Assembly: GCA_016930085.1 (NCBI GenBank)
Contig: JAFGHO010000088.1
Location: 1-64,000 of the forward strand
Reading direction: 5' to 3'
Source: Spirochaetales bacterium
GTDB lineage: Bacteria > Spirochaetota > Spirochaetia > SZUA-6 > JAFGRV01
Length of the DNA stretch: 64,000 nt
A program made the translations under genes and the position numbers. Positions 1 through 64,000 of this stretch are shown piece by piece; position 1 is the first letter of the stretch; every line of letters begins with the position of its first letter. The notes beneath the pieces were generated by a model that was not told the origin of the DNA, searched no databases, and saw only the letters and a list, made by a program, of their open reading frames with translations.

Positions 1-1524
1 GTTGCGGGTACGCAAAGAGTTGCGGGTACGCTCGTATCTCCGCTGTTGGGAAAAGCGATCGATTATTCTGATTTCGACAGTCGTCGGTATGAACACCTCC
101 CAAAAGAAATGCAAGGCTATGCGAAAGCGCTTTCCTGGTGCAGGGCACTTTCCTTTGATCTGAGTGATCCCTTTCAGACACAGACGGCGCTGCTTTTTAC
201 CATGCTTCTCTCACAAGATAATACCGTATACACTGATTATTCCTTCTTCGGCAGTGCGATCACCTTTCTGAAAGGGGCGTCCGCCGGTCCCACGATACTC
301 GAGTTAGCCGGTCTTTGTGAAACCCTCGATCGGAAAAAGATTTTTGAAGGCATCTCACGAGACTATATCGTACATCATGTAATGGAAAAAGCCTCAGAAA
401 GCATTACGCCGGACGCCCATACCGAACTCGTTGATAGGGAACCGGAATCTTCCCCCGATGAAGCTCCGTCCCTTCCCGTCACGCTCTTCGGCAGTCCCCG
501 TTCGATAGCAGAGACGGTCTTCACCCTTTTTTCACCCACGTCTGCTGCGGACGGGAACCATGCAAAGGGTGTTGATCTCGCCGCTTCATTCGGTTCCGGG
601 ATTGCGGCCGGTCTCCTTGTCCGTGATACGGAAACCGCTTATACAAACGGAAATAATCTTGAGAAATTAACCCGATATATAAACAGCCGGAGTGCCGGCA
701 GCTGGTTCCGGAATTACGGGGACGCACTCCTTTTTTCTTCAAGCAGTCCGTTCATGACCCCGAACCCGGCCGGACTTTTCTGGTTTGACAGCGAGGGGTT
801 CGGGAAAAAAAACCTGCTGACTTTTTGCGGCTCACTCGCTGCGTCGGTAAAACCGGTCTCCCTATCGGTGACGGAAGAAAACGAGTATATCTCAAACGAC
901 TATTCCCCCATGAGTTATGAATACAGAAGAGATCCCCTCCCTGTCCCCCGCGGATATATAGAACCTCACGAAGGATTTTTTTACAATCTGCTTCTTTTTT
1001 ATAACACCCTTATCACGCATCCGGCGGGACGGCTCCTCTCCGCTACGGGTATGGCGGAATCGCTCGCCGGTTTTTTTCAGGAAGTCGAATGGATATATGT
1101 TATGGTGAAAAATGAAAAATCGGGAAAACCGATCGATCAGTACGATTATAATCACATTTTTGAAATACCTGAAATATTTGCCCGCTGCTGTTTCCCGGAT
1201 AATTTTTTCCTTGACGCTGCCTCCGTATCGGGGGGGTGCCGCGTGTATGATATGACGGGATTATCGCCGCTCTTTTATTCGCCGGACGGCGGCTATGTTC
1301 TTGCCGTCAGTCCCGGTCTGCCGCAGCGGCTTCTTGTCACCGTCTATGATCCCGACGGGGGGAGACGTATCTGTATCGGATTTACCTATTCGTACTACGA
1401 ATTGTGGGCCGGTCGCAACACACTCCCGTCAGAAAAGCAGTGGAAATCACTCATCCGTTCAGGCACCATGGAGAAAAACCGTCTAACGCAAAAAACCGAA
1501 CCGGAATGGGCCAAACCGGATTAA
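1..1524 (+). CDS. DUF3160 family protein, 5' end cut by window edge
   Basis: The frame is open to the first base of the window, so the gene almost certainly starts upstream; a TTG at 46 is only an internal candidate start. The protein resembles the C-terminal part of DUF3160 proteins, which usually exceed 600 residues. The family-like features are an early stretch YAKALSWCRALSFDL, a mid-protein segment where PFMTPNPAGLFWFDSEGF matches the usual PSFMQTE region, a PVPRGYIEPHEGFFYNLL block, and a GFTYSYYEL ending. No biochemical function is established for the family; many members are exported or lipoproteins, but the N-terminus cannot be seen here. About 180 AT-rich bases separate it from the next gene, so it is probably a separate transcript. 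Confidence 0.75.
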   Translation, partial: VAGTQRVAGTLVSPLLGKAIDYSDFDSRRYEHLPKEMQGYAKALSWCRALSFDLSDPFQTQTALLFTMLLSQDNTVYTDYSFFGSAITFLKGASAGPTILELAGLCETLDRKKIFEGISRDYIVHHVMEKASESITPDAHTELVDREPESSPDEAPSLPVTLFGSPRSIAETVFTLFSPTSAADGNHAKGVDLAASFGSGIAAGLLVRDTETAYTNGNNLEKLTRYINSRSAGSWFRNYGDALLFSSSSPFMTPNPAGLFWFDSEGFGKKNLLTFCGSLAASVKPVSLSVTEENEYISNDYSPMSYEYRRDPLPVPRGYIEPHEGFFYNLLLFYNTLITHPAGRLLSATGMAESLAGFFQEVEWIYVMVKNEKSGKPIDQYDYNHIFEIPEIFARCCFPDNFFLDAASVSGGCRVYDMTGLSPLFYSPDGGYVLAVSPGLPQRLLVTVYDPDGGRRICIGFTYSYYELWAGRNTLPSEKQWKSLIRSGTMEKNRLTQKTEPEWAKPD

Positions 1525-1704
1525 TAATATGTATCTTTTTGAAATGGTAATCCTTGTCTTTCTTTATCTCGATGAATATAATCAAAACAATCATGAAATA
1601 AAAATTAGTAATAGAAAAATATGATAATATATGTAACTTTAATGGTTTTCGGTTGTTAGGGGGTTATATATTTTCATGCTCCCAAAACAAAAGGAGGAAA
1701 CCAT

Positions 1705-2316
1705 ATGGGTAATCGTAAAAAGAAAATGATTAATGCGGCAAAAATAAAATCCGGAAGGGAGAAACGATTCATTATAATCGGTAGTATTTCACTTTTCGTG
1801 ATTTTATTGGTTTGGGGATTCGCTAATGCGGGCAGGTTCTTTTCTCAATCATCCGTGGAGGGCCGGTCGACAGAACAAACGGAATTATCTCCTCGAGATA
1901 TCCGGCGTCAACCGGGAAATGATACTGCGTCGGGCGTTTCGAATACATCGGGAAGCGGCGGTACGGAGGAGGATGTCGTACGAATTAAAATTTCCGATCT
2001 CTTGACAAAATTCACCTATTTTACCTATAATTCCGATGATGCAGTCAAGGTAAAATTCTTCGGTGTGTTGGACGGCGAAGGGCAACCCCATGTGGCTTTC
2101 GATGCGTGTGATGTCTGCTACAGGGCAAAACGGGGATATTCGCAGCAGGGCGATCGGGCGGTTTGCAGGAATTGCGGAAACAGGTATCCGATAAAGGCGA
2201 TAGGGACGGAGAATATCTATGGGGGGTGCTGGCCGAGTTTCCTGCCTGTCGAACAACGTGAATCAGAATTGATCGTACTCACCGCCGATCTCGATGAAAA
2301 AAGCTATATGTTCTAG
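1705..2316 (+). CDS. DUF2318 (FtrD-like) membrane-anchored metal-site protein
   Basis: One N-terminal transmembrane helix (about residues 23-45) is followed by a Ser/Thr/Gly-rich linker and a DUF2318 domain facing the periplasm. The domain has the CDVCY motif, a second CRNC pair and a GGCWP motif, which together suggest a metal or Fe-S site. A strong AAGGAGG-type site precedes the ATG. It is followed after 11 bases by an ABC ATPase and an FtsX-type permease. DUF2318 next to a MacB-like transporter is known from iron-uptake loci such as the Campylobacter p19 operon, where Ftr1 permease and P19 are also present; neither is present here. A role in periplasmic iron or redox chemistry is inference. 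Confidence 0.8.
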   Translation: MGNRKKKMINAAKIKSGREKRFIIIGSISLFVILLVWGFANAGRFFSQSSVEGRSTEQTELSPRDIRRQPGNDTASGVSNTSGSGGTEEDVVRIKISDLLTKFTYFTYNSDDAVKVKFFGVLDGEGQPHVAFDACDVCYRAKRGYSQQGDRAVCRNCGNRYPIKAIGTENIYGGCWPSFLPVEQRESELIVLTADLDEKSYMF

Positions 2317-2327
2317 CGGAGGATGCA

Positions 2328-3014
2328 ATGTCGTTTATACGGTTGACATCGGTCTCAAAATACTATTTTGGCGGTGATGAGAAGGTCAGGGCGCTCGACG
2401 ATGTGAGTATCTCAATCGAAAAAGGTGATTTTGTCGCCGTATGCGGTCCTTCCGGTTGTGGTAAAACGACCTTTCTTTATACACTCGGTGTATTGAGTAC
2501 GCCGAGTATAGGCAGTGTCACTATCGACAATGTCGATGTATACGGTCTTTCGACGGAAAAAAGGGCGGATTTCAGGTCGTCATATATCGGATTTATTTTT
2601 CAGGCGTTCCAGTTAATACCCTATCTGAGTGCACTGGAAAATGTAATGCTGCCCCTCTCGATTACAAGAAAAAGAAATAAAGAGCAGATGGAACTGGCCT
2701 CCAATATGTTGCGCCGCGTCGGTCTGCAAAAGAAGATGAACAATATCCCGGCGGAGCTTTCCGGCGGAGAAATTCAAAGGGTGGCAATCGCCCGCGCACT
2801 CGTGAACAATCCTTCCATTCTTCTCGCGGACGAGCTGACGGGGAATCTGGATTCCAAAAACAGTGAAGAGGTAATGCGGCTTCTACAGTATCTCAATGAA
2901 ACGGGTAACACGATTGTCATGGTTACTCATGAATCGGGTATCGCGGCATATGCGTCGAAGAGGGTGTTCCTTAACGATGGAGAGATCAAGGAAACGGCAG
3001 GGATTTTGAAATGA
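2328..3014 (+). CDS. ABC transporter ATP-binding protein, MacB/LolD type
   Basis: This cytoplasmic ATPase of 228 residues powers the permease encoded next. It has Walker A GPSGCGKTT (about residues 40-48), signature LSGGEIQRVAIARAL, Walker B ILLADELTGNLD and a late switch histidine in VTHESG. The usual ADEPTGNLD reads ADELTGNLD, a minor change after the catalytic Glu. The stop overlaps the start of the permease in an ATGA arrangement, so translation is coupled. By family, such ATPases drive mechanotransmission across the envelope rather than classical transport through the membrane. Substrate is unknown; context ties it to the DUF2318 protein. Confidence 0.9.
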   Translation: MSFIRLTSVSKYYFGGDEKVRALDDVSISIEKGDFVAVCGPSGCGKTTFLYTLGVLSTPSIGSVTIDNVDVYGLSTEKRADFRSSYIGFIFQAFQLIPYLSALENVMLPLSITRKRNKEQMELASNMLRRVGLQKKMNNIPAELSGGEIQRVAIARALVNNPSILLADELTGNLDSKNSEEVMRLLQYLNETGNTIVMVTHESGIAAYASKRVFLNDGEIKETAGILK

Positions 3015-4249
3015 AATTGTATGATATAGCTTTTAACAATCTGAGGCGGCGTAAATCAAAGACGGTATTCCTCGTTATCGGAATGATGATCGGGATAGCG
3101 ACTATTGTAATGATTTATACCATTACGGAAGCATCACAGGCCGATATCGAGAAAAAAATCGACGAGTTTGGCGCCAATATCATGATTACACCGAAGTCCA
3201 ATACATTGTCCATGTCGTACGGTGGAATCGCCATTCCCGGCGCCAGGTATGATGTTCGGGAAATTCATGAAAAAGAGATAGAGGATATATGGAAAATTAA
3301 AAACAGGGAAAACCTTTCGATTGTGTCTCCAAAAATCCTTGGGGCCGCCGATTTCAGGGGAGAAATTATTCCGCTGGTCGGCGCGGATCTTGTGACCGAA
3401 ATCCGGCTTAAAAAATGGTGGTCATTCACACCAGGGACCACTATTGAACTGGAACGAACAAGGGAACCGAGTCCGATCGATCCCCACAGGACCATAGTGA
3501 AAACCGGAATCAGGGGGTTGAAAGACGATGATGTGATTATCGGGCACAATATCGCTTTACAATTCAAGATAAAGGCGGGTGATTCCTTTGACATTTCCCG
3601 GGATGGAAAGCGGAAAACATTGTCCGTAAAGGGAGTTATCATGGAAACGGGTTCGCAGGACGATTCGATCATCTTTATGAATCTTGCCGCCGCCCAGGAT
3701 TTTCTCGGGAAGAAGGGAAAAATCTCGATTGTCGAAGTGGCGGCATTATGCGCGGGTTGTCCCGTAGAAGAACTCGCCGATCAGATAAACGGGGTTCTTC
3801 AGAACGGCAGGGCTACCCCGATCAAGCAGGTCGTGGAACAGCGTATGCATGCCCTCCGGCGGCTTTCATTGTTCGGCTTTATCCTCGGTATCGTTATCCT
3901 CCTGGTCGGTGTTCTCGTTGTCTTTATCACAATGTCCGCTTCGGTTAACGAACGTAAAAGGGACATCGGGATTTTTCGTGCCCTTGGTTTCAGGAAATCG
4001 CATATCATAAGGATTATATTAATCGAAGCGGTGATCCTTGGGTTTATCGCCGGAGTGCTGGGAAGCCTCTTTGGCTTTTCTATCAGCCATTTCGTTAACC
4101 GGTTGATCATTCAGGGAGAAATCCGTTTCAATGGATTGTTGCTGGCGGGCTCTGCGATACTTGCCGCGGCTATCGGAACGGGTGCGTCTGTCATTCCCGC
4201 GATAAGGGGGTCCCGTATCGATCCGGCGATCGCACTGAGGGAATTATAA
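3011..4249 (+). CDS. ABC permease, FtsX/MacB type, with a periplasmic CxxC
   Basis: The 412-residue protein has the MacB layout: TM1 near residues 16-38, a large periplasmic MacB_PCD-like domain, then three helices at about 283-308, 328-352 and 374-396 that form the FtsX domain, ending with PAIRGSRIDPAIALREL. The periplasmic domain contains ALCAGCPVEELADQI; a Cys-x-x-Cys-Pro at this place suits a partner that handles metal or thiol redox, in line with the adjacent DUF2318 protein. The start overlaps the ATPase stop by four bases. It likely acts with the two upstream genes as a three-component envelope system; substrate unknown. Confidence 0.85.
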   Translation: MKLYDIAFNNLRRRKSKTVFLVIGMMIGIATIVMIYTITEASQADIEKKIDEFGANIMITPKSNTLSMSYGGIAIPGARYDVREIHEKEIEDIWKIKNRENLSIVSPKILGAADFRGEIIPLVGADLVTEIRLKKWWSFTPGTTIELERTREPSPIDPHRTIVKTGIRGLKDDDVIIGHNIALQFKIKAGDSFDISRDGKRKTLSVKGVIMETGSQDDSIIFMNLAAAQDFLGKKGKISIVEVAALCAGCPVEELADQINGVLQNGRATPIKQVVEQRMHALRRLSLFGFILGIVILLVGVLVVFITMSASVNERKRDIGIFRALGFRKSHIIRIILIEAVILGFIAGVLGSLFGFSISHFVNRLIIQGEIRFNGLLLAGSAILAAAIGTGASVIPAIRGSRIDPAIALREL

Positions 4250-4608
4250 CCGGTACGCCGGTCGCGCGGACCTTCTTTTTCTCTCGGCGACGCCTTTTTC
4301 ATTCCGCGAGCGTGTTGCATTTCTCGGCCAACTACCGCCTGTCTGGCGAACGCTTCGATATACGGACCTCAAGTCTTTTATATCCGCCTTACAGGAAAAT
4401 GACAGGAAAATGATAGAAAAATGCTTCTGGATTGTGTTTGTAATACACTTAATCCCGAATAGTCGATCTGACCTAAGGCAATACGTCCCTGCAGTGAACC
4501 GTTTATCATCCGGCGGTGACGGGCTTTTATTTCTATACGGCCTTATGGAATTTAGCCCGAATAATCATTAATAAAGGTGATATTTTTTTTTATTGTATAT
4601 TTCCTTGC
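4250..4608. other. Intergenic region without a gene upstream of xylF
   Basis: This is about 360 bases with no credible reading frame. The first 100 bases are GC-rich with C/T runs; the rest becomes AT-rich toward the xylF promoter. The only structured element seen is a triple 11-bp repeat at 4391-4423. It may hold the terminator of the upstream ABC genes and operators for the xylose operon, but no clear stem plus T-run was found. Confidence 0.5.
4391..4423 (+). repeat. Three tandem 11-bp repeats (ACAGGAAAATG type)
   Basis: ACAGGAAAATG occurs twice back to back (4391-4401, 4402-4412) followed by a diverged copy ATAGAAAAATG (4413-4423). The 11-bp period puts the copies on one face of the helix, which suits cooperative binding of a regulator. 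They lie about 190 bp upstream of the xylF -35 box. Regulatory function is inference. Confidence 0.5.
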
Positions 4609-4637
4609 TTGACCATGTACATGCTTTGATTTAAAAT
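4609..4637 (+). promoter_or_regulatory. Sigma-70-type promoter of xylFGH
   Basis: TTGACC (4609-4614), a 17-bp spacer, and TAAAAT (4632-4637) fit the sigma-70 consensus closely. The predicted transcription start is near 4643-4645. The ribosome-binding site AAAGGAG at 4656-4662 and ATG at 4671 follow at normal distances. Confidence 0.75.
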
Positions 4638-4670
4638 CGGGTAATCTAACAAAGTAAAGGAGATGCGTTT

Positions 4671-5738
4671 ATGAAAAAAGTCTTTACGTTATTTCTGTTC
4701 GGCTTGCTCACCTTGATTTTTCTACTCCCCTTCGGGTGCGAACGCCAGGATACCGGCAAGATCAAAATAGGGCTTTCATTTGCCAGTTTTGATATTGAAC
4801 GATGGCCGCGCGAGAGAGATAAGATAAAGGAACTGGCGGAAGCCAAGGGCGCCGAAGTCATCTGGGCGTCTGCGGAAAAGGATGCGAAGCGGCAGAATGA
4901 CCAGATTGAAAACATGGTAACACAGGGAGCCGATGTCATCATTATTGTGGCGTACGACGGTGCGAGCTGCGTGACCGCCGTTGACCAGGCCGCGAAGGAC
5001 GGGGTCCCCTGTATCGCCTATGACCGTCTCATCCCAACGAATAAGCTTGCCGCTTATATCACTTTTGACAATGTCGAAGTCGGGCGGCAACAGGCCCTTG
5101 GTGTGCTGAGCGTCGTCGATAAAGGCAAATTCGTCCTTCTGGGCGGAAGTCCCACGGACAATAACGCGACGCTTGTGCGTATGGGACATATGGACGTCTT
5201 AAAGCCGTACATCGACAAGGGTGACATCGAAATCGTCGCCGACCAGTGGGTCGAGGGATGGAGCCAGGAGAAAGCCGTCGGTATTATCGAAAACATTCTC
5301 ACCAAACAGAAGAACGATATCGATGCGATCGTTTCCTCGAACGACGGAACGGCGTTAGGCGCGATCCAGGCTCTTGAAAGTCAGGGACTCGCGGGCAAGG
5401 TGCCTCTTTCGGGACAGGATGCGACCGGACCGGCATGCAAGGCGATCGTCGAAGGAAAACTCACGGTCACCGTCTTCAAGGACATCAATCTCCTGAGTCC
5501 CATGGCGGTCGATATCGCCTTGAAGCTTGCCAAAAAGGAAAAACCGGATCTTGAAGGCCGCTCCTTACAGGAACTCACCGGAAACGACAGCTTGACCGGC
5601 AACGTGCCCTGTAAATTCCTTGAGGTCGTTCAGGTGACAAAAGACAACCTCTATGATGTGGTAATCAAAAGCGGTTTCCAGAAATGGGAAGAAGTATACA
5701 AGGATATACCGGAAGACGAAAGACCTCCGAAACCATAA
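4671..5738 (+). CDS. xylF: D-xylose-type ABC transporter substrate-binding lipoprotein
   Basis: The protein binds a pentose, most likely D-xylose, outside the inner membrane and delivers it to the XylGH importer. It has a lipoprotein signal with lipobox PFGC (Cys about residue 23), then a type I periplasmic-binding fold. Matches to XylF are strong throughout: IGLSFASFDIERWPRERD, QIENMVTQGADVIII, AYDRLI, LLGGSPTDNNA, GDIEIVADQWVEGW, ASNDGTALGAIQAL-like and SGQDATGPACKAI. Length 355 is somewhat longer than E. coli XylF, mostly a charged tail ending PEDERPPKP. It is first in an operon with a strong promoter; the following hairpin probably lets it be made in excess over xylG and xylH. Substrate could also be another aldopentose. 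Confidence 0.9.
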   Translation: MKKVFTLFLFGLLTLIFLLPFGCERQDTGKIKIGLSFASFDIERWPRERDKIKELAEAKGAEVIWASAEKDAKRQNDQIENMVTQGADVIIIVAYDGASCVTAVDQAAKDGVPCIAYDRLIPTNKLAAYITFDNVEVGRQQALGVLSVVDKGKFVLLGGSPTDNNATLVRMGHMDVLKPYIDKGDIEIVADQWVEGWSQEKAVGIIENILTKQKNDIDAIVSSNDGTALGAIQALESQGLAGKVPLSGQDATGPACKAIVEGKLTVTVFKDINLLSPMAVDIALKLAKKEKPDLEGRSLQELTGNDSLTGNVPCKFLEVVQVTKDNLYDVVIKSGFQKWEEVYKDIPEDERPPKP

Positions 5739-5762
5739 TTATTTTTTATCTTCCGGAATTTG

Positions 5763-5797
5763 CCGCCTGCTTTCCTGTTCCAAAGGAAAGCAGGCGG
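5763..5797 (+). terminator. Hairpin between xylF and xylG, partial terminator/attenuator
   Basis: A perfect 13-bp stem (CCGCCTGCTTTCC, 5763-5775, with its complement at 5785-5797) and a 9-base loop are followed by an AT-rich ATTTAATTTT, a weak T-run. Such hairpins after the binding-protein gene of ABC operons stabilise the upstream mRNA or stop part of the transcripts, giving more binding protein than ATPase and permease. Confidence 0.75.
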
Positions 5798-5854
5798 ATT
5801 TAATTTTCAATCGATGGATATGCAAAAGGATAATCGATAAAAAGGAACGACAGG

Positions 5855-7405
5855 GTGGATAATGATTTTATTTTAGAGTTCGATTCCGTGACCAAGGATT
5901 TTCCCGGAATACGGGCTCTTTCAGAAGTCACCTTCAAAGTCAGGCGGGGAGAAATACACGGTATATGCGGTGAAAACGGCGCGGGAAAATCGACCCTCAT
6001 GAAGATTATCACCGGTGTCTATCCGTATCTTTCATACGAGGGTCACGTTTTTTTTAATGGAGAAGAGCTCAAGTTTACCGGTTCTTCCATACGCAAGGCG
6101 ATTGAAAAAGGAATCGCGATCGTGTATCAGGAACTGGCGCTTATTCCCCAGATGACGGTCGGTGAAAATATTTTTCTGGGCCGGGAACCGGTAACGGGCG
6201 GCGTCATCAATTGGCACGACCTGTATTCCAGAACCCTCTCATTAATGGACCGATACGGTCTTTCTCTGCCGTTGTTTCTGCCCGTCGGCGTTCTCGGGGT
6301 CGGGCAGCAGCAGCTTGTAGAGATTGTCAAGGCCCTCTCCGAAAACGCGAAGCTTCTTATACTCGATGAGCCGACTTCCGCGCTGACCGAAAACGAAATC
6401 GAATCGCTTTTGAGTATTCTGAAGACCCTGAAAAAAAACGGGGTCACCTGTATCTATATTTCGCATAAAATCGAGGAGTTTTTCGCGATCGCGGACACAA
6501 TTACCGTGCTGCGGGACGGAAAAACCATTGATACGGTAAAGATTACCGATACATCAATGCCCCGTATTATAACAATGATGGTGGGAAGAGAGTTAAAAGA
6601 ACGTTTTCCCAAGCAGGTCCATAAAAAAGAAGAGGTCGTATTCGAGGTTGACGGCCTTACCGCATTCGATCCCAACAAACCGGACAGGCCTGTTATACAG
6701 GATGTAAGCTTTTCGCTTCACAGGGGTGAAATCCTTGGGATCGCGGGACTTATGGGTTCCGGGAGGACCGAATTGGTCATGACCCTGTTCGGGGAGTATG
6801 GGATCAATATATCCGGCAGTCTTTTACTCGAAGGCAGACCGTATAAAATCCGTTCGGCAAGGTATTCGATGAACAATGGAATAAGTTTTGTTCCGGAGAA
6901 CAGAAAAGAACAGGGACTTGTTTTAAATCAATCGATCCTCGAAAATCTTTCGCTTCCAAATATATCCGCTTTTTCCACCGTTTTTTCGATAAACAAGCAC
7001 GAAGAAATCACCGCCTGTCAGGCTATCAGCAGAAAATTGTCGATCAAATACAACTCCATCACCGCGGAAGTGGCGTCACTCAGCGGAGGTAATCAGCAGA
7101 AAGTGGTCATCGCAAAATGGCTTATTTCAGATCCCCTTATCCTTATTCTCGATGAACCGACCAGGGGAATCGATGTGGGGGCGAAATATGAAATCTATAA
7201 ACTTATGAACAGCCTGGCCGCCTCGGGAGTCGCGATTATTATGGTTTCATCGGAATTACCTGAAATCCTGGCATTGAGCGATACGATCATTGTCATGCAT
7301 AACGGCCGCTCGACAGGAATTCTTGCCCGTGAGGAGGCGACCCAGGAAAAAATCATGCGTCTGGCGGCGGGCTGTGAAAACTCAGTGGATGAGGATTGTC
7401 TATGA
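5855..7405 (+). CDS. xylG: Xylose-type ABC importer ATPase (two ATPase domains)
   Basis: At 516 residues this is a tandem-domain sugar ABC ATPase. Domain 1 has Walker A GENGAGKST (about 39-47), a Q-loop YQELALIP, and Walker B LLILDEPTSAL. Domain 2 has the usual degenerate Walker A GLMGSGRTEL, signature LSGGNQQKVVIAKWL and LILDEPTRGIDVG. The start is GTG at 5855 preceded by AAAGGAAC; in-frame ATGs close by are absent. It lies 116 bases after xylF, across the attenuator hairpin. It energises XylH at the cytoplasmic face. Family members for ribose and galactose are close, so specificity rests on the XylF match. Confidence 0.9.
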   Translation: MDNDFILEFDSVTKDFPGIRALSEVTFKVRRGEIHGICGENGAGKSTLMKIITGVYPYLSYEGHVFFNGEELKFTGSSIRKAIEKGIAIVYQELALIPQMTVGENIFLGREPVTGGVINWHDLYSRTLSLMDRYGLSLPLFLPVGVLGVGQQQLVEIVKALSENAKLLILDEPTSALTENEIESLLSILKTLKKNGVTCIYISHKIEEFFAIADTITVLRDGKTIDTVKITDTSMPRIITMMVGRELKERFPKQVHKKEEVVFEVDGLTAFDPNKPDRPVIQDVSFSLHRGEILGIAGLMGSGRTELVMTLFGEYGINISGSLLLEGRPYKIRSARYSMNNGISFVPENRKEQGLVLNQSILENLSLPNISAFSTVFSINKHEEITACQAISRKLSIKYNSITAEVASLSGGNQQKVVIAKWLISDPLILILDEPTRGIDVGAKYEIYKLMNSLAASGVAIIMVSSELPEILALSDTIIVMHNGRSTGILAREEATQEKIMRLAAGCENSVDEDCL

Positions 7406-7457
7406 CAGGTGTCGTTGCCTGTTTCATTACATTAAATATAATTCAAAGAGGTGTGAT

Positions 7458-8762
7458 TTGTCAGACAATATAAACTCCGATAATCGATTTTCAACAAAAC
7501 CCATTACAATACTCGAACGGATAAAAAGCGGCATTAAAAGAATTTTTTTACGGGTCGTCGATTTTGTGTGGAAGCAGCTCAAGCGGAACCTGAAAACATA
7601 TACGATGATTTTTGCCCTTCTTTTTCTATGGATACTCTTTGGCGTGCTTTCCGGCGGGACCTTCGTTTCTCCCAGGAATATTTCAAATCTGTTCCGGCAG
7701 ATGACGATCATTTCATTCCTTGCCATCGGTATGGTATTGATCATTGTCACCGGAAATATCGATCTCTCCGTCGGTTCGGCAACCGGTTTTATCGCGACGG
7801 TTGTCGCTTATTTTCAGGTATATATTTTCCACCAGATGATCGCTCCTTTCTTCACCATGCTTTTCCCCGCCATTCCGCTTGCCGTGCTGGGTGTTCTTTC
7901 GACTGTCTTTGCGCTCGTTATCTCCCTTATCACCGGTTCCCTTATCGGTTTGTGGAACGGGGTCATCGTCGCGTATTTGAAGGTGCCCGCGTTTATTGTC
8001 ACCCTCGGGGGACTTCTTATTTTTCGGGGACTCATGATCGCCGTGACGGGCGGTAAATCGATTTCGCCCCTTGAAAAATCTCTCGGCGATATCTATAACG
8101 GCTATCTTCCGAAGGAGATCGGTCTTGTGCTGGCCTTTTTCGTCATCTGCTTTATTGCCTTTGCCATCCTCCGGCAGCGAAACAAACGGAAAAAATACGG
8201 CCTCGATGCCGGGCCTCTCGTCTCCGATATCGCGAAAATATGTTTTTTTTCCGGTTTGGTCGCCGCTTACGTCCTGTTCATCAATTCATATTACGGTGTG
8301 CAGGTACCGGTGCTTGTTATGGCGATTGTCGCCTTTCTCTTTGCCTATCTATCGGGAAACACCCGGCTCGGCCGCTATGCGTACGCAATCGGGGGAAACA
8401 TGGAAGCGGCCCGGCTTTCAGGGATAAACATCAAAACAAATATCATGAAGGTATTCATCCTGATGGGGGCTCTTATCGGTGTCGCGGGTGTCGTCCTTGC
8501 AGCCCGTGTGGGCACGGGTGCGCCCGGCGGCGGTGAAACATACGAGCTTTATGCGATCGCCGCCTGTGTTATCGGCGGGACTAGTCTCATGGGCGGTGAA
8601 GGAACGATACTCGGGGCCCTGATCGGTTCCCTGGTAATGGCGAGCCTTGATAACGGTATGGTGCTACTCAACATTCCTTCCTTTGCCCAGTACGTTATCA
8701 AAGGCCTTGTTCTTGTGTTTGCCGTCTGGGTCGATGTTGCCACAAGAAAAACAAGAGAATAA
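7458..8762 (+). CDS. xylH: Xylose-type ABC importer permease
   Basis: The reading frame extends back inside xylG, but I choose the TTG at 7458 because AAAGAGG lies seven bases before it; ATG at 7389 is an alternative that overlaps xylG and has no good ribosome site. The resulting 434-residue protein has about ten transmembrane helices and the BPD_transp_2 features [51 protein letters not shown] and [16 protein letters not shown]. It is slightly longer than E. coli XylH, with a basic amphipathic N-terminus. It forms the membrane channel with XylG. The gene converges on yigZ with an 11-base gap. Confidence 0.88.
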
Positions 8763-8773
8763 ATGGATTCGCA

Positions 8774-9496
8774 TTAAAGCAGCCGGTATGCTATTCGCGC
8801 CCCCGAAGCGTTCAGTACGTCGTCGAGGAATCCTTTTCTGTTTTCTTCCGGGATGAGGATACGGAAAACAGCCCGTTCCGAGAAGTTTTTTTCCTTTATT
8901 ATTGCATGATTGTAATCCATGATCGTCTTGAGCCGGTCGACGTACTCGTATGGTGAAGAAAGTTCAATACCGATAAGTTTGTGTTTCGTTTTTACCGATA
9001 ATGCCGCCAGTGTCGCTTTTGCCGTATCGGTATACGCCCTGACAAGCCCCCCCGTTCCGAGTTTTGTACCTCCGAAAAACCTGACAACGGCCAGCGTGAT
9101 GTCCCCGATCGCGCTTCCTTTAAGCACTTCAAGAACGGGGCGTCCCGCCGTGCCCGACGGTTCTCCGGCGTCACTCATACCGTGAACCAAAGACGCCCCG
9201 AACCCGATGCAATAGGCGTAGACGACATGGGTGGCACCGGGGTACCGTTCCTTGATCCGGTTGATATATGCTTTTGCATCGCCGGTTGTTTCCGTTTTTC
9301 CTGCATGACCGATAAAGCGGGAATTCTTTATTGTCAGTGAAGCATCGGCTTCACCGTCGGGAACGGGATATCCTGTTTTCATCCTGTGAACAAGTATAAA
9401 TGAATCGGGCTTATTGTCAAGGAAACGCCCATGATGAATTGAATTATACCGTTTTTTACCTACGCCGGAATGCCGAATAAAAAAGGATGAATACAT
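8774..9496 (-). CDS. yigZ: YigZ/IMPACT family protein
   Basis: The 240-residue protein has the N-terminal UPF0029/IMPACT domain (KNSRFIGHAG, GMSDAGEPSGTAGRPVLEVL, AVVRFFGGTKLGTGGLVRAY) and the C-terminal DUF1949-like domain. YigZ proteins are widespread; a nucleic-acid-binding or ribosome-related role has been suggested but is unproven. The first ATG at 9496 has a good AAGGGGGAG site and gives a 38-residue N-terminal extension relative to typical YigZ; an ATG at 9382 would give the usual length but has a poorer site. It stands alone between xylFGH and the hydrogenase operon, diverging from the latter across 114 bases. Confidence 0.88.
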   Translation of the reverse strand: MYSSFFIRHSGVGKKRYNSIHHGRFLDNKPDSFILVHRMKTGYPVPDGEADASLTIKNSRFIGHAGKTETTGDAKAYINRIKERYPGATHVVYAYCIGFGASLVHGMSDAGEPSGTAGRPVLEVLKGSAIGDITLAVVRFFGGTKLGTGGLVRAYTDTAKATLAALSVKTKHKLIGIELSSPYEYVDRLKTIMDYNHAIIKEKNFSERAVFRILIPEENRKGFLDDVLNASGARIAYRLL

Positions 9497-9610
9497 GGTT
9501 CTCCCCCTTGCCTTTTTTTCCTTTTTTTACTAATAATTGCACATCGATCATTTGCATTACCCTTTAGGTATGATTCCCCGAAATCAAATTATATATGACA
9601 GGAGAGTGGT

Positions 9611-10639
9611 ATGGATAATGTGACGATTTCAAAAAAGGATTTTCTTGATTTTGTTGAGAAAAAGATTCAGGAAGGAGATTCCAAAGTCATCGGAGTTGTC
9701 GGCAAGGGATCTTCGTATGTTTTCGACAGACTCGAATCGTCAAGCCGGCTTTGCCTTGATTATGACGTCACGATTCTACCGCCAAAAAAGTATTTTCAGC
9801 CCCCGCGGGAAGTGCTTCTCCGCTTTATTACCAAAAAGGCCGATTCGTATATTACGGAGAATGCAAACGAACCGCTTACCATCATCGGCATCCATTATTA
9901 TGACCTTGCCGCCATATCACTTATGGACAGGGCCTTTTCGGAAGGAAACCGGGACGAGAACTACCTAAAAAAACGCGAAAATTCACTGCTTATCGGTATG
10001 TATCCGACACAGGCATTCAAATACAGATTTGCCGGCTCTGTCGTAAAGGGTGTGCAGCCGTACAAGGCGGCGGACCTTATGCTTGCCGATATGGGAGACG
10101 GCAATTATACGGTCGAGATTGTGACTGAGAAGGGAAGGGCCTACCTTTCTTCCGCCGTTCAGAAACCTTTCACCTATTCACTCGAAGAACTCGAAAATGC
10201 GAAAAAAAGAATCAAGGACGATCAAAAAATTCCGGTCCCGATCGAGATGTCACCGGATTTTCTCGTAAAAAACCACGGTCATCCCGTCTGGGAGGTGTTC
10301 GGAGAAAAATGTTATTCATGCGGCTCATGTGTGCTTGTGTGTCCCACCTGTTATTGTTTTGATGTTCTGGATGAAGTCGATCTGGATCTGAAAAACGGAA
10401 AACGGATCAGGGTATGGGACGGCTGTATGCTCGAGAATTTCGCGACATGCGCCGGCGGGCATAATTTCAGAAAGACAAAAGCCGCCCGGTTCCGGCACAG
10501 AATATTCCGGAAGGGAGTCAATCTGCCCCTGAAGTACAATTACTATGGATGTGTGGGATGCGGGCGGTGTGCACATGCGTGTACGTCGTCGATTGCGGGA
10601 CCCGTCAAAGTACTCACCTATATTCAGGATAATCAATAG
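9611..10639 (+). CDS. hydB: Group 3b-type [NiFe] hydrogenase, Fe-S beta subunit
   Basis: The 342-residue protein matches the beta subunit of cytoplasmic bidirectional (sulf)hydrogenases such as the Pyrococcus hydBGDA enzyme. Two ferredoxin-like Cys clusters are visible: CYSCGSCVLVCPTC near residues 235-248, and CVGCGRCAHAC near 316-326, with a further conserved Cys pair between (GCMLENFATC). It carries electrons between the FAD subunit and the NiFe heterodimer. AGGAGAG precedes the ATG. It is first of seven tightly packed genes in the order hydB-hydG-hydD-hydA-protease-kinase-receiver, which fixes its identity. Confidence 0.9.
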   Translation: MDNVTISKKDFLDFVEKKIQEGDSKVIGVVGKGSSYVFDRLESSSRLCLDYDVTILPPKKYFQPPREVLLRFITKKADSYITENANEPLTIIGIHYYDLAAISLMDRAFSEGNRDENYLKKRENSLLIGMYPTQAFKYRFAGSVVKGVQPYKAADLMLADMGDGNYTVEIVTEKGRAYLSSAVQKPFTYSLEELENAKKRIKDDQKIPVPIEMSPDFLVKNHGHPVWEVFGEKCYSCGSCVLVCPTCYCFDVLDEVDLDLKNGKRIRVWDGCMLENFATCAGGHNFRKTKAARFRHRIFRKGVNLPLKYNYYGCVGCGRCAHACTSSIAGPVKVLTYIQDNQ

Positions 10640-10648
10640 GAGGATGTC

Positions 10649-11503
10649 ATGGCCATAAACACAGGCGTGAATGAAACCGGTTCGTCATCGCTTTTTCTTC
10701 CGGAGGTGGCGACCCTTATCGACAAGCGCGAGATGACCGATGTCGATTCGTTTTTCACCTTTAAACTGAAAAACAGGCCGCTCGGCCACCGTTACGGGCA
10801 GTTTGTCGAATTGTCCATTCCAGGAATCGGCGAGGCACCGTTTTCTATTTCTTCTCCGCCGACGGATGACCATACATTTGAAATGGTGATCCGGAAAGTC
10901 GGACAGGTGACGGCGGCAATCCATTCGCTTTCGCCGGGCGATGTTGTCGGTATCCGGGGACCTTTCGGTACGAGTTTCCCGATGGAAGATCTCAAAGGCA
11001 GCAGCCTTCTCTTTGTCACCGGTGGTATCGGGCTTGTACCCGCCCGTTCGGCGATTCTCTATGCACTGAACAACAGGGGCGCTTACAAGGACATTACCAT
11101 TCTCTTCGGATGCCGCGACCCGGGCCAGCGGCTTTTTACGGATGAACTCGCCGCATGGAGCACGAGAGAGGATATCACCTTCATGGAAACGGTCGACAAA
11201 TGCGAGGATGGAACCTGGGACGGTCATGTCGGGGTCATAACGACCCTTTTCCCGAACTTGAAGGCGATCGATCCCACCGATACCTACGCGATCATTGTTG
11301 GTCCTCCCGTGATGTACAAGTTTGTTATAATGTCGCTTCATGATATGGAGATTTCAGACAAACGGATTATCGTCTCACTCGAACGGAACATGAAATGCGG
11401 CGTCGGCAAATGCGGCCACTGCCAGATCAACAATCTCTATGTATGTCAGGACGGGCCCGTCTTTTATTATGACGATATAAAGCTGTTAAAGGAGGCAATA
11501 TAG
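10649..11503 (+). CDS. hydG: Group 3b-type [NiFe] hydrogenase, FAD/NAD(P)-binding gamma subunit
   Basis: A ferredoxin-reductase-like protein of 284 residues. An FAD-binding barrel (GQFVELSIPGIGEAPFSISS, about 50-70) is followed by an NAD(P)-binding domain (RGPFGTSFP, LLFVTGGIGLVPARSAI) and a C-terminal [2Fe-2S] motif CGVGKCGHCQINNLYVC. It transfers electrons between NAD(P)H and the hydrogenase Fe-S chain. AGGAGG precedes the ATG, nine bases after hydB. Its TAG stop overlaps the GTG start of hydD by one base. NADP preference is typical for group 3b but cannot be read with confidence from this sequence. Confidence 0.9.
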   Translation: MAINTGVNETGSSSLFLPEVATLIDKREMTDVDSFFTFKLKNRPLGHRYGQFVELSIPGIGEAPFSISSPPTDDHTFEMVIRKVGQVTAAIHSLSPGDVVGIRGPFGTSFPMEDLKGSSLLFVTGGIGLVPARSAILYALNNRGAYKDITILFGCRDPGQRLFTDELAAWSTREDITFMETVDKCEDGTWDGHVGVITTLFPNLKAIDPTDTYAIIVGPPVMYKFVIMSLHDMEISDKRIIVSLERNMKCGVGKCGHCQINNLYVCQDGPVFYYDDIKLLKEAI

Positions 11504-12255
11504 TGAAGAATAAACCTCGCGTGGCATTTTTCGATTTTGCCTGTTGTGAAGGGTGCCAGCTTCAAATAGCAAATCTGGAAGAAGACATTATCGGACTCGT
11601 CGAACTTGTCGATGTCGTGGAGTTCAGGGAAGTCATGACGGGCACATCGGATTCGTATGATATCGCGTTTATCGAGGGTTCGATTACGAGAAAACAGGAT
11701 GAAGAACGCGTACGTGACATTAGAAAACGTTCCAAACTTTTAGTCGCATACGGCCAGTGCGCGGTAACCGGCGGCATCAATCGATTGAAAAACAACCGGG
11801 AGAGTCTCGACGTCGTGAAACAGGAAGTTTACGGCAGCGACGCTTCGCTTCCTCATCTCGAAACGGAACCCACCAAAGGCGTTTCGGAGGTTGTCCCCGT
11901 CGATCTGGCGATACCCGGGTGTCCCGTCAACAGGGACGAGGTGCTCAGAATCGTGAAGGAACTCTGTCTCGGGAAAATGCCCCGTATCCCGGATTATCCG
12001 GTGTGCGTCGAGTGTAAAATCAGGGAAAACGTCTGCCTGTTCGATGAGGGCATGGTTTGTCTCGGCCCGATTGCGCGTGCGGGATGCGGCGCCATATGTC
12101 CGTCAAACGGCGTCCCCTGCGATGCCTGCAGGGGATCGGTACCGAATCCCAACAAGAAAGCGATGCATGAAGTGCTTGAAAAATATAATTATACTGTTTC
12201 GGAAATCATCCGGAAGATGAATTTATTCGGAGTAGAGCCGGAGGTGAAGGAATGA
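11503..12255 (+). CDS. hydD: Group 3b-type [NiFe] hydrogenase small (delta) subunit
   Basis: The 250-residue small subunit carries the Fe-S clusters next to the NiFe site. The N-terminal CCEGCQLQIANLEEDI provides the proximal-cluster cysteines, with further ligands in YGQCAVTGGI and IPGCPVNRDEV. The C-terminal part has several more cysteines (CVECKIRENVC, CLGPIARAGCGAICPS, CDACRG). There is no Tat signal, so it works in the cytoplasm. Start is GTG overlapping the hydG stop (TAGTG), with AAAGGAGG just upstream. The stop overlaps the hydA start in an ATGA arrangement. Confidence 0.9.
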   Translation: MKNKPRVAFFDFACCEGCQLQIANLEEDIIGLVELVDVVEFREVMTGTSDSYDIAFIEGSITRKQDEERVRDIRKRSKLLVAYGQCAVTGGINRLKNNRESLDVVKQEVYGSDASLPHLETEPTKGVSEVVPVDLAIPGCPVNRDEVLRIVKELCLGKMPRIPDYPVCVECKIRENVCLFDEGMVCLGPIARAGCGAICPSNGVPCDACRGSVPNPNKKAMHEVLEKYNYTVSEIIRKMNLFGVEPEVKE

Positions 12256-13556
12256 CGAAGAAAACAATGAATGTCAGCGTTCATCATATAACCCGGGTGG
12301 AAGGCCACGGGAATATCGTCGTCGATATCGATGAGGGGACGATAAAAACGGTCCAATGGCAGGTCCCGGAAGCCCCCCGATTTTTCGAGGCGATGGTGGT
12401 GGGCAGAAATTATACGGAAATCGCCTCGATTACCTCGAGGATCTGCGGTATATGTTCGATCGGACATACCTTCGCCTCACTCAAGGCGACGGAGGCCGCC
12501 ATGGGGATCCGTATTTCGGAAACCACCCGGATCCTTCGTGAACTGCTTCTTCACGGCGAAACCCTGCAAAGCCATTTGCTTCATATCTGTTATCTCGCGG
12601 TTCCCGATTTTGTCAAAGCACCAAGCGTGATCCCGCTTATCAAAACGCACAGGGAAGTCGTGCTTCTTGTCACGAAACTGCATCGGCTTGCCAATGAAAT
12701 GTGCGATATTATCGGCGGCAGAACCACCCACCCGATACGCGCGCGTATCGGCGCTTTTTCCATGAATCCTTCACAAAAGCAACTCGAGGAATTGAGAAAA
12801 AGGCTGACGGAAGCCGTCTCCGACATGAAGGCGCTCGCTGATTTCGTCGTATCGATTTCGGACGCGCTTCCCTCTTTTCGCCGGGAAACCGAATATCTCG
12901 CTTTGACCTGTGATTCGGAATATGCCTTTTATGACGGGGAGATTATGACGACGGATATTGAAAAGCCGATCCCCGTCAACGATTACCGTGAAGTCGTGAA
13001 CGAATTCGTCGTTCCGCAGTCGACGGCGAAATACGGGAAGTTCAACCGAGGTTCTTTTATGGTCGGCGCTCTTGCCCGTTACAACAACAATTACCGGCAG
13101 CTTTCGCCCATGGCACTCGAAGTCGGGAAAAAACTCGGACTCGACGGAAAAAACGACAATCCGTTCATGAACACGATCGCGCAACTCGTCGAGTGCGTGT
13201 TTGCCGCCGAACGCTCGATAACGCTGGTCAACCGTTTGATCGAAAATCCGCAGGCCCGTGAGAAGCCTGAAATAACGATAAAAGAGGGACAGGGCGTTGG
13301 TGCCGTCGAAGTGCCCCGGGGTATACTCTTTCATGATTATACCTACGACAATAAGGGAATACTCAGGAAAGCCAATTGTGTTATTCCGACGAACCTCAAT
13401 CATAACAATATTCAACTCGATATGGAAAAGGTCGTTCCGGAGTATATGGAACGGGGAAAGGAGGAACTTCAGTTCATCCTTGAAATGCTGGTCCGGGCAT
13501 ATGACCCGTGTATTTCGTGTTCCACCCATTACCTGAACATACGGTTCAAAGAGTGA
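12252..13556 (+). CDS. hydA: Group 3b-type [NiFe] hydrogenase large (alpha) subunit
   Basis: The catalytic subunit, 434 residues. The N-terminal nickel ligands are in RICGICSIGH (about residues 61-70) and the C-terminal ligands in DPCISCSTH near the end. The first conserved box ITRVEGHGNIVVDI is intact. The last eight residues after the histidine are the expected tail removed by the maturation protease encoded next. The enzyme reversibly oxidises H2, coupled to NAD(P) through HydBGD; homologues can also reduce sulfur. All four metal-binding cysteines are present, so the enzyme should be active. Confidence 0.93.
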   Translation: MTKKTMNVSVHHITRVEGHGNIVVDIDEGTIKTVQWQVPEAPRFFEAMVVGRNYTEIASITSRICGICSIGHTFASLKATEAAMGIRISETTRILRELLLHGETLQSHLLHICYLAVPDFVKAPSVIPLIKTHREVVLLVTKLHRLANEMCDIIGGRTTHPIRARIGAFSMNPSQKQLEELRKRLTEAVSDMKALADFVVSISDALPSFRRETEYLALTCDSEYAFYDGEIMTTDIEKPIPVNDYREVVNEFVVPQSTAKYGKFNRGSFMVGALARYNNNYRQLSPMALEVGKKLGLDGKNDNPFMNTIAQLVECVFAAERSITLVNRLIENPQAREKPEITIKEGQGVGAVEVPRGILFHDYTYDNKGILRKANCVIPTNLNHNNIQLDMEKVVPEYMERGKEELQFILEMLVRAYDPCISCSTHYLNIRFKE

Positions 13557-13563
13557 CGGGGAG

Positions 13564-14043
13564 ATGAGAAAAGAGATTGCGGTCATCGGCGTCGGCAATA
13601 CGCTTTTCGGGGACGAGGGGGTGGGAGTCCACGCTCTTAGTGAACTGAAAAAACTGTATCGCTCGCCGCACGTGGAGTATATCGAGGGCGGTACACTCGG
13701 GATCGGTATGCTTCATGTATGCGAAGGAAGAAAAAAGATTATCGTTATCGACGGGGGCATGTGCGGAGAAAAACCGGGCAACTTCAGGCGGTTTGAAAGG
13801 CATGAGGTCGAGAGTCTGAAAGAAACGAAAGGGTACTCGCTTCACGTTTTCGATCCTGTTGAACTTCTTGCAATTGCGGATGAATTGGGAATGCTTGAGA
13901 ATACGGATTGTGCCGTCTACTGTATGGAGATCGAGCGGATGGAAATGTCCGAATCGTTAAGCAGTCCGGTAAAAAAGGGACTTCCACTCCTTGTAAAAGC
14001 CGTGTATGATGAACTCAAGTCGGCAGGGGCCGCGATCGTATGA
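13564..14043 (+). CDS. [NiFe] hydrogenase maturation protease (HycI/HyaD family)
   Basis: The 159-residue endopeptidase cuts the C-terminal tail of HydA once nickel is inserted. It has the family start GVGNTLFGDEGVGVHAL, where the conserved Glu/Asp bind nickel, and the second acidic position in IVIDGGMCG. It lies seven bases after hydA with a GGGGAG site, and its TGA overlaps the ATG of the kinase gene. No hypABCDEF accessory genes are in the window, so cofactor assembly genes must be elsewhere. Confidence 0.88.
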   Translation: MRKEIAVIGVGNTLFGDEGVGVHALSELKKLYRSPHVEYIEGGTLGIGMLHVCEGRKKIIVIDGGMCGEKPGNFRRFERHEVESLKETKGYSLHVFDPVELLAIADELGMLENTDCAVYCMEIERMEMSESLSSPVKKGLPLLVKAVYDELKSAGAAIV

Positions 14044-14807
14044 CCGTAATGAGCGACGAAATGAAAAATAAAAAAAAGGAGCTCTCCGCACTGAAAAAAC
14101 CGCTGGCCGTTATGGCGCACGACATAAAGGCGCCCCTTTCCGGTCTCATCAATCTGCTGGATGTCATCGAAAAAGGATATGTGTCGGATATGGAAAAAAT
14201 CAAGGCGATCGTCAATCGTGCGAGAAAAAAGGCGGTCGATCTCATGCAGATCGTCGACGATATCCTCGACTATACACTCCTCGACCACAAACACAGTATC
14301 AAGCTGGAAAAGACGGATATTATTGATGTGATCAAAGATTCCTTCTCCACGCTGAAACCCTTTGCCGATACCAGAAACATTACCATGCGGCTGGAAAAAA
14401 ACAATCTGTCGAAGTGTTATGTAAACGGTAACAAAACATTCCTTATGCGGGCATTGAACAACCTTATCATGAACGGGATAAAATACAACAGGGACAGCGG
14501 TTCACTCGTGATACGCTACGAGAAGCTTGAAAAGAAATCGAGAATCAGAATTTCCGTTTCGGATACGGGGATCGGGATGGATGAAGAGGATATAAGAAAG
14601 GTTTTTCAAATTTTCGAGAGGGGAAAACATGCCAGAAAAAACATCGACGGCAGTGTCGGGCTCGGCCTTTCCCTTGTCAAACAGATTGTAAAAAGCCATG
14701 GTGGCGGCATTACGGTAAAAAGTAAATTGAATGTCGGAACAAAAGTATCGATAGAATTACCATTATATGGAGGGACCCATGAAGAAAACAATACTCGTCG
14801 TCGATGA
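14040..14807 (+). CDS. Soluble sensor histidine kinase
   Basis: At 255 residues the protein is almost only a kinase core: phospho-acceptor His27 in MAHDIKAPLSG, N-box NNLIMNGIKYN, G1 box DTGIGMDEED and G2 box GSVGLGLSLVKQIVKSHGG. There is no transmembrane helix and no PAS or GAF domain, so it must sense through a partner or through its short N-terminus. It overlaps the maturation protease by four bases and the receiver gene by 29. The position suggests hydrogenase status or H2/redox signalling; this is inference. Confidence 0.88.
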   Translation: MTVMSDEMKNKKKELSALKKPLAVMAHDIKAPLSGLINLLDVIEKGYVSDMEKIKAIVNRARKKAVDLMQIVDDILDYTLLDHKHSIKLEKTDIIDVIKDSFSTLKPFADTRNITMRLEKNNLSKCYVNGNKTFLMRALNNLIMNGIKYNRDSGSLVIRYEKLEKKSRIRISVSDTGIGMDEEDIRKVFQIFERGKHARKNIDGSVGLGLSLVKQIVKSHGGGITVKSKLNVGTKVSIELPLYGGTHEENNTRRR

Positions 14808-15162
14808 CGATGTGGATGTTATCGAGAGTAGAAAAATCATACTTGAACATAACAATTACAATGTTCTGACTGCAACAACAATCGATGTTGCGTGGGAACT
14901 CATCAATGAGAACGCGGTGGATCTCATTCTTCTCGACGTCATGATGAACAAGGACACCGATGGTTTTTTCTTTGCCCAGAAACTCAAAGCGGATTCGTCT
15001 TTCAAGGATATACCGATTATATTGATTACAGCGGTAAATCAGCGCACGAAATTCAGGTTCGATATCGAAGAGGACGAAGATTATCTGCCTGTCGATAAAT
15101 TTCTCGAAAAACCGGTCGATCCGGACGACCTGATCATGACGATACGGGGACTTTTCAAATAG
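14779..15162 (+). CDS. Stand-alone response regulator receiver protein
   Basis: A CheY-like receiver of about 127 residues. The acidic pocket is ILVVDDD, the phospho-acceptor is Asp53 in ILLDVMM, the switch Thr lies in LITAVN and the conserved Lys in EKPVDPDD. I start at the ATG at 14779, which has GGAGGG upstream; the frame also has an ATG at 14767. No DNA-binding output domain is present, so it probably acts by protein contact or as a relay with the overlapping kinase. Last gene of the hydrogenase operon. Confidence 0.85.
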   Translation: MKKTILVVDDDVDVIESRKIILEHNNYNVLTATTIDVAWELINENAVDLILLDVMMNKDTDGFFFAQKLKADSSFKDIPIILITAVNQRTKFRFDIEEDEDYLPVDKFLEKPVDPDDLIMTIRGLFK

Positions 15163-15320
15163 GGGTACCTCTGTAAACTATCTTTTAATGCTGTGTCTGT
15201 TGTGCCATGTCGTCAATAGAAATTAGATAAAAAGCACAGCGGTTATTATAATTCTTTATAAAATAAAAAAGATAGTTTTCCCTTTATGTGTCCTTGAGGG
15301 CTTAAGGAAATATTTTGCGG

Positions 15321-15351
15321 TTCCAAAAACCTGCAAGACAGGTTTTTGGAA
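15321..15351. terminator. Perfect 13-bp hairpin downstream of the hydrogenase operon
   Basis: TTCCAAAAACCTG (15321-15333) pairs perfectly with CAGGTTTTTGGAA (15339-15351) across a 5-base loop. There is no run of T directly after it, so it is not a textbook intrinsic terminator, though the arm contains five T. It lies about 160 bases after the receiver gene and 90 before the next gene. Transcript end or mRNA-stabilising role is inference. Confidence 0.5.
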
Positions 15352-15440
15352 GTGCCCATAACAGGGTATTCTCGAAAGCGATACCGTCGTGGGGGGCTTA
15401 AAGAGGGCTTCACGTCTTTCGATAAGGCAAAGCGTATAAA

Positions 15441-16208
15441 ATGGGAAAAACGATAATCAGCGTATCCATTACCGTTGTATGTTTTCTCTGTCTGGCGGAA
15501 TCCGGTTATACCGGAGAAGGGCTTGATTTTGAAAAGATCGAAAGGCTCCCTGCGGGTATTACCGGTTGCGTCGTTTCAAATGAAGAAGGAGACGTTGTCG
15601 GAAAAGCGGAATATGACGGCGGGGGGCGGCTTGTTCGGGCGGTGGAATACGGTGTAAGTGAAAGGAACCTCGTCAGCGGGGTGGAGAATACCTATGATGA
15701 AAAGGGCCGGCTGATTGAAAAGGTCTATCTCGAAAACGATATTCCTGTACAACGATCGACCTACGAATATAAAGGCGATTCAGTTGCCGAATCGAAGACC
15801 TATTCGTGCAATAATAACGTTTATATCCTGATCGTTTCTTCGACATACCGGTATGACCGGAACAAACGGTTCGTCGAACAGCGAATCATCGATACGGACG
15901 GCTGCCTCACCGGCGTGTTTACCATAAACCGCAGCGAGGACGGCAAGCTGCAGACGGAAAAAAATTTCGACGGTGAGGAAAATCTTATTGCCGAGTACAT
16001 ATGTCGCTACGATAATTACGGTCATGTCGTCGCGTATGAAGAGAAAGACTACGAATACGGCTATTCGATTTCCGTCTTATTCGAGTACCGCTACGACGAG
16101 ACGGGAAAAATCGTGAGGGAGATTCAATACGACAGTGACGGCGACGAAACTCCGATATATGTGTTTTATTATGCATATACGTATGCTAATGGCGATACAA
16201 TAGACTAA
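15441..16208 (+). CDS. Exported protein with YD-like repeats, function unknown
   Basis: A signal peptide (about residues 1-24) is followed by repeated YD-like units: YDEKGRLIEK, YKGDSVAE, YRYDRNKR, YDNYGHVVAYEEKDYEYG, YRYDETGKIVREIQYDSDGD. Such short beta units resemble the YD/RHS-type repeats of surface proteins in spirochaetes and Bacteroidetes, but the protein (255 residues) lacks an RHS core or toxin domain. I do not recognise a specific function. Its last 23 bases overlap the end of the converging membrane-protein gene. Confidence 0.65.
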   Translation: MGKTIISVSITVVCFLCLAESGYTGEGLDFEKIERLPAGITGCVVSNEEGDVVGKAEYDGGGRLVRAVEYGVSERNLVSGVENTYDEKGRLIEKVYLENDIPVQRSTYEYKGDSVAESKTYSCNNNVYILIVSSTYRYDRNKRFVEQRIIDTDGCLTGVFTINRSEDGKLQTEKNFDGEENLIAEYICRYDNYGHVVAYEEKDYEYGYSISVLFEYRYDETGKIVREIQYDSDGDETPIYVFYYAYTYANGDTID

Positions 16209-16815
16209 AAATGAACGCACCCCAGTTAATTCCCGTGAAAAGACACATGAGGAGGAGCCCCGTCACATGACATGAAGCGACGCCGGCTGTTTCGTATGCG
16301 TCACCCTGTTCCGCGATGCGAGACGAGACGGCGGAAAGCACTGCGTCGATGCGCCTGAAGACGTTTTTTTCATCGCATCGGGCGTTTTCCTCCTGAAGAT
16401 ATTCGAAATAACAAAAGGTTTTTCCGAGCACCCCGCCCGCTTTCCCGGGAAGCCGCAAGCCGGGGCTTATGGTATATCTGGAGAGATAAATAAGGCCGAT
16501 AAATGTCGTTGCCCTGTGCAATCCCATGCGAAGCGCCCCGAGGGTCACCGGGAGCGTGAACACTCTGGCGATCACTTCTCCATGGGGGGATAAAAGATTC
16601 ATAATCAGGATACCGGCCAGAAGAAAAAGGGAAGAAAGCATGTTGATCTTTCTCCCCGAAGCCTTTGCCATGAGAACGAAACCGGCCGTCTGGAAGCAGC
16701 GGATTGCGACATCGGTCTGGAGGAGAAACACCGGGAGAACAAGCAGGCCGCAGATCGCCTGATACACGGGGGGGGCCGTGAAAAGACCGGGTCGCGGGGG
16801 AGAAGGCGATTTCAT
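16186..16815 (-). CDS. CbiQ/EcfT-like multi-pass membrane protein (tentative)
   Basis: The 209-residue protein has about five hydrophobic segments. The middle carries RVFTLPVTLGALRMGLHRAT and IYLSRYTISPGLRLPG, which resemble the helix and Ala-Arg region of CbiQ/EcfT transmembrane components of energy-coupling-factor transporters. It overlaps the upstream Gx-transporter gene in an ATGA arrangement, and Gx-transporter proteins resemble ECF substrate-binding components, which supports the idea. No ECF ATPase is next to it, so it might use shared ATPases or not be a transporter part. The call is moderate; an uncharacterised membrane protein is the alternative. Confidence 0.5.
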   Translation of the reverse strand: MKSPSPPRPGLFTAPPVYQAICGLLVLPVFLLQTDVAIRCFQTAGFVLMAKASGRKINMLSSLFLLAGILIMNLLSPHGEVIARVFTLPVTLGALRMGLHRATTFIGLIYLSRYTISPGLRLPGKAGGVLGKTFCYFEYLQEENARCDEKNVFRRIDAVLSAVSSRIAEQGDAYETAGVASCHVTGLLLMCLFTGINWGAFIFSLLYRH

Positions 16816-17366
16816 CCCGCCTCCGTCCCTTTATGATCGCATTTTCTCTGAAGCCCCGCGATCCATGTCGACTGTCTTGCGAATGCTTCCGTAAAAAGAC
16901 CGATAAGAAGTCCGGAGGCGACAGCGAACGCCAGAAAGGGGGGGGCAATCAGCCGCACCGCATCGCCGAACGGATAAACACCGGCCAAAAGAAGCTGGGT
17001 CACGGAACTCGCGAGCGCTCCGGCGACACTCACGCCGATAAACGAGATGAAATGTCTGCCGAACCTGTAGAATAACAGCATGACGAGTCCGCTCGAGAAC
17101 GTACCGCCCGCGGAAAAGAGGGCGACATAGGAAAACAGATTGCCCGAGACCAGGGTCTGAATGCCGGTTTTCATGCAGAGAAGCAACAGGTAGGGAAGGG
17201 GGGGCAGCAGCAGCAGCGCGAGGAGAACCGGCAGGTTCGCGAGACCTATTTTCAAAAAGGGGAACGGCTTTGGAATCAGGTATTCGAGCGTGGTCAGAAA
17301 AAGACAGCAGGCCGAAAGAAGGGCGACCATATCAGTATGAGACCGAATCGATTTCCGGACGTTCAT
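16812..17366 (-). CDS. Gx transporter family protein (heptaprenyl-diphosphate synthase component I-like)
   Basis: A 184-residue membrane protein of five to six helices. The family features are the opening helix, EYLIPKPFPFLKIGLANLP and LVSGNLFSYVALFSAGGTFSS. The family (PF07456) is named after a heptaprenyl-diphosphate synthase component but most members look like small S-component-type transporters. It begins inside the NusG-II gene (35-base overlap) and ends overlapping the CbiQ-like gene. The pair NusG-II plus Gx transporter is recurrent in spirochaetes and clostridia. Substrate unknown. Confidence 0.78.
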   Translation of the reverse strand: MNVRKSIRSHTDMVALLSACCLFLTTLEYLIPKPFPFLKIGLANLPVLLALLLLPPLPYLLLLCMKTGIQTLVSGNLFSYVALFSAGGTFSSGLVMLLFYRFGRHFISFIGVSVAGALASSVTQLLLAGVYPFGDAVRLIAPPFLAFAVASGLLIGLFTEAFARQSTWIAGLQRKCDHKGTEAG

Positions 17367-17703
17367 GGTTGACTCCTGTTATTCGGATGAGGATCGCGTT
17401 CGGAAGGCAGGCAATCCATTCCCCGGCCTGTGAAATCGGCCCTTTTTTCATGCATATTTTCATGGGACAGGGAGAGGAGAGAACACGTACCGCCCCGTTT
17501 TCTATCAGCACCCTTGTCGTTCCCATGGGGCCCTCGATATCGACGACCTCGTTGTTTTGGAGGCCGTATATATATTCCCTGTCAAAGGTGCGGATCACGA
17601 CATTACCGGGCCCGGAAGGGGTTCGATAAACGGAAACGGCATACCAAACTATCCCGCATGAAGCGGCAACGATGATGAGTATGTCAAGCGGTTTCGCTTT
17701 CAT
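17332..17703 (-). CDS. NusG domain II-containing small membrane-anchored protein
   Basis: One N-terminal helix (ILIIVAASCGIVWYAVSVY) anchors a NusG domain II fold outside the membrane: VIRTFDREYIYGL, followed by VEDIEGP-like turn residues and the conserved SSPCPMKICMKKGPISQAGEWIACLPN block, whose CPxxxC cysteines are typical of the family. I chose ATG 17703 (AAGG upstream) over an ATG 36 bases earlier. The protein is about 123 residues. Function is unknown; it co-occurs with Gx transporters, and the Cys motif hints at redox or metal handling. Confidence 0.75.
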   Translation of the reverse strand: MKAKPLDILIIVAASCGIVWYAVSVYRTPSGPGNVVIRTFDREYIYGLQNNEVVDIEGPMGTTRVLIENGAVRVLSSPCPMKICMKKGPISQAGEWIACLPNAILIRITGVNHERPEIDSVSY

Positions 17704-17922
17704 GAAATGCCTTCGATCCCCAATATAAGTCAAACACATTTCATGGTCAAGAGGGCGTGGTTCCGGCCGGGCTAAAAAGAAATTCTATATAGTAAGAAGA
17801 AGTAATTTTTATAAAACAGTCTTGATTAAGTGATGTTGCGAATGCAATCGAGAAATAAAGCATGTTACTAATGTCGCTTGCACTTGTGTATAATTTAGCG
17901 TCTTATCTTTTATAAGGAAAGA

Positions 17923-18230
17923 ATGTTAATACTTAAAAGGCTTCAAATACAAAATTGGAAGAACTTTCCGGAAGCACAAATCGAACTAAAAACCGCATGT
18001 TTATTGTCGGGCCTAATGCATCAGGTAAGTCGAATCTTCTTGATATTTTCAGGTTTCTTCGTGATATTACAAAAGCCGGAGGAGGGCTTCAATTTGCCGT
18101 CAATGAACGGGGTGGAGTCCCGCGGATACGATGTCTTCATGCAAAACGAGAGACAAATGTCAGCCTCTGTGTAACGGTTCTGGATGACGATGAAGACGTT
18201 GAATGGGAATGTACATTGACTTTTTATTAG
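17923..18230 (+). pseudogene. Broken AAA (OLD/AAA_21-like) ATPase gene, N-terminal remnant
   Basis: Frame 1 starts MLILKRLQIQNWKNFPEAQ, the usual opening of overcoming-lysogeny-type ATPases. The Walker A MFIVGPNASGKSNLLDIFRF is in frame 3. The change of frame falls at the run of five A at 17988-17992; one extra A would restore a continuous protein. The frame stops at 18230, after the first ~100 residues; the signature, Walker B and C-terminal half (about 250-300 residues) are missing. It is directly followed by the remnant of a partner gene, so an internal deletion probably joined the two. Confidence 0.75.
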
Positions 18231-18234
18231 AACA

Positions 18235-18753
18235 TATTACGGCGGTAAAGGTAAAGGCTATATCAAAAAGAACATTAAATCTTTTTTTCAGAATGCATCT
18301 CAATACAATTCCGTCCTGGTCATCATCGACCTTGATTCGTGCGAATGTGCGCCTTTATTGCAAAAATAACTTAATATTTTAAAAAGTAACGAGCATTTTA
18401 TTTGACGTATTATCATACGTGAGGTTGAAAGCTGGATAATGGCCGACAGGCATTCATTTGCCAAGTTTTTTAAATTGCCTTTGGATAAAATACCTTTTAA
18501 TCCGAAGCAACTTGATCATCCAAAAGAATACCTGATAAACATTATGAAAAAATCCCGTCAAAAAACATTCAGAAGATATATTGTTCCCGAAAAAGATTCA
18601 CGTGCTATTGTAGGTAAATCTTATAATTCACCGCTCTTTGAATTTATAAATACTTCACGGGAATACAGAAAGGCATACACAGCATCAGACATCCTTAGAA
18701 GATTTATACATGTCATGGAAGACTATTGCAATAAAAGACTCTCGAATAAATAA
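18235..18753 (+). pseudogene. Remnant of the TOPRIM-like (DUF4276-type) partner gene
   Basis: One frame reads YYGGKGKGYIKKNI, VLVIIDLDSCECAP, then TAA, LNILKSNEHFI, then TGA, IIIREVESWIMADRHSF and on to KRLSNK at 18753. Acidic motifs of the type DLD and REVESWIMAD are typical of the DUF4276/TOPRIM-like proteins that pair with OLD-type ATPases in defence-related modules. The N-terminus is missing and two in-frame stops interrupt it, so the gene is dead. The intact 104-residue tail from ATG 18439 is probably not a functional gene. Confidence 0.7.
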
Positions 18754-18770
18754 TGTGTTTTTTTTAAACC

Positions 18771-20951
18771 TCAAAAATCCAGCGTATGCATCATTCCAAC
18801 ACCGGGATTCTTGTTGACGAATTCGAGCACGTCTTCCTTCTTTAATGTAAGGAGGGATATGGAATCCTCGTGCCGGAAAGTATATTCCGCCGGCTCACTG
18901 CGGTGGATTTTATGCATGGCGCCGATAAAATTGCTTCGCTTGAGGGTCGATATGTATTTCCCTTTCTGGGTGACGATGACCTCTCCCTTGTTGATAATGT
19001 AGATGTTTTCGATCGGTTTGCCTTCTTCAATCAGCACGCCGGCGCCCTCGTACTCGATCAGGACAAGTATGGATTCGAGCCATGTCTTCTGGTATGAACT
19101 CAGCCGGTTGAAAAGCGGACATGAGGCAAGGACATTCCAGATGACGTTTTCCCTGTTTTTGATAAGGCGCTGCAGGGTCAGCTCGAACTCGGTTCCGCTG
19201 ATGAAGCTCAGGAATTTGTTTTTTTCTATCGTATAGGCGGTAACGTCCGTTTCCGCGATAACGTCAGCGGCGCGCGGTTTCTCCGTCATCAACGCGATCT
19301 CGCCAAAGTATTCGTATGTACTCGCGACCTTGTTCGTGACGAGTTCATCCGAGTTTATAGCGACATTGCCGGAGGAAATGATGTAAAATTTGTCCCCTTT
19401 TGTTCCCTGTTGTATGATCGTCTGTCCTTTATCGAAGTGTTCTTCCCGGATAATGCTCACGAACTCCTGTACTTTTTCAACCGGCAGACTGTCGAAGAAA
19501 TCGAGGTGTTTGAGCAGCCCGAGTATCTGGTACATCTTTTCATACCGTGGGGCTTCCGTTTCAAAATAGAGGGTGTTTTCGATACCAAAGGTGGCGAGGG
19601 TAAGATCGGTTTGCGGGGGGAAGTCTTTCTTTGCAATATGATAGACAACGATCTTTTTCTGTATATCTTCCGTGAGTGAATTGAGATAGGCGATAGGAGT
19701 ATGCAGGGGGGGTATCCCCGATTCATGGTAGATGACCTTGCTTTCCCACGGAAAACCCCGAAGCTGCGCATAGCGGTCCTCGTGGAGAACACCGAGATCG
19801 TACAGCTTTTTTTGCACGTCGGGGTCGCCCTGATGGTCGGACGAATAAACAAAGGTCTGATCCTGGAATTTAAGAGTAAAGCCCACGGTGGGAATCGAAT
19901 GCAGCGTGTAAAAGAAATTGAACTCACCGCCGTGAATGAATACCGGCTGGCCGAGATATATCGGATGATATCTGAAAAGCCTGCTCAAATAGGAAATCGG
20001 TTCATCGGAGAGGGCCGCGTATTTTCTCAGGAAGCTGTTGATGACCGTACGGGTCGCATACACGGTGATCTTGCCCTCTTCGAGTATCTTCTGAAAGGTC
20101 CCCGCGTCATGGTCCGCGTGACAGTGGGTGAGAATAATGCTGTCGATGAGTTTGGGATTGACATTCGAATTCTCGAGCCATTCGGTCGAATTGACGGGCG
20201 GGTCGACCATAATCCCGTTGTGATTGAGCCAGATCACGTAGCCCGATGTGTTTTCCGTGGGATCGAAACCGTGACTGGGCCCCAGGCAGGTGACACCGAA
20301 GAGCGGGGGATTATATGGTTCGGGAAGACGCTCTCCGATATTGAACTTTGCCTTGTATTCGATCATACCGGGAATATGTGCGATTTTGGTATCATCGAAG
20401 AATACGTCGAAATCTTTATTGTCGTCGACCAAAATCGTGATGTTGTCGATGGCGTAACGATTGTTTTTGAAAAATCCCAATCCGACAAGATCCTTGAAGT
20501 GGAAATTGCCCCGAAAGTAATTCATTTCCTTTCTCAGGTCCGGGAGTACGATATTCTGACTCGACGGGTTAACGTCCTTTGAAAGACTGACATCCTTGGG
20601 ACCAAAGACCGCCTCGTGGAGGGTACGTATCAGCCGCGAAATCTGTTCGCGTGTTCCGATAATGAGGGTCTTTTTCTTTTTAATGAAAAAGTTGTAATAG
20701 ACCGGAAACTCCAGTTCCGCGATACTGATTCCTTTCTGCCGGTGAAAAAGCATGCGGGGAAGGACAAAAATTCTGGGGACGGAATCGGGAAGCGTCATGG
20801 TGTCCTTGATCGTCTCCGGCGGAGAACCGAACTGGATATACCCGATAGGGGATTGTACCAGGTATCCCCCCCGGGGCAGTTTTGTGACACGTTCTTTCAA
20901 TTCGACAAGCGATTCCATTTTCGTTCTGCCGCGTTGATGAGCAGATGACAT
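18771..20951 (-). CDS. Metallo-beta-lactamase-fold hydrolase with two cyclic-nucleotide-binding domains
   Basis: At 726 residues, the protein has an N-terminal region of about 190 residues unlike known domains, a metallo-beta-lactamase domain with metal motif THCHADHD (about residue 275), and two cNMP-binding domains. The first (about 490-600) has the phosphate-binding cassette FGEIALMTEKPRAADV, close to consensus, so it should bind cAMP or cGMP. The second (610-720) is degenerate. Similar proteins in spirochaetes are annotated as cyclic-nucleotide-dependent phosphodiesterases. An AAGGGGG site precedes the ATG. Binding of the product or substrate to the cNMP domain could control hydrolysis; substrate is inferred. 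Confidence 0.8.
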   Translation of the reverse strand: MSSAHQRGRTKMESLVELKERVTKLPRGGYLVQSPIGYIQFGSPPETIKDTMTLPDSVPRIFVLPRMLFHRQKGISIAELEFPVYYNFFIKKKKTLIIGTREQISRLIRTLHEAVFGPKDVSLSKDVNPSSQNIVLPDLRKEMNYFRGNFHFKDLVGLGFFKNNRYAIDNITILVDDNKDFDVFFDDTKIAHIPGMIEYKAKFNIGERLPEPYNPPLFGVTCLGPSHGFDPTENTSGYVIWLNHNGIMVDPPVNSTEWLENSNVNPKLIDSIILTHCHADHDAGTFQKILEEGKITVYATRTVINSFLRKYAALSDEPISYLSRLFRYHPIYLGQPVFIHGGEFNFFYTLHSIPTVGFTLKFQDQTFVYSSDHQGDPDVQKKLYDLGVLHEDRYAQLRGFPWESKVIYHESGIPPLHTPIAYLNSLTEDIQKKIVVYHIAKKDFPPQTDLTLATFGIENTLYFETEAPRYEKMYQILGLLKHLDFFDSLPVEKVQEFVSIIREEHFDKGQTIIQQGTKGDKFYIISSGNVAINSDELVTNKVASTYEYFGEIALMTEKPRAADVIAETDVTAYTIEKNKFLSFISGTEFELTLQRLIKNRENVIWNVLASCPLFNRLSSYQKTWLESILVLIEYEGAGVLIEEGKPIENIYIINKGEVIVTQKGKYISTLKRSNFIGAMHKIHRSEPAEYTFRHEDSISLLTLKKEDVLEFVNKNPGVGMMHTLDF

Positions 20952-21168
20952 GCTGTACCCCCTTCGTTATAAGTGTTTATTCTCTTGTGAAGACTATCGG
21001 TCGACGATCACATGACATATAGTATAGTTTTCGTATAATAACCGCTTCCTCCTCACGAATCTTTCCTTTTGGATTATAATTTATTTCCATTTATTTTTCC
21101 AATTTTTATATGGATTTGCCGGGTTTTTAGCCGGATTAACCGGATGGCGGGAGTATTTCCCCTTTTTC

Positions 21169-24100
21169 TCACTCGTTTCTCAATACATCGATTATTTTTC
21201 CCTTAACAGCGTAACGGGCTGCCAGTAGTACCCAGATACATCCGTGAACGACGATACCGGTTGTGATAATCCCGACGACATCAAACGGGACGGTCTGGCC
21301 CTGCGATACGATTACCGGTAAAAGTGAGATAAATGACGCGAGACAGCCTGCGAGAATGCCGGCAGCGAGGAGGATCGAATTCGGGAAAACACCGATGAGA
21401 AAAATAGTGCTGCGGGGAAGCCCGATCGCCGTGAGAATCGCTCCTTCCTTTTTTCTTTCCGCCATATTTCGCAGAAGGAGAACACCGAATCCGATTGTTC
21501 CGATGAGTAGTCCCAGTCCGCCGAGCATCAAAAACATGGATAAATAGGTGTTTTCCACAACATTGAAACGGGCAAGCCGTTCTATCGTCGGTTCCATTTC
21601 CAATCCGAAACTCCTGAATCTGTTTTCAAGTATTTCCTCGAGCCGGGGGCTGTCCGACCGGGGGCTGTCCGCAAGAAAAAGCCGGTATCCGTCTTCCGAA
21701 GGAAACAGCAGGTTGAAATGACGCGAGGAAATAATAATATTTCCCTGGAATATCGAATTGGAGAGGCCCGCCATCAGTCTGATATGAACCGGCGATCCCC
21801 GTTCATCGAGATAGGTAAGCGTATCGCCGACTGCCTTACCGAGTCCCCAGGTAATCACCGTTTGATCCGCGATCGCAGGGACGGCATCGCCGTCTTCTTC
21901 TTCGAGGATCAACCATGGATTCTTGTCTGAGACCTCCGGCATCACGGAAGCGAATGAAAAGGCATGGCGGTGGGAAAATTCCCGCGGATCGACACCGATA
22001 ATCTGCGGTTCGGCTATCTTGTTGAGATTGAGACAGCTTGCATCATCGCCCTCATGCACGTTCATGGCGACAAAACGGATTGTCCCTTCCATGCCGTTAT
22101 CGAATGAGCCGGTGAATGCCGTATTGAGATCGGTATGAATCGGCAGGGTGGATGTTCCGATGAGGGTAAATCCGCCGGTTCCGGAGGAACGCTGCGCGGG
22201 GGTCGCAAGCGGCGCTTTACGGTTCGCGCCGACCGTGACGATGATGAATATACCGCACGCGAGGATACCGGCCACGGTGATGCTTCGTTTTCTGTTGTGT
22301 GAAAGGCTTTGAAATCCCATACCCGCGATACCCGGCGAATGCTTTCGCGCGCTTTTTCCTGAAAAAATAAGGATGAGGTTGAAAACGGCCAGAAGCAATG
22401 CGAGGGTAAGGGCGCCGGTAAGCATGAAAAAGTGGGCCTGAGTTCCGGTAAGATTTCCACCCGTTCCAACCACGATCACCGTCATACCGGCAATGCAGAG
22501 GATGATGATGAGGATGCTTCCGATGTATCTGTTTTTCAGAAATCGCAGGTGAAACGTTTTCCCTTCCCGCTGAAGGCGGGTGATCGGTGTTTTGAGTAGT
22601 TTTCCCGTTGCCGCGGTCATGACGAGAAAGGATAATCCCGTGCTCAGGAGAATACCGATTGAGAATGTGACCGGATCGACATAAAGGCGAAGGGATGTTG
22701 TTCCGACGGCCCCGATCCAGATGGTCGACAGTCCATAGAGAATCAGTTTGTCATAGAGAATACCGACAAGACCACCGGTTATCGAACCGGCCGCGCCGAT
22801 AATGAGTCCTTCGGTGCGGAAAAGAAAAGAAATTTCCCCGTTTCGGAAACCAAGAGCTTTAAGCAGGCCGAGTTCACCGGACCGGTATTCGACTTCGAAC
22901 ACAAAGAGCAGACCGATGATGAGGAGTGTGGAGAGGATGATGAAAAAACTCAATCCCAAAAACAGACCGCCGAAATCGACCGATTCACTGCCCGCCGCAA
23001 GGCCTTTTTCCATGACGGGGACAAAGGCAAAACCCGCTTCCGAAGGATCGAGTCGCTTCATTACCGCGGCTTCGAGTTCCTGAAGCGGCCTCGATGATGT
23101 ATAGCCGATTGCGGTGAGATTTCCGAATGTGTTACTCCACATCGATTGTGCACGATCGAGGGTGACAACGGCTTTCGGGGCGGCTCCGTATTCGTTCCAG
23201 TACGCCTCATCCTTTTCACGGATGCGTGATAGATCGATATCGATGCCCGGATTCCAGTCCGCACACGTTCCCGCATCGGTAAGGCCGGGGAAATACGGGA
23301 CGAAGTATTCGAGACCCTTTATTTTTTCAAGGGGGATAATATCGCGGACGGTAAATGAAGAGGAGACCTCGATGAGTGAATCCGAAGTTTCCCGGCCGTC
23401 GTCTTCGGCTTCCCGGCCGTCGTCTTCGGCCTCCCGGCCATCCCTTACGGCTCCCGAGGCGGGAATAAAATAGGAAAACTCGATAGTGTCCCCCTTTTTT
23501 GCATGAAGGTCGCGGGCAAGCCAATCGGATATTATAATTTCCCTGTCACCCATATCCACGGGGACGGAGGTGTCTCCCGGTGCAGACACGAAACTGTAGG
23601 GAGTCGTGCGGTCCCCGAGAGAGATCGTATTGATGAAATAGGTGAACATACCCCTGGCGCTTTTATCCGCCGAAAGCCCCGCGGCCGAAATATTTTGGGG
23701 AAGGAAAAGCCGTTCCGAAGTCAATCGGGTGATGCCCGTTCCCGGAATCCGTTCGAAACGTATTCCCGCATCCTGCGGCCCCCAAACCTTTTTAAGCGCC
23801 CGTATGAGTTTCTGCTCTTTCAGGATACCGTTTTGACGCTGTGCGATGAGGATAAGATTGGCTTTACCGGGAAATCCGGCGGTTCGGGAAAGAAGACGCA
23901 GGGGAAGATAAACGGTAAGGGGTGCCTCCTGATGTATCCGAAGGTCGAAGCGTCCCATCGAATCGTCCGGCACGATATCCTTGACGGAAAGTTTGAGTGA
24001 AACCGATTTATCCTCTTTTTCGGAAAAGATGACATTGTACGGGATCGATTCCCGGTATCTGAAGCGCAGCAGAAATGTATCGCCGGGTGTGAGGCCCGTT

Positions 24101-24531
24101 TTTTCGACGAACAGCCGGTTGACCGCCGCTTCGTTTTCGGAAAAAGCGGGATTGTAGGACGAAGCGGTACCGAATTGCCAGAACCGGTCGTCAATTCCAA
24201 AAATCTGCACGCCGCCCATCCGAAGGGTGCCGTCAGGCGAACTGACGATTCCGGAGAGACGCACGGCGGGTGCCGTGGGGGTATGAAGTTCCTTCGACAA
24301 TTCATCCGCTAACGATGTCCGGATGAACCGGCTTCCGGGCATGAGTATATATTCCGTTTTCCCGAGACGGGTTTTCGTATGTTCTTTCAGACTGTAACGT
24401 AACGAATCCCCGACAATCATCGCCCCGAGGAGGACCGCTGTCGAAAAGACCGCGCCCGCGAAAATACCGAGGTTGGTACGCCGGTGACCGATGATGCTTT
24501 GTGCGATATAACTAAGCATCCCCGGTTTCAT
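21169..24531 (-). CDS. Large ABC exporter permease with two FtsX domains
   Basis: At 1120 residues this resembles YbbP/LolC-type double FtsX permeases. TM1 is near residues 21-44; a periplasmic MacB_PCD-like domain is followed by helices clustered at about 525-765 and by a last set at about 998-1105, some ten helices in all. A short acidic 7-residue tandem repeat (DGREAED type) lies near residue 370. It overlaps its ATPase gene by four bases and is last in the eleven-gene operon. By family it would export or extract lipoproteins or other envelope molecules; here perhaps the propeller proteins or lipoprotein of the same operon, which is inference. Confidence 0.85.
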   Translation of the reverse strand: MKPGMLSYIAQSIIGHRRTNLGIFAGAVFSTAVLLGAMIVGDSLRYSLKEHTKTRLGKTEYILMPGSRFIRTSLADELSKELHTPTAPAVRLSGIVSSPDGTLRMGGVQIFGIDDRFWQFGTASSYNPAFSENEAAVNRLFVEKTGLTPGDTFLLRFRYRESIPYNVIFSEKEDKSVSLKLSVKDIVPDDSMGRFDLRIHQEAPLTVYLPLRLLSRTAGFPGKANLILIAQRQNGILKEQKLIRALKKVWGPQDAGIRFERIPGTGITRLTSERLFLPQNISAAGLSADKSARGMFTYFINTISLGDRTTPYSFVSAPGDTSVPVDMGDREIIISDWLARDLHAKKGDTIEFSYFIPASGAVRDGREAEDDGREAEDDGRETSDSLIEVSSSFTVRDIIPLEKIKGLEYFVPYFPGLTDAGTCADWNPGIDIDLSRIREKDEAYWNEYGAAPKAVVTLDRAQSMWSNTFGNLTAIGYTSSRPLQELEAAVMKRLDPSEAGFAFVPVMEKGLAAGSESVDFGGLFLGLSFFIILSTLLIIGLLFVFEVEYRSGELGLLKALGFRNGEISFLFRTEGLIIGAAGSITGGLVGILYDKLILYGLSTIWIGAVGTTSLRLYVDPVTFSIGILLSTGLSFLVMTAATGKLLKTPITRLQREGKTFHLRFLKNRYIGSILIIILCIAGMTVIVVGTGGNLTGTQAHFFMLTGALTLALLLAVFNLILIFSGKSARKHSPGIAGMGFQSLSHNRKRSITVAGILACGIFIIVTVGANRKAPLATPAQRSSGTGGFTLIGTSTLPIHTDLNTAFTGSFDNGMEGTIRFVAMNVHEGDDASCLNLNKIAEPQIIGVDPREFSHRHAFSFASVMPEVSDKNPWLILEEEDGDAVPAIADQTVITWGLGKAVGDTLTYLDERGSPVHIRLMAGLSNSIFQGNIIISSRHFNLLFPSEDGYRLFLADSPRSDSPRLEEILENRFRSFGLEMEPTIERLARFNVVENTYLSMFLMLGGLGLLIGTIGFGVLLLRNMAERKKEGAILTAIGLPRSTIFLIGVFPNSILLAAGILAGCLASFISLLPVIVSQGQTVPFDVVGIITTGIVVHGCIWVLLAARYAVKGKIIDVLRNE
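23390..23442 (-). repeat. 21-bp in-frame tandem repeat inside the permease gene
   Basis: Two adjacent 21-bp copies (23390-23410 and 23411-23431) differ at a single base, followed by part of a third. Each encodes the seven residues of an EAEDDGR unit. Copy number could change by slippage without breaking the frame, changing the length of an acidic periplasmic loop. Confidence 0.75.
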
Positions 24532-25223
24532 CGGCCGTCCTTTTCCAGTTTTCCGTTTTTAAGATGATATCGCCTTTCCATGCAGGCCGCCAGTTCAAGC
24601 GAATGCGTGACGACGATCAGCGCCGTTTCTTCTTCCCTGTTGAGATCGAGAAGAAGCCGGGTGAGTTTTTCCGACGTCGCCGAATCTAAAGAACCGGTCG
24701 GTTCGTCCGCAAGAAGGAGAAGCGGCTTATTAATGAGGGCGCGCGCGACACTTGCCCGCTGCAATTCACCGCCTGAAAGCCGCGGTGGGCGGTAGTTTCT
24801 CCGTGGGAAAAGGCCCGTCCGTTCGAGAAGGTAATCCGCCCGTTCGGCCGCTTCTTTTTTCGAGAGTGCGGAGGACCGGGGCAGTGTGGGGAGAAGGATA
24901 TTTTCAAGTACGCTGCACTGGGGAAGAAGGTGATGAAACTGAAAAACGAATCCGATTGACGAGTTTCGCAGCCGTGCCCGGTCGTTTTCCGAAAGTCCGA
25001 ACAGATCGTTATCGTCGAGAAACACGCTGCCTTGATCGGGGACATCGAGTGTTCCGATGATATGAAGCAGTGTGCTCTTTCCCGACCCCGAAGGGCCGGC
25101 GATCGCCACTGTTTCCTGCCGGTTTACGGAAAATGAAATACCCCTGAGGACCGTGACCGCTTCCTCTCCCTCGGGGCCTGCGAAACTTTTTCGCAGGCTT
25201 TCGCATCGTAACATCATGTTCAC
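24528..25223 (-). CDS. ABC transporter ATP-binding protein, LolD/YbbA type
   Basis: The 231-residue ATPase has Walker A GPSGSGKST, Q-loop FVFQFHHLLPQ, signature LSGGELQRASVARAL and Walker B LLLADEPTGSLD, with a switch His in VTHS. It pairs with the 1120-residue permease, whose start overlaps its stop (ATGA). Its own start overlaps the end of the preceding propeller gene by four bases, so it belongs to the redox operon rather than being a neighbour by chance. Confidence 0.88.
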   Translation of the reverse strand: MNMMLRCESLRKSFAGPEGEEAVTVLRGISFSVNRQETVAIAGPSGSGKSTLLHIIGTLDVPDQGSVFLDDNDLFGLSENDRARLRNSSIGFVFQFHHLLPQCSVLENILLPTLPRSSALSKKEAAERADYLLERTGLFPRRNYRPPRLSGGELQRASVARALINKPLLLLADEPTGSLDSATSEKLTRLLLDLNREEETALIVVTHSLELAACMERRYHLKNGKLEKDGR

Positions 25224-26371
25224 ACCCCCTCGCCGAACGCGTATACCAGGCCGTCTTCGCAGCCGACAATCAGCATCCCGTTGATAACCGCCGGGGAACC
25301 TGAAATGGCATTTCCCGTCTCGTATGTCCAGAGTTTTTGGCCGGATGAACGCTTTAGCAGGTAGATAAAGCCGTCCATGGAACAGACAACCGCCTTTTCG
25401 CCGGCAATGACGGCGCTGCTCTTTACCTCCGTCCCCGTGTCAAAGGTCCAGAGAAGCGTTCCCTTTGCTTTGTCAACGCAGTGGATGACGCCGTCCTGCG
25501 ATCCGATAATGACACAGTTGTTTCCGTATGCCGGAGAAGTGAAAAAAGCTTCTTCGTCTTTATTGAGGTATTCCCATACGAACGAGGAGGACCGGTAATC
25601 CACGCAAACAAGTGCCCCCCCGTAGTGTGCGACAAATGCATGCTTTTCGTCAATGGCAACGGAACCCGGAATATATGAGCCGATTTTTATCTCCTTTTCC
25701 TGTTTGCCGGTGACGGTATCGATGATTCTGAGAAAGGCGTCGCACCCCCCGAAGATGATCCGGTTTTCGCTGACCGAGGGCGCGCCATTGATATACCCCC
25801 CCGTTTCGAAGTTCCAGACTTTCTGTCCCGTCCCGGCATCGAGACAATAGAGGTTGGCATCGTAACATCCGAAAAGGACATGGTTGCTTTTTCCCGGCTT
25901 TCCGATCGTGTAGTTTGCCGATCCGGTTATCCTCGACCCGGCGTCGAACGACCAGATGACTTTTCCCGTTTCGGCATTGCATGCGTAAAAAACTCCCCCC
26001 AGGGTGCCCGCGAGAACCATATTGTCGAAAAGAAGGGGCGGAGCTTCGATCGCATCCCGGGTCGAAAACGACCAGATTTTTTTCCCGTTCGCGCGCGCGA
26101 GCGCGTAAAGTACTCCGTCATCCGAACCGATGTACAATACTTTTTCATTACCGACCGGCGACGACCGGATCGCATCCCCTGTTTTGTACGTCCAGAGAAG
26201 GACCGGTTTTTCCGGTACATCGGTATTCGTACTGCCGGAAAGTTCCCTGTTTCCCCGAAAAACGGGCCATACCGCACCGGAAACGGACGCGGATCCCGCC
26301 GCCTCCGAAAAACAGAATGCGGCAACGAACATGATTACAAGCGAACACACGGTTATTCTTCTATATATCAT
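25220..26371 (-). CDS. Secreted PQQ-like beta-propeller protein (D)
   Basis: A signal peptide (to about residue 30, ending near SEAAG) precedes seven to eight PQQ_2-type blades, each with the pattern GxxLYALxxxxGKxxWxF, for example DDGVLYALARANGKKIWSF and GCYDANLYCLDAGTGQKVW. The start chosen is ATG 26371 because GTGAGG lies nine bases before it; a GTG at 26386 is possible. It overlaps the preceding oxidoreductase gene by 11 bases. The fold is a scaffold; the residues that bind PQQ and calcium in true quinoprotein dehydrogenases were not identified, so enzyme activity is not claimed. Length about 383. Confidence 0.82.
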   Translation of the reverse strand: MIYRRITVCSLVIMFVAAFCFSEAAGSASVSGAVWPVFRGNRELSGSTNTDVPEKPVLLWTYKTGDAIRSSPVGNEKVLYIGSDDGVLYALARANGKKIWSFSTRDAIEAPPLLFDNMVLAGTLGGVFYACNAETGKVIWSFDAGSRITGSANYTIGKPGKSNHVLFGCYDANLYCLDAGTGQKVWNFETGGYINGAPSVSENRIIFGGCDAFLRIIDTVTGKQEKEIKIGSYIPGSVAIDEKHAFVAHYGGALVCVDYRSSSFVWEYLNKDEEAFFTSPAYGNNCVIIGSQDGVIHCVDKAKGTLLWTFDTGTEVKSSAVIAGEKAVVCSMDGFIYLLKRSSGQKLWTYETGNAISGSPAVINGMLIVGCEDGLVYAFGEGV

Positions 26372-27959
26372 TGTCGTTATCCTCACTTTCTTTTAATGCC
26401 AGCGCTCCGGTGGGACACGATTGCGCGCAGATGACCGCGAGTGTACCCAGCGCCCCGGATACCGGAATTTCGAACGGCGGTGCGACGGCCGTCTCCGGGC
26501 CGCGGCCCAAAAAACTCATTCCGCGCATGTGGCGGTTATCTTCCGTCAGACGGACGCATATGCCGCATTTGATGCATTTTCCCGGTTCAAAGACGACTTC
26601 CGGATGACTCGAATCCCTCGTCCACGGCCGGCGCCCAGAGGAGACGTCTTCCGGTAGGATGACGCCGTAGTCGGTCGCGTATTTTCTGAGACGGCATGAG
26701 ACCGGTGAATGACAGTCGCAGTGGAGACAATGCATGGTTTCTCCGATTATTTCCTCTTTTGAGAACTCCTTTTGAGATCCTTTTTTTACGTCGATTCTTT
26801 CAACGGCCGGGAGCGTCGAATGAATCGCACTGATTTCCTTGTTCCCGATATGTCCCATCCTGCAGTCATACGCTTTGGTGCTGACAGGCGCCTTTTGACC
26901 GGTTAGAACCCTGTGAACGGTATCCGCGGCCTCTTTTCCGTGAACGAGGGCCCGGACGGCCATCCGCATGGGCCGTACCGCAGCCCCGCAGGCGAACACG
27001 CCTTCCTCACCCGTAAGAAAATCGGTTCCGAAGCCCTTATCCGGACCGTGAAGCCGGAGCGGTATCAACGTCTTTGCATCAGACGATGCCGCTTCCCCTG
27101 TCGCAAATAATACAGCGGTAAAGGATTTCTTGAGTTCGTCAAGGGACAGGTCGACCCCGATCGCCGTATGATAGTGAAATCCGGCAGTATCGCCGAGCCT
27201 CTTCGTGATTTCATCATACAGGACCGATAACGGCAGACGGCCGTCCGATACCATGCGGTGGAGGCCGCCACCCGGCCCGTCCTCTTTTTCAAAGATATCG
27301 GGCCGGTAGCCGAGTGAAAGCAGCCGGTACGCGGCCGCGAGACCGGCGGGACCCGCGCCGATGACGGCGATACGTTTCGGGTTTTCCGGCCGGTCGCGGG
27401 GAGTGGAAACGGGCGCCGGCGATAGTACCCGGCCTTCAAGATCGCCGCAAAACCGTTCGATCAGGGAAATGGCGATGGGGGGTTCCACCCGCCCCAATCG
27501 GCACACCTTTTCGCATGGTGCCGGGCAAATACGGCCGATAATGGCGGGAAAGGGGATATAGCGGGTGATGAGGTTCACCGCATCCCTGAAATTCCCTTTC
27601 CGAATCATCCTCAATACCGACGGAATTGGAAGACCCGAAGGACAGGCACGACTGCACGGCGCCCTGCAGTCCCCCGCGTGCTCGCTTATAAGCAGCCCGA
27701 GGGTTTCCCTTCGTGAATCAAGGACGCGGCGATTGCCGGTCTCGATCACCATACCTTCTTCGGCGGGTGTCGAACATGCCGGAACGAGGGTGCCCCGTCC
27801 CGTATCTTCGACGAGGCAGATCATGCATGAAGTAAACGGCGCCTTCCCCTCCAAAAAACAGAGCGTCGGGATTTCGATCCCGGCGATACGAGCCGCATCC
27901 AGCAGGGTCGCGCCGCGATTGACCTCTACTTTTATTCCGTTTATTATCAATGACACCAT
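26361..27959 (-). CDS. Fe-S / NAD(P)-binding oxidoreductase with N-terminal [2Fe-2S] domain
   Basis: About 532 residues. The N-terminus is a [2Fe-2S] ferredoxin (SCMICLVED, VPACSTPAEEGM) with the following CxxC region; then a GltD-like Fer4_20 segment (CRAPCSRACPSG, GRICPAPCEKVC), a Rossmann dinucleotide site IGAGPAGLAAAYRLL, and a C-terminal segment CLHCDCHSPVSCRLRKYA plus CIKCGICVR and CAQSCPTGA. This layout occurs in NADH-linked hydrogenase and formate dehydrogenase accessory subunits. ATG 27959 has GGGGGGAT upstream; a TTG 24 bases earlier is less likely. It lies one base after the NuoEF-type gene and almost certainly forms a complex with it. Confidence 0.82.
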   Translation of the reverse strand: MVSLIINGIKVEVNRGATLLDAARIAGIEIPTLCFLEGKAPFTSCMICLVEDTGRGTLVPACSTPAEEGMVIETGNRRVLDSRRETLGLLISEHAGDCRAPCSRACPSGLPIPSVLRMIRKGNFRDAVNLITRYIPFPAIIGRICPAPCEKVCRLGRVEPPIAISLIERFCGDLEGRVLSPAPVSTPRDRPENPKRIAVIGAGPAGLAAAYRLLSLGYRPDIFEKEDGPGGGLHRMVSDGRLPLSVLYDEITKRLGDTAGFHYHTAIGVDLSLDELKKSFTAVLFATGEAASSDAKTLIPLRLHGPDKGFGTDFLTGEEGVFACGAAVRPMRMAVRALVHGKEAADTVHRVLTGQKAPVSTKAYDCRMGHIGNKEISAIHSTLPAVERIDVKKGSQKEFSKEEIIGETMHCLHCDCHSPVSCRLRKYATDYGVILPEDVSSGRRPWTRDSSHPEVVFEPGKCIKCGICVRLTEDNRHMRGMSFLGRGPETAVAPPFEIPVSGALGTLAVICAQSCPTGALALKESEDNDNDI

Positions 27960-27960
27960 A

Positions 27961-30348
27961 CTATCGTATCCCCCCGATAACAACCGCTTTCTGCGGACAT
28001 ACTGTCCGGCAGGCGTCGCAACGGATGCAGCGGTCGATATCGATCTCGTGACGCTCGTAAGGCCTCATCCGTATCGCCCCCGACGGACATACCTGGGCGC
28101 ACCTCGTGCACCCGATACAGGAATCGGTGATCGAATAGGCGATAAGTGCTTTGCAGCTTTGCGAGGGACAGGTCCCGTCGATATGCGCCTCGTATTCGAG
28201 CCTGAAATGGCGGATGGTCGACATTACGGGATTGGGGGCCGTTTTCCCCAATCCGCAAAGACTTCGTTCCCTCATCATATCACCGAGATGTTCGAGACGT
28301 TCGATATCGCCTTGCTTCCCTTTCCCGGTGGTGAGCCGGTTCAGGATGTTGTACATTTCCCCGCTCCCGATCCGGCAGTATGTGCATTTTCCGCAGGATT
28401 CACTGCGGGTGAAATCCATGAAGTAGCGGGCGACTTCGACCATGCAATCGGTTTCATCCAGGACCACCATGCCGCCCGATCCCATGATCGCCTCCTCCCC
28501 GAGAAGGGCTTCGTAATCGACGGGCAACTCCGCGAGTGCGGCCGGAATGACGCCGCCCGAGGGGCCGCCTATCTGTATCGCCTTAAATCGTTTTCCCCCC
28601 TGGATACCCCCGCCGATGTCTTCGACAATCTCCCGCAGGGTAATTCCCATCGGAACCTCGACAAGTCCCCCGTGAACGATCTTCCCCGCAAGGGCGAATG
28701 TTTTTGTCCCCCTGCTGTTTCCATTACCGAGAGCGGCAAACTTATCGGGGCCGTTGCGGATAATCCACGGAATGAGTGAGAGTGTTTCGACATTGTTGAC
28801 GAGGGTCGGCAGACCCCACAGCCCTTTATGGGAAGGATAGGGAGGCCGAAAACGCGGCATCCCCCGTCCGCCTTCGATCGCGGCGATCAGGGCCGTTTCT
28901 TCACCGCACACGAAAGCGCCGGCGCCCTCGACAACGGTAATGTGAAACGAATAACCGCTTTTCAGAATATGACGGCCGGAAAACCCCTCCCGTTCACAGA
29001 TCCGGACCGCCGTTTTTATCCGTTCGACGGCAAGGGGATACTCGGAACGAATGTAGATATACCCTTCCCGGGCCCCCACCGTGTGTCCGGCGATCGTCAT
29101 GCCTTCTATGATTCTGAACGGGAACGATTCAATCAGCATTCTGTCCATGAACGCACCGGGATCGCCTTCATCGCCGTTACATATCACGTATTTCTTCGTC
29201 GCCTGCCGGTCCCTGACGGCTGCCCATTTCAGTGCAGTCGGATAACCGGCACCGCCCCGTCCCCGAAGACGGCTTTTTTCAAGAAGACGGATAACACCCC
29301 CCGGATCGCTAGAGGAAAGGCACGCGCTCAAACCGCGAAACCCGTCAAATTTTTTATAGAGGACAATATCGAGGGGGGGGAGAATGCCTGAGTGTTCCGT
29401 GGCGATCGCGACCTGTCTGTGCGAGCCGGCGGGACAAAAGGACCTCGGTTCGGCCGTATAACGGATGACACCCGGTTCCGGCCCGTCGATGTATATGTCT
29501 TCGAGAAAAAGCCTGGCCGCGGCGCGGATTCGCCCGAATGCCTTGACAGGCGTAAAATGGGTATGAAGAATCCGGTCCACATCCCGAACGCCCACCCTTC
29601 CGTAACGGAAGGTTTTTCCATCTCCGGTCGTGATGTCGAGAAGCGGCGCTTCATATGAAATACCGGTGCACCCGACCTCGATGACCCTGACGGGAAGACC
29701 GTCTTCGGCGACCAGCCGGCGCAACTCGCCGTACACCTCATGTGAACCCGCCGCGCGGCAACTCGAACAGGTACAGAGACGGGCTTCTCCATGGGGGATT
29801 TCCGAAGGTTCCGGATCGGACACCGGCCGTTTCCCCGTCTCCTTCTGCGATAAAAGAAAATCATTGATGGTGGCAGGGACCTTTTGCGGTTCGAGATATC
29901 CGTAGGTAATGGTATCGATCCGAACGGCGGGGGCGAGCATGCAGCATCCCAGACATGCCGCTTTTTCAACTGTGAAAAGCCCCCTGCTGTCCGTATCTTC
30001 TTCTTCCGGAATGAGGAGGTGGTTTTTAAACGCTCGGTACACCTGTTCGGCCCCTTTCATATGGCATGCCGTCCCGATACATACGTTGATCCGGTGCTTT
30101 CCCGCGGGTTTGAGACGAAAGGAGGAATAAAAGGTGGCGATCCCGGCGATCCGGGCCGGAGTGATATCGGTTTTTCCGCAGATCAACTCCAAAGCCTTTG
30201 GGGGGAGATATTGGTAGCGGTCCTGAACGGCTTTGAGGATCGGGATGACAGCCGACCTCGTGGTACCGTGATTTTCAATGATTCGGTCGATGTCCTCCGG
30301 ATTGACGGCGGTGAGGGATTCGTTCGAGGGGGGCTTAATCTTCCGCAT
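27961..30348 (-). CDS. NuoE-NuoF fusion NADH-oxidoreductase subunit with C-terminal ferredoxin
   Basis: The 795-residue protein joins: a NuoE-type thioredoxin-like [2Fe-2S] domain (about 15-165; CIGTACHMKG, CLGCCMLAP); a second thioredoxin-like ferredoxin segment (about 195-275; CTCSSC, VIEVGCTGISYEAPL); the NuoF FMN/NADH core (GRGGAGYPTALKW, CNGDEGDPGAF, GAGAFVCGEETALI); the N3 cluster SESCGKCTYCRIG with SLCGLG; and two C-terminal [4Fe-4S] motifs CIGCTRCAQVCPSGA and CIRCDACRTVCPQKA. Such a chain oxidises NADH through FMN in hydrogenases of the HydABC type and formate dehydrogenases. No hydrogenase or Fdh catalytic gene is in this operon, so electrons must go elsewhere, perhaps to the NapH-like protein. 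Confidence 0.9.
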   Translation of the reverse strand: MRKIKPPSNESLTAVNPEDIDRIIENHGTTRSAVIPILKAVQDRYQYLPPKALELICGKTDITPARIAGIATFYSSFRLKPAGKHRINVCIGTACHMKGAEQVYRAFKNHLLIPEEEDTDSRGLFTVEKAACLGCCMLAPAVRIDTITYGYLEPQKVPATINDFLLSQKETGKRPVSDPEPSEIPHGEARLCTCSSCRAAGSHEVYGELRRLVAEDGLPVRVIEVGCTGISYEAPLLDITTGDGKTFRYGRVGVRDVDRILHTHFTPVKAFGRIRAAARLFLEDIYIDGPEPGVIRYTAEPRSFCPAGSHRQVAIATEHSGILPPLDIVLYKKFDGFRGLSACLSSSDPGGVIRLLEKSRLRGRGGAGYPTALKWAAVRDRQATKKYVICNGDEGDPGAFMDRMLIESFPFRIIEGMTIAGHTVGAREGYIYIRSEYPLAVERIKTAVRICEREGFSGRHILKSGYSFHITVVEGAGAFVCGEETALIAAIEGGRGMPRFRPPYPSHKGLWGLPTLVNNVETLSLIPWIIRNGPDKFAALGNGNSRGTKTFALAGKIVHGGLVEVPMGITLREIVEDIGGGIQGGKRFKAIQIGGPSGGVIPAALAELPVDYEALLGEEAIMGSGGMVVLDETDCMVEVARYFMDFTRSESCGKCTYCRIGSGEMYNILNRLTTGKGKQGDIERLEHLGDMMRERSLCGLGKTAPNPVMSTIRHFRLEYEAHIDGTCPSQSCKALIAYSITDSCIGCTRCAQVCPSGAIRMRPYERHEIDIDRCIRCDACRTVCPQKAVVIGGIR

Positions 30349-32059
30349 CGAGACCCCCGATGCAAAAGAGATATTTTTTCGAACGGATAAAGATACCGGA
30401 GCGGTAAAATGCGGGAGTACTCACCGTATCATCCCCCAACGCAGGTTGGGCAATCAGGTTGTATTCGGCTGAGGCTTCGATAATACGCATCACCCCTTTT
30501 CTGTCAAGGGCGTACACCCTGCCGTCCGCAAGGATTGGTGAAGCATAAAATCCCTCCTCGTATTCCGCCGTCCAGAATACACCTCCCGTTTCCGCTTCGA
30601 GGGCGCAGACGATACCGTAACTCGTCGCCATAAAAAGAATCCCGCCGGCCGCACAGGGACTCGCGACATCGGGCAGTTCGTCGTAGTACTCCCAGAGTAT
30701 TTCCTCGTTATCAGGATCGATGGCGACGAGACTCGCGAACTGGTTGGCGGCGAACACCTTGCCGTCCGCGTACGCCGGTGACGGTCCGACTTCGCCCACC
30801 ATGCATTCGACGCTCCACAACGCTTTACCGGTAACAAGATCGTATGAAGCGACGATCGGATTCGCCGAAAGGATTATCTCAGCCCGGCCCCCGTGTGAGA
30901 CGATGACAGGAGAAGACCATGACGCATGGACTTCCCGCGGGGTTTCCCAGAGGATTTCCCCGCTCGATGCGTCAAAGCAGAAGAGGCCGGCTGTGTTTTC
31001 CCCGTCGTATTGAACGAAAAGGCGGCCGCCTTTGGTGACGAGGGACGAGGCGTGACCGTAGGCATTTTCGGGGACACCCATCGGACGGCTCCATAACACC
31101 TCGCCGTCAAGGGAAAGGCATACGAGGTCGCCGGTTGCGAAAAGCGCAAAGACCCGTTCGCCGTCCGTCGCTAGTCCCGGTGCCGCATACCCTGTGTCCG
31201 CCGAAACTTCGGGAAAGACGGACGGTTTTCCGGTAACGTCTTTTACCTCCTTCTCCCAAAGCAGACCGCCGTCGCCGGCATCGAAGCAGAGAACCAAAAG
31301 ACTCTCCTTCGATGCCGACGAGAGAAAGACCCTGTTGTCGTAGACGACCGGTGAGTTGAACCCCTCGAGCGGAAGCGTTTTTTTCCAGCGTATCCCTTTC
31401 CCTGATTCGCCGTCCCAGTCGACCGGGTATGTTCCTTCGGGGGCGATACCCGCACCGCTTCCGCCGCGGAAACAGGTCCACCCGTCCGCGAGGCTTTCCT
31501 TGCCTCCGGAAGACGCCGCACCTTCCGGATTCGTTCCGGAAATGCCGGCAGCGGGGTTTTCGAGCCGGTCTGAGGCTATAAAGGAGGCGGCGAGAGAAAA
31601 GAGGAAAAAACCGCCGGCCAATCCTGCCGTCAGACCCCGTATAAGGCGACGTGAACGGAGAACTCCTCCGGGAGATGGTTCCCCGCCCGGACGGGGGGCG
31701 GGCTTTTTAATGAGGCTCATGATGAGGAGACAGAGGACGGCGAGCCCGGCGCCGCCCGCGAAAAGGTAACCCCCGGTCCGGATCTGCCAACCCGCGGTAA
31801 AGAAAGCGCGCCTTGCGAGAAGATCAAGCGAGCGCAACCGGTCTTTGAGCGCTTCATCTTCAGGATGCTCGTTGTACGCTTCATACAAGGACGCAAGCTG
31901 GGGAAGGTTGACCGGATCGAGTGAGGAAAGCTGGAAAAAGGTGATGGTGATGATCGCTCCCGTCACCGCGGAAAAGAGGGCGGCAGCCGCGGCAATCCCG
32001 CGCAGCACGGCATACACGATCATGCGTTTGCCGGTTTCACGCGTATCAGTCCCGTTCAT
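30335..32059 (-). CDS. Membrane-anchored PQQ-like beta-propeller protein (C)
   Basis: The first 170 residues hold three transmembrane helices (about 15-42, 95-117 and 143-165) with a charged loop between the first two that looks helical. A PQQ-like propeller follows from about residue 195 (WTCFRGGSGAGIAP, then blades such as VLCFDAGDGGLLWEKEV and GLFCFDASSGEILWETP). The soluble part should be periplasmic. The gene overlaps the NapH-like gene by 14 bases and the NuoEF gene by 14. It may tether the propeller to the NapH-like protein. No catalytic residues can be assigned. Confidence 0.8.
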   Translation of the reverse strand: MNGTDTRETGKRMIVYAVLRGIAAAAALFSAVTGAIITITFFQLSSLDPVNLPQLASLYEAYNEHPEDEALKDRLRSLDLLARRAFFTAGWQIRTGGYLFAGGAGLAVLCLLIMSLIKKPAPRPGGEPSPGGVLRSRRLIRGLTAGLAGGFFLFSLAASFIASDRLENPAAGISGTNPEGAASSGGKESLADGWTCFRGGSGAGIAPEGTYPVDWDGESGKGIRWKKTLPLEGFNSPVVYDNRVFLSSASKESLLVLCFDAGDGGLLWEKEVKDVTGKPSVFPEVSADTGYAAPGLATDGERVFALFATGDLVCLSLDGEVLWSRPMGVPENAYGHASSLVTKGGRLFVQYDGENTAGLFCFDASSGEILWETPREVHASWSSPVIVSHGGRAEIILSANPIVASYDLVTGKALWSVECMVGEVGPSPAYADGKVFAANQFASLVAIDPDNEEILWEYYDELPDVASPCAAGGILFMATSYGIVCALEAETGGVFWTAEYEEGFYASPILADGRVYALDRKGVMRIIEASAEYNLIAQPALGDDTVSTPAFYRSGIFIRSKKYLFCIGGLDAED

Positions 32060-33380
32060 TGGTCTTTTCCTTTTTCTTGAGTGTTGTTTTGCGTCTTTCT
32101 TCCTGTTCCTTCGAACAGACTTCGAAACACCTGCCGCAGCTTACGCACGCGCGGCGGTCGATTTCAAAGACACTCCGTTTTTTCCAGCGCGACGAGGCGA
32201 TCAGGGTGAGTCCCGCAAGAAATCCGATAACGCTTCCGGCAATCCACGCGCCTTTAGTCATCCGGCCGCGAACGGTCTTTTCCCTTTCGAAGAGGGCATC
32301 GAAAGGGACGTCCCTCATCCGGAAGGCGTCGCTTTCGAGTGTGGTTCCTTCGGCTTCTCCGGCATTCTCGAGCCGGATCTGGCGCGCGAGCCGGACATCG
32401 GGATGAAGCAGGGCAAGGTATGGTGAGAGAAGCGAGAGGGCGAATCCCGTCCCGAAAGCGATAAGGGGCAGAAAAAGGATGGCAAACCCCAGACGGCGTA
32501 TTCCCGTTTTTCTCTCTTCGATCATGGTCTCGGGGACGGGCGGCCTGATCGCATCAACGGGGCACACATCCTCACATAACCGGCACCGGATACATTCTTC
32601 CGGCGCGATTTTCACGTGCCGATATGAAAGCCGCGAAAGCCAGCCGAGAATGACCCCATAGGGACAGACAAAACGGCAGTAGGGCCGGGCGACAACCGTG
32701 CCGGCTAATAGAAACAGAAGACCCGCGACGAACATTTCAAATGTGGCGCCGAACCTGAAAAATCCGATAAAAGGATCGAACCGGCAGATGATAAAGCCCG
32801 ATCCCGTGGCCGCGAGGAGAACGGAAAGGCACAGGTAGGCGGGCGGGATAATTCCCAGCACGGAGGAAACCCATTGGGGAAGCCTGAGGGGTTTGACGAT
32901 GACCAGTTCCTGCAGGGCCCCGAAGGGACAGACCCCCGAGCAGAATGTCCTGCCGGTAAAAAGGGCAAAGATCAGGGGAACTGTAAAAAAGAGAATGACG
33001 GTTATGGGGACCGCGAAGTGCGGGTTGAAAAGCGCCATCGCCATATTCTGGATCGCGCCGATCGGGCAGACGCACCCCCGCCGGAAAAATCCAAAATAGA
33101 AAACGGAAAAGACGGCAATGACGATAAGACCGGTGCGCCTGCGAAATTTGAGGGCGAAAAGACTCGCTGAGGCAAGGGCCGCGATGAGGATCGCCGTGTC
33201 GATATAATCGAAGACCGTCTGCCTGGGATGAGGCTGTAACGGCGTGGGAATGGTATAGTCCGATGTAAACTCCGGCTGAGGGAACCGTTCCTGCCCGTGC
33301 AGGGGGACGGAGGCGGTAAAACACAGGACGGCCAGAAGCGCCTGCATAAAAACGGTCTGAAATGCCGGTTTATCCTTCAT
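32046..33380 (-). CDS. NapH/NosR-like polytopic membrane Fe-S protein
   Basis: I start at ATG 33380 (AAGGGA upstream; overlaps the ferredoxin gene by 11 bases), giving about 444 residues; the frame's extra 75 upstream residues are not protein-like. It has roughly seven helices. The family cysteines are RRGCVCPIGA, CSGVCPFGALQEL, CRFVCPYGVILGW, a cytoplasmic-type ferredoxin motif CIRCRLCEDVCPVDA, and a C-terminal CVSCGRCFEVC. NapH/NosR proteins pass electrons between quinol or cytoplasmic donors and periplasmic partners. There is no NosZ, NapA or cytochrome c gene nearby. It probably forms the membrane step between the NuoEF-type module and the Tat ferredoxin. Confidence 0.85.
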   Translation of the reverse strand: MKDKPAFQTVFMQALLAVLCFTASVPLHGQERFPQPEFTSDYTIPTPLQPHPRQTVFDYIDTAILIAALASASLFALKFRRRTGLIVIAVFSVFYFGFFRRGCVCPIGAIQNMAMALFNPHFAVPITVILFFTVPLIFALFTGRTFCSGVCPFGALQELVIVKPLRLPQWVSSVLGIIPPAYLCLSVLLAATGSGFIICRFDPFIGFFRFGATFEMFVAGLLFLLAGTVVARPYCRFVCPYGVILGWLSRLSYRHVKIAPEECIRCRLCEDVCPVDAIRPPVPETMIEERKTGIRRLGFAILFLPLIAFGTGFALSLLSPYLALLHPDVRLARQIRLENAGEAEGTTLESDAFRMRDVPFDALFEREKTVRGRMTKGAWIAGSVIGFLAGLTLIASSRWKKRSVFEIDRRACVSCGRCFEVCSKEQEERRKTTLKKKEKTNERD

Positions 33381-33933
33381 TTGAGGTCCCTTTAAGCAGA
33401 TACGGCGTCGAGGCGGGGACCTGTTGTATGGCCCCCGACGGACACCGCCGCGCGATGGAGCATTCGTTGCAATTGACGCACCGGTCGTGACGAATTTGGA
33501 GGAACAGCGATCCGTTTCCGAATGCGGAGCATCCCATGACGCATTTGCCGCATCCGATACAGAGGCCCTCGTCGATCGTGTATTCGTAATAGGGATCTTC
33601 CACATAGGTGCGGATGATCGCGCCGGTGGGGCAGAGTCTGTTTTCGGCCCCGGTCGACAATGCGGGGGGGTCGGGCATGAAATATCCGCTGCACAGATCG
33701 CAGTACCCGCAGACGTTGTAGGCGTGAAAACATTTTACCGCTGAAGGGGTGAGGACACAATTGGTCGCGCATTGTCCGCACTGTATGCAGATAAACGGAT
33801 CGATCTGCCATACCATCCCTTCCCCGAGTGATGAGGTCGCGGCGTAGGTTCCGATCCCGGCGATCGATGCCGCTGCACCGAACCGCGCCATGGTCTTGAG
33901 GAATTCCCTCCGGTTCATCGAACGTTTATTCAT
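33370..33933 (-). CDS. Tat-exported multi-cluster ferredoxin (NapG-like)
   Basis: The 187-residue protein starts with a twin-arginine signal (NRREFLKTMARFGAAASIAG). The mature part carries about four [4Fe-4S] sites: CIQCGQCATNC, CGYCDLC with RLCPTGA, CIGCGKCVMGC and CVNCNECSIARRCPSGA. Tat export means it is folded with its clusters in the cytoplasm and works outside the inner membrane. It overlaps the lipoprotein gene in an ATGA arrangement and the NapH-like gene by 11 bases; NapG-NapH pairs are a well-known electron-transfer unit. Its terminal electron acceptor here is not evident. Confidence 0.87.
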   Translation of the reverse strand: MNKRSMNRREFLKTMARFGAAASIAGIGTYAATSSLGEGMVWQIDPFICIQCGQCATNCVLTPSAVKCFHAYNVCGYCDLCSGYFMPDPPALSTGAENRLCPTGAIIRTYVEDPYYEYTIDEGLCIGCGKCVMGCSAFGNGSLFLQIRHDRCVNCNECSIARRCPSGAIQQVPASTPYLLKGTSNEG

Positions 33934-34919
33934 TCACTGCCGCCTTCCCGCTTTATTTCCGAGTAGATCCGCACGGCCTTTCCCGCGGGATCCAGGACGA
34001 AAATGTCGCCGTTATCGCCGGATGCGAGGTCGAATCCGGTCGAGCCGATAGGAAAATCTTCATGTCCGGCCACGACACACCTGAAATCCCCCTGTGGCGT
34101 ATAGACTTTAACCCGGGGAAGGCCTTTTTCCGCGGTTACGAAACTTCCGTCTTCAAGCAGGGTAAAGTGAATGGGATTGCAGCAGCCGCAGAAGCCCTCG
34201 ATCGCGGTCGAACGGACACCCCATGATGAGATGAGTTTTCCCTCCGCCTTATAGCGTTGTATCCTGTGCTTTCCCGTATTCGCGGCCCAGATTTCCCGGC
34301 CGTCTCCCGCGGTCGCGACATCGAAGTACGGGCTGGGAATGAGAAAGCCGTCCGGTTCAGACGGGGTCGATCCGCCGATATGGCCGAGGAGTCTTCCCTC
34401 TTTCGTATAACGGCAGATATGTCTGTTTCCGGCATCGGCGACGAACACATATAACGGCGATGCGGCGATAGAAGTGATGACGGCCTTGTTGCCGAGCGAC
34501 GCCCAGACCCCGGTACGGCTTCCATCCGCAGAATATGTGGAGACATGTTCGGTGATACCGATATAAATAACCCCTTCGACGTCCTGCGCGATGCACGTCG
34601 GGCGTCCGTCGAGGGAGATGCGCCGCAAAACCTCCCCATTACTCGTGATGGTAACGAGGGACCGGTCGCCGGTGACATGAACCTTATTCCCGTCCACCGC
34701 GATCCCCGTGGGACGATCGAAGGGGACGGGAATACGGTTTGTTTCTTTATAACGGAGAAGGGACGTATCGATCCGCGCGAGGTTGTCGATGTCGTATTGA
34801 TAAGGATTGACATACGGGTTCCCTTTTTCGTTAAAACAACCGGAAACGGAAGCGGCCGTTATAAGTATCATCGCCAACGGGAGCAGCGGGGTTTGGGATT
34901 TTTTCTTTGACCGGTCCAT
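33930..34919 (-). CDS. NHL-repeat lipoprotein
   Basis: The 329-residue protein has a lipoprotein signal with lipobox VSGC (Cys about residue 28), then six NHL-like blades forming a propeller (RPTGIAVDGNKVHVTGD, SLYVFVADAGNRHICRY-type, GREIWAANTGKHRIQRY, GSFVTAEKGLPRVKVYTPQG). A GFCGCCNP motif sits at the blade-five loop; three close cysteines on the periplasmic side could bind metal or accept electrons. It stands between a propeller gene (19-base gap) and the Tat ferredoxin (ATGA overlap). Function unknown. Confidence 0.8.
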   Translation of the reverse strand: MDRSKKKSQTPLLPLAMILITAASVSGCFNEKGNPYVNPYQYDIDNLARIDTSLLRYKETNRIPVPFDRPTGIAVDGNKVHVTGDRSLVTITSNGEVLRRISLDGRPTCIAQDVEGVIYIGITEHVSTYSADGSRTGVWASLGNKAVITSIAASPLYVFVADAGNRHICRYTKEGRLLGHIGGSTPSEPDGFLIPSPYFDVATAGDGREIWAANTGKHRIQRYKAEGKLISSWGVRSTAIEGFCGCCNPIHFTLLEDGSFVTAEKGLPRVKVYTPQGDFRCVVAGHEDFPIGSTGFDLASGDNGDIFVLDPAGKAVRIYSEIKREGGSE

Positions 34920-34938
34920 GATTTTCCCTTCGTTATAT

Positions 34939-36369
34939 TCACTCGCGTACGTCGATGCAGATGAGCCTTTTCGAATCGCGGAGGAGGAGCAGCCCCCCCG
35001 CTATCGCCAGGGGACCCCATGCGTCGCGGCCGTCGAGAAGCTTCGCGGCGTCGAGTTCTTCGTATCTTTCCGTTAACGCCCGTATCATGAAGAGGACCCC
35101 GTCGTCCCGAAGGATATAAAACTTACCGTCCGCAATGATATACGGACCGAGACCGAACTGGTGTTCCCTCCCGCTTTTAAAGACCATTCCCCCTTCCGGA
35201 TCATAGCAGACGAACTGGGTGCGGTCGTTTCCCGCGTCTTTGGGAAGAATCCCGAAAAGATGATTCCGAAAGAAAATCGGTGTCTGCTGTTCCGAAGCAA
35301 GGTATTGGCGGGGGGTATAGCTTTCGAGTACTTCGGTTTCATAACCAGTCCCCTTTTTTGTCACTTCAAGCAGGATGGAACCTGCACCGTATCCCGCCGT
35401 AACGAAAATACGTCCGCCGGGCAATACGACCGGGGAAGGGGCGATGACCGCGTTTTCTGTGGCCTTTGTCCGCCAGAGGACCTTCCCCGTCTCTTCTCCA
35501 CGGGCGCCGACAGCCGTCAACCCTTCAGGACTTGAATAAAGGTACATGTCGACCCCGGATATGCTCATCGGCATAATCGAAGAATGGGACATATGCCATC
35601 CGTCTGGATTAGGCGTCTCCCAGAGGATGTTTCCCGTCCGGCAATCCACCCCGATGAGGAGCGATTTCCCTCCGGGCGCGATAACGGCGACCCCGTTATC
35701 GATAAGCGGGCATTGGGCCGTATACCACATGGGTACTTCCGTCCCGTACTCCTTTTCCAGGTCGATGCCCCAGAGAAAATCTCCGCTTTCATCATCGACG
35801 CACATGACGTGACAGCGGGGACCTATGGTCACGACAACCCCGTCGGCAATCGCCGGAATTGTGCGGGACATTCCATGATTCCTTTTGACCAGTACCCTGT
35901 ACCACCGGCGCCATAATTCGTTTCCGTCGGCAAGGGAAAGACAGCGCAGGGCGTCGGACCTCGATGCTTCATCATAATCGAGGATATAGACGCGGCCCCC
36001 GCCGACCGCCGGACCGCTGTGTCCTTCACCCAGAGAGACGGACCAGAGGACCGGCGGTCCTTTTTCCGGCCATTTATCAGCGAGCGGTATTGTCTCTTTG
36101 CTTATGTTATCGAAGTCTTCTCCCCGGAATCGCGGCCAGGAACCCGGGTGAAACGAGACCGCTTCGCCCGTTTTTCTGAAATTGCTTCCGATATCGACCG
36201 TTTCATCCGCGGCTTCAGCGACAGTCGGGCCGGAGTCCATGCCCGGAACATGTTTGACTATCCCGAAAGCAGGTTCAAAGGAAAGCCATGCCGCGATAAT
36301 GAGACTTCCGGCCGCGAGGGTGAGGCAGGCGCTGATACCGCTGATAAACCGGTTGTTCCGTTCAGGCAT
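34939..36369 (-). CDS. Membrane-anchored PQQ-like beta-propeller protein (B)
   Basis: One N-terminal helix (about residues 10-35) with no clear cleavage site anchors a linker and a PQQ-like propeller starting at SWPRFRGEDFDN. Blades include CLSLADGNELWRRWY, HVMCVDDESGDFLWGIDLE and IGVDCRTGNILWETPNPDGW, and it ends LICIDVRE. The opening sequence WPRFRG is shared by PQQ-like proteins common in planctomycetes and spirochaetes. It overlaps propeller A by eight bases. No quinoprotein catalytic residues were recognised. Length 476. Confidence 0.82.
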   Translation of the reverse strand: MPERNNRFISGISACLTLAAGSLIIAAWLSFEPAFGIVKHVPGMDSGPTVAEAADETVDIGSNFRKTGEAVSFHPGSWPRFRGEDFDNISKETIPLADKWPEKGPPVLWSVSLGEGHSGPAVGGGRVYILDYDEASRSDALRCLSLADGNELWRRWYRVLVKRNHGMSRTIPAIADGVVVTIGPRCHVMCVDDESGDFLWGIDLEKEYGTEVPMWYTAQCPLIDNGVAVIAPGGKSLLIGVDCRTGNILWETPNPDGWHMSHSSIMPMSISGVDMYLYSSPEGLTAVGARGEETGKVLWRTKATENAVIAPSPVVLPGGRIFVTAGYGAGSILLEVTKKGTGYETEVLESYTPRQYLASEQQTPIFFRNHLFGILPKDAGNDRTQFVCYDPEGGMVFKSGREHQFGLGPYIIADGKFYILRDDGVLFMIRALTERYEELDAAKLLDGRDAWGPLAIAGGLLLLRDSKRLICIDVRE

Positions 36370-37576
36370 CCTCTTTTCTCACATCGATACAGACGATATT
36401 TCCCCGTGAGTTTCTGCAATACATCTTCCCGTGAGCAAGAACGGGCGGCGTCCAGCAGGTGCCAGTCAGCACCCGCGCCTTTGCGACCTCCTTGTATGAA
36501 GTATGCGTGAGTTCCGCTATATGCAGATACCCGCGTTCGGTAAAAAGGACGAGATAACCGTTCGCCGCAATTAATGCACCGAAACCGAGGTTTTTACTCC
36601 ACATTTCCTTTCCCGATGAAAACTCCAGACAGCGAAAGGTACCTTTCCCGGGTGAACCGTCATTTCCGTAGAGATAACCGTCATGATAGACGAAGCTGTT
36701 GAAATGGCTTTTCATTTTATCGTTTTTATAGACAAGCTGCGGCTTTGAGGATGTCACTGAAAGCAGGGCACAGCCGTTTCCGTAATCGGAGGCGATAAAT
36801 ACCTTCCCGTCGATATAGAGCGGGTCGGCCGCGTTGACATTGTATGAGGTCGACCACGGATATGACCAGAGTAGTTTCCCGATCTTTCTGTCCACGCCGT
36901 AAACGGCTTTTTCTCCGAATATAAGAGTCCCCTTTTTTTTTCCGGACGAGTATAAAACGGGCGTTGAATAACCGCATACTCCTTTGGGACTGGCCCACAC
37001 TATTTTTCCCGTTCTCTTGTCGAGGGCCAGGCCGTACGAGAGGGCATTGATAAGGAGGTTGTTCCCGTCGATCACGCACGAGCTCGCGAATCCCCAGCTC
37101 GGCGGGATGGCGGAAAAATCATCGACAAGATTTTTTTCCCAGACCACCTCACCTGTTTTTGCCTTGAAACAGTAAAGATGGCCCTGTTCGCCGAGTGTGT
37201 AAACGAGTTCTCCGTCGATGGTCGGTGTCGAACGGGGACCCGGATACTGGCCGGAAGATGCGTCATAGGTGTATTCCCAGACAGTCTTGCCGGTCTGCAC
37301 ATCGATGCAGTAGACGGTGTCTTTTCGTTTATTATTGCCCAATGTATAGCCGCGTCCGTCTGTTATTGATAGTTGCGAAAAACCGTTCCCGACGTTAATC
37401 TCCCACAGGACCTCCGGTTTTTCTCCGAGGGCTTTCGGATTGAAATCCGAATCGCTTGTGATGCTGTTTCCGTCGGGTCCAAGCCACCTGGGCCAGTCCT
37501 CACCGGAAAGCTGCGAGGTCGCACAGAAAGCGATACAGGCAATGCATATAAAAACCCTTTGTCTTCTTTTTGTCAT
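36362..37576 (-). CDS. Secreted PQQ-like beta-propeller protein (A), first gene of the redox operon
   Basis: I start at ATG 37576, which has GAGGA six bases upstream; alternative starts lie at 37582 (ATG) and 37588 (TTG). A signal peptide to about residue 27 (SQLSGED) precedes DWPRWLGPDGNS, a conserved opening, and seven to eight PQQ_2 blades (CIDVQTGKTVWEYTYD, CFKAKTGEVVWEKNL, ALDKRTGKIVWASP). It ends NIVCIDVRKEDA. About 404 residues. All ten following genes overlap or nearly touch, so this is the promoter-proximal gene. No PQQ-binding or calcium-binding residues could be assigned. Confidence 0.82.
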   Translation of the reverse strand: MTKRRQRVFICIACIAFCATSQLSGEDWPRWLGPDGNSITSDSDFNPKALGEKPEVLWEINVGNGFSQLSITDGRGYTLGNNKRKDTVYCIDVQTGKTVWEYTYDASSGQYPGPRSTPTIDGELVYTLGEQGHLYCFKAKTGEVVWEKNLVDDFSAIPPSWGFASSCVIDGNNLLINALSYGLALDKRTGKIVWASPKGVCGYSTPVLYSSGKKKGTLIFGEKAVYGVDRKIGKLLWSYPWSTSYNVNAADPLYIDGKVFIASDYGNGCALLSVTSSKPQLVYKNDKMKSHFNSFVYHDGYLYGNDGSPGKGTFRCLEFSSGKEMWSKNLGFGALIAANGYLVLFTERGYLHIAELTHTSYKEVAKARVLTGTCWTPPVLAHGKMYCRNSRGNIVCIDVRKEDA

Positions 37577-37677
37577 ATCCATCCTCAATTCTTTGCTTGT
37601 TAGTATAATATATCAATAATATAAAAGAGGATAAAGGCCGGCAAGGGGGTATATTTTTTTCCGCCTTCTTTACGGTC

Positions 37678-37706
37678 TTGACGTAAAAAATGGGAGGGTG
37701 TAAGGT
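37678..37706 (+). promoter_or_regulatory. Likely sigma-70-type promoter for the DUF4342 gene
   Basis: TTGACG (37678-37683), a 17-bp spacer and TAAGGT (37701-37706) precede the DUF4342 gene by 20 bases. The -35 box is good and the -10 box moderate. It would give a very short leader that still holds the AAGGAG site. Confidence 0.45.
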
Positions 37707-37726
37707 GGGATAAGAAAGGAGCGGGA

Positions 37727-38026
37727 ATGGAAAATAATTCGGAAAACAAGGAAAGAAACTGGAAAAAAGAGATCGAGATAGCCGGGAGTGAATTGATAGA
37801 GCGGGTAAAGGAACTCATCAAAGAGGGAAATATAAGAAAGCTGATTATAAGGAAAGAGACGGGAGAGGTACTTATAGAAATTCCTTTGACGGCCGGGGTG
37901 GCGGTCGGGGGGGCGGTGACTCTGCTGGCACCGGTGCTCGCGGCACTCGGGGCGCTGGCGGCCCTCGTAGCCCGTGTTAAAGTCGAAATTATTCGGGTCG
38001 ACGACAAGGATAATGACGGGGAGTAA
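37727..38026 (+). CDS. DUF4342 domain protein
   Basis: The 99-residue protein begins with a charged N-terminus, then SELIERVKELIKEGNIRKL and VLIEIPLTAGVAVGG, and a hydrophobic Ala/Leu-rich stretch LAPVLAALGALAALVARVKV, the DUF4342 pattern. The N-terminal half resembles a UBA-like helical fold; the hydrophobic part may be a membrane hairpin. Function unknown. An AAGGAG site precedes the ATG. The HEAT protein starts 33 bases downstream and is probably co-transcribed. Confidence 0.85.
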   Translation: MENNSENKERNWKKEIEIAGSELIERVKELIKEGNIRKLIIRKETGEVLIEIPLTAGVAVGGAVTLLAPVLAALGALAALVARVKVEIIRVDDKDNDGE

Positions 38027-38059
38027 CAGCGGATATTCCTTAACATAAGGTAATGGATA

Positions 38060-39364
38060 ATGCCGGAAGCCATTGTATTTATTTTACCAGGGGCGGCCGC
38101 TTTTTTGTGTTTCGGCGCCGTTACGCTTTACCGGTTTTTCAAAAAAGAAGCCATAACCCTTTTCGACATTGCCGCTCATTTCCGGCTTTCGTTTGTTTTT
38201 TCGGGATTCCTCAAGGCATCTTCCGTAAAAGGGAAAATCGGAACCGACAAAGTGCGGATCGGACATCGTTTATCATTGAAACCACATACGGTCTCCATCG
38301 ATATACGACCTGCTGAACCCTATCCTTCCGTTTTTTTTATAACAAACGAAAATACGGTCGGCAGAATGGCAAGGATCGGCGGCATAGAGGACATCCTTAC
38401 TCATGACGAACAATGCGATGCGCACCTTCATATTGAAAGCGACGATGAAATCGATATCATGAGCCGGCTGGATGAAGAGACGAGGTTTACGCTGTTCCGG
38501 CTCGTCCATAAGCAGGGAATTGTCAATATCGATAGGAAAGGGATACATGTTGTCATCGCCGTCAGGAACAAGTCCGTTCTGGATAAAACCATGGATAAAG
38601 CACAGCTTGTCGGGCATATCGAGGGGTTATTGAAGGCAAACGACAGGTTCAAAAACTCCGGGTCCGTCAGGGAACGGCTTTTGTATTGTCTCCGGATAGA
38701 GACGCGATGGGAGGTTGTTTTGCGGTACCTGGAAATTTACTGTACTCGTTTTTCCGTCGACGCCTCACTCAAGGAGTTGTTACGCAACCTTCTCTTTCAC
38801 AGGCATTCCGAAGTAAAATTAAAAGCGGCCGAGTGCCTTGGTGAAGAGGGACTTCCCGAGCTTTACGCGCTGATGCGCGGGGGCCCTGTCTCGCTGAAAA
38901 TCAAGGCGGTTTCGGCGCTTGTACGCATAAAACGGTCGGACGCGGTCAACGAACTCATCCGGTTGTTCCTGGGTACAACGGATGCGGAATTACAGGCCGC
39001 GATTGCGGGAGCACTCGAGAAATGCGGAGATACGAGGGCGCATGAGGTTTTGCTCGGGGCGTTGAAAACAAACAATATCGTTTTGAAATCCTCCATTATT
39101 AAAGCACTCGGTACATGCGGAACATTGCAAGCGATAGAACATCTTGCCCCTCTCGCAGACGACATGTTTGTGAACCCGGTTATCCGCCATTGCGCAAAAA
39201 GTGCGATCGCCGTAATCAGGGAGCTGCGAAGAAAGGGAGAGGCCGGCTCTCTTTCCCTGGCCGATCGAAATCGGGATGAATCCGGTTCAGGCGGTTCGTT
39301 GAGTATTTCCGACCGGGATACCGCCGGTTCTTTGGGTCTTGCTTCCGATGAGGAAGACGGGTGA
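38060..39364 (+). CDS. HEAT-repeat protein with N-terminal membrane segment
   Basis: The 434-residue protein has an N-terminal hydrophobic helix (about 5-25), a beta-rich middle domain of about 170 residues, and from about residue 225 several HEAT-type repeats (KLKAAECLGEEGLPELYALM, KIKAVSALVRIKRSDAVNEL, ELQAAIAGALEKCGDTRAHE). The tail holds three short repeats, GSLSLAD, GSLSISD and GSLGLAS, between acidic residues. Similar tails occur in HEAT proteins of other deep-branching bacteria. Its role is unknown; HEAT arrays bind proteins. Convergent with the 588-residue gene, 23 bases apart. Confidence 0.7.
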   Translation: MPEAIVFILPGAAAFLCFGAVTLYRFFKKEAITLFDIAAHFRLSFVFSGFLKASSVKGKIGTDKVRIGHRLSLKPHTVSIDIRPAEPYPSVFFITNENTVGRMARIGGIEDILTHDEQCDAHLHIESDDEIDIMSRLDEETRFTLFRLVHKQGIVNIDRKGIHVVIAVRNKSVLDKTMDKAQLVGHIEGLLKANDRFKNSGSVRERLLYCLRIETRWEVVLRYLEIYCTRFSVDASLKELLRNLLFHRHSEVKLKAAECLGEEGLPELYALMRGGPVSLKIKAVSALVRIKRSDAVNELIRLFLGTTDAELQAAIAGALEKCGDTRAHEVLLGALKTNNIVLKSSIIKALGTCGTLQAIEHLAPLADDMFVNPVIRHCAKSAIAVIRELRRKGEAGSLSLADRNRDESGSGGSLSISDRDTAGSLGLASDEEDG

Positions 39365-39387
39365 GGGTGATAACGTTCCATATACCG

Positions 39388-41154
39388 TCAGTGCGGTTTG
39401 TCGGCTGCTACATAAACGGTATCCCGGGGAATTTCATTCAGTACACCTGCGGGAAAGTCCGGCGGGACGTCCGGGACAGCCGTGTCGACACCGATATAAA
39501 AGGTGTAAATTTCCGTTATCCCGTTATACCATTCCGGGGGGGATGCGATGTATGTACCGAATGGATTCGCTTTGAGGATATACTCTTTTTTTTCATCATC
39601 CACCCGGAATTCCAGAAACTGGAGACCCGATCCCTTTTTTTCGGGATATCCGATAAGTATACAGTAATCCTTTGCCTCGACGACGAAGAGTTCTCCGGCC
39701 GTAATGATTTTTCTCTGTTCATGCGGTACGGGAAACGATGAAATGGAGAATGCCGAATGTATATATATGGTTATCGTCTCGTTTTTAGTGAATCGGAGAA
39801 GCGGCAGTTCGAAGGGAGACAGCTGTGCGATGAGGCTTTTGGGCCGTAACAGGGGATAGGTTATTTTTGATGTGACGAGGAGGTATTGAAAATCGTCGAC
39901 GAAATAATAGTCGGTAAGCTGAATTCCCGGTTTCCCGGTTTCCTCGATTGATATCTTTTGCGACTCCCGTAATCCCCTCGATCGTTCGCCCTGAATTGAA
40001 AACGCACTGAGATTTTGAAAATCATAATCGGTATCATCATAATTAATGAATGACCTGCTTTTCTCCCCGACATTCATTTTTTTGTTGTTGATGATAAAAT
40101 GATGTATTCTGCCCTCGAGAAACGCGACACTGAAGGCCTCTCCGTAAAGGACGGCATTGCCCTGCATGTTCGCTTCATTTATCCTTTCTTTTGGAGGGAA
40201 CATTGATTTCTGGTGAGGCTGAATCCGTTTTTTCAACACATGGTCGAGATTGAAGGGACTCGTCTCTCTTAGAATATCCTTGTATGTCCGTGACGTTTTT
40301 ATTTCGAGATGACGGTCATTCCGTGCGCTTTGTGCGTTTTTCCGCCAAAGCGGGCAATCCGGTATGAATGAGAATCCCTTGAAGGGAGCCGGATCATGCA
40401 TTTTTCTTATCGCCTCATCGTCCAGGGCGGTGATCGTCGTGAATGCGGCCTTGTGTTTTGAGAGCAATTCGTTTATTACCTCTGTAAATGGCTCGTAGTC
40501 AAACGGGATTGTCACGGTTTCTTCGATGAGGGAGCAGTCAAACAGGAAGAAAAATGTCGAACGCCCTTCTTCGATTTGTTTTTTTAATCCCCTTTTTAAT
40601 TCATGAAACATATTCGGGGCCGGTGTAATAAAGGTGAAGGGCATCGGTTCGTTTCTTGTGGTACTGTCACGGAAGGTGCGGGGCAGATATGATAGGTGTT
40701 GCAGGGGTATACCGATAGTCCGGAAGCCGGCTTTTTTGTAACAATCGGCCGCCTCTTTCCGCTGGACATCGGCAAGGGCGGGAATGATACTGTCAGGCAG
40801 TATATCGAAAATGTCCTGTATTCCGGATTCCCACGGATTGGCAATACTCCACTCGCATTCCTTTTCAAGTTCGGCAAGTGAAAGAAGGGGGTGGAGATTG
40901 CCGCTGAATCCCATCGGTATCGGAATATCACCGTTATTTCTTGTCCTCGATTTAATTTCACGGATAAGGTCTTCGAGGTTTCCGGTTCTTATTTCGAGAA
41001 AGGGATGACAGGGGATATTCCAGTGTACGCTTGAGGCATTCCCGAATCCGGTATGGGAAAGCCATGATAAAAAGCGTTCCGTTTCTCTGCAGATGACTTC
41101 GGTTGAGGAATTGTTCCATCTCATTCCGATAAGGAGAGAAATATCCTGATCCAT
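39388..41154 (-). CDS. Protein of unknown function, possibly a glycosidase-like barrel
   Basis: I do not recognise this 588-residue protein. It has no signal peptide or membrane helix. The first 250 residues alternate helices and strands with short histidine/aspartate-containing turns (MGFSGNLHPLLSLAELEKEC, IIPALADVQRKEAADCYKKA, TFFFLFDCSLIEETVTIPFD), reminiscent of the seven-stranded barrels of GH38/GH57 or polysaccharide deacetylases. The last 250 residues are beta-rich, as in the sandwich domains of those enzymes. Start ATG 41154 has a GAGGG site very close. It stands alone between the HEAT gene and groES. Confidence 0.55.
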   Translation of the reverse strand: MDQDISLLIGMRWNNSSTEVICRETERFLSWLSHTGFGNASSVHWNIPCHPFLEIRTGNLEDLIREIKSRTRNNGDIPIPMGFSGNLHPLLSLAELEKECEWSIANPWESGIQDIFDILPDSIIPALADVQRKEAADCYKKAGFRTIGIPLQHLSYLPRTFRDSTTRNEPMPFTFITPAPNMFHELKRGLKKQIEEGRSTFFFLFDCSLIEETVTIPFDYEPFTEVINELLSKHKAAFTTITALDDEAIRKMHDPAPFKGFSFIPDCPLWRKNAQSARNDRHLEIKTSRTYKDILRETSPFNLDHVLKKRIQPHQKSMFPPKERINEANMQGNAVLYGEAFSVAFLEGRIHHFIINNKKMNVGEKSRSFINYDDTDYDFQNLSAFSIQGERSRGLRESQKISIEETGKPGIQLTDYYFVDDFQYLLVTSKITYPLLRPKSLIAQLSPFELPLLRFTKNETITIYIHSAFSISSFPVPHEQRKIITAGELFVVEAKDYCILIGYPEKKGSGLQFLEFRVDDEKKEYILKANPFGTYIASPPEWYNGITEIYTFYIGVDTAVPDVPPDFPAGVLNEIPRDTVYVAADKPH

Positions 41155-41356
41155 CCCTCATGTTATTATCTGAATCATGATAAAAGTCAAGTGGAGGTGC
41201 ATTCTCTTTTCGAGAAAAATCATTCATCATCGCCGACGGTCCTTTTATGGTTCAAATGAATATGCTGTCGGAAAAATAAATAAACCATATCAAACTTCTT
41301 CTGCGCGACAAACTGCAAAGCCGGCTTTTTCGAATAAAAAAAAATTACCAATACTC

Positions 41357-41385
41357 TTGACGAAATAAAAAAAAATCGGTATCGT
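41357..41385 (+). promoter_or_regulatory. Sigma-70-type promoter of groESL
   Basis: TTGACG (41357-41362), 17-bp A-rich spacer, TATCGT (41380-41385). The predicted start is near 41392, giving a leader of about 55 bases before groES. No CIRCE element (TTAGCACTC-N9-GAGTGCTAA) was seen between 41155 and 41447. Confidence 0.65.
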
Positions 41386-41446
41386 AACGCATCAATATCT
41401 AAACCCATAAAAAATTATATCTTACTTTTTACAGGAGGAGGAGTAT

Positions 41447-41710
41447 ATGAAAGTCAGACCTATTGGCGAGCGTATCCTTGTCAAAATTCAAGAGGGCGAA
41501 GAAAAAACAAAAGGCGGGATTATTATTCCGCAAACGGCACAGGAAAAAACCCAGGAAGGTATCGTGGTTGCCGTCGGTGATGATGAATCGATCAAGGTGA
41601 AAGAAAAGGACAGGATCATGTATGATAAATACGCCGGTACACAGTTGAAAATTGACGGCGTTGAACATCTGATTATAAAGATGTCGGATATTTTGGCAGT
41701 TATTGAATAA
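41447..41710 (+). CDS. groS: Co-chaperonin GroES
   Basis: The 87-residue protein starts MKVRPIGERILVKI and has the mobile loop EEKTKGGIIIPQTAQEKTQEG, typical of GroES; it caps the GroEL folding chamber. It is slightly shorter than the usual 94-97 residues. AGGAGGAG gives a strong ribosome site. groEL follows after 25 bases. Confidence 0.95.
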   Translation: MKVRPIGERILVKIQEGEEKTKGGIIIPQTAQEKTQEGIVVAVGDDESIKVKEKDRIMYDKYAGTQLKIDGVEHLIIKMSDILAVIE

Positions 41711-41720
41711 TTATATTTGA

Positions 41721-43379
<1,659 letters not shown>

Positions 43380-43417
43380 GTGCGGCCGGCAGTGATGAAC
43401 CGAATTATGGATAATCG

Positions 43418-43445
43418 AGGGAACCCGGCAAGGGTTCCCTTTTTT
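43418..43445 (+). terminator. Intrinsic terminator after groEL
   Basis: AGGGAACCC (43418-43426), loop GGCAA, GGGTTCCCT (43432-43440), then five T. Nine perfect base pairs and a T-run fit rho-independent termination of groESL. Confidence 0.9.
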
Positions 43446-43479
43446 GTTGGTGCGCCCGTTATAGGGAAAGGGTGTTGCG

Positions 43480-43962
43480 ATGAACGGTAAGGAGATTACC
43501 TCTCAAATCATCGGCATCGATGAGATAAAAAGGATCGAGCCGTTATGGAAGGAATTGAACCGGCTCCATGCCGGGGAATCGGTCTATTTCGGCGGTTATT
43601 TTCGAACACGTACCTTTCGGGACCGGTGCGAGGCGTTTTATAAGCGTAAGCCTTCGGAGCTGCGGATCGAAATCGTCAGCGCGGGAGGTGAGGACGTGGG
43701 GTATTGTGTGGCGACCGCCTCCGAAGACGGGGCTGGAGAAATCGATTCGCTGTTTCTGAAAGAGCCGTGGCGCGGCCGCGGCATCGGTGCCCGGCTTGTT
43801 TCGTCCGCCCTCGCGTGGCTGGATGCGTGCGGTGCCGTACGAAAAAGGATAATGGTCGCATACGGGCATGAAAGCGTTCTTCCCTTTTACCGGAAGTTCG
43901 GGTTTTACCCCAGGCTGACGCTGCTCGAACGGAAGGAAGAGAGGGGGGAGCGTGGGGAGTGA
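43480..43962 (+). CDS. GNAT-family N-acetyltransferase
   Basis: The 160-residue protein has the GNAT fold, with the acetyl-CoA site EPWRGRGIGARLVSSAL (pattern R/Q-x-x-G-x-G/A) and the C-terminal VLPFYRKFGFYPRLTLLE. It transfers an acetyl group from acetyl-CoA to an unknown amine. AAAGGG precedes the ATG. It follows the groEL terminator, so it has its own promoter or reads through. The tail is charged (ERKEERGERGE). Confidence 0.85.
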   Translation: MNGKEITSQIIGIDEIKRIEPLWKELNRLHAGESVYFGGYFRTRTFRDRCEAFYKRKPSELRIEIVSAGGEDVGYCVATASEDGAGEIDSLFLKEPWRGRGIGARLVSSALAWLDACGAVRKRIMVAYGHESVLPFYRKFGFYPRLTLLERKEERGERGE

Positions 43963-44023
43963 ATGCGAAGATATCTAGAATAAACGGTCATTATTAAGTA
44001 ACGGCAGCTCTTAAATAATGTAA

Positions 44024-44057
44024 CCACGGATTTCGCGGGGAAGAGCGGATTGCGCGG
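44024..44057 (+). repeat. ~37-bp repeat, copy 1 (inverted relative to copies 2 and 3)
   Basis: CCACGGATTTCGCGGGG followed by AAGAGCGGATTGCGCGG. Its reverse complement matches copy 3 (57872-57908) at most positions. Translated on the plus strand it gives TTDFAGKSGLRG, similar to the peptides of the other copies. Together with copy 2 it brackets the DUF1016-N/SNase gene in inverted orientation. Confidence 0.6.
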
Positions 44058-44104
44058 CGACGCTAGTGAAGCCGTTAAAAGCTTAACGGTTTATAAAATA
44101 TTTT

Positions 44105-45100
44105 TTATGATTTATATTTTTTTGCCAATCCTTTTGTTAATAATTCGTTGTTCAGGAAATTTCCTTTTTCTGCGATTTCATCGATATCGGTTTCCTCCTT
44201 TATATAATAAATGTCTGCGAGGTATCTGTTGTATTTATCCCGATAGTATGTTTTTACAATGACATATGTACATTCGTAAAGTTGGTTTATTATGTATTGT
44301 TGTGCTTTTTTACCTTCACCTGTCGTTACATCGGCCGCGTTTATTCCTCTTAATCTTAGCTTTTGTTTTGTCCTTATTTCGAATCCCAAATCGATATTCA
44401 CCCAGAGGGTGTCGCCGTCGACTATTTCTTCGATGCTGCCCCGATAGGTAAATAATATACCGGGATTAATATTTTCCTTTTTATAAAACCGGTATACGTT
44501 ATTTTCCTTTTTTACTTCGATTATATCGTCTTCGTTGAACCCGTTCATGGTATGCGTTTTATATATTCTGAATCCCAGATCAAGGGATAATGTATCGTTT
44601 ATTTTTTTTAACCTGTATAGAAACGGTATTCCTCGTTTTTCCGCTATGTTACCGTTTTTACTGTTTTTTTCCTCTTTTCCTTCTTTGACGAGGTCTTCCA
44701 GTTCCCTTGTACTCAGTTTTTCTTCAAGAACTCTCCGCTCGTATTCTTTTCTTTTTTTTTCATCCCTCACCGTAAGGAGTATCCTGTAATGGGTCCATGT
44801 CAATTGTCTCCGCGCGGAGACAATTTCCGGATATGTTTCATAAAACTGAAGTATTTTATACAATGTGCTGCGTCCCATATCGATTTCTTCAGCAAGTCTG
44901 GTAAACACGTATTCTCCGTAGTCCGCCCTGTCGGTATAATTGAGCATGTGCTGATTTATGTGTCTGCCGATATTCCAGTAGGTTATTGTTCTTTCGTTTT
45001 CAAAGGTGTTGAACATACGCTGTTTGCTGTTGTCGATTTCTTTTTTTATAATATCGATAAGCTGGCTTATTGTTGTTTTTACGGTAATCGCTTTTCCCAT
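44105..45100 (-). CDS. DUF1016 N-terminal domain fused to a staphylococcal-nuclease-like domain
   Basis: Residues 1-145 match the N-terminal domain of YhcG/DUF1016 proteins (YWNIGRHINQHML, YGEYVFTRLAEEIDMGRSTL, LTWTHYRILLTVRDEKKRKEY). In place of the usual PD-(D/E)XK nuclease, residues 220-330 form an SNase-like domain: EEIVDGDTLWVNI, KLRLRGINAADVTTGEGKKA, DKYNRYLADIYYI. The metal Asp of VDGDT and both catalytic arginines (RLRGI, NRYLAD) are present; the second acidic position reads Asn in GIN, and the general-base Glu reads Asp. The gene is AT-rich, stands between two inverted ~37-bp repeats and borders a type I restriction locus. A DNA- or RNA-cutting defence role is inferred. Confidence 0.8.
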   Translation of the reverse strand: MGKAITVKTTISQLIDIIKKEIDNSKQRMFNTFENERTITYWNIGRHINQHMLNYTDRADYGEYVFTRLAEEIDMGRSTLYKILQFYETYPEIVSARRQLTWTHYRILLTVRDEKKRKEYERRVLEEKLSTRELEDLVKEGKEEKNSKNGNIAEKRGIPFLYRLKKINDTLSLDLGFRIYKTHTMNGFNEDDIIEVKKENNVYRFYKKENINPGILFTYRGSIEEIVDGDTLWVNIDLGFEIRTKQKLRLRGINAADVTTGEGKKAQQYIINQLYECTYVIVKTYYRDKYNRYLADIYYIKEETDIDEIAEKGNFLNNELLTKGLAKKYKS

Positions 45101-45271
45101 ATATGTTCAATTGTGCTTATAACTATTTCCGTTTATAGTAACAGTGTAAAACGTTATAAGTATTATGAAAACAGTAGACATAATATACATTATACATCAA
45201 ATATATATTTTAATATAATATAAAAAGTAATATAAACTAACTATATATGAATATCGCTGAATATTGATTTC

Positions 45272-45343
45272 TCATCCGTGAAATCCGCTTTTTACCGCGT
45301 ACTCCGTAGAAAAAGACATCCATAACGCTTTAAAATTTGCCAT
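45272..45343 (-). CDS. Mini-ORF (23 codons) facing away from the GxxExxY gene
   Basis: ATG 45343 has AAGGAGG eight bases upstream, inside the outer palindrome arm, exactly mirroring the GxxExxY start. The product reads MANFKALWMSFSTEYAVKSG-FHG. A similar unstarted stretch at copy 3 (57872-57908) reads LWNKRFTTDFAVKNGWRG-stop; the differences are mostly conservative (S/T, E/D, Y/F, S/N, F/W, H/R). It may be the relic of a small gene or simply follow a DNA repeat. Confidence 0.3.
   Translation of the reverse strand: MANFKALWMSFSTEYAVKSGFHG
45273..45309 (+). repeat. ~37-bp repeat, copy 2
   Basis: Begins CATCCGTGAAATCCG and ends ACCGCGTACTCCGTAG. It matches copy 3 at 30 of 37 positions and is inverted relative to copy 1. 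It lies upstream of the DUF1016-N/SNase gene and just left of the nested palindrome. Confidence 0.65.
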
Positions 45344-45349
45344 ACGTGC

Positions 45350-45485
45350 CGCCTCCTTAATGCTTTCTCACGATGGTAATCTAATTCCGGCCGCCTGTCA
45401 AGGTCGGGCACTCCGTGTTGCTCCGCAAACCTTGACAGGCGGCCGGAATTAGATTGATTGGTCTCGAAAAAGCATTAAGGAGGCG
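45350..45485. repeat. Nested perfect inverted repeats in front of the GxxExxY gene
   Basis: The inner arms are 27 bp and perfectly complementary (45378-45404 and 45429-45455, around AATTCCGGCCGCCTGTCAAG), with a 24-base loop. The outer arms are 17 bp and perfect: CGCCTCCTTAATGCTTT (45350-45366) and its complement (45469-45485). The right outer arm contains the AAGGAGG of the GxxExxY gene and the left one contains the same signal for a start in the other direction. Read-through RNA would bury the ribosome site in a very stable hairpin. Confidence 0.9.
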
Positions 45486-45491
45486 TCTCTT

Positions 45492-45872
45492 ATGACAAAA
45501 CTCATCTATAAAGAACTATCGGATCTAATTATTCGAATGGCTTTCGCCATACACTCGCATTTTGGCCCTGGTCTGCTGGAATCCGTCTATGAAAGCGCGT
45601 TCTGTGTCGAGCTTTCACGTGCCGCTGTTCCGTTCGAACGTCAGAAAATCTATTCGCTGAACTACAAAAATGAATACGTCGGTGCTTATATCGCGGACCT
45701 TGTCGTCGACAATACAATTATCCTCGAACTTAAAGCAGTTTCGCAGCTTTCGAAGGTTATGGAAGCACAAATTCTCAGTTATTTGAAACTTTCGGGGCTT
45801 CCCGTCGGTTATCTCATCAATTTCAATACGTACAGCCTTGAATGGAAACGGTTTGTTAACCAGCTGTCGTGA
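45492..45872 (+). CDS. GxxExxY family protein (PD-(D/E)XK-like fold)
   Basis: The 126-residue protein carries the name-giving motif in GPGLLESVYESAF and a PD-(D/E)XK-like core YIADLVVDNTIILELKAV. The family occurs in high copy in some genomes and is thought to be nuclease-related, without a proven role. AAGGAGG lies eight bases before the ATG, in the right outer arm of the palindrome, and a UUCG-loop terminator follows directly. The unit of palindrome, gene and terminator looks like a self-contained cassette. Confidence 0.88.
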   Translation: MTKLIYKELSDLIIRMAFAIHSHFGPGLLESVYESAFCVELSRAAVPFERQKIYSLNYKNEYVGAYIADLVVDNTIILELKAVSQLSKVMEAQILSYLKLSGLPVGYLINFNTYSLEWKRFVNQLS

Positions 45873-45874
45873 TG

Positions 45875-45897
45875 CCGGCCTTCGGGCCGGTTTTTTT
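45875..45897 (+). terminator. Intrinsic terminator with UUCG loop after the GxxExxY gene
   Basis: CCGGCC, loop TTCG, GGCCGG, then seven T (45891-45897). A classical, very stable terminator two bases after the stop codon; on the other side it faces the end of the DUF6161 gene. Confidence 0.9.
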
Positions 45898-45907
45898 ATT
45901 GTATTAC

Positions 45908-47170
45908 CTAATGCTTGCCGCCGATTGAATCGAGAATTTGATTTAAAATCCCGGAAGGAAACGAAGGCGACGAGTCTCCTTTCAATAAACCGGTCTCCGC
46001 CCTGCTGAATAGCGACTGCAATATAATTTCCCTGTGCTTTTCTTCAAGAACACCTTCTTTCAATAAAGCCAGATACTGGTGGGTTAATTGCAGCCGTTCA
46101 TTTGCATCACGTGATAAATGGAAGGCGCTTAATGCTAATTTTACAAATAATCTCAATAAAAAGATTAATGCGGAAAAAATCAAAGCAAGCAGGATCGTCC
46201 ATCTTATTATATTTTCAATTGAAATGCTTTTTGAAACCTGTTCTTCACTCAATGTCGTATTGGAATTTGTTATATTTGTTCCGGTAAAAAGCTGGTCGGG
46301 TAAATTCTCCAATAGATGAAAAGATATAAAGATAATAGCTATAACCATACAGACACTCAATCCGATCCATATAACACCGCCCCATCGATATCTTGTTTTG
46401 AATTTTTCCCAATAGGAAGCCGGGCCGTCTATTCTCAGTTTTTCTTGATATTGTTTTGTCAATTCTTTAAAATTATCTTTTTCTGTTTTGTATTGTTCAT
46501 TGAACCTTTTTTCTTCATTTGCTAACAAATTTTTACTTTTAGTTGAGAATTCTCCAATAATTTCTTCCTTTTTGTTTCTTATATCAACTATTGCATTTGA
46601 AAGTATATCTCTGTTGTTTTCATTTTCTTTGATTATTAGTTCATATTCTCTTGTTGTATTATCAGTATGCGTGACAGCTTCATTATTGAGTATTTGAAAA
46701 CCCCGAATCGCGTAATGCATAAATCCGGCTGATGGCTGTTGATTGAATTTTGAGTCGAATTGCTTCTGTTTTTGAAACAGATATTCCCAGATAAAATCTA
46801 TGTTTGTTCTACTCTCACATACTTCAATAATAAAACTTCCGAATTCTGTTTCGGAATATACATAAGCCGGTTCGGGATTTTCGTTATTCATTTCGAAAAT
46901 TTTATTTTTAATTATTTGTAAAATATGTTCTCTATTTTCTGTGTTGACGATATTTTCTAAGTCGTGTATACGTGCTTGAAAATTATTCTTTATCTTGTTT
47001 ATTCTTCCGCCTCTATATTTCATCCAAAACCCCAATTCATTTTGCAAAAATCTGTAAAAAGAACGGAATGATTTGAATGTTTTGGTTTTTGTACCGGGAT
47101 ATAGATGCAAGATGAATGGTTCTTCCTTGAATATTTTTTCTACATGATCCGGTATTTTAATATCCTCCAT
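45908..47170 (-). CDS. DUF6161 coiled-coil membrane protein
   Basis: The 420-residue protein has a cytoplasmic N-terminal half, a coiled-coil region (about 180-250, rich in E/K/N), and two transmembrane helices (about 273-293 and 328-350) around a short outer loop. The C-terminal HLSRDANERLQLTHQYLALL and ILQSLFSRAETGLLKGD stretches are the DUF6161 signature. It lies 16 bases after hsdR on the same strand and is AT-rich. DUF6161 genes are often found near restriction or other defence genes; a membrane effector role is a guess. Confidence 0.75.
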   Translation of the reverse strand: MEDIKIPDHVEKIFKEEPFILHLYPGTKTKTFKSFRSFYRFLQNELGFWMKYRGGRINKIKNNFQARIHDLENIVNTENREHILQIIKNKIFEMNNENPEPAYVYSETEFGSFIIEVCESRTNIDFIWEYLFQKQKQFDSKFNQQPSAGFMHYAIRGFQILNNEAVTHTDNTTREYELIIKENENNRDILSNAIVDIRNKKEEIIGEFSTKSKNLLANEEKRFNEQYKTEKDNFKELTKQYQEKLRIDGPASYWEKFKTRYRWGGVIWIGLSVCMVIAIIFISFHLLENLPDQLFTGTNITNSNTTLSEEQVSKSISIENIIRWTILLALIFSALIFLLRLFVKLALSAFHLSRDANERLQLTHQYLALLKEGVLEEKHREIILQSLFSRAETGLLKGDSSPSFPSGILNQILDSIGGKH

Positions 47171-47186
47171 TTCAACCTCCTGTATA

Positions 47187-50100
47187 TTACGCTACACCGT
47201 ACACACTCTCCGTCGCTGACGCATACTGCCTGAACACATGTTCATAAACATTATCCGCGATACGGTAAACCTCTTTCTCTTCATAATCATCGACGGGAAG
47301 CCCCGTTTCCTCCGCATAGAGAAAATCCTTTATAAACACCTTTACTTCATCGCGCGTCGATTCCTTCTCCCTCCAGTGGTCGATCTTTAATTTCTCCTCT
47401 TTCAAAGCTTCCAGCAATGACTGTGCAATCGCTTTGAGTTTATCGATCGTCTTTTTTGAAAGGCCGGGCTTTATTAATAGATCGAATAGGGCGAGGTTCT
47501 CTTCGTCAAGCCCCTCTCGTATTGTCCGTTTTTCTTCGTTATCAAGATCATTGACAAAACCGATTAATGCTTCGAATGTCTGTTCGATGGTCTGTCTTTC
47601 TTTTTCCCGGTTGTATTCATAAATAATTTCCGCATAACGTTCCTGGAAATTGATGCGCAGGGGATTCCGGCATATCATCGCATGTACTTTTTTCTCTATC
47701 GCCGCCATGAGTTCCTGTGCCATTGTGTGTTTTGAAGGGTATTGCTTGAACTCCTGTTTCAACAGCTCGAAGTTTATTTTGCTTATATCGAATATCCTGT
47801 CGGGCTGTTCCGAGGCATTTTGGGGTTCGATATTCCTTTCCACGACTTCATGAAGCTTCCTTATAATCGATGAAATATCCGCTTTTTCACGGTCCTCCTG
47901 CAGTTTCCTGTAAATTACGTTGATTGCCTTGTATTTCCGTATGTACTTTTTGATTTCATTCCGCAGGTGTATTGCCGCCTTGAATTTTTTGAATACCTCC
48001 CGTGCCCGTACTTCGAATCCTTTTCTCGTTTTATTGTTGATATTAATGGCTTCCTTTGCCTCCCGTATCGCTTTTATTTTTTCGAATCCGTCCGAAGTCA
48101 GCATATCGTTGAGGTTGAATCCGAACCGTTTAAGATATGACACCGTTTCCTCAATCGTCTTTGCGAGTAATAAAACCAGTTCCCCGTCAGGTTTCGCCGG
48201 ACTTTCTCCAGGTTTTGCTTCGTTGCCGCTTCCGTAGACGGCAAGGGCTTTCCTCAAGTTTTTGAGGATTCCGCAGTAATCGACGATAAGTCCGTTCTCT
48301 TTTCCTTCATTGACCCTGTTCGCCCGTGCGATCGCCTGCATTAATGTATGTGCTTTCAGCGGTTTGTCCAGATAAAGGGTCGAAAGGCTTTTGACGTCAA
48401 ATCCGGTCATCCACATGGCGCATACAAAGGCGATACGGAAGGGGTGATCTTCTTTCTTGAAAGCCGTTTCGACATCGATGCGTTTACCGTCCGTTGTATC
48501 GAATCCGTTTTTTATGAGCCTTCTGTGTGGTTCTATATCGATATTCCATTTTCTGAACTTGTCCACCTCACCCTGTTCTTCACTCAGAATCACCGCCATC
48601 TGTGTTTCCGTCATCCATTCCTTTTTTCTTATAAGGGCAGGCACTTCCTGCGGATCTTTTTCCGTATCGATTAATCGGGATGTTTCGTCGATTTTCCTTT
48701 CCCAGTAATTCCCGACAAGCAGGTACATTCTCACCGTGGTGATTTTATCGAGACAAATCACCATCGCCTTCCCGGTTTCCCACCGGTCCGTATAATGATC
48801 GACAATATCCTTCGCGATCGCATCGAGTCGTTTCCCGGCCGTCATGATATGGTATTCCCGCGCCAGTTCTTTTTCGAGCAATGCCTGCCGGTCGACATCG
48901 AGTATTTCGCCTTCAAGCGCTTCCGCCATTTTTTCGTTTATGCGTTCCGTTGACAGTTTGAGCTTTTCCCCCCTGCTTTCGTAATAGAGGGGGACCGTCG
49001 CCCCGTCGTCGACCGCCCGCTTGAAATCGTAGGTTGAAACATAGTCGCCGAATACCCGTTTGGTTATTTCATCGTCTTTGAAGAGGGGGGTGCCGGTAAA
49101 CCCGATAAACGAGGCGTTCGGAATCGCGTTCCGCATGTTCAGCGCGAACGTCCCGTACTGTGTCCTGTGATTTTCATCGGAAAGAACGATGATGTCGCTT
49201 CGTTCCGAATACGGATCGTTCTTCGGCACCTCACGGTTGAATTTGTGAATCATGGTAAAGAGGAACGTGTGGTCTTCCCGGAACAATTCCTTCAAATGCT
49301 CGCCGCTTGAAGCCCTGCACCCTTCTTCTCTTACAAGGCCCACCCCCGTGAATGTCCGGTAAATCTGTCGTTCAAGGTCCTCCCTGTCGGTGACGATGAG
49401 AAAGGTGAAATTACCCGTCATCTTTCGACGGGTCTTTTTACAGAGAAAAACCATCGAATACGATTTTCCGCTTCCCTGTGTGTGCCAGAACACACCCAGT
49501 TTACCGCCGAGTGTTTTCCTTTTCCTTATTGCTTCGACCGCCCTGTTTACGCCAAGGTACTGGTGATTTCTCGCGAGTATCTTCACGCAGTGTCCCCTCG
49601 TTTCGTCAAAGAGAATGAAGTTTTCGACAATGTCCATGAAGCGCCCCTTGCTGCACATACCCTGAAGCATGATTTCGAAGTCGAGGCTTCCCTGTTCTTC
49701 TTCCTTCAACCGCTTCCAGTCCGTATATTGTTCATAGCTGCTTAATATGATTCCCGTTTTTGCTTCATCCCCGTTACTCAGGATGATCATCGCGTTGTAG
49801 TAAAATATATGGGGAATCGTGTCCATGTAATCCCTGAGGTTTTCGTCATACGCCCGCCTGACGTTTTTATGGGCCGCCTTCAATTCCATAAAAAGAAGCG
49901 GGATGCCGTTCACGAATCCGACGATATCCGCCCTCCGCCTGTACAGGGGGCCCTGTATCCACAACTCGCGTACCGCCAGGAAATTATTGTTTTCCGGATT
50001 GTCGAAATCGAATAGTTTCAGCCTCACGCTTTTTGTTTCGTTTTTTTCGTTTTTATAATTTACCAGAATTCCATTGATGCAGAGGTCATACTTTTCCCTG

Positions 50101-50375
50101 TTCTGGATTATAACGGATCGTGTATAGCTTATTTCGGAAAGTTCCTTTACCGCGCTCTCATAGACGGTATCCAGAAAGCCGGGATTTATTTTCGAAAGCG
50201 CCTGCTTCACGTACCGTTTGAGGATGACTTCCTTTTCAGACATCCTTCCCAGGGTTCCTTTTTCTCCTAGAACTTCATCGTTGTACGCGTAGATCGAATC
50301 CCAATAAAGGTTATCCTTGAAAAAATCGGCCGTTGTTTTCTGGACTAATCTGTCTTCGGAGAACTCGTGGGGCAT
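47187..50375 (-). CDS. hsdR: Type I restriction enzyme, R subunit
   Basis: The 1062-residue subunit cuts and translocates DNA. The N-terminal endonuclease motif is ADIVGFVNGIPLLFMELKAA (PD-(D/E)XK). The SF2 motor has Walker A WHTQGSGKSYSMVF, motif Ia LIVTDREDLERQIY, the DExH box as LSDENHRTQYG, motif III GFTGTPL and motif VI QAIARANRV. A helical C-terminal domain binds the methylase. It starts three bases after the subtilase gene, so it is translated together with IetAS rather than with hsdM and hsdS directly. Appears intact. Confidence 0.93.
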   Translation of the reverse strand: MPHEFSEDRLVQKTTADFFKDNLYWDSIYAYNDEVLGEKGTLGRMSEKEVILKRYVKQALSKINPGFLDTVYESAVKELSEISYTRSVIIQNREKYDLCINGILVNYKNEKNETKSVRLKLFDFDNPENNNFLAVRELWIQGPLYRRRADIVGFVNGIPLLFMELKAAHKNVRRAYDENLRDYMDTIPHIFYYNAMIILSNGDEAKTGIILSSYEQYTDWKRLKEEEQGSLDFEIMLQGMCSKGRFMDIVENFILFDETRGHCVKILARNHQYLGVNRAVEAIRKRKTLGGKLGVFWHTQGSGKSYSMVFLCKKTRRKMTGNFTFLIVTDREDLERQIYRTFTGVGLVREEGCRASSGEHLKELFREDHTFLFTMIHKFNREVPKNDPYSERSDIIVLSDENHRTQYGTFALNMRNAIPNASFIGFTGTPLFKDDEITKRVFGDYVSTYDFKRAVDDGATVPLYYESRGEKLKLSTERINEKMAEALEGEILDVDRQALLEKELAREYHIMTAGKRLDAIAKDIVDHYTDRWETGKAMVICLDKITTVRMYLLVGNYWERKIDETSRLIDTEKDPQEVPALIRKKEWMTETQMAVILSEEQGEVDKFRKWNIDIEPHRRLIKNGFDTTDGKRIDVETAFKKEDHPFRIAFVCAMWMTGFDVKSLSTLYLDKPLKAHTLMQAIARANRVNEGKENGLIVDYCGILKNLRKALAVYGSGNEAKPGESPAKPDGELVLLLAKTIEETVSYLKRFGFNLNDMLTSDGFEKIKAIREAKEAININNKTRKGFEVRAREVFKKFKAAIHLRNEIKKYIRKYKAINVIYRKLQEDREKADISSIIRKLHEVVERNIEPQNASEQPDRIFDISKINFELLKQEFKQYPSKHTMAQELMAAIEKKVHAMICRNPLRINFQERYAEIIYEYNREKERQTIEQTFEALIGFVNDLDNEEKRTIREGLDEENLALFDLLIKPGLSKKTIDKLKAIAQSLLEALKEEKLKIDHWREKESTRDEVKVFIKDFLYAEETGLPVDDYEEKEVYRIADNVYEHVFRQYASATESVYGVA

Positions 50376-50378
50376 GGG

Positions 50379-52865
50379 TTACCTCGGTATTTTTATTTCC
50401 ACTGGTGTCTCAACCTTTATTTTAACCGGTGTATAAATATCGACGTCCACTTTCGGAGAATATATTGATACGACAAGTGAATATCTCGCCTTTTTGTTCC
50501 ATTTTTGTAAATACTGTCTTTCACGCCACCATCCGATAACCGGATAAATCCCTATAAGATTACACGATGCCAAATCCATTGCAGTTCCCTTCCATATATC
50601 CGAATGAATAGAACCTTTTTCCCTGTTTGTTGCACCAAATAACCATTTATCGGAGGATGAATATTTATTTTCTTCATCTTCTTCTCTGGCAAGCTTATTA
50701 ATCCTTTTAATAAAATCATTCAATTTTTCTGTTGATTTATTCAAGCGGAATCGTAGTCCGTGAGAAGCATACCTGTACCTGTCTTTCCATCCGATTTCAC
50801 CCGGTCCCGGTTCAATAAAATAGGATAACGTCATCCGTAATTCCACTTCGATTTCTTTCAGGCTTATTAATTCTTCTTTGGGCCATGGAAGTTCATAGAT
50901 ATGCATATCTTTTGTTTTGTAGCTGTTATTCTTTTTATCGAATGGTTGTAGTTCGTTTTGAACTATCATTGTGAGTGAATTGCTTGTACACTCAATTGCT
51001 TTCTCAAAAGAAGGTATTCCGTACCCGCACGTTTTCAATAGCCTTGTATATTCCGTTTTATTTTCATTTGATAGAAATTGCTTTTTCATCGCATCCGACC
51101 AGTTTGCAGAGTGAACTATGAGTGCCCGTATTGTTTCGGGCCATGCTTCAGGATATCTCGATATTATTTGAGCCGCAAACCATGATGCCTTTGCGGCCGC
51201 ACAGCTTGTCTGGTTCATAATACCGAATTGCCTTTCTATCGGTTTAAAATAAGTGGAAAGACAACTTAAATCATCACAACTGGAAATAAATCCGTCTTTA
51301 CCCTGTGCCAGATTACCGCCTTCCATGACAATATCCGGCTTTACAGGCCATTTTTTATCCCAGACAGCTGAAGTTGTACTATATGGAGATAATTCTCCCT
51401 CTTTAGCAATTGGCGTATATTCTTCTAATTCCGGATCCGTTATCCTTACTTTCTCTGTATGGGCTCCAACGGTAATCGCATTCCATGACTGGCCCGGGTC
51501 ATGGATCGAATCTGTCATATTCGAATCTGGATATTTATATGTAAAGTCTATATTCTGTTCTGTCATAGCATTGCCTGCGCATAATATAATCAGCCTTTTT
51601 ATATTATCATCTGCTCCTGATGATAGTTTATCTATAGCGCCTGACCATGAGGACGGACGCCCTCTATCGATATTTGATTTATCGGTAACAGCAAGACAGG
51701 TTACTCTGTTTCGATTTGGATTATTGATTTCTGCTTTACTTATCGATTGGATTATGATTGCGCCATAGAGATGTTTCGGATTCTTTCCTTTTGGCGGAAG
51801 CACTTTTACGCTTTCAATCGAATGATGTATAGTAACAGGAATATTCGTTTGCAAGCATTCCTCGAGACTGCCGTAAATCGAAATTCCGGCCAAAAGAGTT
51901 CCATGGCCTGAATCATCATTTTTGCCCCATGTTATATCCCATGAATCCATATCATTCTCATCCAGCAAAGGCTCTATGAGTTTATGTCCCTTATTTATTC
52001 CTGAATCCAGAATGCATATGGATGTTTTTGATTTTTCAGCTATCGCTAACCTTTTTAATAAATTCTCCACCCATCCAGCCTGTTCTATGTTTGGAAGTTC
52101 CATCCAGAATGCCGCCGTTTCTTTTGCCGCTCTTATTTCTGCAAGATAGGGAAATGATTCAATAATCAGGTTAAGTATCGCGTTATCTGTAAAGGCAATA
52201 CATACTGTTTTTTCAGGAAATACAATTCTTTCATCCTGGTATTTTATATCATTTGCATCACAAAACATTTTAAATTGATTATATACTTCTTCCCTGTCAC
52301 TCGAAAGCCATATTTCACACCATTTTTTACTGTCAAAAGGAATAGATGAAATATCTTCGATAGGCTGCCAGAATGATTCGATAACGGCTAATTTGATGTC
52401 CTCGATACTTTCAACAAGATTTTTGTTTTTTGGGTTCCCTTTGTTAGTTGTTTTTTCTGCATATTCCTTTACTTTTTTAAGAAAATAACCTCTCATATTT
52501 TCAGGTATGAATACTGTCGCTCTTACAGGTTGGTTTTGTTCAATATTCTCTTCTTTTACATTACACAGTTTTATTCCGTATTTTATATTCTCAAGGCTTT
52601 TATAAATCAAATCGGCACCAGTAGCACCGAGAACATCGATATAACAGCCGCTCTTTACATCAGGCATTGATATGGCTTTTCTCTGTTCCTTTTTTTTATC
52701 GAAATAATTCCAAACTTTATCGAGCTTTTCTTTGATTCTTTGTGCATGTATTATTCTATCTCTAACAGGTATTCTTAATTTTGGTATGACTGTTTTAGGT
52801 GAGACATACTCAATCGTTTGTCCTTTATTTGTTAAAAATATATGAGGGTATTTTTCTTTTGCCAT
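50379..52865 (-). CDS. ietS: Subtilisin-like serine protease of an IetAS-type defence pair
   Basis: The 828-residue protein has an N-terminal region of about 280 residues, then an S8 peptidase domain with catalytic Asp in CILDSGINKGH, His in GHGTLLAGISIYG and Ser in NQTSCAAAKASW (replacing the usual GTSxAxP). An Asn oxyanion residue is seen in ILCAGNAMTEQ. There is no signal peptide, so the protease acts in the cytoplasm. It follows the AAA ATPase gene by nine bases. Such ATPase-subtilase pairs are known as IetAS, first as plasmid-exclusion genes in Agrobacterium and later as an antiphage system. The gene is AT-rich compared with hsdR. Confidence 0.8.
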   Translation of the reverse strand: MAKEKYPHIFLTNKGQTIEYVSPKTVIPKLRIPVRDRIIHAQRIKEKLDKVWNYFDKKKEQRKAISMPDVKSGCYIDVLGATGADLIYKSLENIKYGIKLCNVKEENIEQNQPVRATVFIPENMRGYFLKKVKEYAEKTTNKGNPKNKNLVESIEDIKLAVIESFWQPIEDISSIPFDSKKWCEIWLSSDREEVYNQFKMFCDANDIKYQDERIVFPEKTVCIAFTDNAILNLIIESFPYLAEIRAAKETAAFWMELPNIEQAGWVENLLKRLAIAEKSKTSICILDSGINKGHKLIEPLLDENDMDSWDITWGKNDDSGHGTLLAGISIYGSLEECLQTNIPVTIHHSIESVKVLPPKGKNPKHLYGAIIIQSISKAEINNPNRNRVTCLAVTDKSNIDRGRPSSWSGAIDKLSSGADDNIKRLIILCAGNAMTEQNIDFTYKYPDSNMTDSIHDPGQSWNAITVGAHTEKVRITDPELEEYTPIAKEGELSPYSTTSAVWDKKWPVKPDIVMEGGNLAQGKDGFISSCDDLSCLSTYFKPIERQFGIMNQTSCAAAKASWFAAQIISRYPEAWPETIRALIVHSANWSDAMKKQFLSNENKTEYTRLLKTCGYGIPSFEKAIECTSNSLTMIVQNELQPFDKKNNSYKTKDMHIYELPWPKEELISLKEIEVELRMTLSYFIEPGPGEIGWKDRYRYASHGLRFRLNKSTEKLNDFIKRINKLAREEDEENKYSSSDKWLFGATNREKGSIHSDIWKGTAMDLASCNLIGIYPVIGWWRERQYLQKWNKKARYSLVVSIYSPKVDVDIYTPVKIKVETPVEIKIPR

Positions 52866-52874
52866 TTGACGGTA

Positions 52875-53837
52875 TTAACTCCGTTTCCCGTAAGCATCTT
52901 TCCTCTCTTCAATCATAGAGATAAGGTTTTTTTCACTCACATCATTTTTATCGTTTAAAATTGCTTCTTTTATCGCATCGTCACATGCCCCGCATATTTC
53001 CGCATGGCTTAATGAACGTGCACTCTGTACCGCTTTTTCAATTTTTTTATTGCTGAGAATAAAATTACCCAACCTGTTCGTAATAAGGTCTTTTATTTCA
53101 TTGTCACCCGGTAATTCGTAATGAAGGACATCGTCGAATCTTCTGAACAATGCATTATCAAGAATCGTGACATTGTTCGTCGCGGCCACGATGATGCTGT
53201 CGGAATTGTCCTGTTCGATAAATTGCAGAAATGAGTTGAGGACACGCCTCATCTCCCCGACATCGTTGTCCCTTCCCCGTTCAGCCCCGATCGCGTCGAA
53301 TTCATCGAAAATATAGACGCCCTTTCTGTTTTCGATAAATTTGAAAACCTGCCGTAATTTTGCGCTCGTTTCGCCCATGTATTTTGTCACAAGCTTATCC
53401 ATGAGAATGATAAAAACAGTAAGTTGCAGTTCTCCGGCGATGACCTTTGCGGTCATGGTTTTCCCCGTGCCCGGCGGGCCGCAGAGAAGTATTTTCCTCC
53501 TGTGTGAAAGGCCGTGTTTTTTTAGCTTTTCCTGTTTTTTGTATTCGGTCAGCACTCTTTTGATTCTGTTTTTCAGTGCTTCGGTAATGATTAAATCCGG
53601 TATGCGAAACTGGGTTGTCCCGGCTATGACCAGATCATTGAGTTCTCCCTGGAACGGGATAACCCTTGCCTTTTCTTCCCGTGACTTGTCGACCAGATTG
53701 CGTATTTCAAAAGCGAGATTCGTGTGCCCGACCTTTGCCTCGTGTGCGGCGACCTGCAGGGCAATAGTGTTAAACCGCTCGATATCATGTTCGAAATGAG
53801 ACTGTATGAGTGATTTCAATTGCTCTGCCGTGGCCAT
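52875..53837 (-). CDS. ietA: AAA+ ATPase of an IetAS-type defence pair
   Basis: The 320-residue ATPase has a helical N-terminus and a classical AAA core: Walker A GPPGTGKTMTAK (about 120-131), pore-loop region KYMGETSAKLRQVF, Walker B GVYIFDEFDAIG, sensor VAATNN and arginine-finger LFRRFDDVL. It presumably controls or feeds substrates to the subtilase encoded nine bases downstream. It starts 93 bases after hsdS, so it is part of the same transcription unit. The pairing with an S8 peptidase fits IetA. Confidence 0.82.
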   Translation of the reverse strand: MATAEQLKSLIQSHFEHDIERFNTIALQVAAHEAKVGHTNLAFEIRNLVDKSREEKARVIPFQGELNDLVIAGTTQFRIPDLIITEALKNRIKRVLTEYKKQEKLKKHGLSHRRKILLCGPPGTGKTMTAKVIAGELQLTVFIILMDKLVTKYMGETSAKLRQVFKFIENRKGVYIFDEFDAIGAERGRDNDVGEMRRVLNSFLQFIEQDNSDSIIVAATNNVTILDNALFRRFDDVLHYELPGDNEIKDLITNRLGNFILSNKKIEKAVQSARSLSHAEICGACDDAIKEAILNDKNDVSEKNLISMIEERKDAYGKRS

Positions 53838-53930
53838 AAGCTTACCCGCTTTCCACTATATTTATAAACCAAAATTGATAAAATAGCTATCACAAAATAG
53901 AAAAACCGTGATCGCTTTCAGACTTTTTTA

Positions 53931-55103
53931 TCATACCTCAATCTCCCCCTTCATAAGCCGTGGAAGCAACAGATCGCGTGATTGTTTTAGCAGCTTGTTT
54001 TGTTCAGTTAAGTATCTTATCTGTTTATCAATTGGATTTGTTATCTTTTCAAATGCAGAGATAATAGATTCAGTAGGCATAATTATCTCAATGAAATGCA
54101 TCTGTTCTTTCGTAACTGCTGCGAATATAGCTCCTGTTCCTATAATATTTTCTTTAAAAAAATATGACTGTAATTGATAATATAAAAACGATTGATTATT
54201 CTTTTTACTTTTTATCCCTGCCAATCCTCTCCCTAATATTAATTTTGATGGAGCAATATTCAATCTGCCAACAGGTGCTCTTACACTACAAAGTATATCT
54301 CCATCATATGTAATTCTATTTCCGGAAGTTGAATATTTTTCATGTTTTACATATCGGTTGCCAAAATTGGTAACTCCCTGGTGGAATGGCAACCCTTTAC
54401 CTTCTGTATTGTAATACATTGACTTCGGGCTTTGTCCCATTATAATAGAAGCAACCTCCCCCAGCTTCTTCCTCTCCCACATCTCGGGCAGGCCGTCCTT
54501 GAACCTCGCCTTCTCGTGTCCCGGAAACCTGAACCGGACAAACCATTCCTTATAGAGCTCCCGTGCCGCTTTTTCCAGAAGTTCGATACGCCGAATGTTG
54601 TTCTCGATAAGGTCGTCGTAAGCGGAAAGGATTGAAGCGATTTTTTTCTGGATGGGGAGAGTGGGGAGATTCAATTTTAAATTTTCAAGATTTACTTTAA
54701 TAATTGTATCGAAAACTGCTCCATGAGTATTTTGTTTAAGTCTATTTGAAGCTGATTTTAAAATATAGTATAAAAAATCTTGGCTGCAATATAAATTATT
54801 TTTACTTAATATTGCATAGCAAGATTGATTAAATGCCATTTGTTTTTTACAAACAACAATTTTACCGACGGTACCTCTTGCAGATATTATAATACTCCCT
54901 GAAGGCACTATTTTTGTGTTAGAATTGTTAAGTCCAATATCTGTAATAGTTTTTTCAGTTGATATTATATGCTTATTATCTTTAAAATCTGTAACGGAAA
55001 TCCATGGAATTAAGCCATTCCAATATGCTTTATTTTGTGTTGAAGGTGTTCCTCCAAGAATAATTTCTGCAATATTTCCCAATTCAACTTCTTCCCAATT
55101 CAC
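53931..55103 (-). CDS. hsdS: Type I restriction enzyme specificity subunit
   Basis: The 390-residue subunit has two target-recognition domains (about 1-145 and 205-350), each followed by a conserved helical spacer: LPIQKKIASILSAYDDLIENN with ELYKEWFVRFRFPG in the middle, and QNKLLKQSRDLLLPRLMKGE at the end. It selects the bipartite DNA site for methylation and cutting. GTG start. The central spacer is GC-rich like hsdM, while both recognition domains are clearly AT-rich, the pattern expected when recognition domains are exchanged by recombination. Confidence 0.9.
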   Translation of the reverse strand: MNWEEVELGNIAEIILGGTPSTQNKAYWNGLIPWISVTDFKDNKHIISTEKTITDIGLNNSNTKIVPSGSIIISARGTVGKIVVCKKQMAFNQSCYAILSKNNLYCSQDFLYYILKSASNRLKQNTHGAVFDTIIKVNLENLKLNLPTLPIQKKIASILSAYDDLIENNIRRIELLEKAARELYKEWFVRFRFPGHEKARFKDGLPEMWERKKLGEVASIIMGQSPKSMYYNTEGKGLPFHQGVTNFGNRYVKHEKYSTSGNRITYDGDILCSVRAPVGRLNIAPSKLILGRGLAGIKSKKNNQSFLYYQLQSYFFKENIIGTGAIFAAVTKEQMHFIEIIMPTESIISAFEKITNPIDKQIRYLTEQNKLLKQSRDLLLPRLMKGEIEV

Positions 55104-55268
55104 ATCTAAAATTCCTTACTTTTCCTTTTGTTAATTCAATAAAACAGCTTGCCTTTTTTAAAAACAAGCCATATAACTATACCAACAAGTCCCGGGAGAG
55201 CGAAAGCAGGCCGCGTGCCTTGAGTGACCGTGTGTTACATAGCCTCTGAGGGGACTTTTTTTTTGCTT

Positions 55269-55706
55269 TCATAATACTTCCCAATACCCCCCCTTATCCG
55301 GTCCGATTCTTTTAAGAAGCCCTTTTTCCTGCAATTTCTTTACGTTTCTTTCAATAGAACGGGTGGTTACGCCGATTCTCGATGATAATTCTTCTATTGT
55401 TAATGATGGTGTCTCTTTTAACAGAATAATTATTTTCTCCGACGTTTTCTCCGACGTTTTCTCCGACATATCGGAAAAAAAATCATCCTTGAACGTAATA
55501 TAAAATGAATGCGGGCTTTGATCAAAAACCGGTTCCGGTAATCCTTCTTCTTTCATCGCGTCCCTCATCCGCTTTATCCCCGTTCCCATTTTCTCCACAT
55601 AAATGGTTCTGGCCAAAAGCGATGCGATAATCGGATTTCTGGATTTGCTCACTTTACCGAACTCTTCCGGCGACATCCATTTAAACTCAAGTTCTTCCTT
55701 TGTCAT
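55269..55706 (-). CDS. C-terminal fragment of an ATP-binding/winged-helix protein (AlbA_2/RecG-like type)
   Basis: The 145 residues correspond to the end of the ~450-residue proteins with an AlbA_2 or HATPase_c_4 region: SKSRNPIIASLLARTIYVEKMGTGI, RMRDAMKEEGLPEPVF and a winged helix (LTIEELSSRIGVTTRSIERNV). The EKTSEKTSEK linker is typical of the family. The N-terminal DNA/ATP-binding part is missing, yet the frame has its own ATG two bases after hsdM and no internal stop. It may be a decay product or a small regulator kept with the locus. Confidence 0.7.
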   Translation of the reverse strand: MTKEELEFKWMSPEEFGKVSKSRNPIIASLLARTIYVEKMGTGIKRMRDAMKEEGLPEPVFDQSPHSFYITFKDDFFSDMSEKTSEKTSEKIIILLKETPSLTIEELSSRIGVTTRSIERNVKKLQEKGLLKRIGPDKGGYWEVL

Positions 55707-55708
55707 GG

Positions 55709-57667
55709 CTAAATCCCCAGCTCCTCGAAGTTGCTCCGGATTATCTCCGCTAATGTTACCGCATCGTCGTTCAATTGTTCCAGTTCCCGGTGAATCTCCT
55801 GTATGGTCTCGTGGAAGTCAAAGTCCTCGTCCTCTTCTTCGGGCGCCACCCCCACATAACGCCCCGGCGTCAGGCTGTAATCGTTTTCCGCTATTTCCTT
55901 TGTATCCACAAGCTTCACAAGCCCCGGAACATCGGCAAGCGATGCGTCCGGAAAACGCTTTATATGCCAGCCGGTCTGCTTGTGGAAATACAGGGTCTGC
56001 TTGATCGCGTCGAGCGCCTTCCCGTGTGCTTCTTCGAGTTCCGCCTTCCGCTTTTTACTGTTGCGGGTTTGATCGGGTCCTTCGATCGCAGCCTTGAATG
56101 ATACTTCGAGCAGTTTCCTCGCTTCGGCAAGCCTTTCGGTAACCGGCAAAAAACCGGTATAAGCCTTTTTCTGTTCTTCATGTGTTGTGAGCTTCCCCGC
56201 TTTTTTAATAAAAGCCCTTATATCATTCGCGCATCCATCCGTTTCTTTTTTCAGCCGCTGTACCGTTTCATTTTCTTTTTCCCGGATGATATCGTGATAT
56301 TGTTTAATAGCTGTTTCTGTTTCTTGTGCGTGTGACGTCATGCTGTTAAAGTATGCTTCGATAAGCGAAAGGTATTTTTTTGTGTCGCCCCTGTACAGCC
56401 ATACGATGGATGTTATGTTGTTGAGCTGTTCGGGTGAAAAGTCGTAGACCCTCCGGCTTACCATCCGGTATGTGTTTCGTGCGTCGATCATGAGCACGCT
56501 GTCCCTCCGTGCTTCCGGCTTGTCATTGTTCAGAAACCAGAGTTCGCAGGGAACGGAAAGGGTATAGAAGAAATTTGACCGTATGGCGATCATCGCGTCG
56601 ACCGCGCCGGTCTCGATCAGTTTTCTTCGTACTTCCCGTTCGCCGCCGCCCGCGCTCGATGCCTGGCTCGACATGACGAATCCGGCGCGGCCCGTTTCGT
56701 TCATGTAACTGTAAAAGTATGAAATCCAGAGGTAGTTGCCGTTCGACACCTGCTTTTTCTTGTTCACCCCCGGAAGCCCGAACGGCAGCCTGGGGTCCGC
56801 TTTCACCTTTTCCGCGTCAACCCCGTCGACATTGAACGGCGGGTTCGCCATGACGAAATCGGCCTTTTTTAACAGGTTGTGTTCGTCCTGATAAAAGGTA
56901 TTTGCCTCGGCGATCTTCCCTTCCAGCCCGTGCACGGCGAGATTCATCCGCGCCAGGCGTATCGTTGTCGCGGTCTTTTCCTGCCCGTAAAAGGTGAGGA
57001 CCCGCTGCGGGTTCTTTCCCCGTACGTGCATAAAATGGCCGGTCTGCACGAACATTCCCCCGGAACCGCATGCGGGATCGAAGACGATGCCGTGGTTCGG
57101 TTCGATGACATTGACGATCGTCTGTACCAGTGAAACGGGAGTAAAAAACTCGCCTTTCTCTCCTGCCCCCGCCATGGCGAAGTTCATGAGAAAATATTCA
57201 TAGATTCGCCCGAACACATCGCCGGACGCCTTCCGTAGCGCTTCATCGTTGAATATCTTTAAAAGGCGGTTTAATAAATCGTTGTCGAATATCTGGTAGT
57301 CTTTCGGCAGGATGCCCATGAGCTGTTCGTCCACCGCTTCGATCGCTTCCATTGCCTCATTGACGGCCGCAGAAGGATCATCACCCTGCGGAAGATTGAG
57401 AAGGTAGTCGTAACGTGATTTTTCGGGAAGATAGAGGGCCGCCTTTCCTTTATAATCTTCCTTTGTAATAGCCCTCGTCTTGCCTCCCCGTGACGGGAGG
57501 TTCTTCTTTATTTCTTCCTGCGCCGTCAGGAAACGGTTGTACGCGTACCGGAGGAAGATAAGCCCCAGGACGGGCATGGAATATTCCGTCTGTGTGAGTT
57601 TGGAATTGGCGCGAAGCTGGTCCGCCGCCTCCCACAGCCGTTTTTCAAGTTTCGTAATATCCTGCAT
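55709..57667 (-). CDS. hsdM: Type I DNA methyltransferase, M subunit
   Basis: The 652-residue subunit methylates adenine in the HsdS target. It begins with the HsdM N-terminal domain (RLWEAADQLRANSKLTQTEY), then the AdoMet motif FDPACGSGGMFVQT and the catalytic motif MANPPFNVDGV (NPPF). The C-terminal half has coiled-coil segments and an acidic patch EEEDEDFDFHETI. It is the first gene of the run hsdM, fragment, hsdS, ietA, ietS, hsdR, DUF6161, all on the minus strand. It appears intact. Confidence 0.93.
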   Translation of the reverse strand: MQDITKLEKRLWEAADQLRANSKLTQTEYSMPVLGLIFLRYAYNRFLTAQEEIKKNLPSRGGKTRAITKEDYKGKAALYLPEKSRYDYLLNLPQGDDPSAAVNEAMEAIEAVDEQLMGILPKDYQIFDNDLLNRLLKIFNDEALRKASGDVFGRIYEYFLMNFAMAGAGEKGEFFTPVSLVQTIVNVIEPNHGIVFDPACGSGGMFVQTGHFMHVRGKNPQRVLTFYGQEKTATTIRLARMNLAVHGLEGKIAEANTFYQDEHNLLKKADFVMANPPFNVDGVDAEKVKADPRLPFGLPGVNKKKQVSNGNYLWISYFYSYMNETGRAGFVMSSQASSAGGGEREVRRKLIETGAVDAMIAIRSNFFYTLSVPCELWFLNNDKPEARRDSVLMIDARNTYRMVSRRVYDFSPEQLNNITSIVWLYRGDTKKYLSLIEAYFNSMTSHAQETETAIKQYHDIIREKENETVQRLKKETDGCANDIRAFIKKAGKLTTHEEQKKAYTGFLPVTERLAEARKLLEVSFKAAIEGPDQTRNSKKRKAELEEAHGKALDAIKQTLYFHKQTGWHIKRFPDASLADVPGLVKLVDTKEIAENDYSLTPGRYVGVAPEEEDEDFDFHETIQEIHRELEQLNDDAVTLAEIIRSNFEELGI

Positions 57668-57871
57668 TGTCTTTTGCTAAAAATCCTCTTGATAAATTTT
57701 CTTTTATAATAGTCTTTAAATCGGGTAATTGGCAAGTATATTTTGAAAAAAAAAGGCTGCATGGATAGATAAGATAATAATGTAATGGAGTTTAATTTCT
57801 ATTTTATTCTACTTCTGTCTTAACGTATACGTATCGCATGAACGGCATCATCGTGTGTATTTTTTGCGCTT

Positions 57872-57908
57872 CATCCGCGCCATCCGTTCTTTACCGCGAA
57901 ATCCGTAG
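57872..57908 (+). repeat. ~37-bp repeat, copy 3
   Basis: Begins CATCCGCGCCATCCG and ends ACCGCGAAATCCGTAG; 30 of 37 bases agree with copy 2 in the same orientation. It lies upstream of hsdM, so copies 2 and 3 flank the complete GxxExxY / type I / IetAS segment as direct repeats. Confidence 0.65.
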
Positions 57909-57956
57909 TAAATCTCTTATTCCATAATCACAAGCCGAAGCCGTCTTCCCTTTCAT

Positions 57957-58940
57957 TCATGCAATATCCGCAAGCCGTTTCTCCCGTTCCCCGATGAGCC
58001 CGTCGATTTCCGCGATAACATCGGGGGTGAGTTCCAGCTCAGCCGCCTTCACCGTCTCTTCGATCTGGGAGACACGGCGCGCTCCCACGATCGCCGCCGT
58101 CACTTCCGGGCGCCTTCTCACCCACGCGATGGCGAGGCGGGGGAGGGTGGTCCCGAGTTTTTCGGCGACGGCCTTGAGGTTGTCGATAAAGGCCATGTTG
58201 ACGGACAGTTCAGGTTCCCGGAAATGGGGGTCGTTCCGCCGGTGGTCGTCCGGCTTGATGTTCGAGACCCATTCGCGGTCGATCTTTCCGGTCAGCAGTC
58301 CCTTGTACATCGGGCTGTAGCAGACGATCCCGATATTCTTTTTACCGCAGTACGGTATGATTTCCTCTTCGATGCCCCGCCGTATCATGCTGTAGGGCGG
58401 CTGGAGCGAGACGGGGGGGCGGATCGGCGTGATGCGTTCGAGCTGACCCACATTGAAGTTGGACACGCCCCCGCAGCGTATTTTCCCTTCCTTTATCAAT
58501 GCCGATACTGCCTCCCAGCCTTCCTCGATGTCTTCCTCCGGGTCGGGCCAGTGTATCTGGTAGAGGTCGATCGTCTCGATGCCGAGCCGTTTCAGGCTGT
58601 CCTCCGCTTCCTTTTTGACGCTCTCCTTTTTCAGATTGCCGGCCACCCTGCCGTTTTTGTCTTCGATCCTTCCGCACTTTGTCGCGATCAACGGCCGCCC
58701 GCTCATGCCCTTTATCGCTTTTCCGACCACTTCCTCCGAGCGGCCTATCCCGTAGACCGCGGCGGTGTCGATCCAGTTGATGCCGAGGTCGAGCGCCCGG
58801 TGAATCGTTCGTATCGATTCATCGTCGTCCTGGGGCCCCCACCCGAACTGCCATGCCCCTCCCCCGATCGCCCAGGTCCCGAGCCCGATCACGGTAATGT
58901 CGAGGTCGGATGTTCCAAGTCGTTTTGTTTTCATAATCAT
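57957..58940 (-). CDS. Aldo/keto reductase
   Basis: The 327-residue NADPH-dependent oxidoreductase has the (beta/alpha)8 pattern. Catalytic residues are seen in INWIDTAAVYG (Asp, Tyr), LIATKCGR (Lys) and LYQIHWPD (His). The cofactor-binding tail is in TAAIVGARRVSQIEE. Physiological substrate is unknown; family members reduce sugars, aldehydes and ketones. ATG 58940 or two codons later. It stands alone between the defence island and the Nrd operon. Confidence 0.9.
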   Translation of the reverse strand: MIMKTKRLGTSDLDITVIGLGTWAIGGGAWQFGWGPQDDDESIRTIHRALDLGINWIDTAAVYGIGRSEEVVGKAIKGMSGRPLIATKCGRIEDKNGRVAGNLKKESVKKEAEDSLKRLGIETIDLYQIHWPDPEEDIEEGWEAVSALIKEGKIRCGGVSNFNVGQLERITPIRPPVSLQPPYSMIRRGIEEEIIPYCGKKNIGIVCYSPMYKGLLTGKIDREWVSNIKPDDHRRNDPHFREPELSVNMAFIDNLKAVAEKLGTTLPRLAIAWVRRRPEVTAAIVGARRVSQIEETVKAAELELTPDVIAEIDGLIGEREKRLADIA

Positions 58941-59087
58941 CTCCGTTTATAATGGTTTTGATGGAATTGCCGTTTCGGTATACAAATCTCATGTCGATAC
59001 TATCGTAACAGATATGATCGCCGGTTTCAACATTATGACCGCTTCAATGTGAAAAAGCGGGCAATTATCCGCATTAATTCGCTTTTC

Positions 59088-59828
59088 TCAAGTTAACTCG
59101 GCGGGCGCTTTCACGCCTTCGTTTTCTTTTATCGAATAACGAAGCGTGCACGGTATACCCTCCCGGGCCGCGATGTCCCGCATCGCCTGCATGAGCGGCG
59201 GCGGGGTTGGTGGTTTTTCCGCGAAGGACGGATCGAGGGTGTGTCCGGGCCGGAATTGCGCGAGGACATAGCGGTCCGTTCCCCTGATGAGCCCGCATAT
59301 TTCCGCGATGTCGTCCTCCATTACGATGCCCGGGGCGACGGTTGTCCGGAATTCGTGGGGGACGCCGGAGTTCAGGATGATACCGATAGATTCCTTCACC
59401 CTTTCTCCGTAATCGGTCTGTTCAACGGCTGAAAGGAGGCGGTACCGGCCGGGCGAGGTCTTTATATCCATGGCGACATAATCGAACCGTATGGATTCGA
59501 GCCGTTCGGGAAGCGTCCCGTTGGTATCGATCTTGACTTTGAGGCCGAGTGAATGAATACAGTCTATAAGCTTTTCCAGGTGAGGGGAAAGGAGGGGTTC
59601 ACCACCGCTTAAACAGACCCCCCCCAACACCCTGCACCTCTTATCAAGAAAGGAGGCGATATCTTCCCACCCGACCATACCGGATATTCCGGCGGGACGA
59701 TACCCCGCGACAAGCCCGGGATTGTGGCAGTAAGGGCATCTGAGGTTGCATCCGGGCATGAAAATAGTGGCCGCGATTTCTCCCGGGAAATCGATGAGTG
59801 TCGTTTTCTGAATACCGAATCTCATCAT
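59088..59828 (-). CDS. nrdG: Anaerobic ribonucleotide reductase activase (NrdG2 type, radical SAM)
   Basis: The protein of about 246 residues makes the glycyl radical of the class III reductase. The radical-SAM motif is GCNLRCPYCHNPG (CxxxCxxC, about residue 26), with the following GGVCLSGGEPLLS, DTNG and MDIKTSP blocks. The opening FGIQKTTLIDFPGEIAATIF is typical of the NrdG2 group (TIGR02495). Start uncertain: ATG 59828 is preferred over a GTG at 59852. It follows the small glycyl-radical ORF by 37 bases, or by 13 bases if the GTG is used. Confidence 0.88.
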   Translation of the reverse strand: MMRFGIQKTTLIDFPGEIAATIFMPGCNLRCPYCHNPGLVAGYRPAGISGMVGWEDIASFLDKRCRVLGGVCLSGGEPLLSPHLEKLIDCIHSLGLKVKIDTNGTLPERLESIRFDYVAMDIKTSPGRYRLLSAVEQTDYGERVKESIGIILNSGVPHEFRTTVAPGIVMEDDIAEICGLIRGTDRYVLAQFRPGHTLDPSFAEKPPTPPPLMQAMRDIAAREGIPCTLRYSIKENEGVKAPAELT

Positions 59829-59865
59829 TGGCTCAGCCGGTGCCCTTTTCACGACTGTCCGCGGC

Positions 59866-60135
59866 CTACAGACAGGCGACGTGTTCGGAGACCGAAGCTG
59901 TCTTTGCCAATTTTACCGCCTTTGCGGAATTTGCCGCAGGGGCCTTTCCGGCGTCCGCGGGAAGTGAAAAGGGTTGGCGGTAGTTGTATTCTTCCCGTTT
60001 TCCCTTGTTCCAGTTCTTTATCGACCGGTAGTAGCCGACAATCCGTGTATATACTTCAGTTTCCCTGCCCTTGACCTCGGAAAGCCTGTCGCGGAGCATT
60101 GAAATTTCATTATTCAAATCTTCTATTGTTCTCAT
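59866..60135 (-). CDS. Separate glycyl-radical-motif protein of class III ribonucleotide reductase
   Basis: The 89-residue protein has an N-terminal heptad-like helix (IEDLNNEISMLRDRLSEVKG), then TEVYTRIVGYYRSIKNWNKG, which matches the very end of ordinary NrdD proteins, where the Gly of the R-x-x-G-Y motif carries the radical; here it would be Gly34. A variable Ala/Lys-rich tail ends HVACL. It has its own strong site (AAGGAGATAAAGGAG) and lies 17 bases after NrdD in another frame, so it is a separate protein, not a simple frameshift product. It should dock onto NrdD and be activated by NrdG. Confidence 0.75.
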   Translation of the reverse strand: MRTIEDLNNEISMLRDRLSEVKGRETEVYTRIVGYYRSIKNWNKGKREEYNYRQPFSLPADAGKAPAANSAKAVKLAKTASVSEHVACL

Positions 60136-60152
60136 CTCCTTTATCTCCTTAT

Positions 60153-62252
60153 CTAGTTTTTTCGATGTAATTTATCCTTCTTTTTTTCGAGCTCACGAAT
60201 CTTTTTAAGGATAACCGCTCTCTCCTCTTCTTTGCAGAGGGGACAGTTGAAATGTTCTCCGGAAAGATATCCGTGTACCGGACAAACGGAAAATGTCGGC
60301 GTAATGGTAAAGTAGGGAATCCGGTACTGGGAGGCGAGCGTTTTAACGAGATTTCTGCACGTTTTCCAGTCATCGATCGCCTCCCCGATGAGGGCGTGAA
60401 AGACCGTGCCGCCCGTGTACTTGATCTGGAGTTCTTCCTGCAGATCGAGCGCCTCAAAGACATCGTTCGTGAAACCGACGGGAAGCTGGGTCGAGTTGGT
60501 GTAATAGGGGACGTCTTCGCCTCCTGAAATGATATCGGGAAAATGCTCGCGGTCGTGTTTTGCCAGACGGTAGCTCGTGCTTTCGGCCGGTGTCGCCTCC
60601 AGATTGAAAAGGTCGCCGGTCGCTTCCTGGTAATCGGCGAGGCGTTTACGCATGTAATCGAGTACTTCGAGGGCGAATGACCTCCCTTCTTCCGTGCTGA
60701 TGTCCCTTCCCGTGAAATTGAGCAGGCACTCGTTCATGCCCGTGATACCGATGGTGGAAAAGTGATTTCCGAGATGCTTCAGGTACCTGCGGGTGTAGGG
60801 GAACAGGCCGTTGTCCATGAGCCGGTTGATCACTTTCCGTTTGATGAGAAGGGATTTAGCCGCGAGGTCCATGAAGTGATCGAGCCGCTCGAAGAAATCC
60901 CTCCGCCCTTTCGAAAGATAACCGATTCTCGGAAGATTGATGGTCACCACACCTATCGATCCGGTAAACTCGTCGGCGCCGAACAGCCCGCCGCCCCGTT
61001 TTCTGAGTTCCCGCTTGTCGAGCTGAAGTCGGCAGCACATCGAACGCACGTCCCCCGGTTTGAGGTCGCTGTTGATGAAATTCTGGAAATAGGGCGTACC
61101 GTATTTCGCCGTCATTTCAAAGAGAAGCCGCGTGTTGTCCGATTCCCAGTCGAAGTCATGCGTGATGTTGTACGTCGGGATGGGATACTGGAATCCCCTC
61201 CCGTTCGCGTCGCCGGCGAGAAGAAGTTCGATGAAGGCCTTGTTGATCATGTCCATTTCCGGCTGGCAATCCCCGAACGTGAAATCCTGTTCCTCGCCGC
61301 CGATAATCGCGGGGATGTATTTGAGATCTTCGGGAACGGTCCAGTCCAATGTGATGTTCGTGAACGGTGCCTGGCTTCCCCAGCGCGAGGGGGTATTGAC
61401 GCCGAAAATGAAACTCTGAATCGACTGCATCACTTCTTTAAAGGAAAGGTGGTCCTTCCTGACAAAGGGGGCCAGATAGGTGTCGAAACTCGAAAGGGCC
61501 TGTGCCCCCGCCCATTCGTTCTGCATGATACCGAGAAAATTCACCACCTGGGATATAAGTGTAGAGAGGTGGCGCGAAGGCCGCGATGTTATTTTATCCG
61601 GTACCCCGCCAAGTCCTTCCTGAATCAGCTGGCGCAGCGACCAGCCGGCGCAATAACCGCAGAACATCGAAAGGTCGTGAATATGAAAGTCCGCGTTTCT
61701 GTGGGCGTCGGCGATTTCTTCGGGATAGATGTTTTTGAGCCAGTAATTCGCCGTGATGGTGCCCGAATTGTGGAGGATGAGGCCTCCCAGAGAGAAGTTG
61801 ACATTTGCATTCTCCTTCACCCTCCAGTCCGACTGGCATAAATATCCATCCATCGTATTGTTGATATCGAGCATGAGTTTTTTCGTATCGCGTATCACCT
61901 CATGCCGCGCCCTGTAGATGATATACGCCTTTGCGATATCGAACAGTTTTTCCTCCATGAGTACGTTTTCAACAATATCCTGAATCTCTTCGATCGCCGG
62001 CGCCGAGTTGGAATGACGATTGGACATGAGTTCCTTGAGCACATTTTCCACCTGTAACGTGCAGTGTTCGACAAGTTCGGAGTTTTCCCCGTCACGCACC
62101 GCACCGATCGCTTTCCCTATCGCCTGCGCGATTTTATTTCTGTCGTACGATTCGATTCTTCCGTCACGCTTGATGACTTTTTTGATAATCTGCTGTTGTC
62201 CGTCGTCGGGTTTCCTCATTTCAAGGAATTCTTTCCAGTCCTGACTGATCAT
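60153..62252 (-). CDS. nrdD: Anaerobic (class III) ribonucleoside-triphosphate reductase lacking its C-terminal glycyl-radical site
   Basis: The 699-residue catalytic subunit reduces ribonucleotides without oxygen. It has an ATP-cone (about 15-110; KVIKRDGRIESYDRNKIAQAI) and the NrdD barrel (GGLILHNSGTITANYWL, VNTPSRWGSQAPFTN, MCCRLQLD, GSIGVVTINLPRIGYL). The zinc site CPVHGYLSGEHFNCPLC is intact, but after it, where RITGYYRPV-like radical sequence is expected, the protein ends with a charged helix VILKKIRELEKKKDKLH. The radical motif is on the next ORF. ATGA overlap with nrdR. Confidence 0.93.
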   Translation of the reverse strand: MISQDWKEFLEMRKPDDGQQQIIKKVIKRDGRIESYDRNKIAQAIGKAIGAVRDGENSELVEHCTLQVENVLKELMSNRHSNSAPAIEEIQDIVENVLMEEKLFDIAKAYIIYRARHEVIRDTKKLMLDINNTMDGYLCQSDWRVKENANVNFSLGGLILHNSGTITANYWLKNIYPEEIADAHRNADFHIHDLSMFCGYCAGWSLRQLIQEGLGGVPDKITSRPSRHLSTLISQVVNFLGIMQNEWAGAQALSSFDTYLAPFVRKDHLSFKEVMQSIQSFIFGVNTPSRWGSQAPFTNITLDWTVPEDLKYIPAIIGGEEQDFTFGDCQPEMDMINKAFIELLLAGDANGRGFQYPIPTYNITHDFDWESDNTRLLFEMTAKYGTPYFQNFINSDLKPGDVRSMCCRLQLDKRELRKRGGGLFGADEFTGSIGVVTINLPRIGYLSKGRRDFFERLDHFMDLAAKSLLIKRKVINRLMDNGLFPYTRRYLKHLGNHFSTIGITGMNECLLNFTGRDISTEEGRSFALEVLDYMRKRLADYQEATGDLFNLEATPAESTSYRLAKHDREHFPDIISGGEDVPYYTNSTQLPVGFTNDVFEALDLQEELQIKYTGGTVFHALIGEAIDDWKTCRNLVKTLASQYRIPYFTITPTFSVCPVHGYLSGEHFNCPLCKEEERAVILKKIRELEKKKDKLHRKN

Positions 62253-62731
62253 TTCAATGATTTCCTCCTTTCCCTTTTTTTGGACAGCTTTTCGATTTCA
62301 CTGATGAATTCCCTGACATTCTCGAATTTTCTGTAAACGGATGCAAAACGTATATAGGCCACCCTGTCGAGTTTATACAACCGTTTCAGCACCATTTCTC
62401 CAAGTTCGGTCGATGGGATTTCGTGTGTGTTTTTTGCCTTCATAAATGCTTCGTCTTCGATTTCAACAAGCATTTCTTCGACAACGTTTTGAGGAATAGG
62501 TCTTTTTTCGATCGCGCGCTGAATGCCGCGTTCAAGTTTTTTCAGTTCAAAATCCTGTCTTATTCCGTCTCGCTTTACTACCATAAGTTTTTTTTCTTCT
62601 ATATGCTCATATGAGGTGAAACGGTACCCGCATTTCAGACACTCTCTTCTTCTTCGTATGCTTTCACCGTTTGCAAGCATTCGCGATTCAATTACCTTGT
62701 CTTCAGTCGCTTCGCAATACGGACATCTCAT
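62249..62731 (-). CDS. nrdR: Transcriptional repressor NrdR
   Basis: The 160-residue repressor has the zinc ribbon CPYCEATEDKVIESR and CLKCGYRFTSYE, then an ATP-cone (VVKRDGIRQDFELKKLERGI) that senses ATP/dATP. It represses nrd genes through paired boxes, two of which lie upstream at 63155-63212, so the operon is predicted to be autoregulated. Co-location with nrdD is common. Its stop overlaps the nrdD start. Confidence 0.94.
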   Translation of the reverse strand: MRCPYCEATEDKVIESRMLANGESIRRRRECLKCGYRFTSYEHIEEKKLMVVKRDGIRQDFELKKLERGIQRAIEKRPIPQNVVEEMLVEIEDEAFMKAKNTHEIPSTELGEMVLKRLYKLDRVAYIRFASVYRKFENVREFISEIEKLSKKRERRKSLK

Positions 62732-62754
62732 TTTTTATATACCGCTTTTCTTTT

Positions 62755-63147
62755 TTATTCACCGCACATCCTCGTTTCATATGACGAAAAAGCCGGAAAT
62801 CTCCGTTTGTCGACGGACAAGACAATCGTTTGCCCCGTTCCGGCTTTGCCCCGGGGCACACTGGTGATGGAAACAACTTTCAGCTTATTACAAATAACAG
62901 TATGGGAAAAAAGTAACAGACTGTTAATGCCGGTGCGTCCGCCCGAGATCCGAAAGTTTTTCGGTTGAAAAAGATTCATCTCCGAAAGCCCCTTTTTTTC
63001 AAGGTTTTGGATACACGCTTTACGGCAGGGCGGCTGCACATCATGCCAAACATACACGCCCCGCGACGCACCTTCATGAATACAATGCCGGATATAGTCG
63101 TTAATGTGACGAATACGGCCCTCAAATTCACACCGGCACCCGGCCAT
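62755..63147 (-). CDS. Possible small Cys/Arg-rich protein in the nrdR leader
   Basis: A 130-codon frame fills most of the stretch between the NrdR-box promoter and nrdR. An AGGTG site lies four bases before its ATG. It begins MAGCRCEFEGRIRHINDY and contains HDVQPPCRKACIQNL. I recognise no family, and the second half looks less protein-like, so it may be chance or the region may be an RNA leader. If real it is the first gene of the operon, 23 bases before nrdR. Confidence 0.3.
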   Translation of the reverse strand: MAGCRCEFEGRIRHINDYIRHCIHEGASRGVYVWHDVQPPCRKACIQNLEKKGLSEMNLFQPKNFRISGGRTGINSLLLFSHTVICNKLKVVSITSVPRGKAGTGQTIVLSVDKRRFPAFSSYETRMCGE

Positions 63148-63154
63148 ATCACCT

Positions 63155-63170
63155 ACTCTATATATAGTGT
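63155..63170. promoter_or_regulatory. NrdR box 1
   Basis: ACTCTATATATAGTGT, one mismatch-level variant of the NrdR consensus (acaCwATATwTwGtgt). It lies just downstream of the predicted start of the minus-strand transcript. Confidence 0.8.
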
Positions 63171-63188
63171 CGGTTTTAATTTTACCAA

Positions 63189-63217
63189 AGTTTAGTACAC
63201 TATATATTGTGTGTCAA
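63189..63217 (-). promoter_or_regulatory. Promoter of the nrdR-nrdD-nrdG operon
   Basis: On the minus strand TTGACA (63217-63212), a 17-bp spacer and TAAACT (63194-63189) form a near-consensus promoter. NrdR box 2 fills the spacer, so bound NrdR would block RNA polymerase. The transcript would start near 63182 and have about 450 bases before nrdR. Confidence 0.8.
63197..63212. promoter_or_regulatory. NrdR box 2
   Basis: ACACTATATATTGTGT, a perfect-looking NrdR box between the -35 and -10 boxes of the operon promoter. Its start is 42 bp from that of box 1, four helical turns, so both boxes face the same side of the DNA. Confidence 0.88.
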
Positions 63218-63322
63218 GACCGGACGGGAAAAAAATAAAGAAAAAATATGATTTTTTTAATAAACAGCTAATCATGCGTTAAGAATGGTTTTCAGGCGCA
63301 CGACGGGTGACCATTGTATCCC

Positions 63323-63351
63323 TTGATTAAAATGGTATATTTGGATATAGT
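63323..63351 (+). promoter_or_regulatory. Sigma-70-type promoter of the PurF-like gene
   Basis: TTGATT (63323-63328), 17-bp spacer, TATAGT (63346-63351). Expected start near 63358; GGAGG and ATG 63408 follow. Confidence 0.6.
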
Positions 63352-63407
63352 TGTCTTCCGGCCATGGCGGCCCGTTATATAATAAAAGAGAGAGTCGGAG
63401 GTTTTTT

Positions 63408-64000
63408 ATGGGCGGTTTTTTCGGGGTTGCATCAAAAAGAGATTGCGTCGAGCATCTTTTTTACGGGACGGATTATCACTCGCATCTGGGAACGAGAAGG
63501 GGCGGACTTGCCACGTTTAACGGGGGCGAGATCATCCGCCATATCCATGATATAACGAACGCACAGTTTAAATCGAAATTCGAATCATGTATTGCGACGA
63601 TGAAAGGAACTGCCGGAATCGGTATCATCAGCGATTACGAAGACCAGCCGCTTATTATCGGTTCGCACCTCGGGACATACGCGATCGTCACTGTCGGCGC
63701 CATCAAGAATCTGTCCGATCTGGCGTCTTCTTCGTTTCAAAAGCGAACGACACATTTTTCGGAAATGAGCGGCGGAGAAATCAATCCGACTGAACTCGTC
63801 GCCACCCTCATCAATGAAGCACCGACGTTCGAGGAAGGCATCCGGAATGTTTTCCGGAAAATAGAAGGTTCATGTTCCCTTCTGATCCTGACGGGAAAAG
63901 GGGTGTATGCGGCACGGGACAGCCTCGGACGGACGCCGCTTGTGATCGGCAGGAAAGAAGCCTCGTATGCGGTGAGTTTTGAAACAAGCGTCTTCCCGAA
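63408..64000 (+). CDS. PurF-like class II glutamine amidotransferase-fold protein without the nucleophile Cys, 3' end cut by window edge
   Basis: The visible 197 residues match the N-terminal amidotransferase domain of amidophosphoribosyltransferases: YHSHLGTRRGGLATFNG, GIGIISDYEDQPLIIGSHLG, MSGGEINPTELVATLINE and YAARDSLGRTPLVIG. It starts MGGFFGV, where active enzymes have Met-Cys-Gly; the Cys that attacks glutamine is therefore Gly. GGAGG lies eight bases before the ATG. Homologues of this Cys-less type occur beside true PurF in spirochaetes and Bacteroidetes. It may use ammonia or have a regulatory role; the phosphoribosyl part lies beyond the window. Confidence 0.82.
   Translation, partial: MGGFFGVASKRDCVEHLFYGTDYHSHLGTRRGGLATFNGGEIIRHIHDITNAQFKSKFESCIATMKGTAGIGIISDYEDQPLIIGSHLGTYAIVTVGAIKNLSDLASSSFQKRTTHFSEMSGGEINPTELVATLINEAPTFEEGIRNVFRKIEGSCSLLILTGKGVYAARDSLGRTPLVIGRKEASYAVSFETSVFP

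Follow-up and report, generated by a model that had tools for sequence, protein, structure and literature searches.

Proteins of the YhcG type, in which a DUF1016 N-terminal domain (DUF1016_N) is followed by a PD-(D/E)XK nuclease domain, are widespread beside restriction systems, and the literature that we searched contained no established function for canonical YhcG. The staphylococcal nuclease (SNase) fold is that of the S. aureus nuclease, in which E43 serves as the general base, D40 as a metal ligand, and R35 and R87 as phosphate-binding arginines. In the 64,000-nucleotide stretch of Spirochaetales DNA analysed here (hereafter referred to as the window), a single open reading frame joins the N-terminal domain of the former to a nuclease domain of the latter type. 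Its parts are as follows.

44105–45100, minus strand: DUF1016_N–middle–SNase fusion gene (331-residue ORF; homologues found)
44684–45049, minus strand: DUF1016_N domain, residues 18–139 (Pfam and YhcG profile matches; all-helical in the model)
44477–44629, minus strand: small middle beta domain, residues ~158–208 (AlphaFold model; profile–profile comparison)
44108–44455, minus strand: SNase (OB-fold) domain, residues 216–331 (Pfam, profile and structural alignment)

Pfam assigned residues 18–139 to DUF1016_N (E 1.6e-21; 77.2 bits against a cut-off of 32.8), with an overlapping HTH_ParB match at residues 67–142 (E 8e-8), and residues 249–330 to SNase (E 1.8e-6; 28.8 bits against a cut-off of 21), while the YhcG_C PD-(D/E)XK domain (PF06250) had no Pfam match in the protein. 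By profile comparison, E. coli YhcG aligned with the N-terminal half (probability 99.3), and the C-terminal domain matched S. aureus thermonuclease when searched against the PDB (E 5e-6). An AlphaFold model built from a mixed alignment of 26 rows reached a mean pLDDT of 83 (38 from the single sequence) and featured a helical domain up to residue 148 and, after a disordered linker, a small beta domain (161–208) and an SNase fold (217–322), on which the S. aureus nuclease structure 1snd superposed with a Z score of 14.4 and 1.5 Å over 99 residues; SNase entries dominated this structure search, which barely probed the N-terminal and middle domains. Pfam, profile and structural results thus agree with the original prediction of a DUF1016_N domain joined to an SNase-like domain, the PD-(D/E)XK domain being absent, and the profile search of the C-terminal region, whose failure it had named as a refutation, did return SNase.

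The middle domain has its own relation to SNase. Residues 158–208 open with an FxYR...LDLGF-type motif, similar to one that opens the SNase domain, and in profile–profile comparison the start of the middle domain matched the first strands of SNase over 30 columns (E 1.9e-6; probability 89.7). When single sequences were compared, the likeness was clear in four of 11 members (L039, L041, L045 and L048), weaker in the others, and not significant in the window fusion itself. A partial internal repeat is thus possible.

A search for proteins having both domains found the fusion in 11 spirochaete genomes, with about 26 loci among them, and also on Leptospira plasmids. Close relatives of the source genome contribute copies of 44–54% identity, and full-length relatives of 30–39% identity occur in 7 further genomes, belonging to several families, among the 393 genomes of the phylum that were searched. 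A scan of genome contigs, in which only close relatives matched, gave a 51% relative in a Spirochaetales MAG (L004). On plasmids the whole fusion was present in Leptospira records only, where it is annotated as a DUF1016 N-terminal domain protein; plasmids from other hosts carried one domain or the other, never the fusion. Only single domains were found in 50,697 phage records, and no match in 244 cyanobacterial genomes covered both DUF1016_N and SNase. Within the data searched, whose whole genomes were those of Spirochaetota and Cyanobacteria, the fusion is therefore confined to Spirochaetota. Because the identical architecture recurs in many genomes, a chance fusion is excluded, and the DUF1016_N–SNase protein is confirmed as a real architecture. 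We found no mention of this combination, as a characterised family or otherwise, in the literature searched; both domains are already known, and their combination, its status as a family and its linkage to restriction–modification (RM) genes appear to be undescribed there. Three long DUF1016 ORFs were considered as further architectures and rejected: one is an ordinary YhcG by Pfam (L078), and two were recognised by eye as YhcG whose frames had been opened at false starts far upstream (L024 and L033).

In the window, the fusion adjoins an island of type I RM and IetAS genes, which places it at an RM/defence locus. The island runs on the minus strand from 57.7 kb, in the order HsdM, a short HATPase/winged-helix ORF, HsdS, IetA, IetS, HsdR and DUF6161, and a plus-strand GxxExxY gene lies between the DUF6161/AbiZ-like gene and the fusion.

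55709–57667, minus strand: HsdM, type I methyltransferase subunit
53931–55103, minus strand: HsdS, type I specificity subunit
52875–53837, minus strand: IetA-like AAA ATPase
50379–52865, minus strand: IetS-like subtilase
47187–50375, minus strand: HsdR, type I restriction subunit
45908–47170, minus strand: DUF6161 protein, AbiZ-like by PADLOC (8.5e-25; Pfam and PADLOC)
45492–45872, plus strand: GxxExxY-type PDDEXK_3 gene, beside the fusion

Several features of this region are recorded in their own right. The IetA and IetS homologues (50379–53837) lie between hsdS and hsdR, one defence system being nested inside another, and the DUF6161/AbiZ-like gene adjoins hsdR where the RM gene cluster ends. 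The 145-residue ORF between hsdM and hsdS (55269–55706) carries the last part of an HATPase_c_4 domain together with a winged helix, and resembles the tail end of what would be a larger regulator of the AlbA/HATPase kind. A long palindrome (45336–45499), with perfect 27-nt arms and a 24-nt loop set within 34-nt outer arms, precedes the GxxExxY gene; gene and palindrome recur together at several places in the source genome, the gene family having nine matches there and 21 in genome G393. GxxExxY genes also occur near other fusion copies. Just downstream of the window fusion, a segment of about 50 bp (44020–44070; CACGGATTTCGCGG...) is repeated downstream of the copies on contigs C113 and C32, and at C114. 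RHS-repeat sequence follows the fusion on each of two Leptospira plasmids (L065 and L066) and, in the source genome, the copy on C113 (L054 680–928), and on another Leptospira plasmid an RHS gene lies upstream of the fusion (L067).

The family as a whole is enriched near RM genes. Inspection of the neighbourhoods placed HsdS or HsdR within 10 kb of eight of the 26 fusion loci, against 0.61 expected, and within 5 kb of six, against 0.36 expected (11 genomes in both counts); the Poisson P of ~3e-7 for the 10-kb count is a guide only, as decayed copies are included and paralogues are counted as independent, and the RM neighbours had been spotted by eye before they were counted. The remaining 18 loci have neither gene within 10 kb, and several of them are on contigs of only 3–6 kb. 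Pfam-checked neighbours include HsdM (L039), HsdS (L047), HsdR (L049 and L075), type III res and mod (L046) and, at L041, HsdS, canonical YhcG and HsdR together; at L075, HsdS and HsdM stand beside a decayed copy. Elsewhere the fusion is accompanied by an AAA/resolvase pair (L048) or by a subtilase and an NB-ARC protein (L037); the subtilase at L037 is IetS-like and adjoins an IetA homologue (36%), making a second IetA–IetS pair directly beside a fusion. Canonical YhcG genes of the same genomes lie within 0.6 kb of HsdS or HsdR in six of seven cases. One of them is situated between hsdM and hsdS in the other type I locus of the source genome (contig C25). That locus (L218, 2560–15373) encodes HsdM, YhcG, HsdS, an OLD-family ATPase with a UvrD-like helicase, an ImmA/IrrE-type protein and HsdR, the ATPase–helicase pair being Gabija-like by eye. 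The modular exchange of nucleases on a DUF1016 N-terminal domain, as originally proposed, thus recurs as a family that is enriched at RM/defence loci.

We consider that the fusion is an accessory effector of RM/defence islands, like the RM-linked YhcG, in which an SNase domain of a type common in phages replaces the PD-(D/E)XK domain; we assign this reading a probability of about 0.5. The helical DUF1016_N domain would bind DNA, or a DNA-bound component of the RM system or island, and would position the SNase domain on nucleic acid, which the latter would cut or, in the window lineage, bind and at best slowly cut. The fusion would in this way reinforce the protection that the RM system gives from foreign DNA. 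DUF1016_N would supply a location or DNA-binding function suited to RM loci, and the nuclease behind it would be exchangeable. We infer DNA binding and nuclease activity, and a role in defence from genomic location only. A survey of the varied neighbours for a conserved partner gene found none, so the fusion probably acts on its own. Against the island-effector reading, 18 of the 26 loci lack HsdS or HsdR within 10 kb, and an opposite-strand gene separates the window fusion from the RM genes.

The same neighbourhoods could be read as those of a selfish, solitary mobile gene that spreads and decays within genomes and comes to rest in variable regions, defence islands among them, where it would have no role. 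Several copies, many of them broken, occur per genome (G100, G179, G220 and G396), a decayed fusion copy is accompanied by a GxxExxY gene in the source genome (G000:C32), three copies share a short downstream sequence, fusions are carried by Leptospira plasmids, and the varied neighbours include no fixed partner. We nevertheless regard hitchhiking as quite unlikely. Neither a transposase nor clear element ends were noted with the fusion copies, and the RM linkage resembles that of canonical YhcG, the sole comparator, rather than what variable regions in general would show. The dN/dS ratio is also well under 1: it is 0.21 between the two fusion copies of this genome (SNase half), indicating that the gene is still constrained by purifying selection, and 0.07–0.24 among relatives.

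A third reading, a DNA repair or recombination nuclease without a link to defence, is a guess prompted by the resemblance between the nuclease of YhcG and the Holliday-junction resolvases of the YraN/AHJR group (PMC1189080). It is precisely this resolvase-like domain, however, that the fusion lacks, and no repair genes recur beside the fusions in the neighbour survey. SNases are not known to be junction-specific enzymes, which also speaks against this reading, and we hold it to be very improbable. Nor did anything in the analysis point to recombination, which the original prediction had named as an alternative to defence.

To what extent the SNase domain of the fusion would cut is suggested by its active site. 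In the PDB alignment, the window fusion retains the equivalents of D19, D21, T22, R35, D83 and R87 of S. aureus nuclease, and has N254 for D40, A255 for T41, A256 for P42 and D257 for E43; thus, neither the metal ligand D40 nor the general base E43 is kept. The equivalents of D21, R35 and R87 (D230, R249 and R292) are invariant across 22 fusion members. As the original prediction had stated, both acidic residues are altered, but the Asn at position 40 proved to be ordinary. Among 79 viral relatives with this type of SNase, collected with a pattern that fixed DGDT, needed R or K at position 35, restricted positions 40 and 42 and left 43 free, 60 have D at position 40 and 19 have N, and we dropped the Asn as a mark of a special active site. 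All 79 have E at position 43. Of the 22 rows of the fusion family, 14 keep E43; the six that form the window clade, which is monophyletic (support 100/99), have D, K, P, S, P and D in its place, and L046 and L048 have lost it too. The Leptospira plasmid fusions have W at position 40 and retain E43, and sister groups outside the window clade retain both D40 and E43 in the same genomic context.

Outside the window lineage, most fusions carry the residues that one would expect in a working SNase. In the window lineage the arginines and one metal ligand are kept and the general base is lost, so weak or no cleavage would be expected. The replacement of E43 throughout that lineage argues against the ordinary SNase reaction there, and is more likely to weaken or abolish catalysis than to create a new activity.

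Taken further, these residues might indicate that the SNase domain of the window lineage binds and no longer cuts, the protein acting through DNA or RNA binding as a regulator or an adaptor; Tudor-SN, with its inactive SN domains, is a precedent. E43, which never varies in the viral SNases, is replaced in the whole six-member clade, and D21, R35 and R87 are invariant and dN/dS stays at ~0.2 despite that replacement. The Asp at position 43 of the window copy is a conservative change, however; sister groups with both D40 and E43 share the same context, and the invariance of D19, D21, R35 and R87 exceeds the needs of a mere binding fold. A complete loss of cutting is, in our estimation, somewhat unlikely.

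Returning to the island-effector reading, the nuclease was swapped while the N-terminal domain and the location were kept, which points to the N-terminal domain as the part responsible for targeting. It is tempting, but doubtful, to generalise that DUF1016_N is a targeting module for RM islands with interchangeable nucleases, and that the spirochaete fusions are undescribed anti-phage effectors, one lineage of which has rebuilt its SNase site without the general base. The source genome, with one RM locus carrying YhcG and another carrying the SNase form, offers a natural pair for probing targeting.

Among known systems, the YhcG family (DUF1016_N + YhcG_C, COG4804; PADLOC candidate PDC-S02) is homologous to the fusion in its N-terminal domain and is likewise found in type I RM loci, with YhcG and the fusion together in one RM locus at L041; it has the PD-(D/E)XK domain where the fusion has a middle beta domain and SNase. 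The phage-type SNases (PF00565, IDLGF subgroup) have the fold, the DGDT motif, R35 and R87 in common with the fusion and, in the Asn-bearing minority noted above, the substitution of the window copy at D40, whereas the fusion differs from them in being joined to DUF1016_N and, in the window lineage, in the replacement of E43. S. aureus thermonuclease shares the fold, but stands alone and has both D40 and E43.
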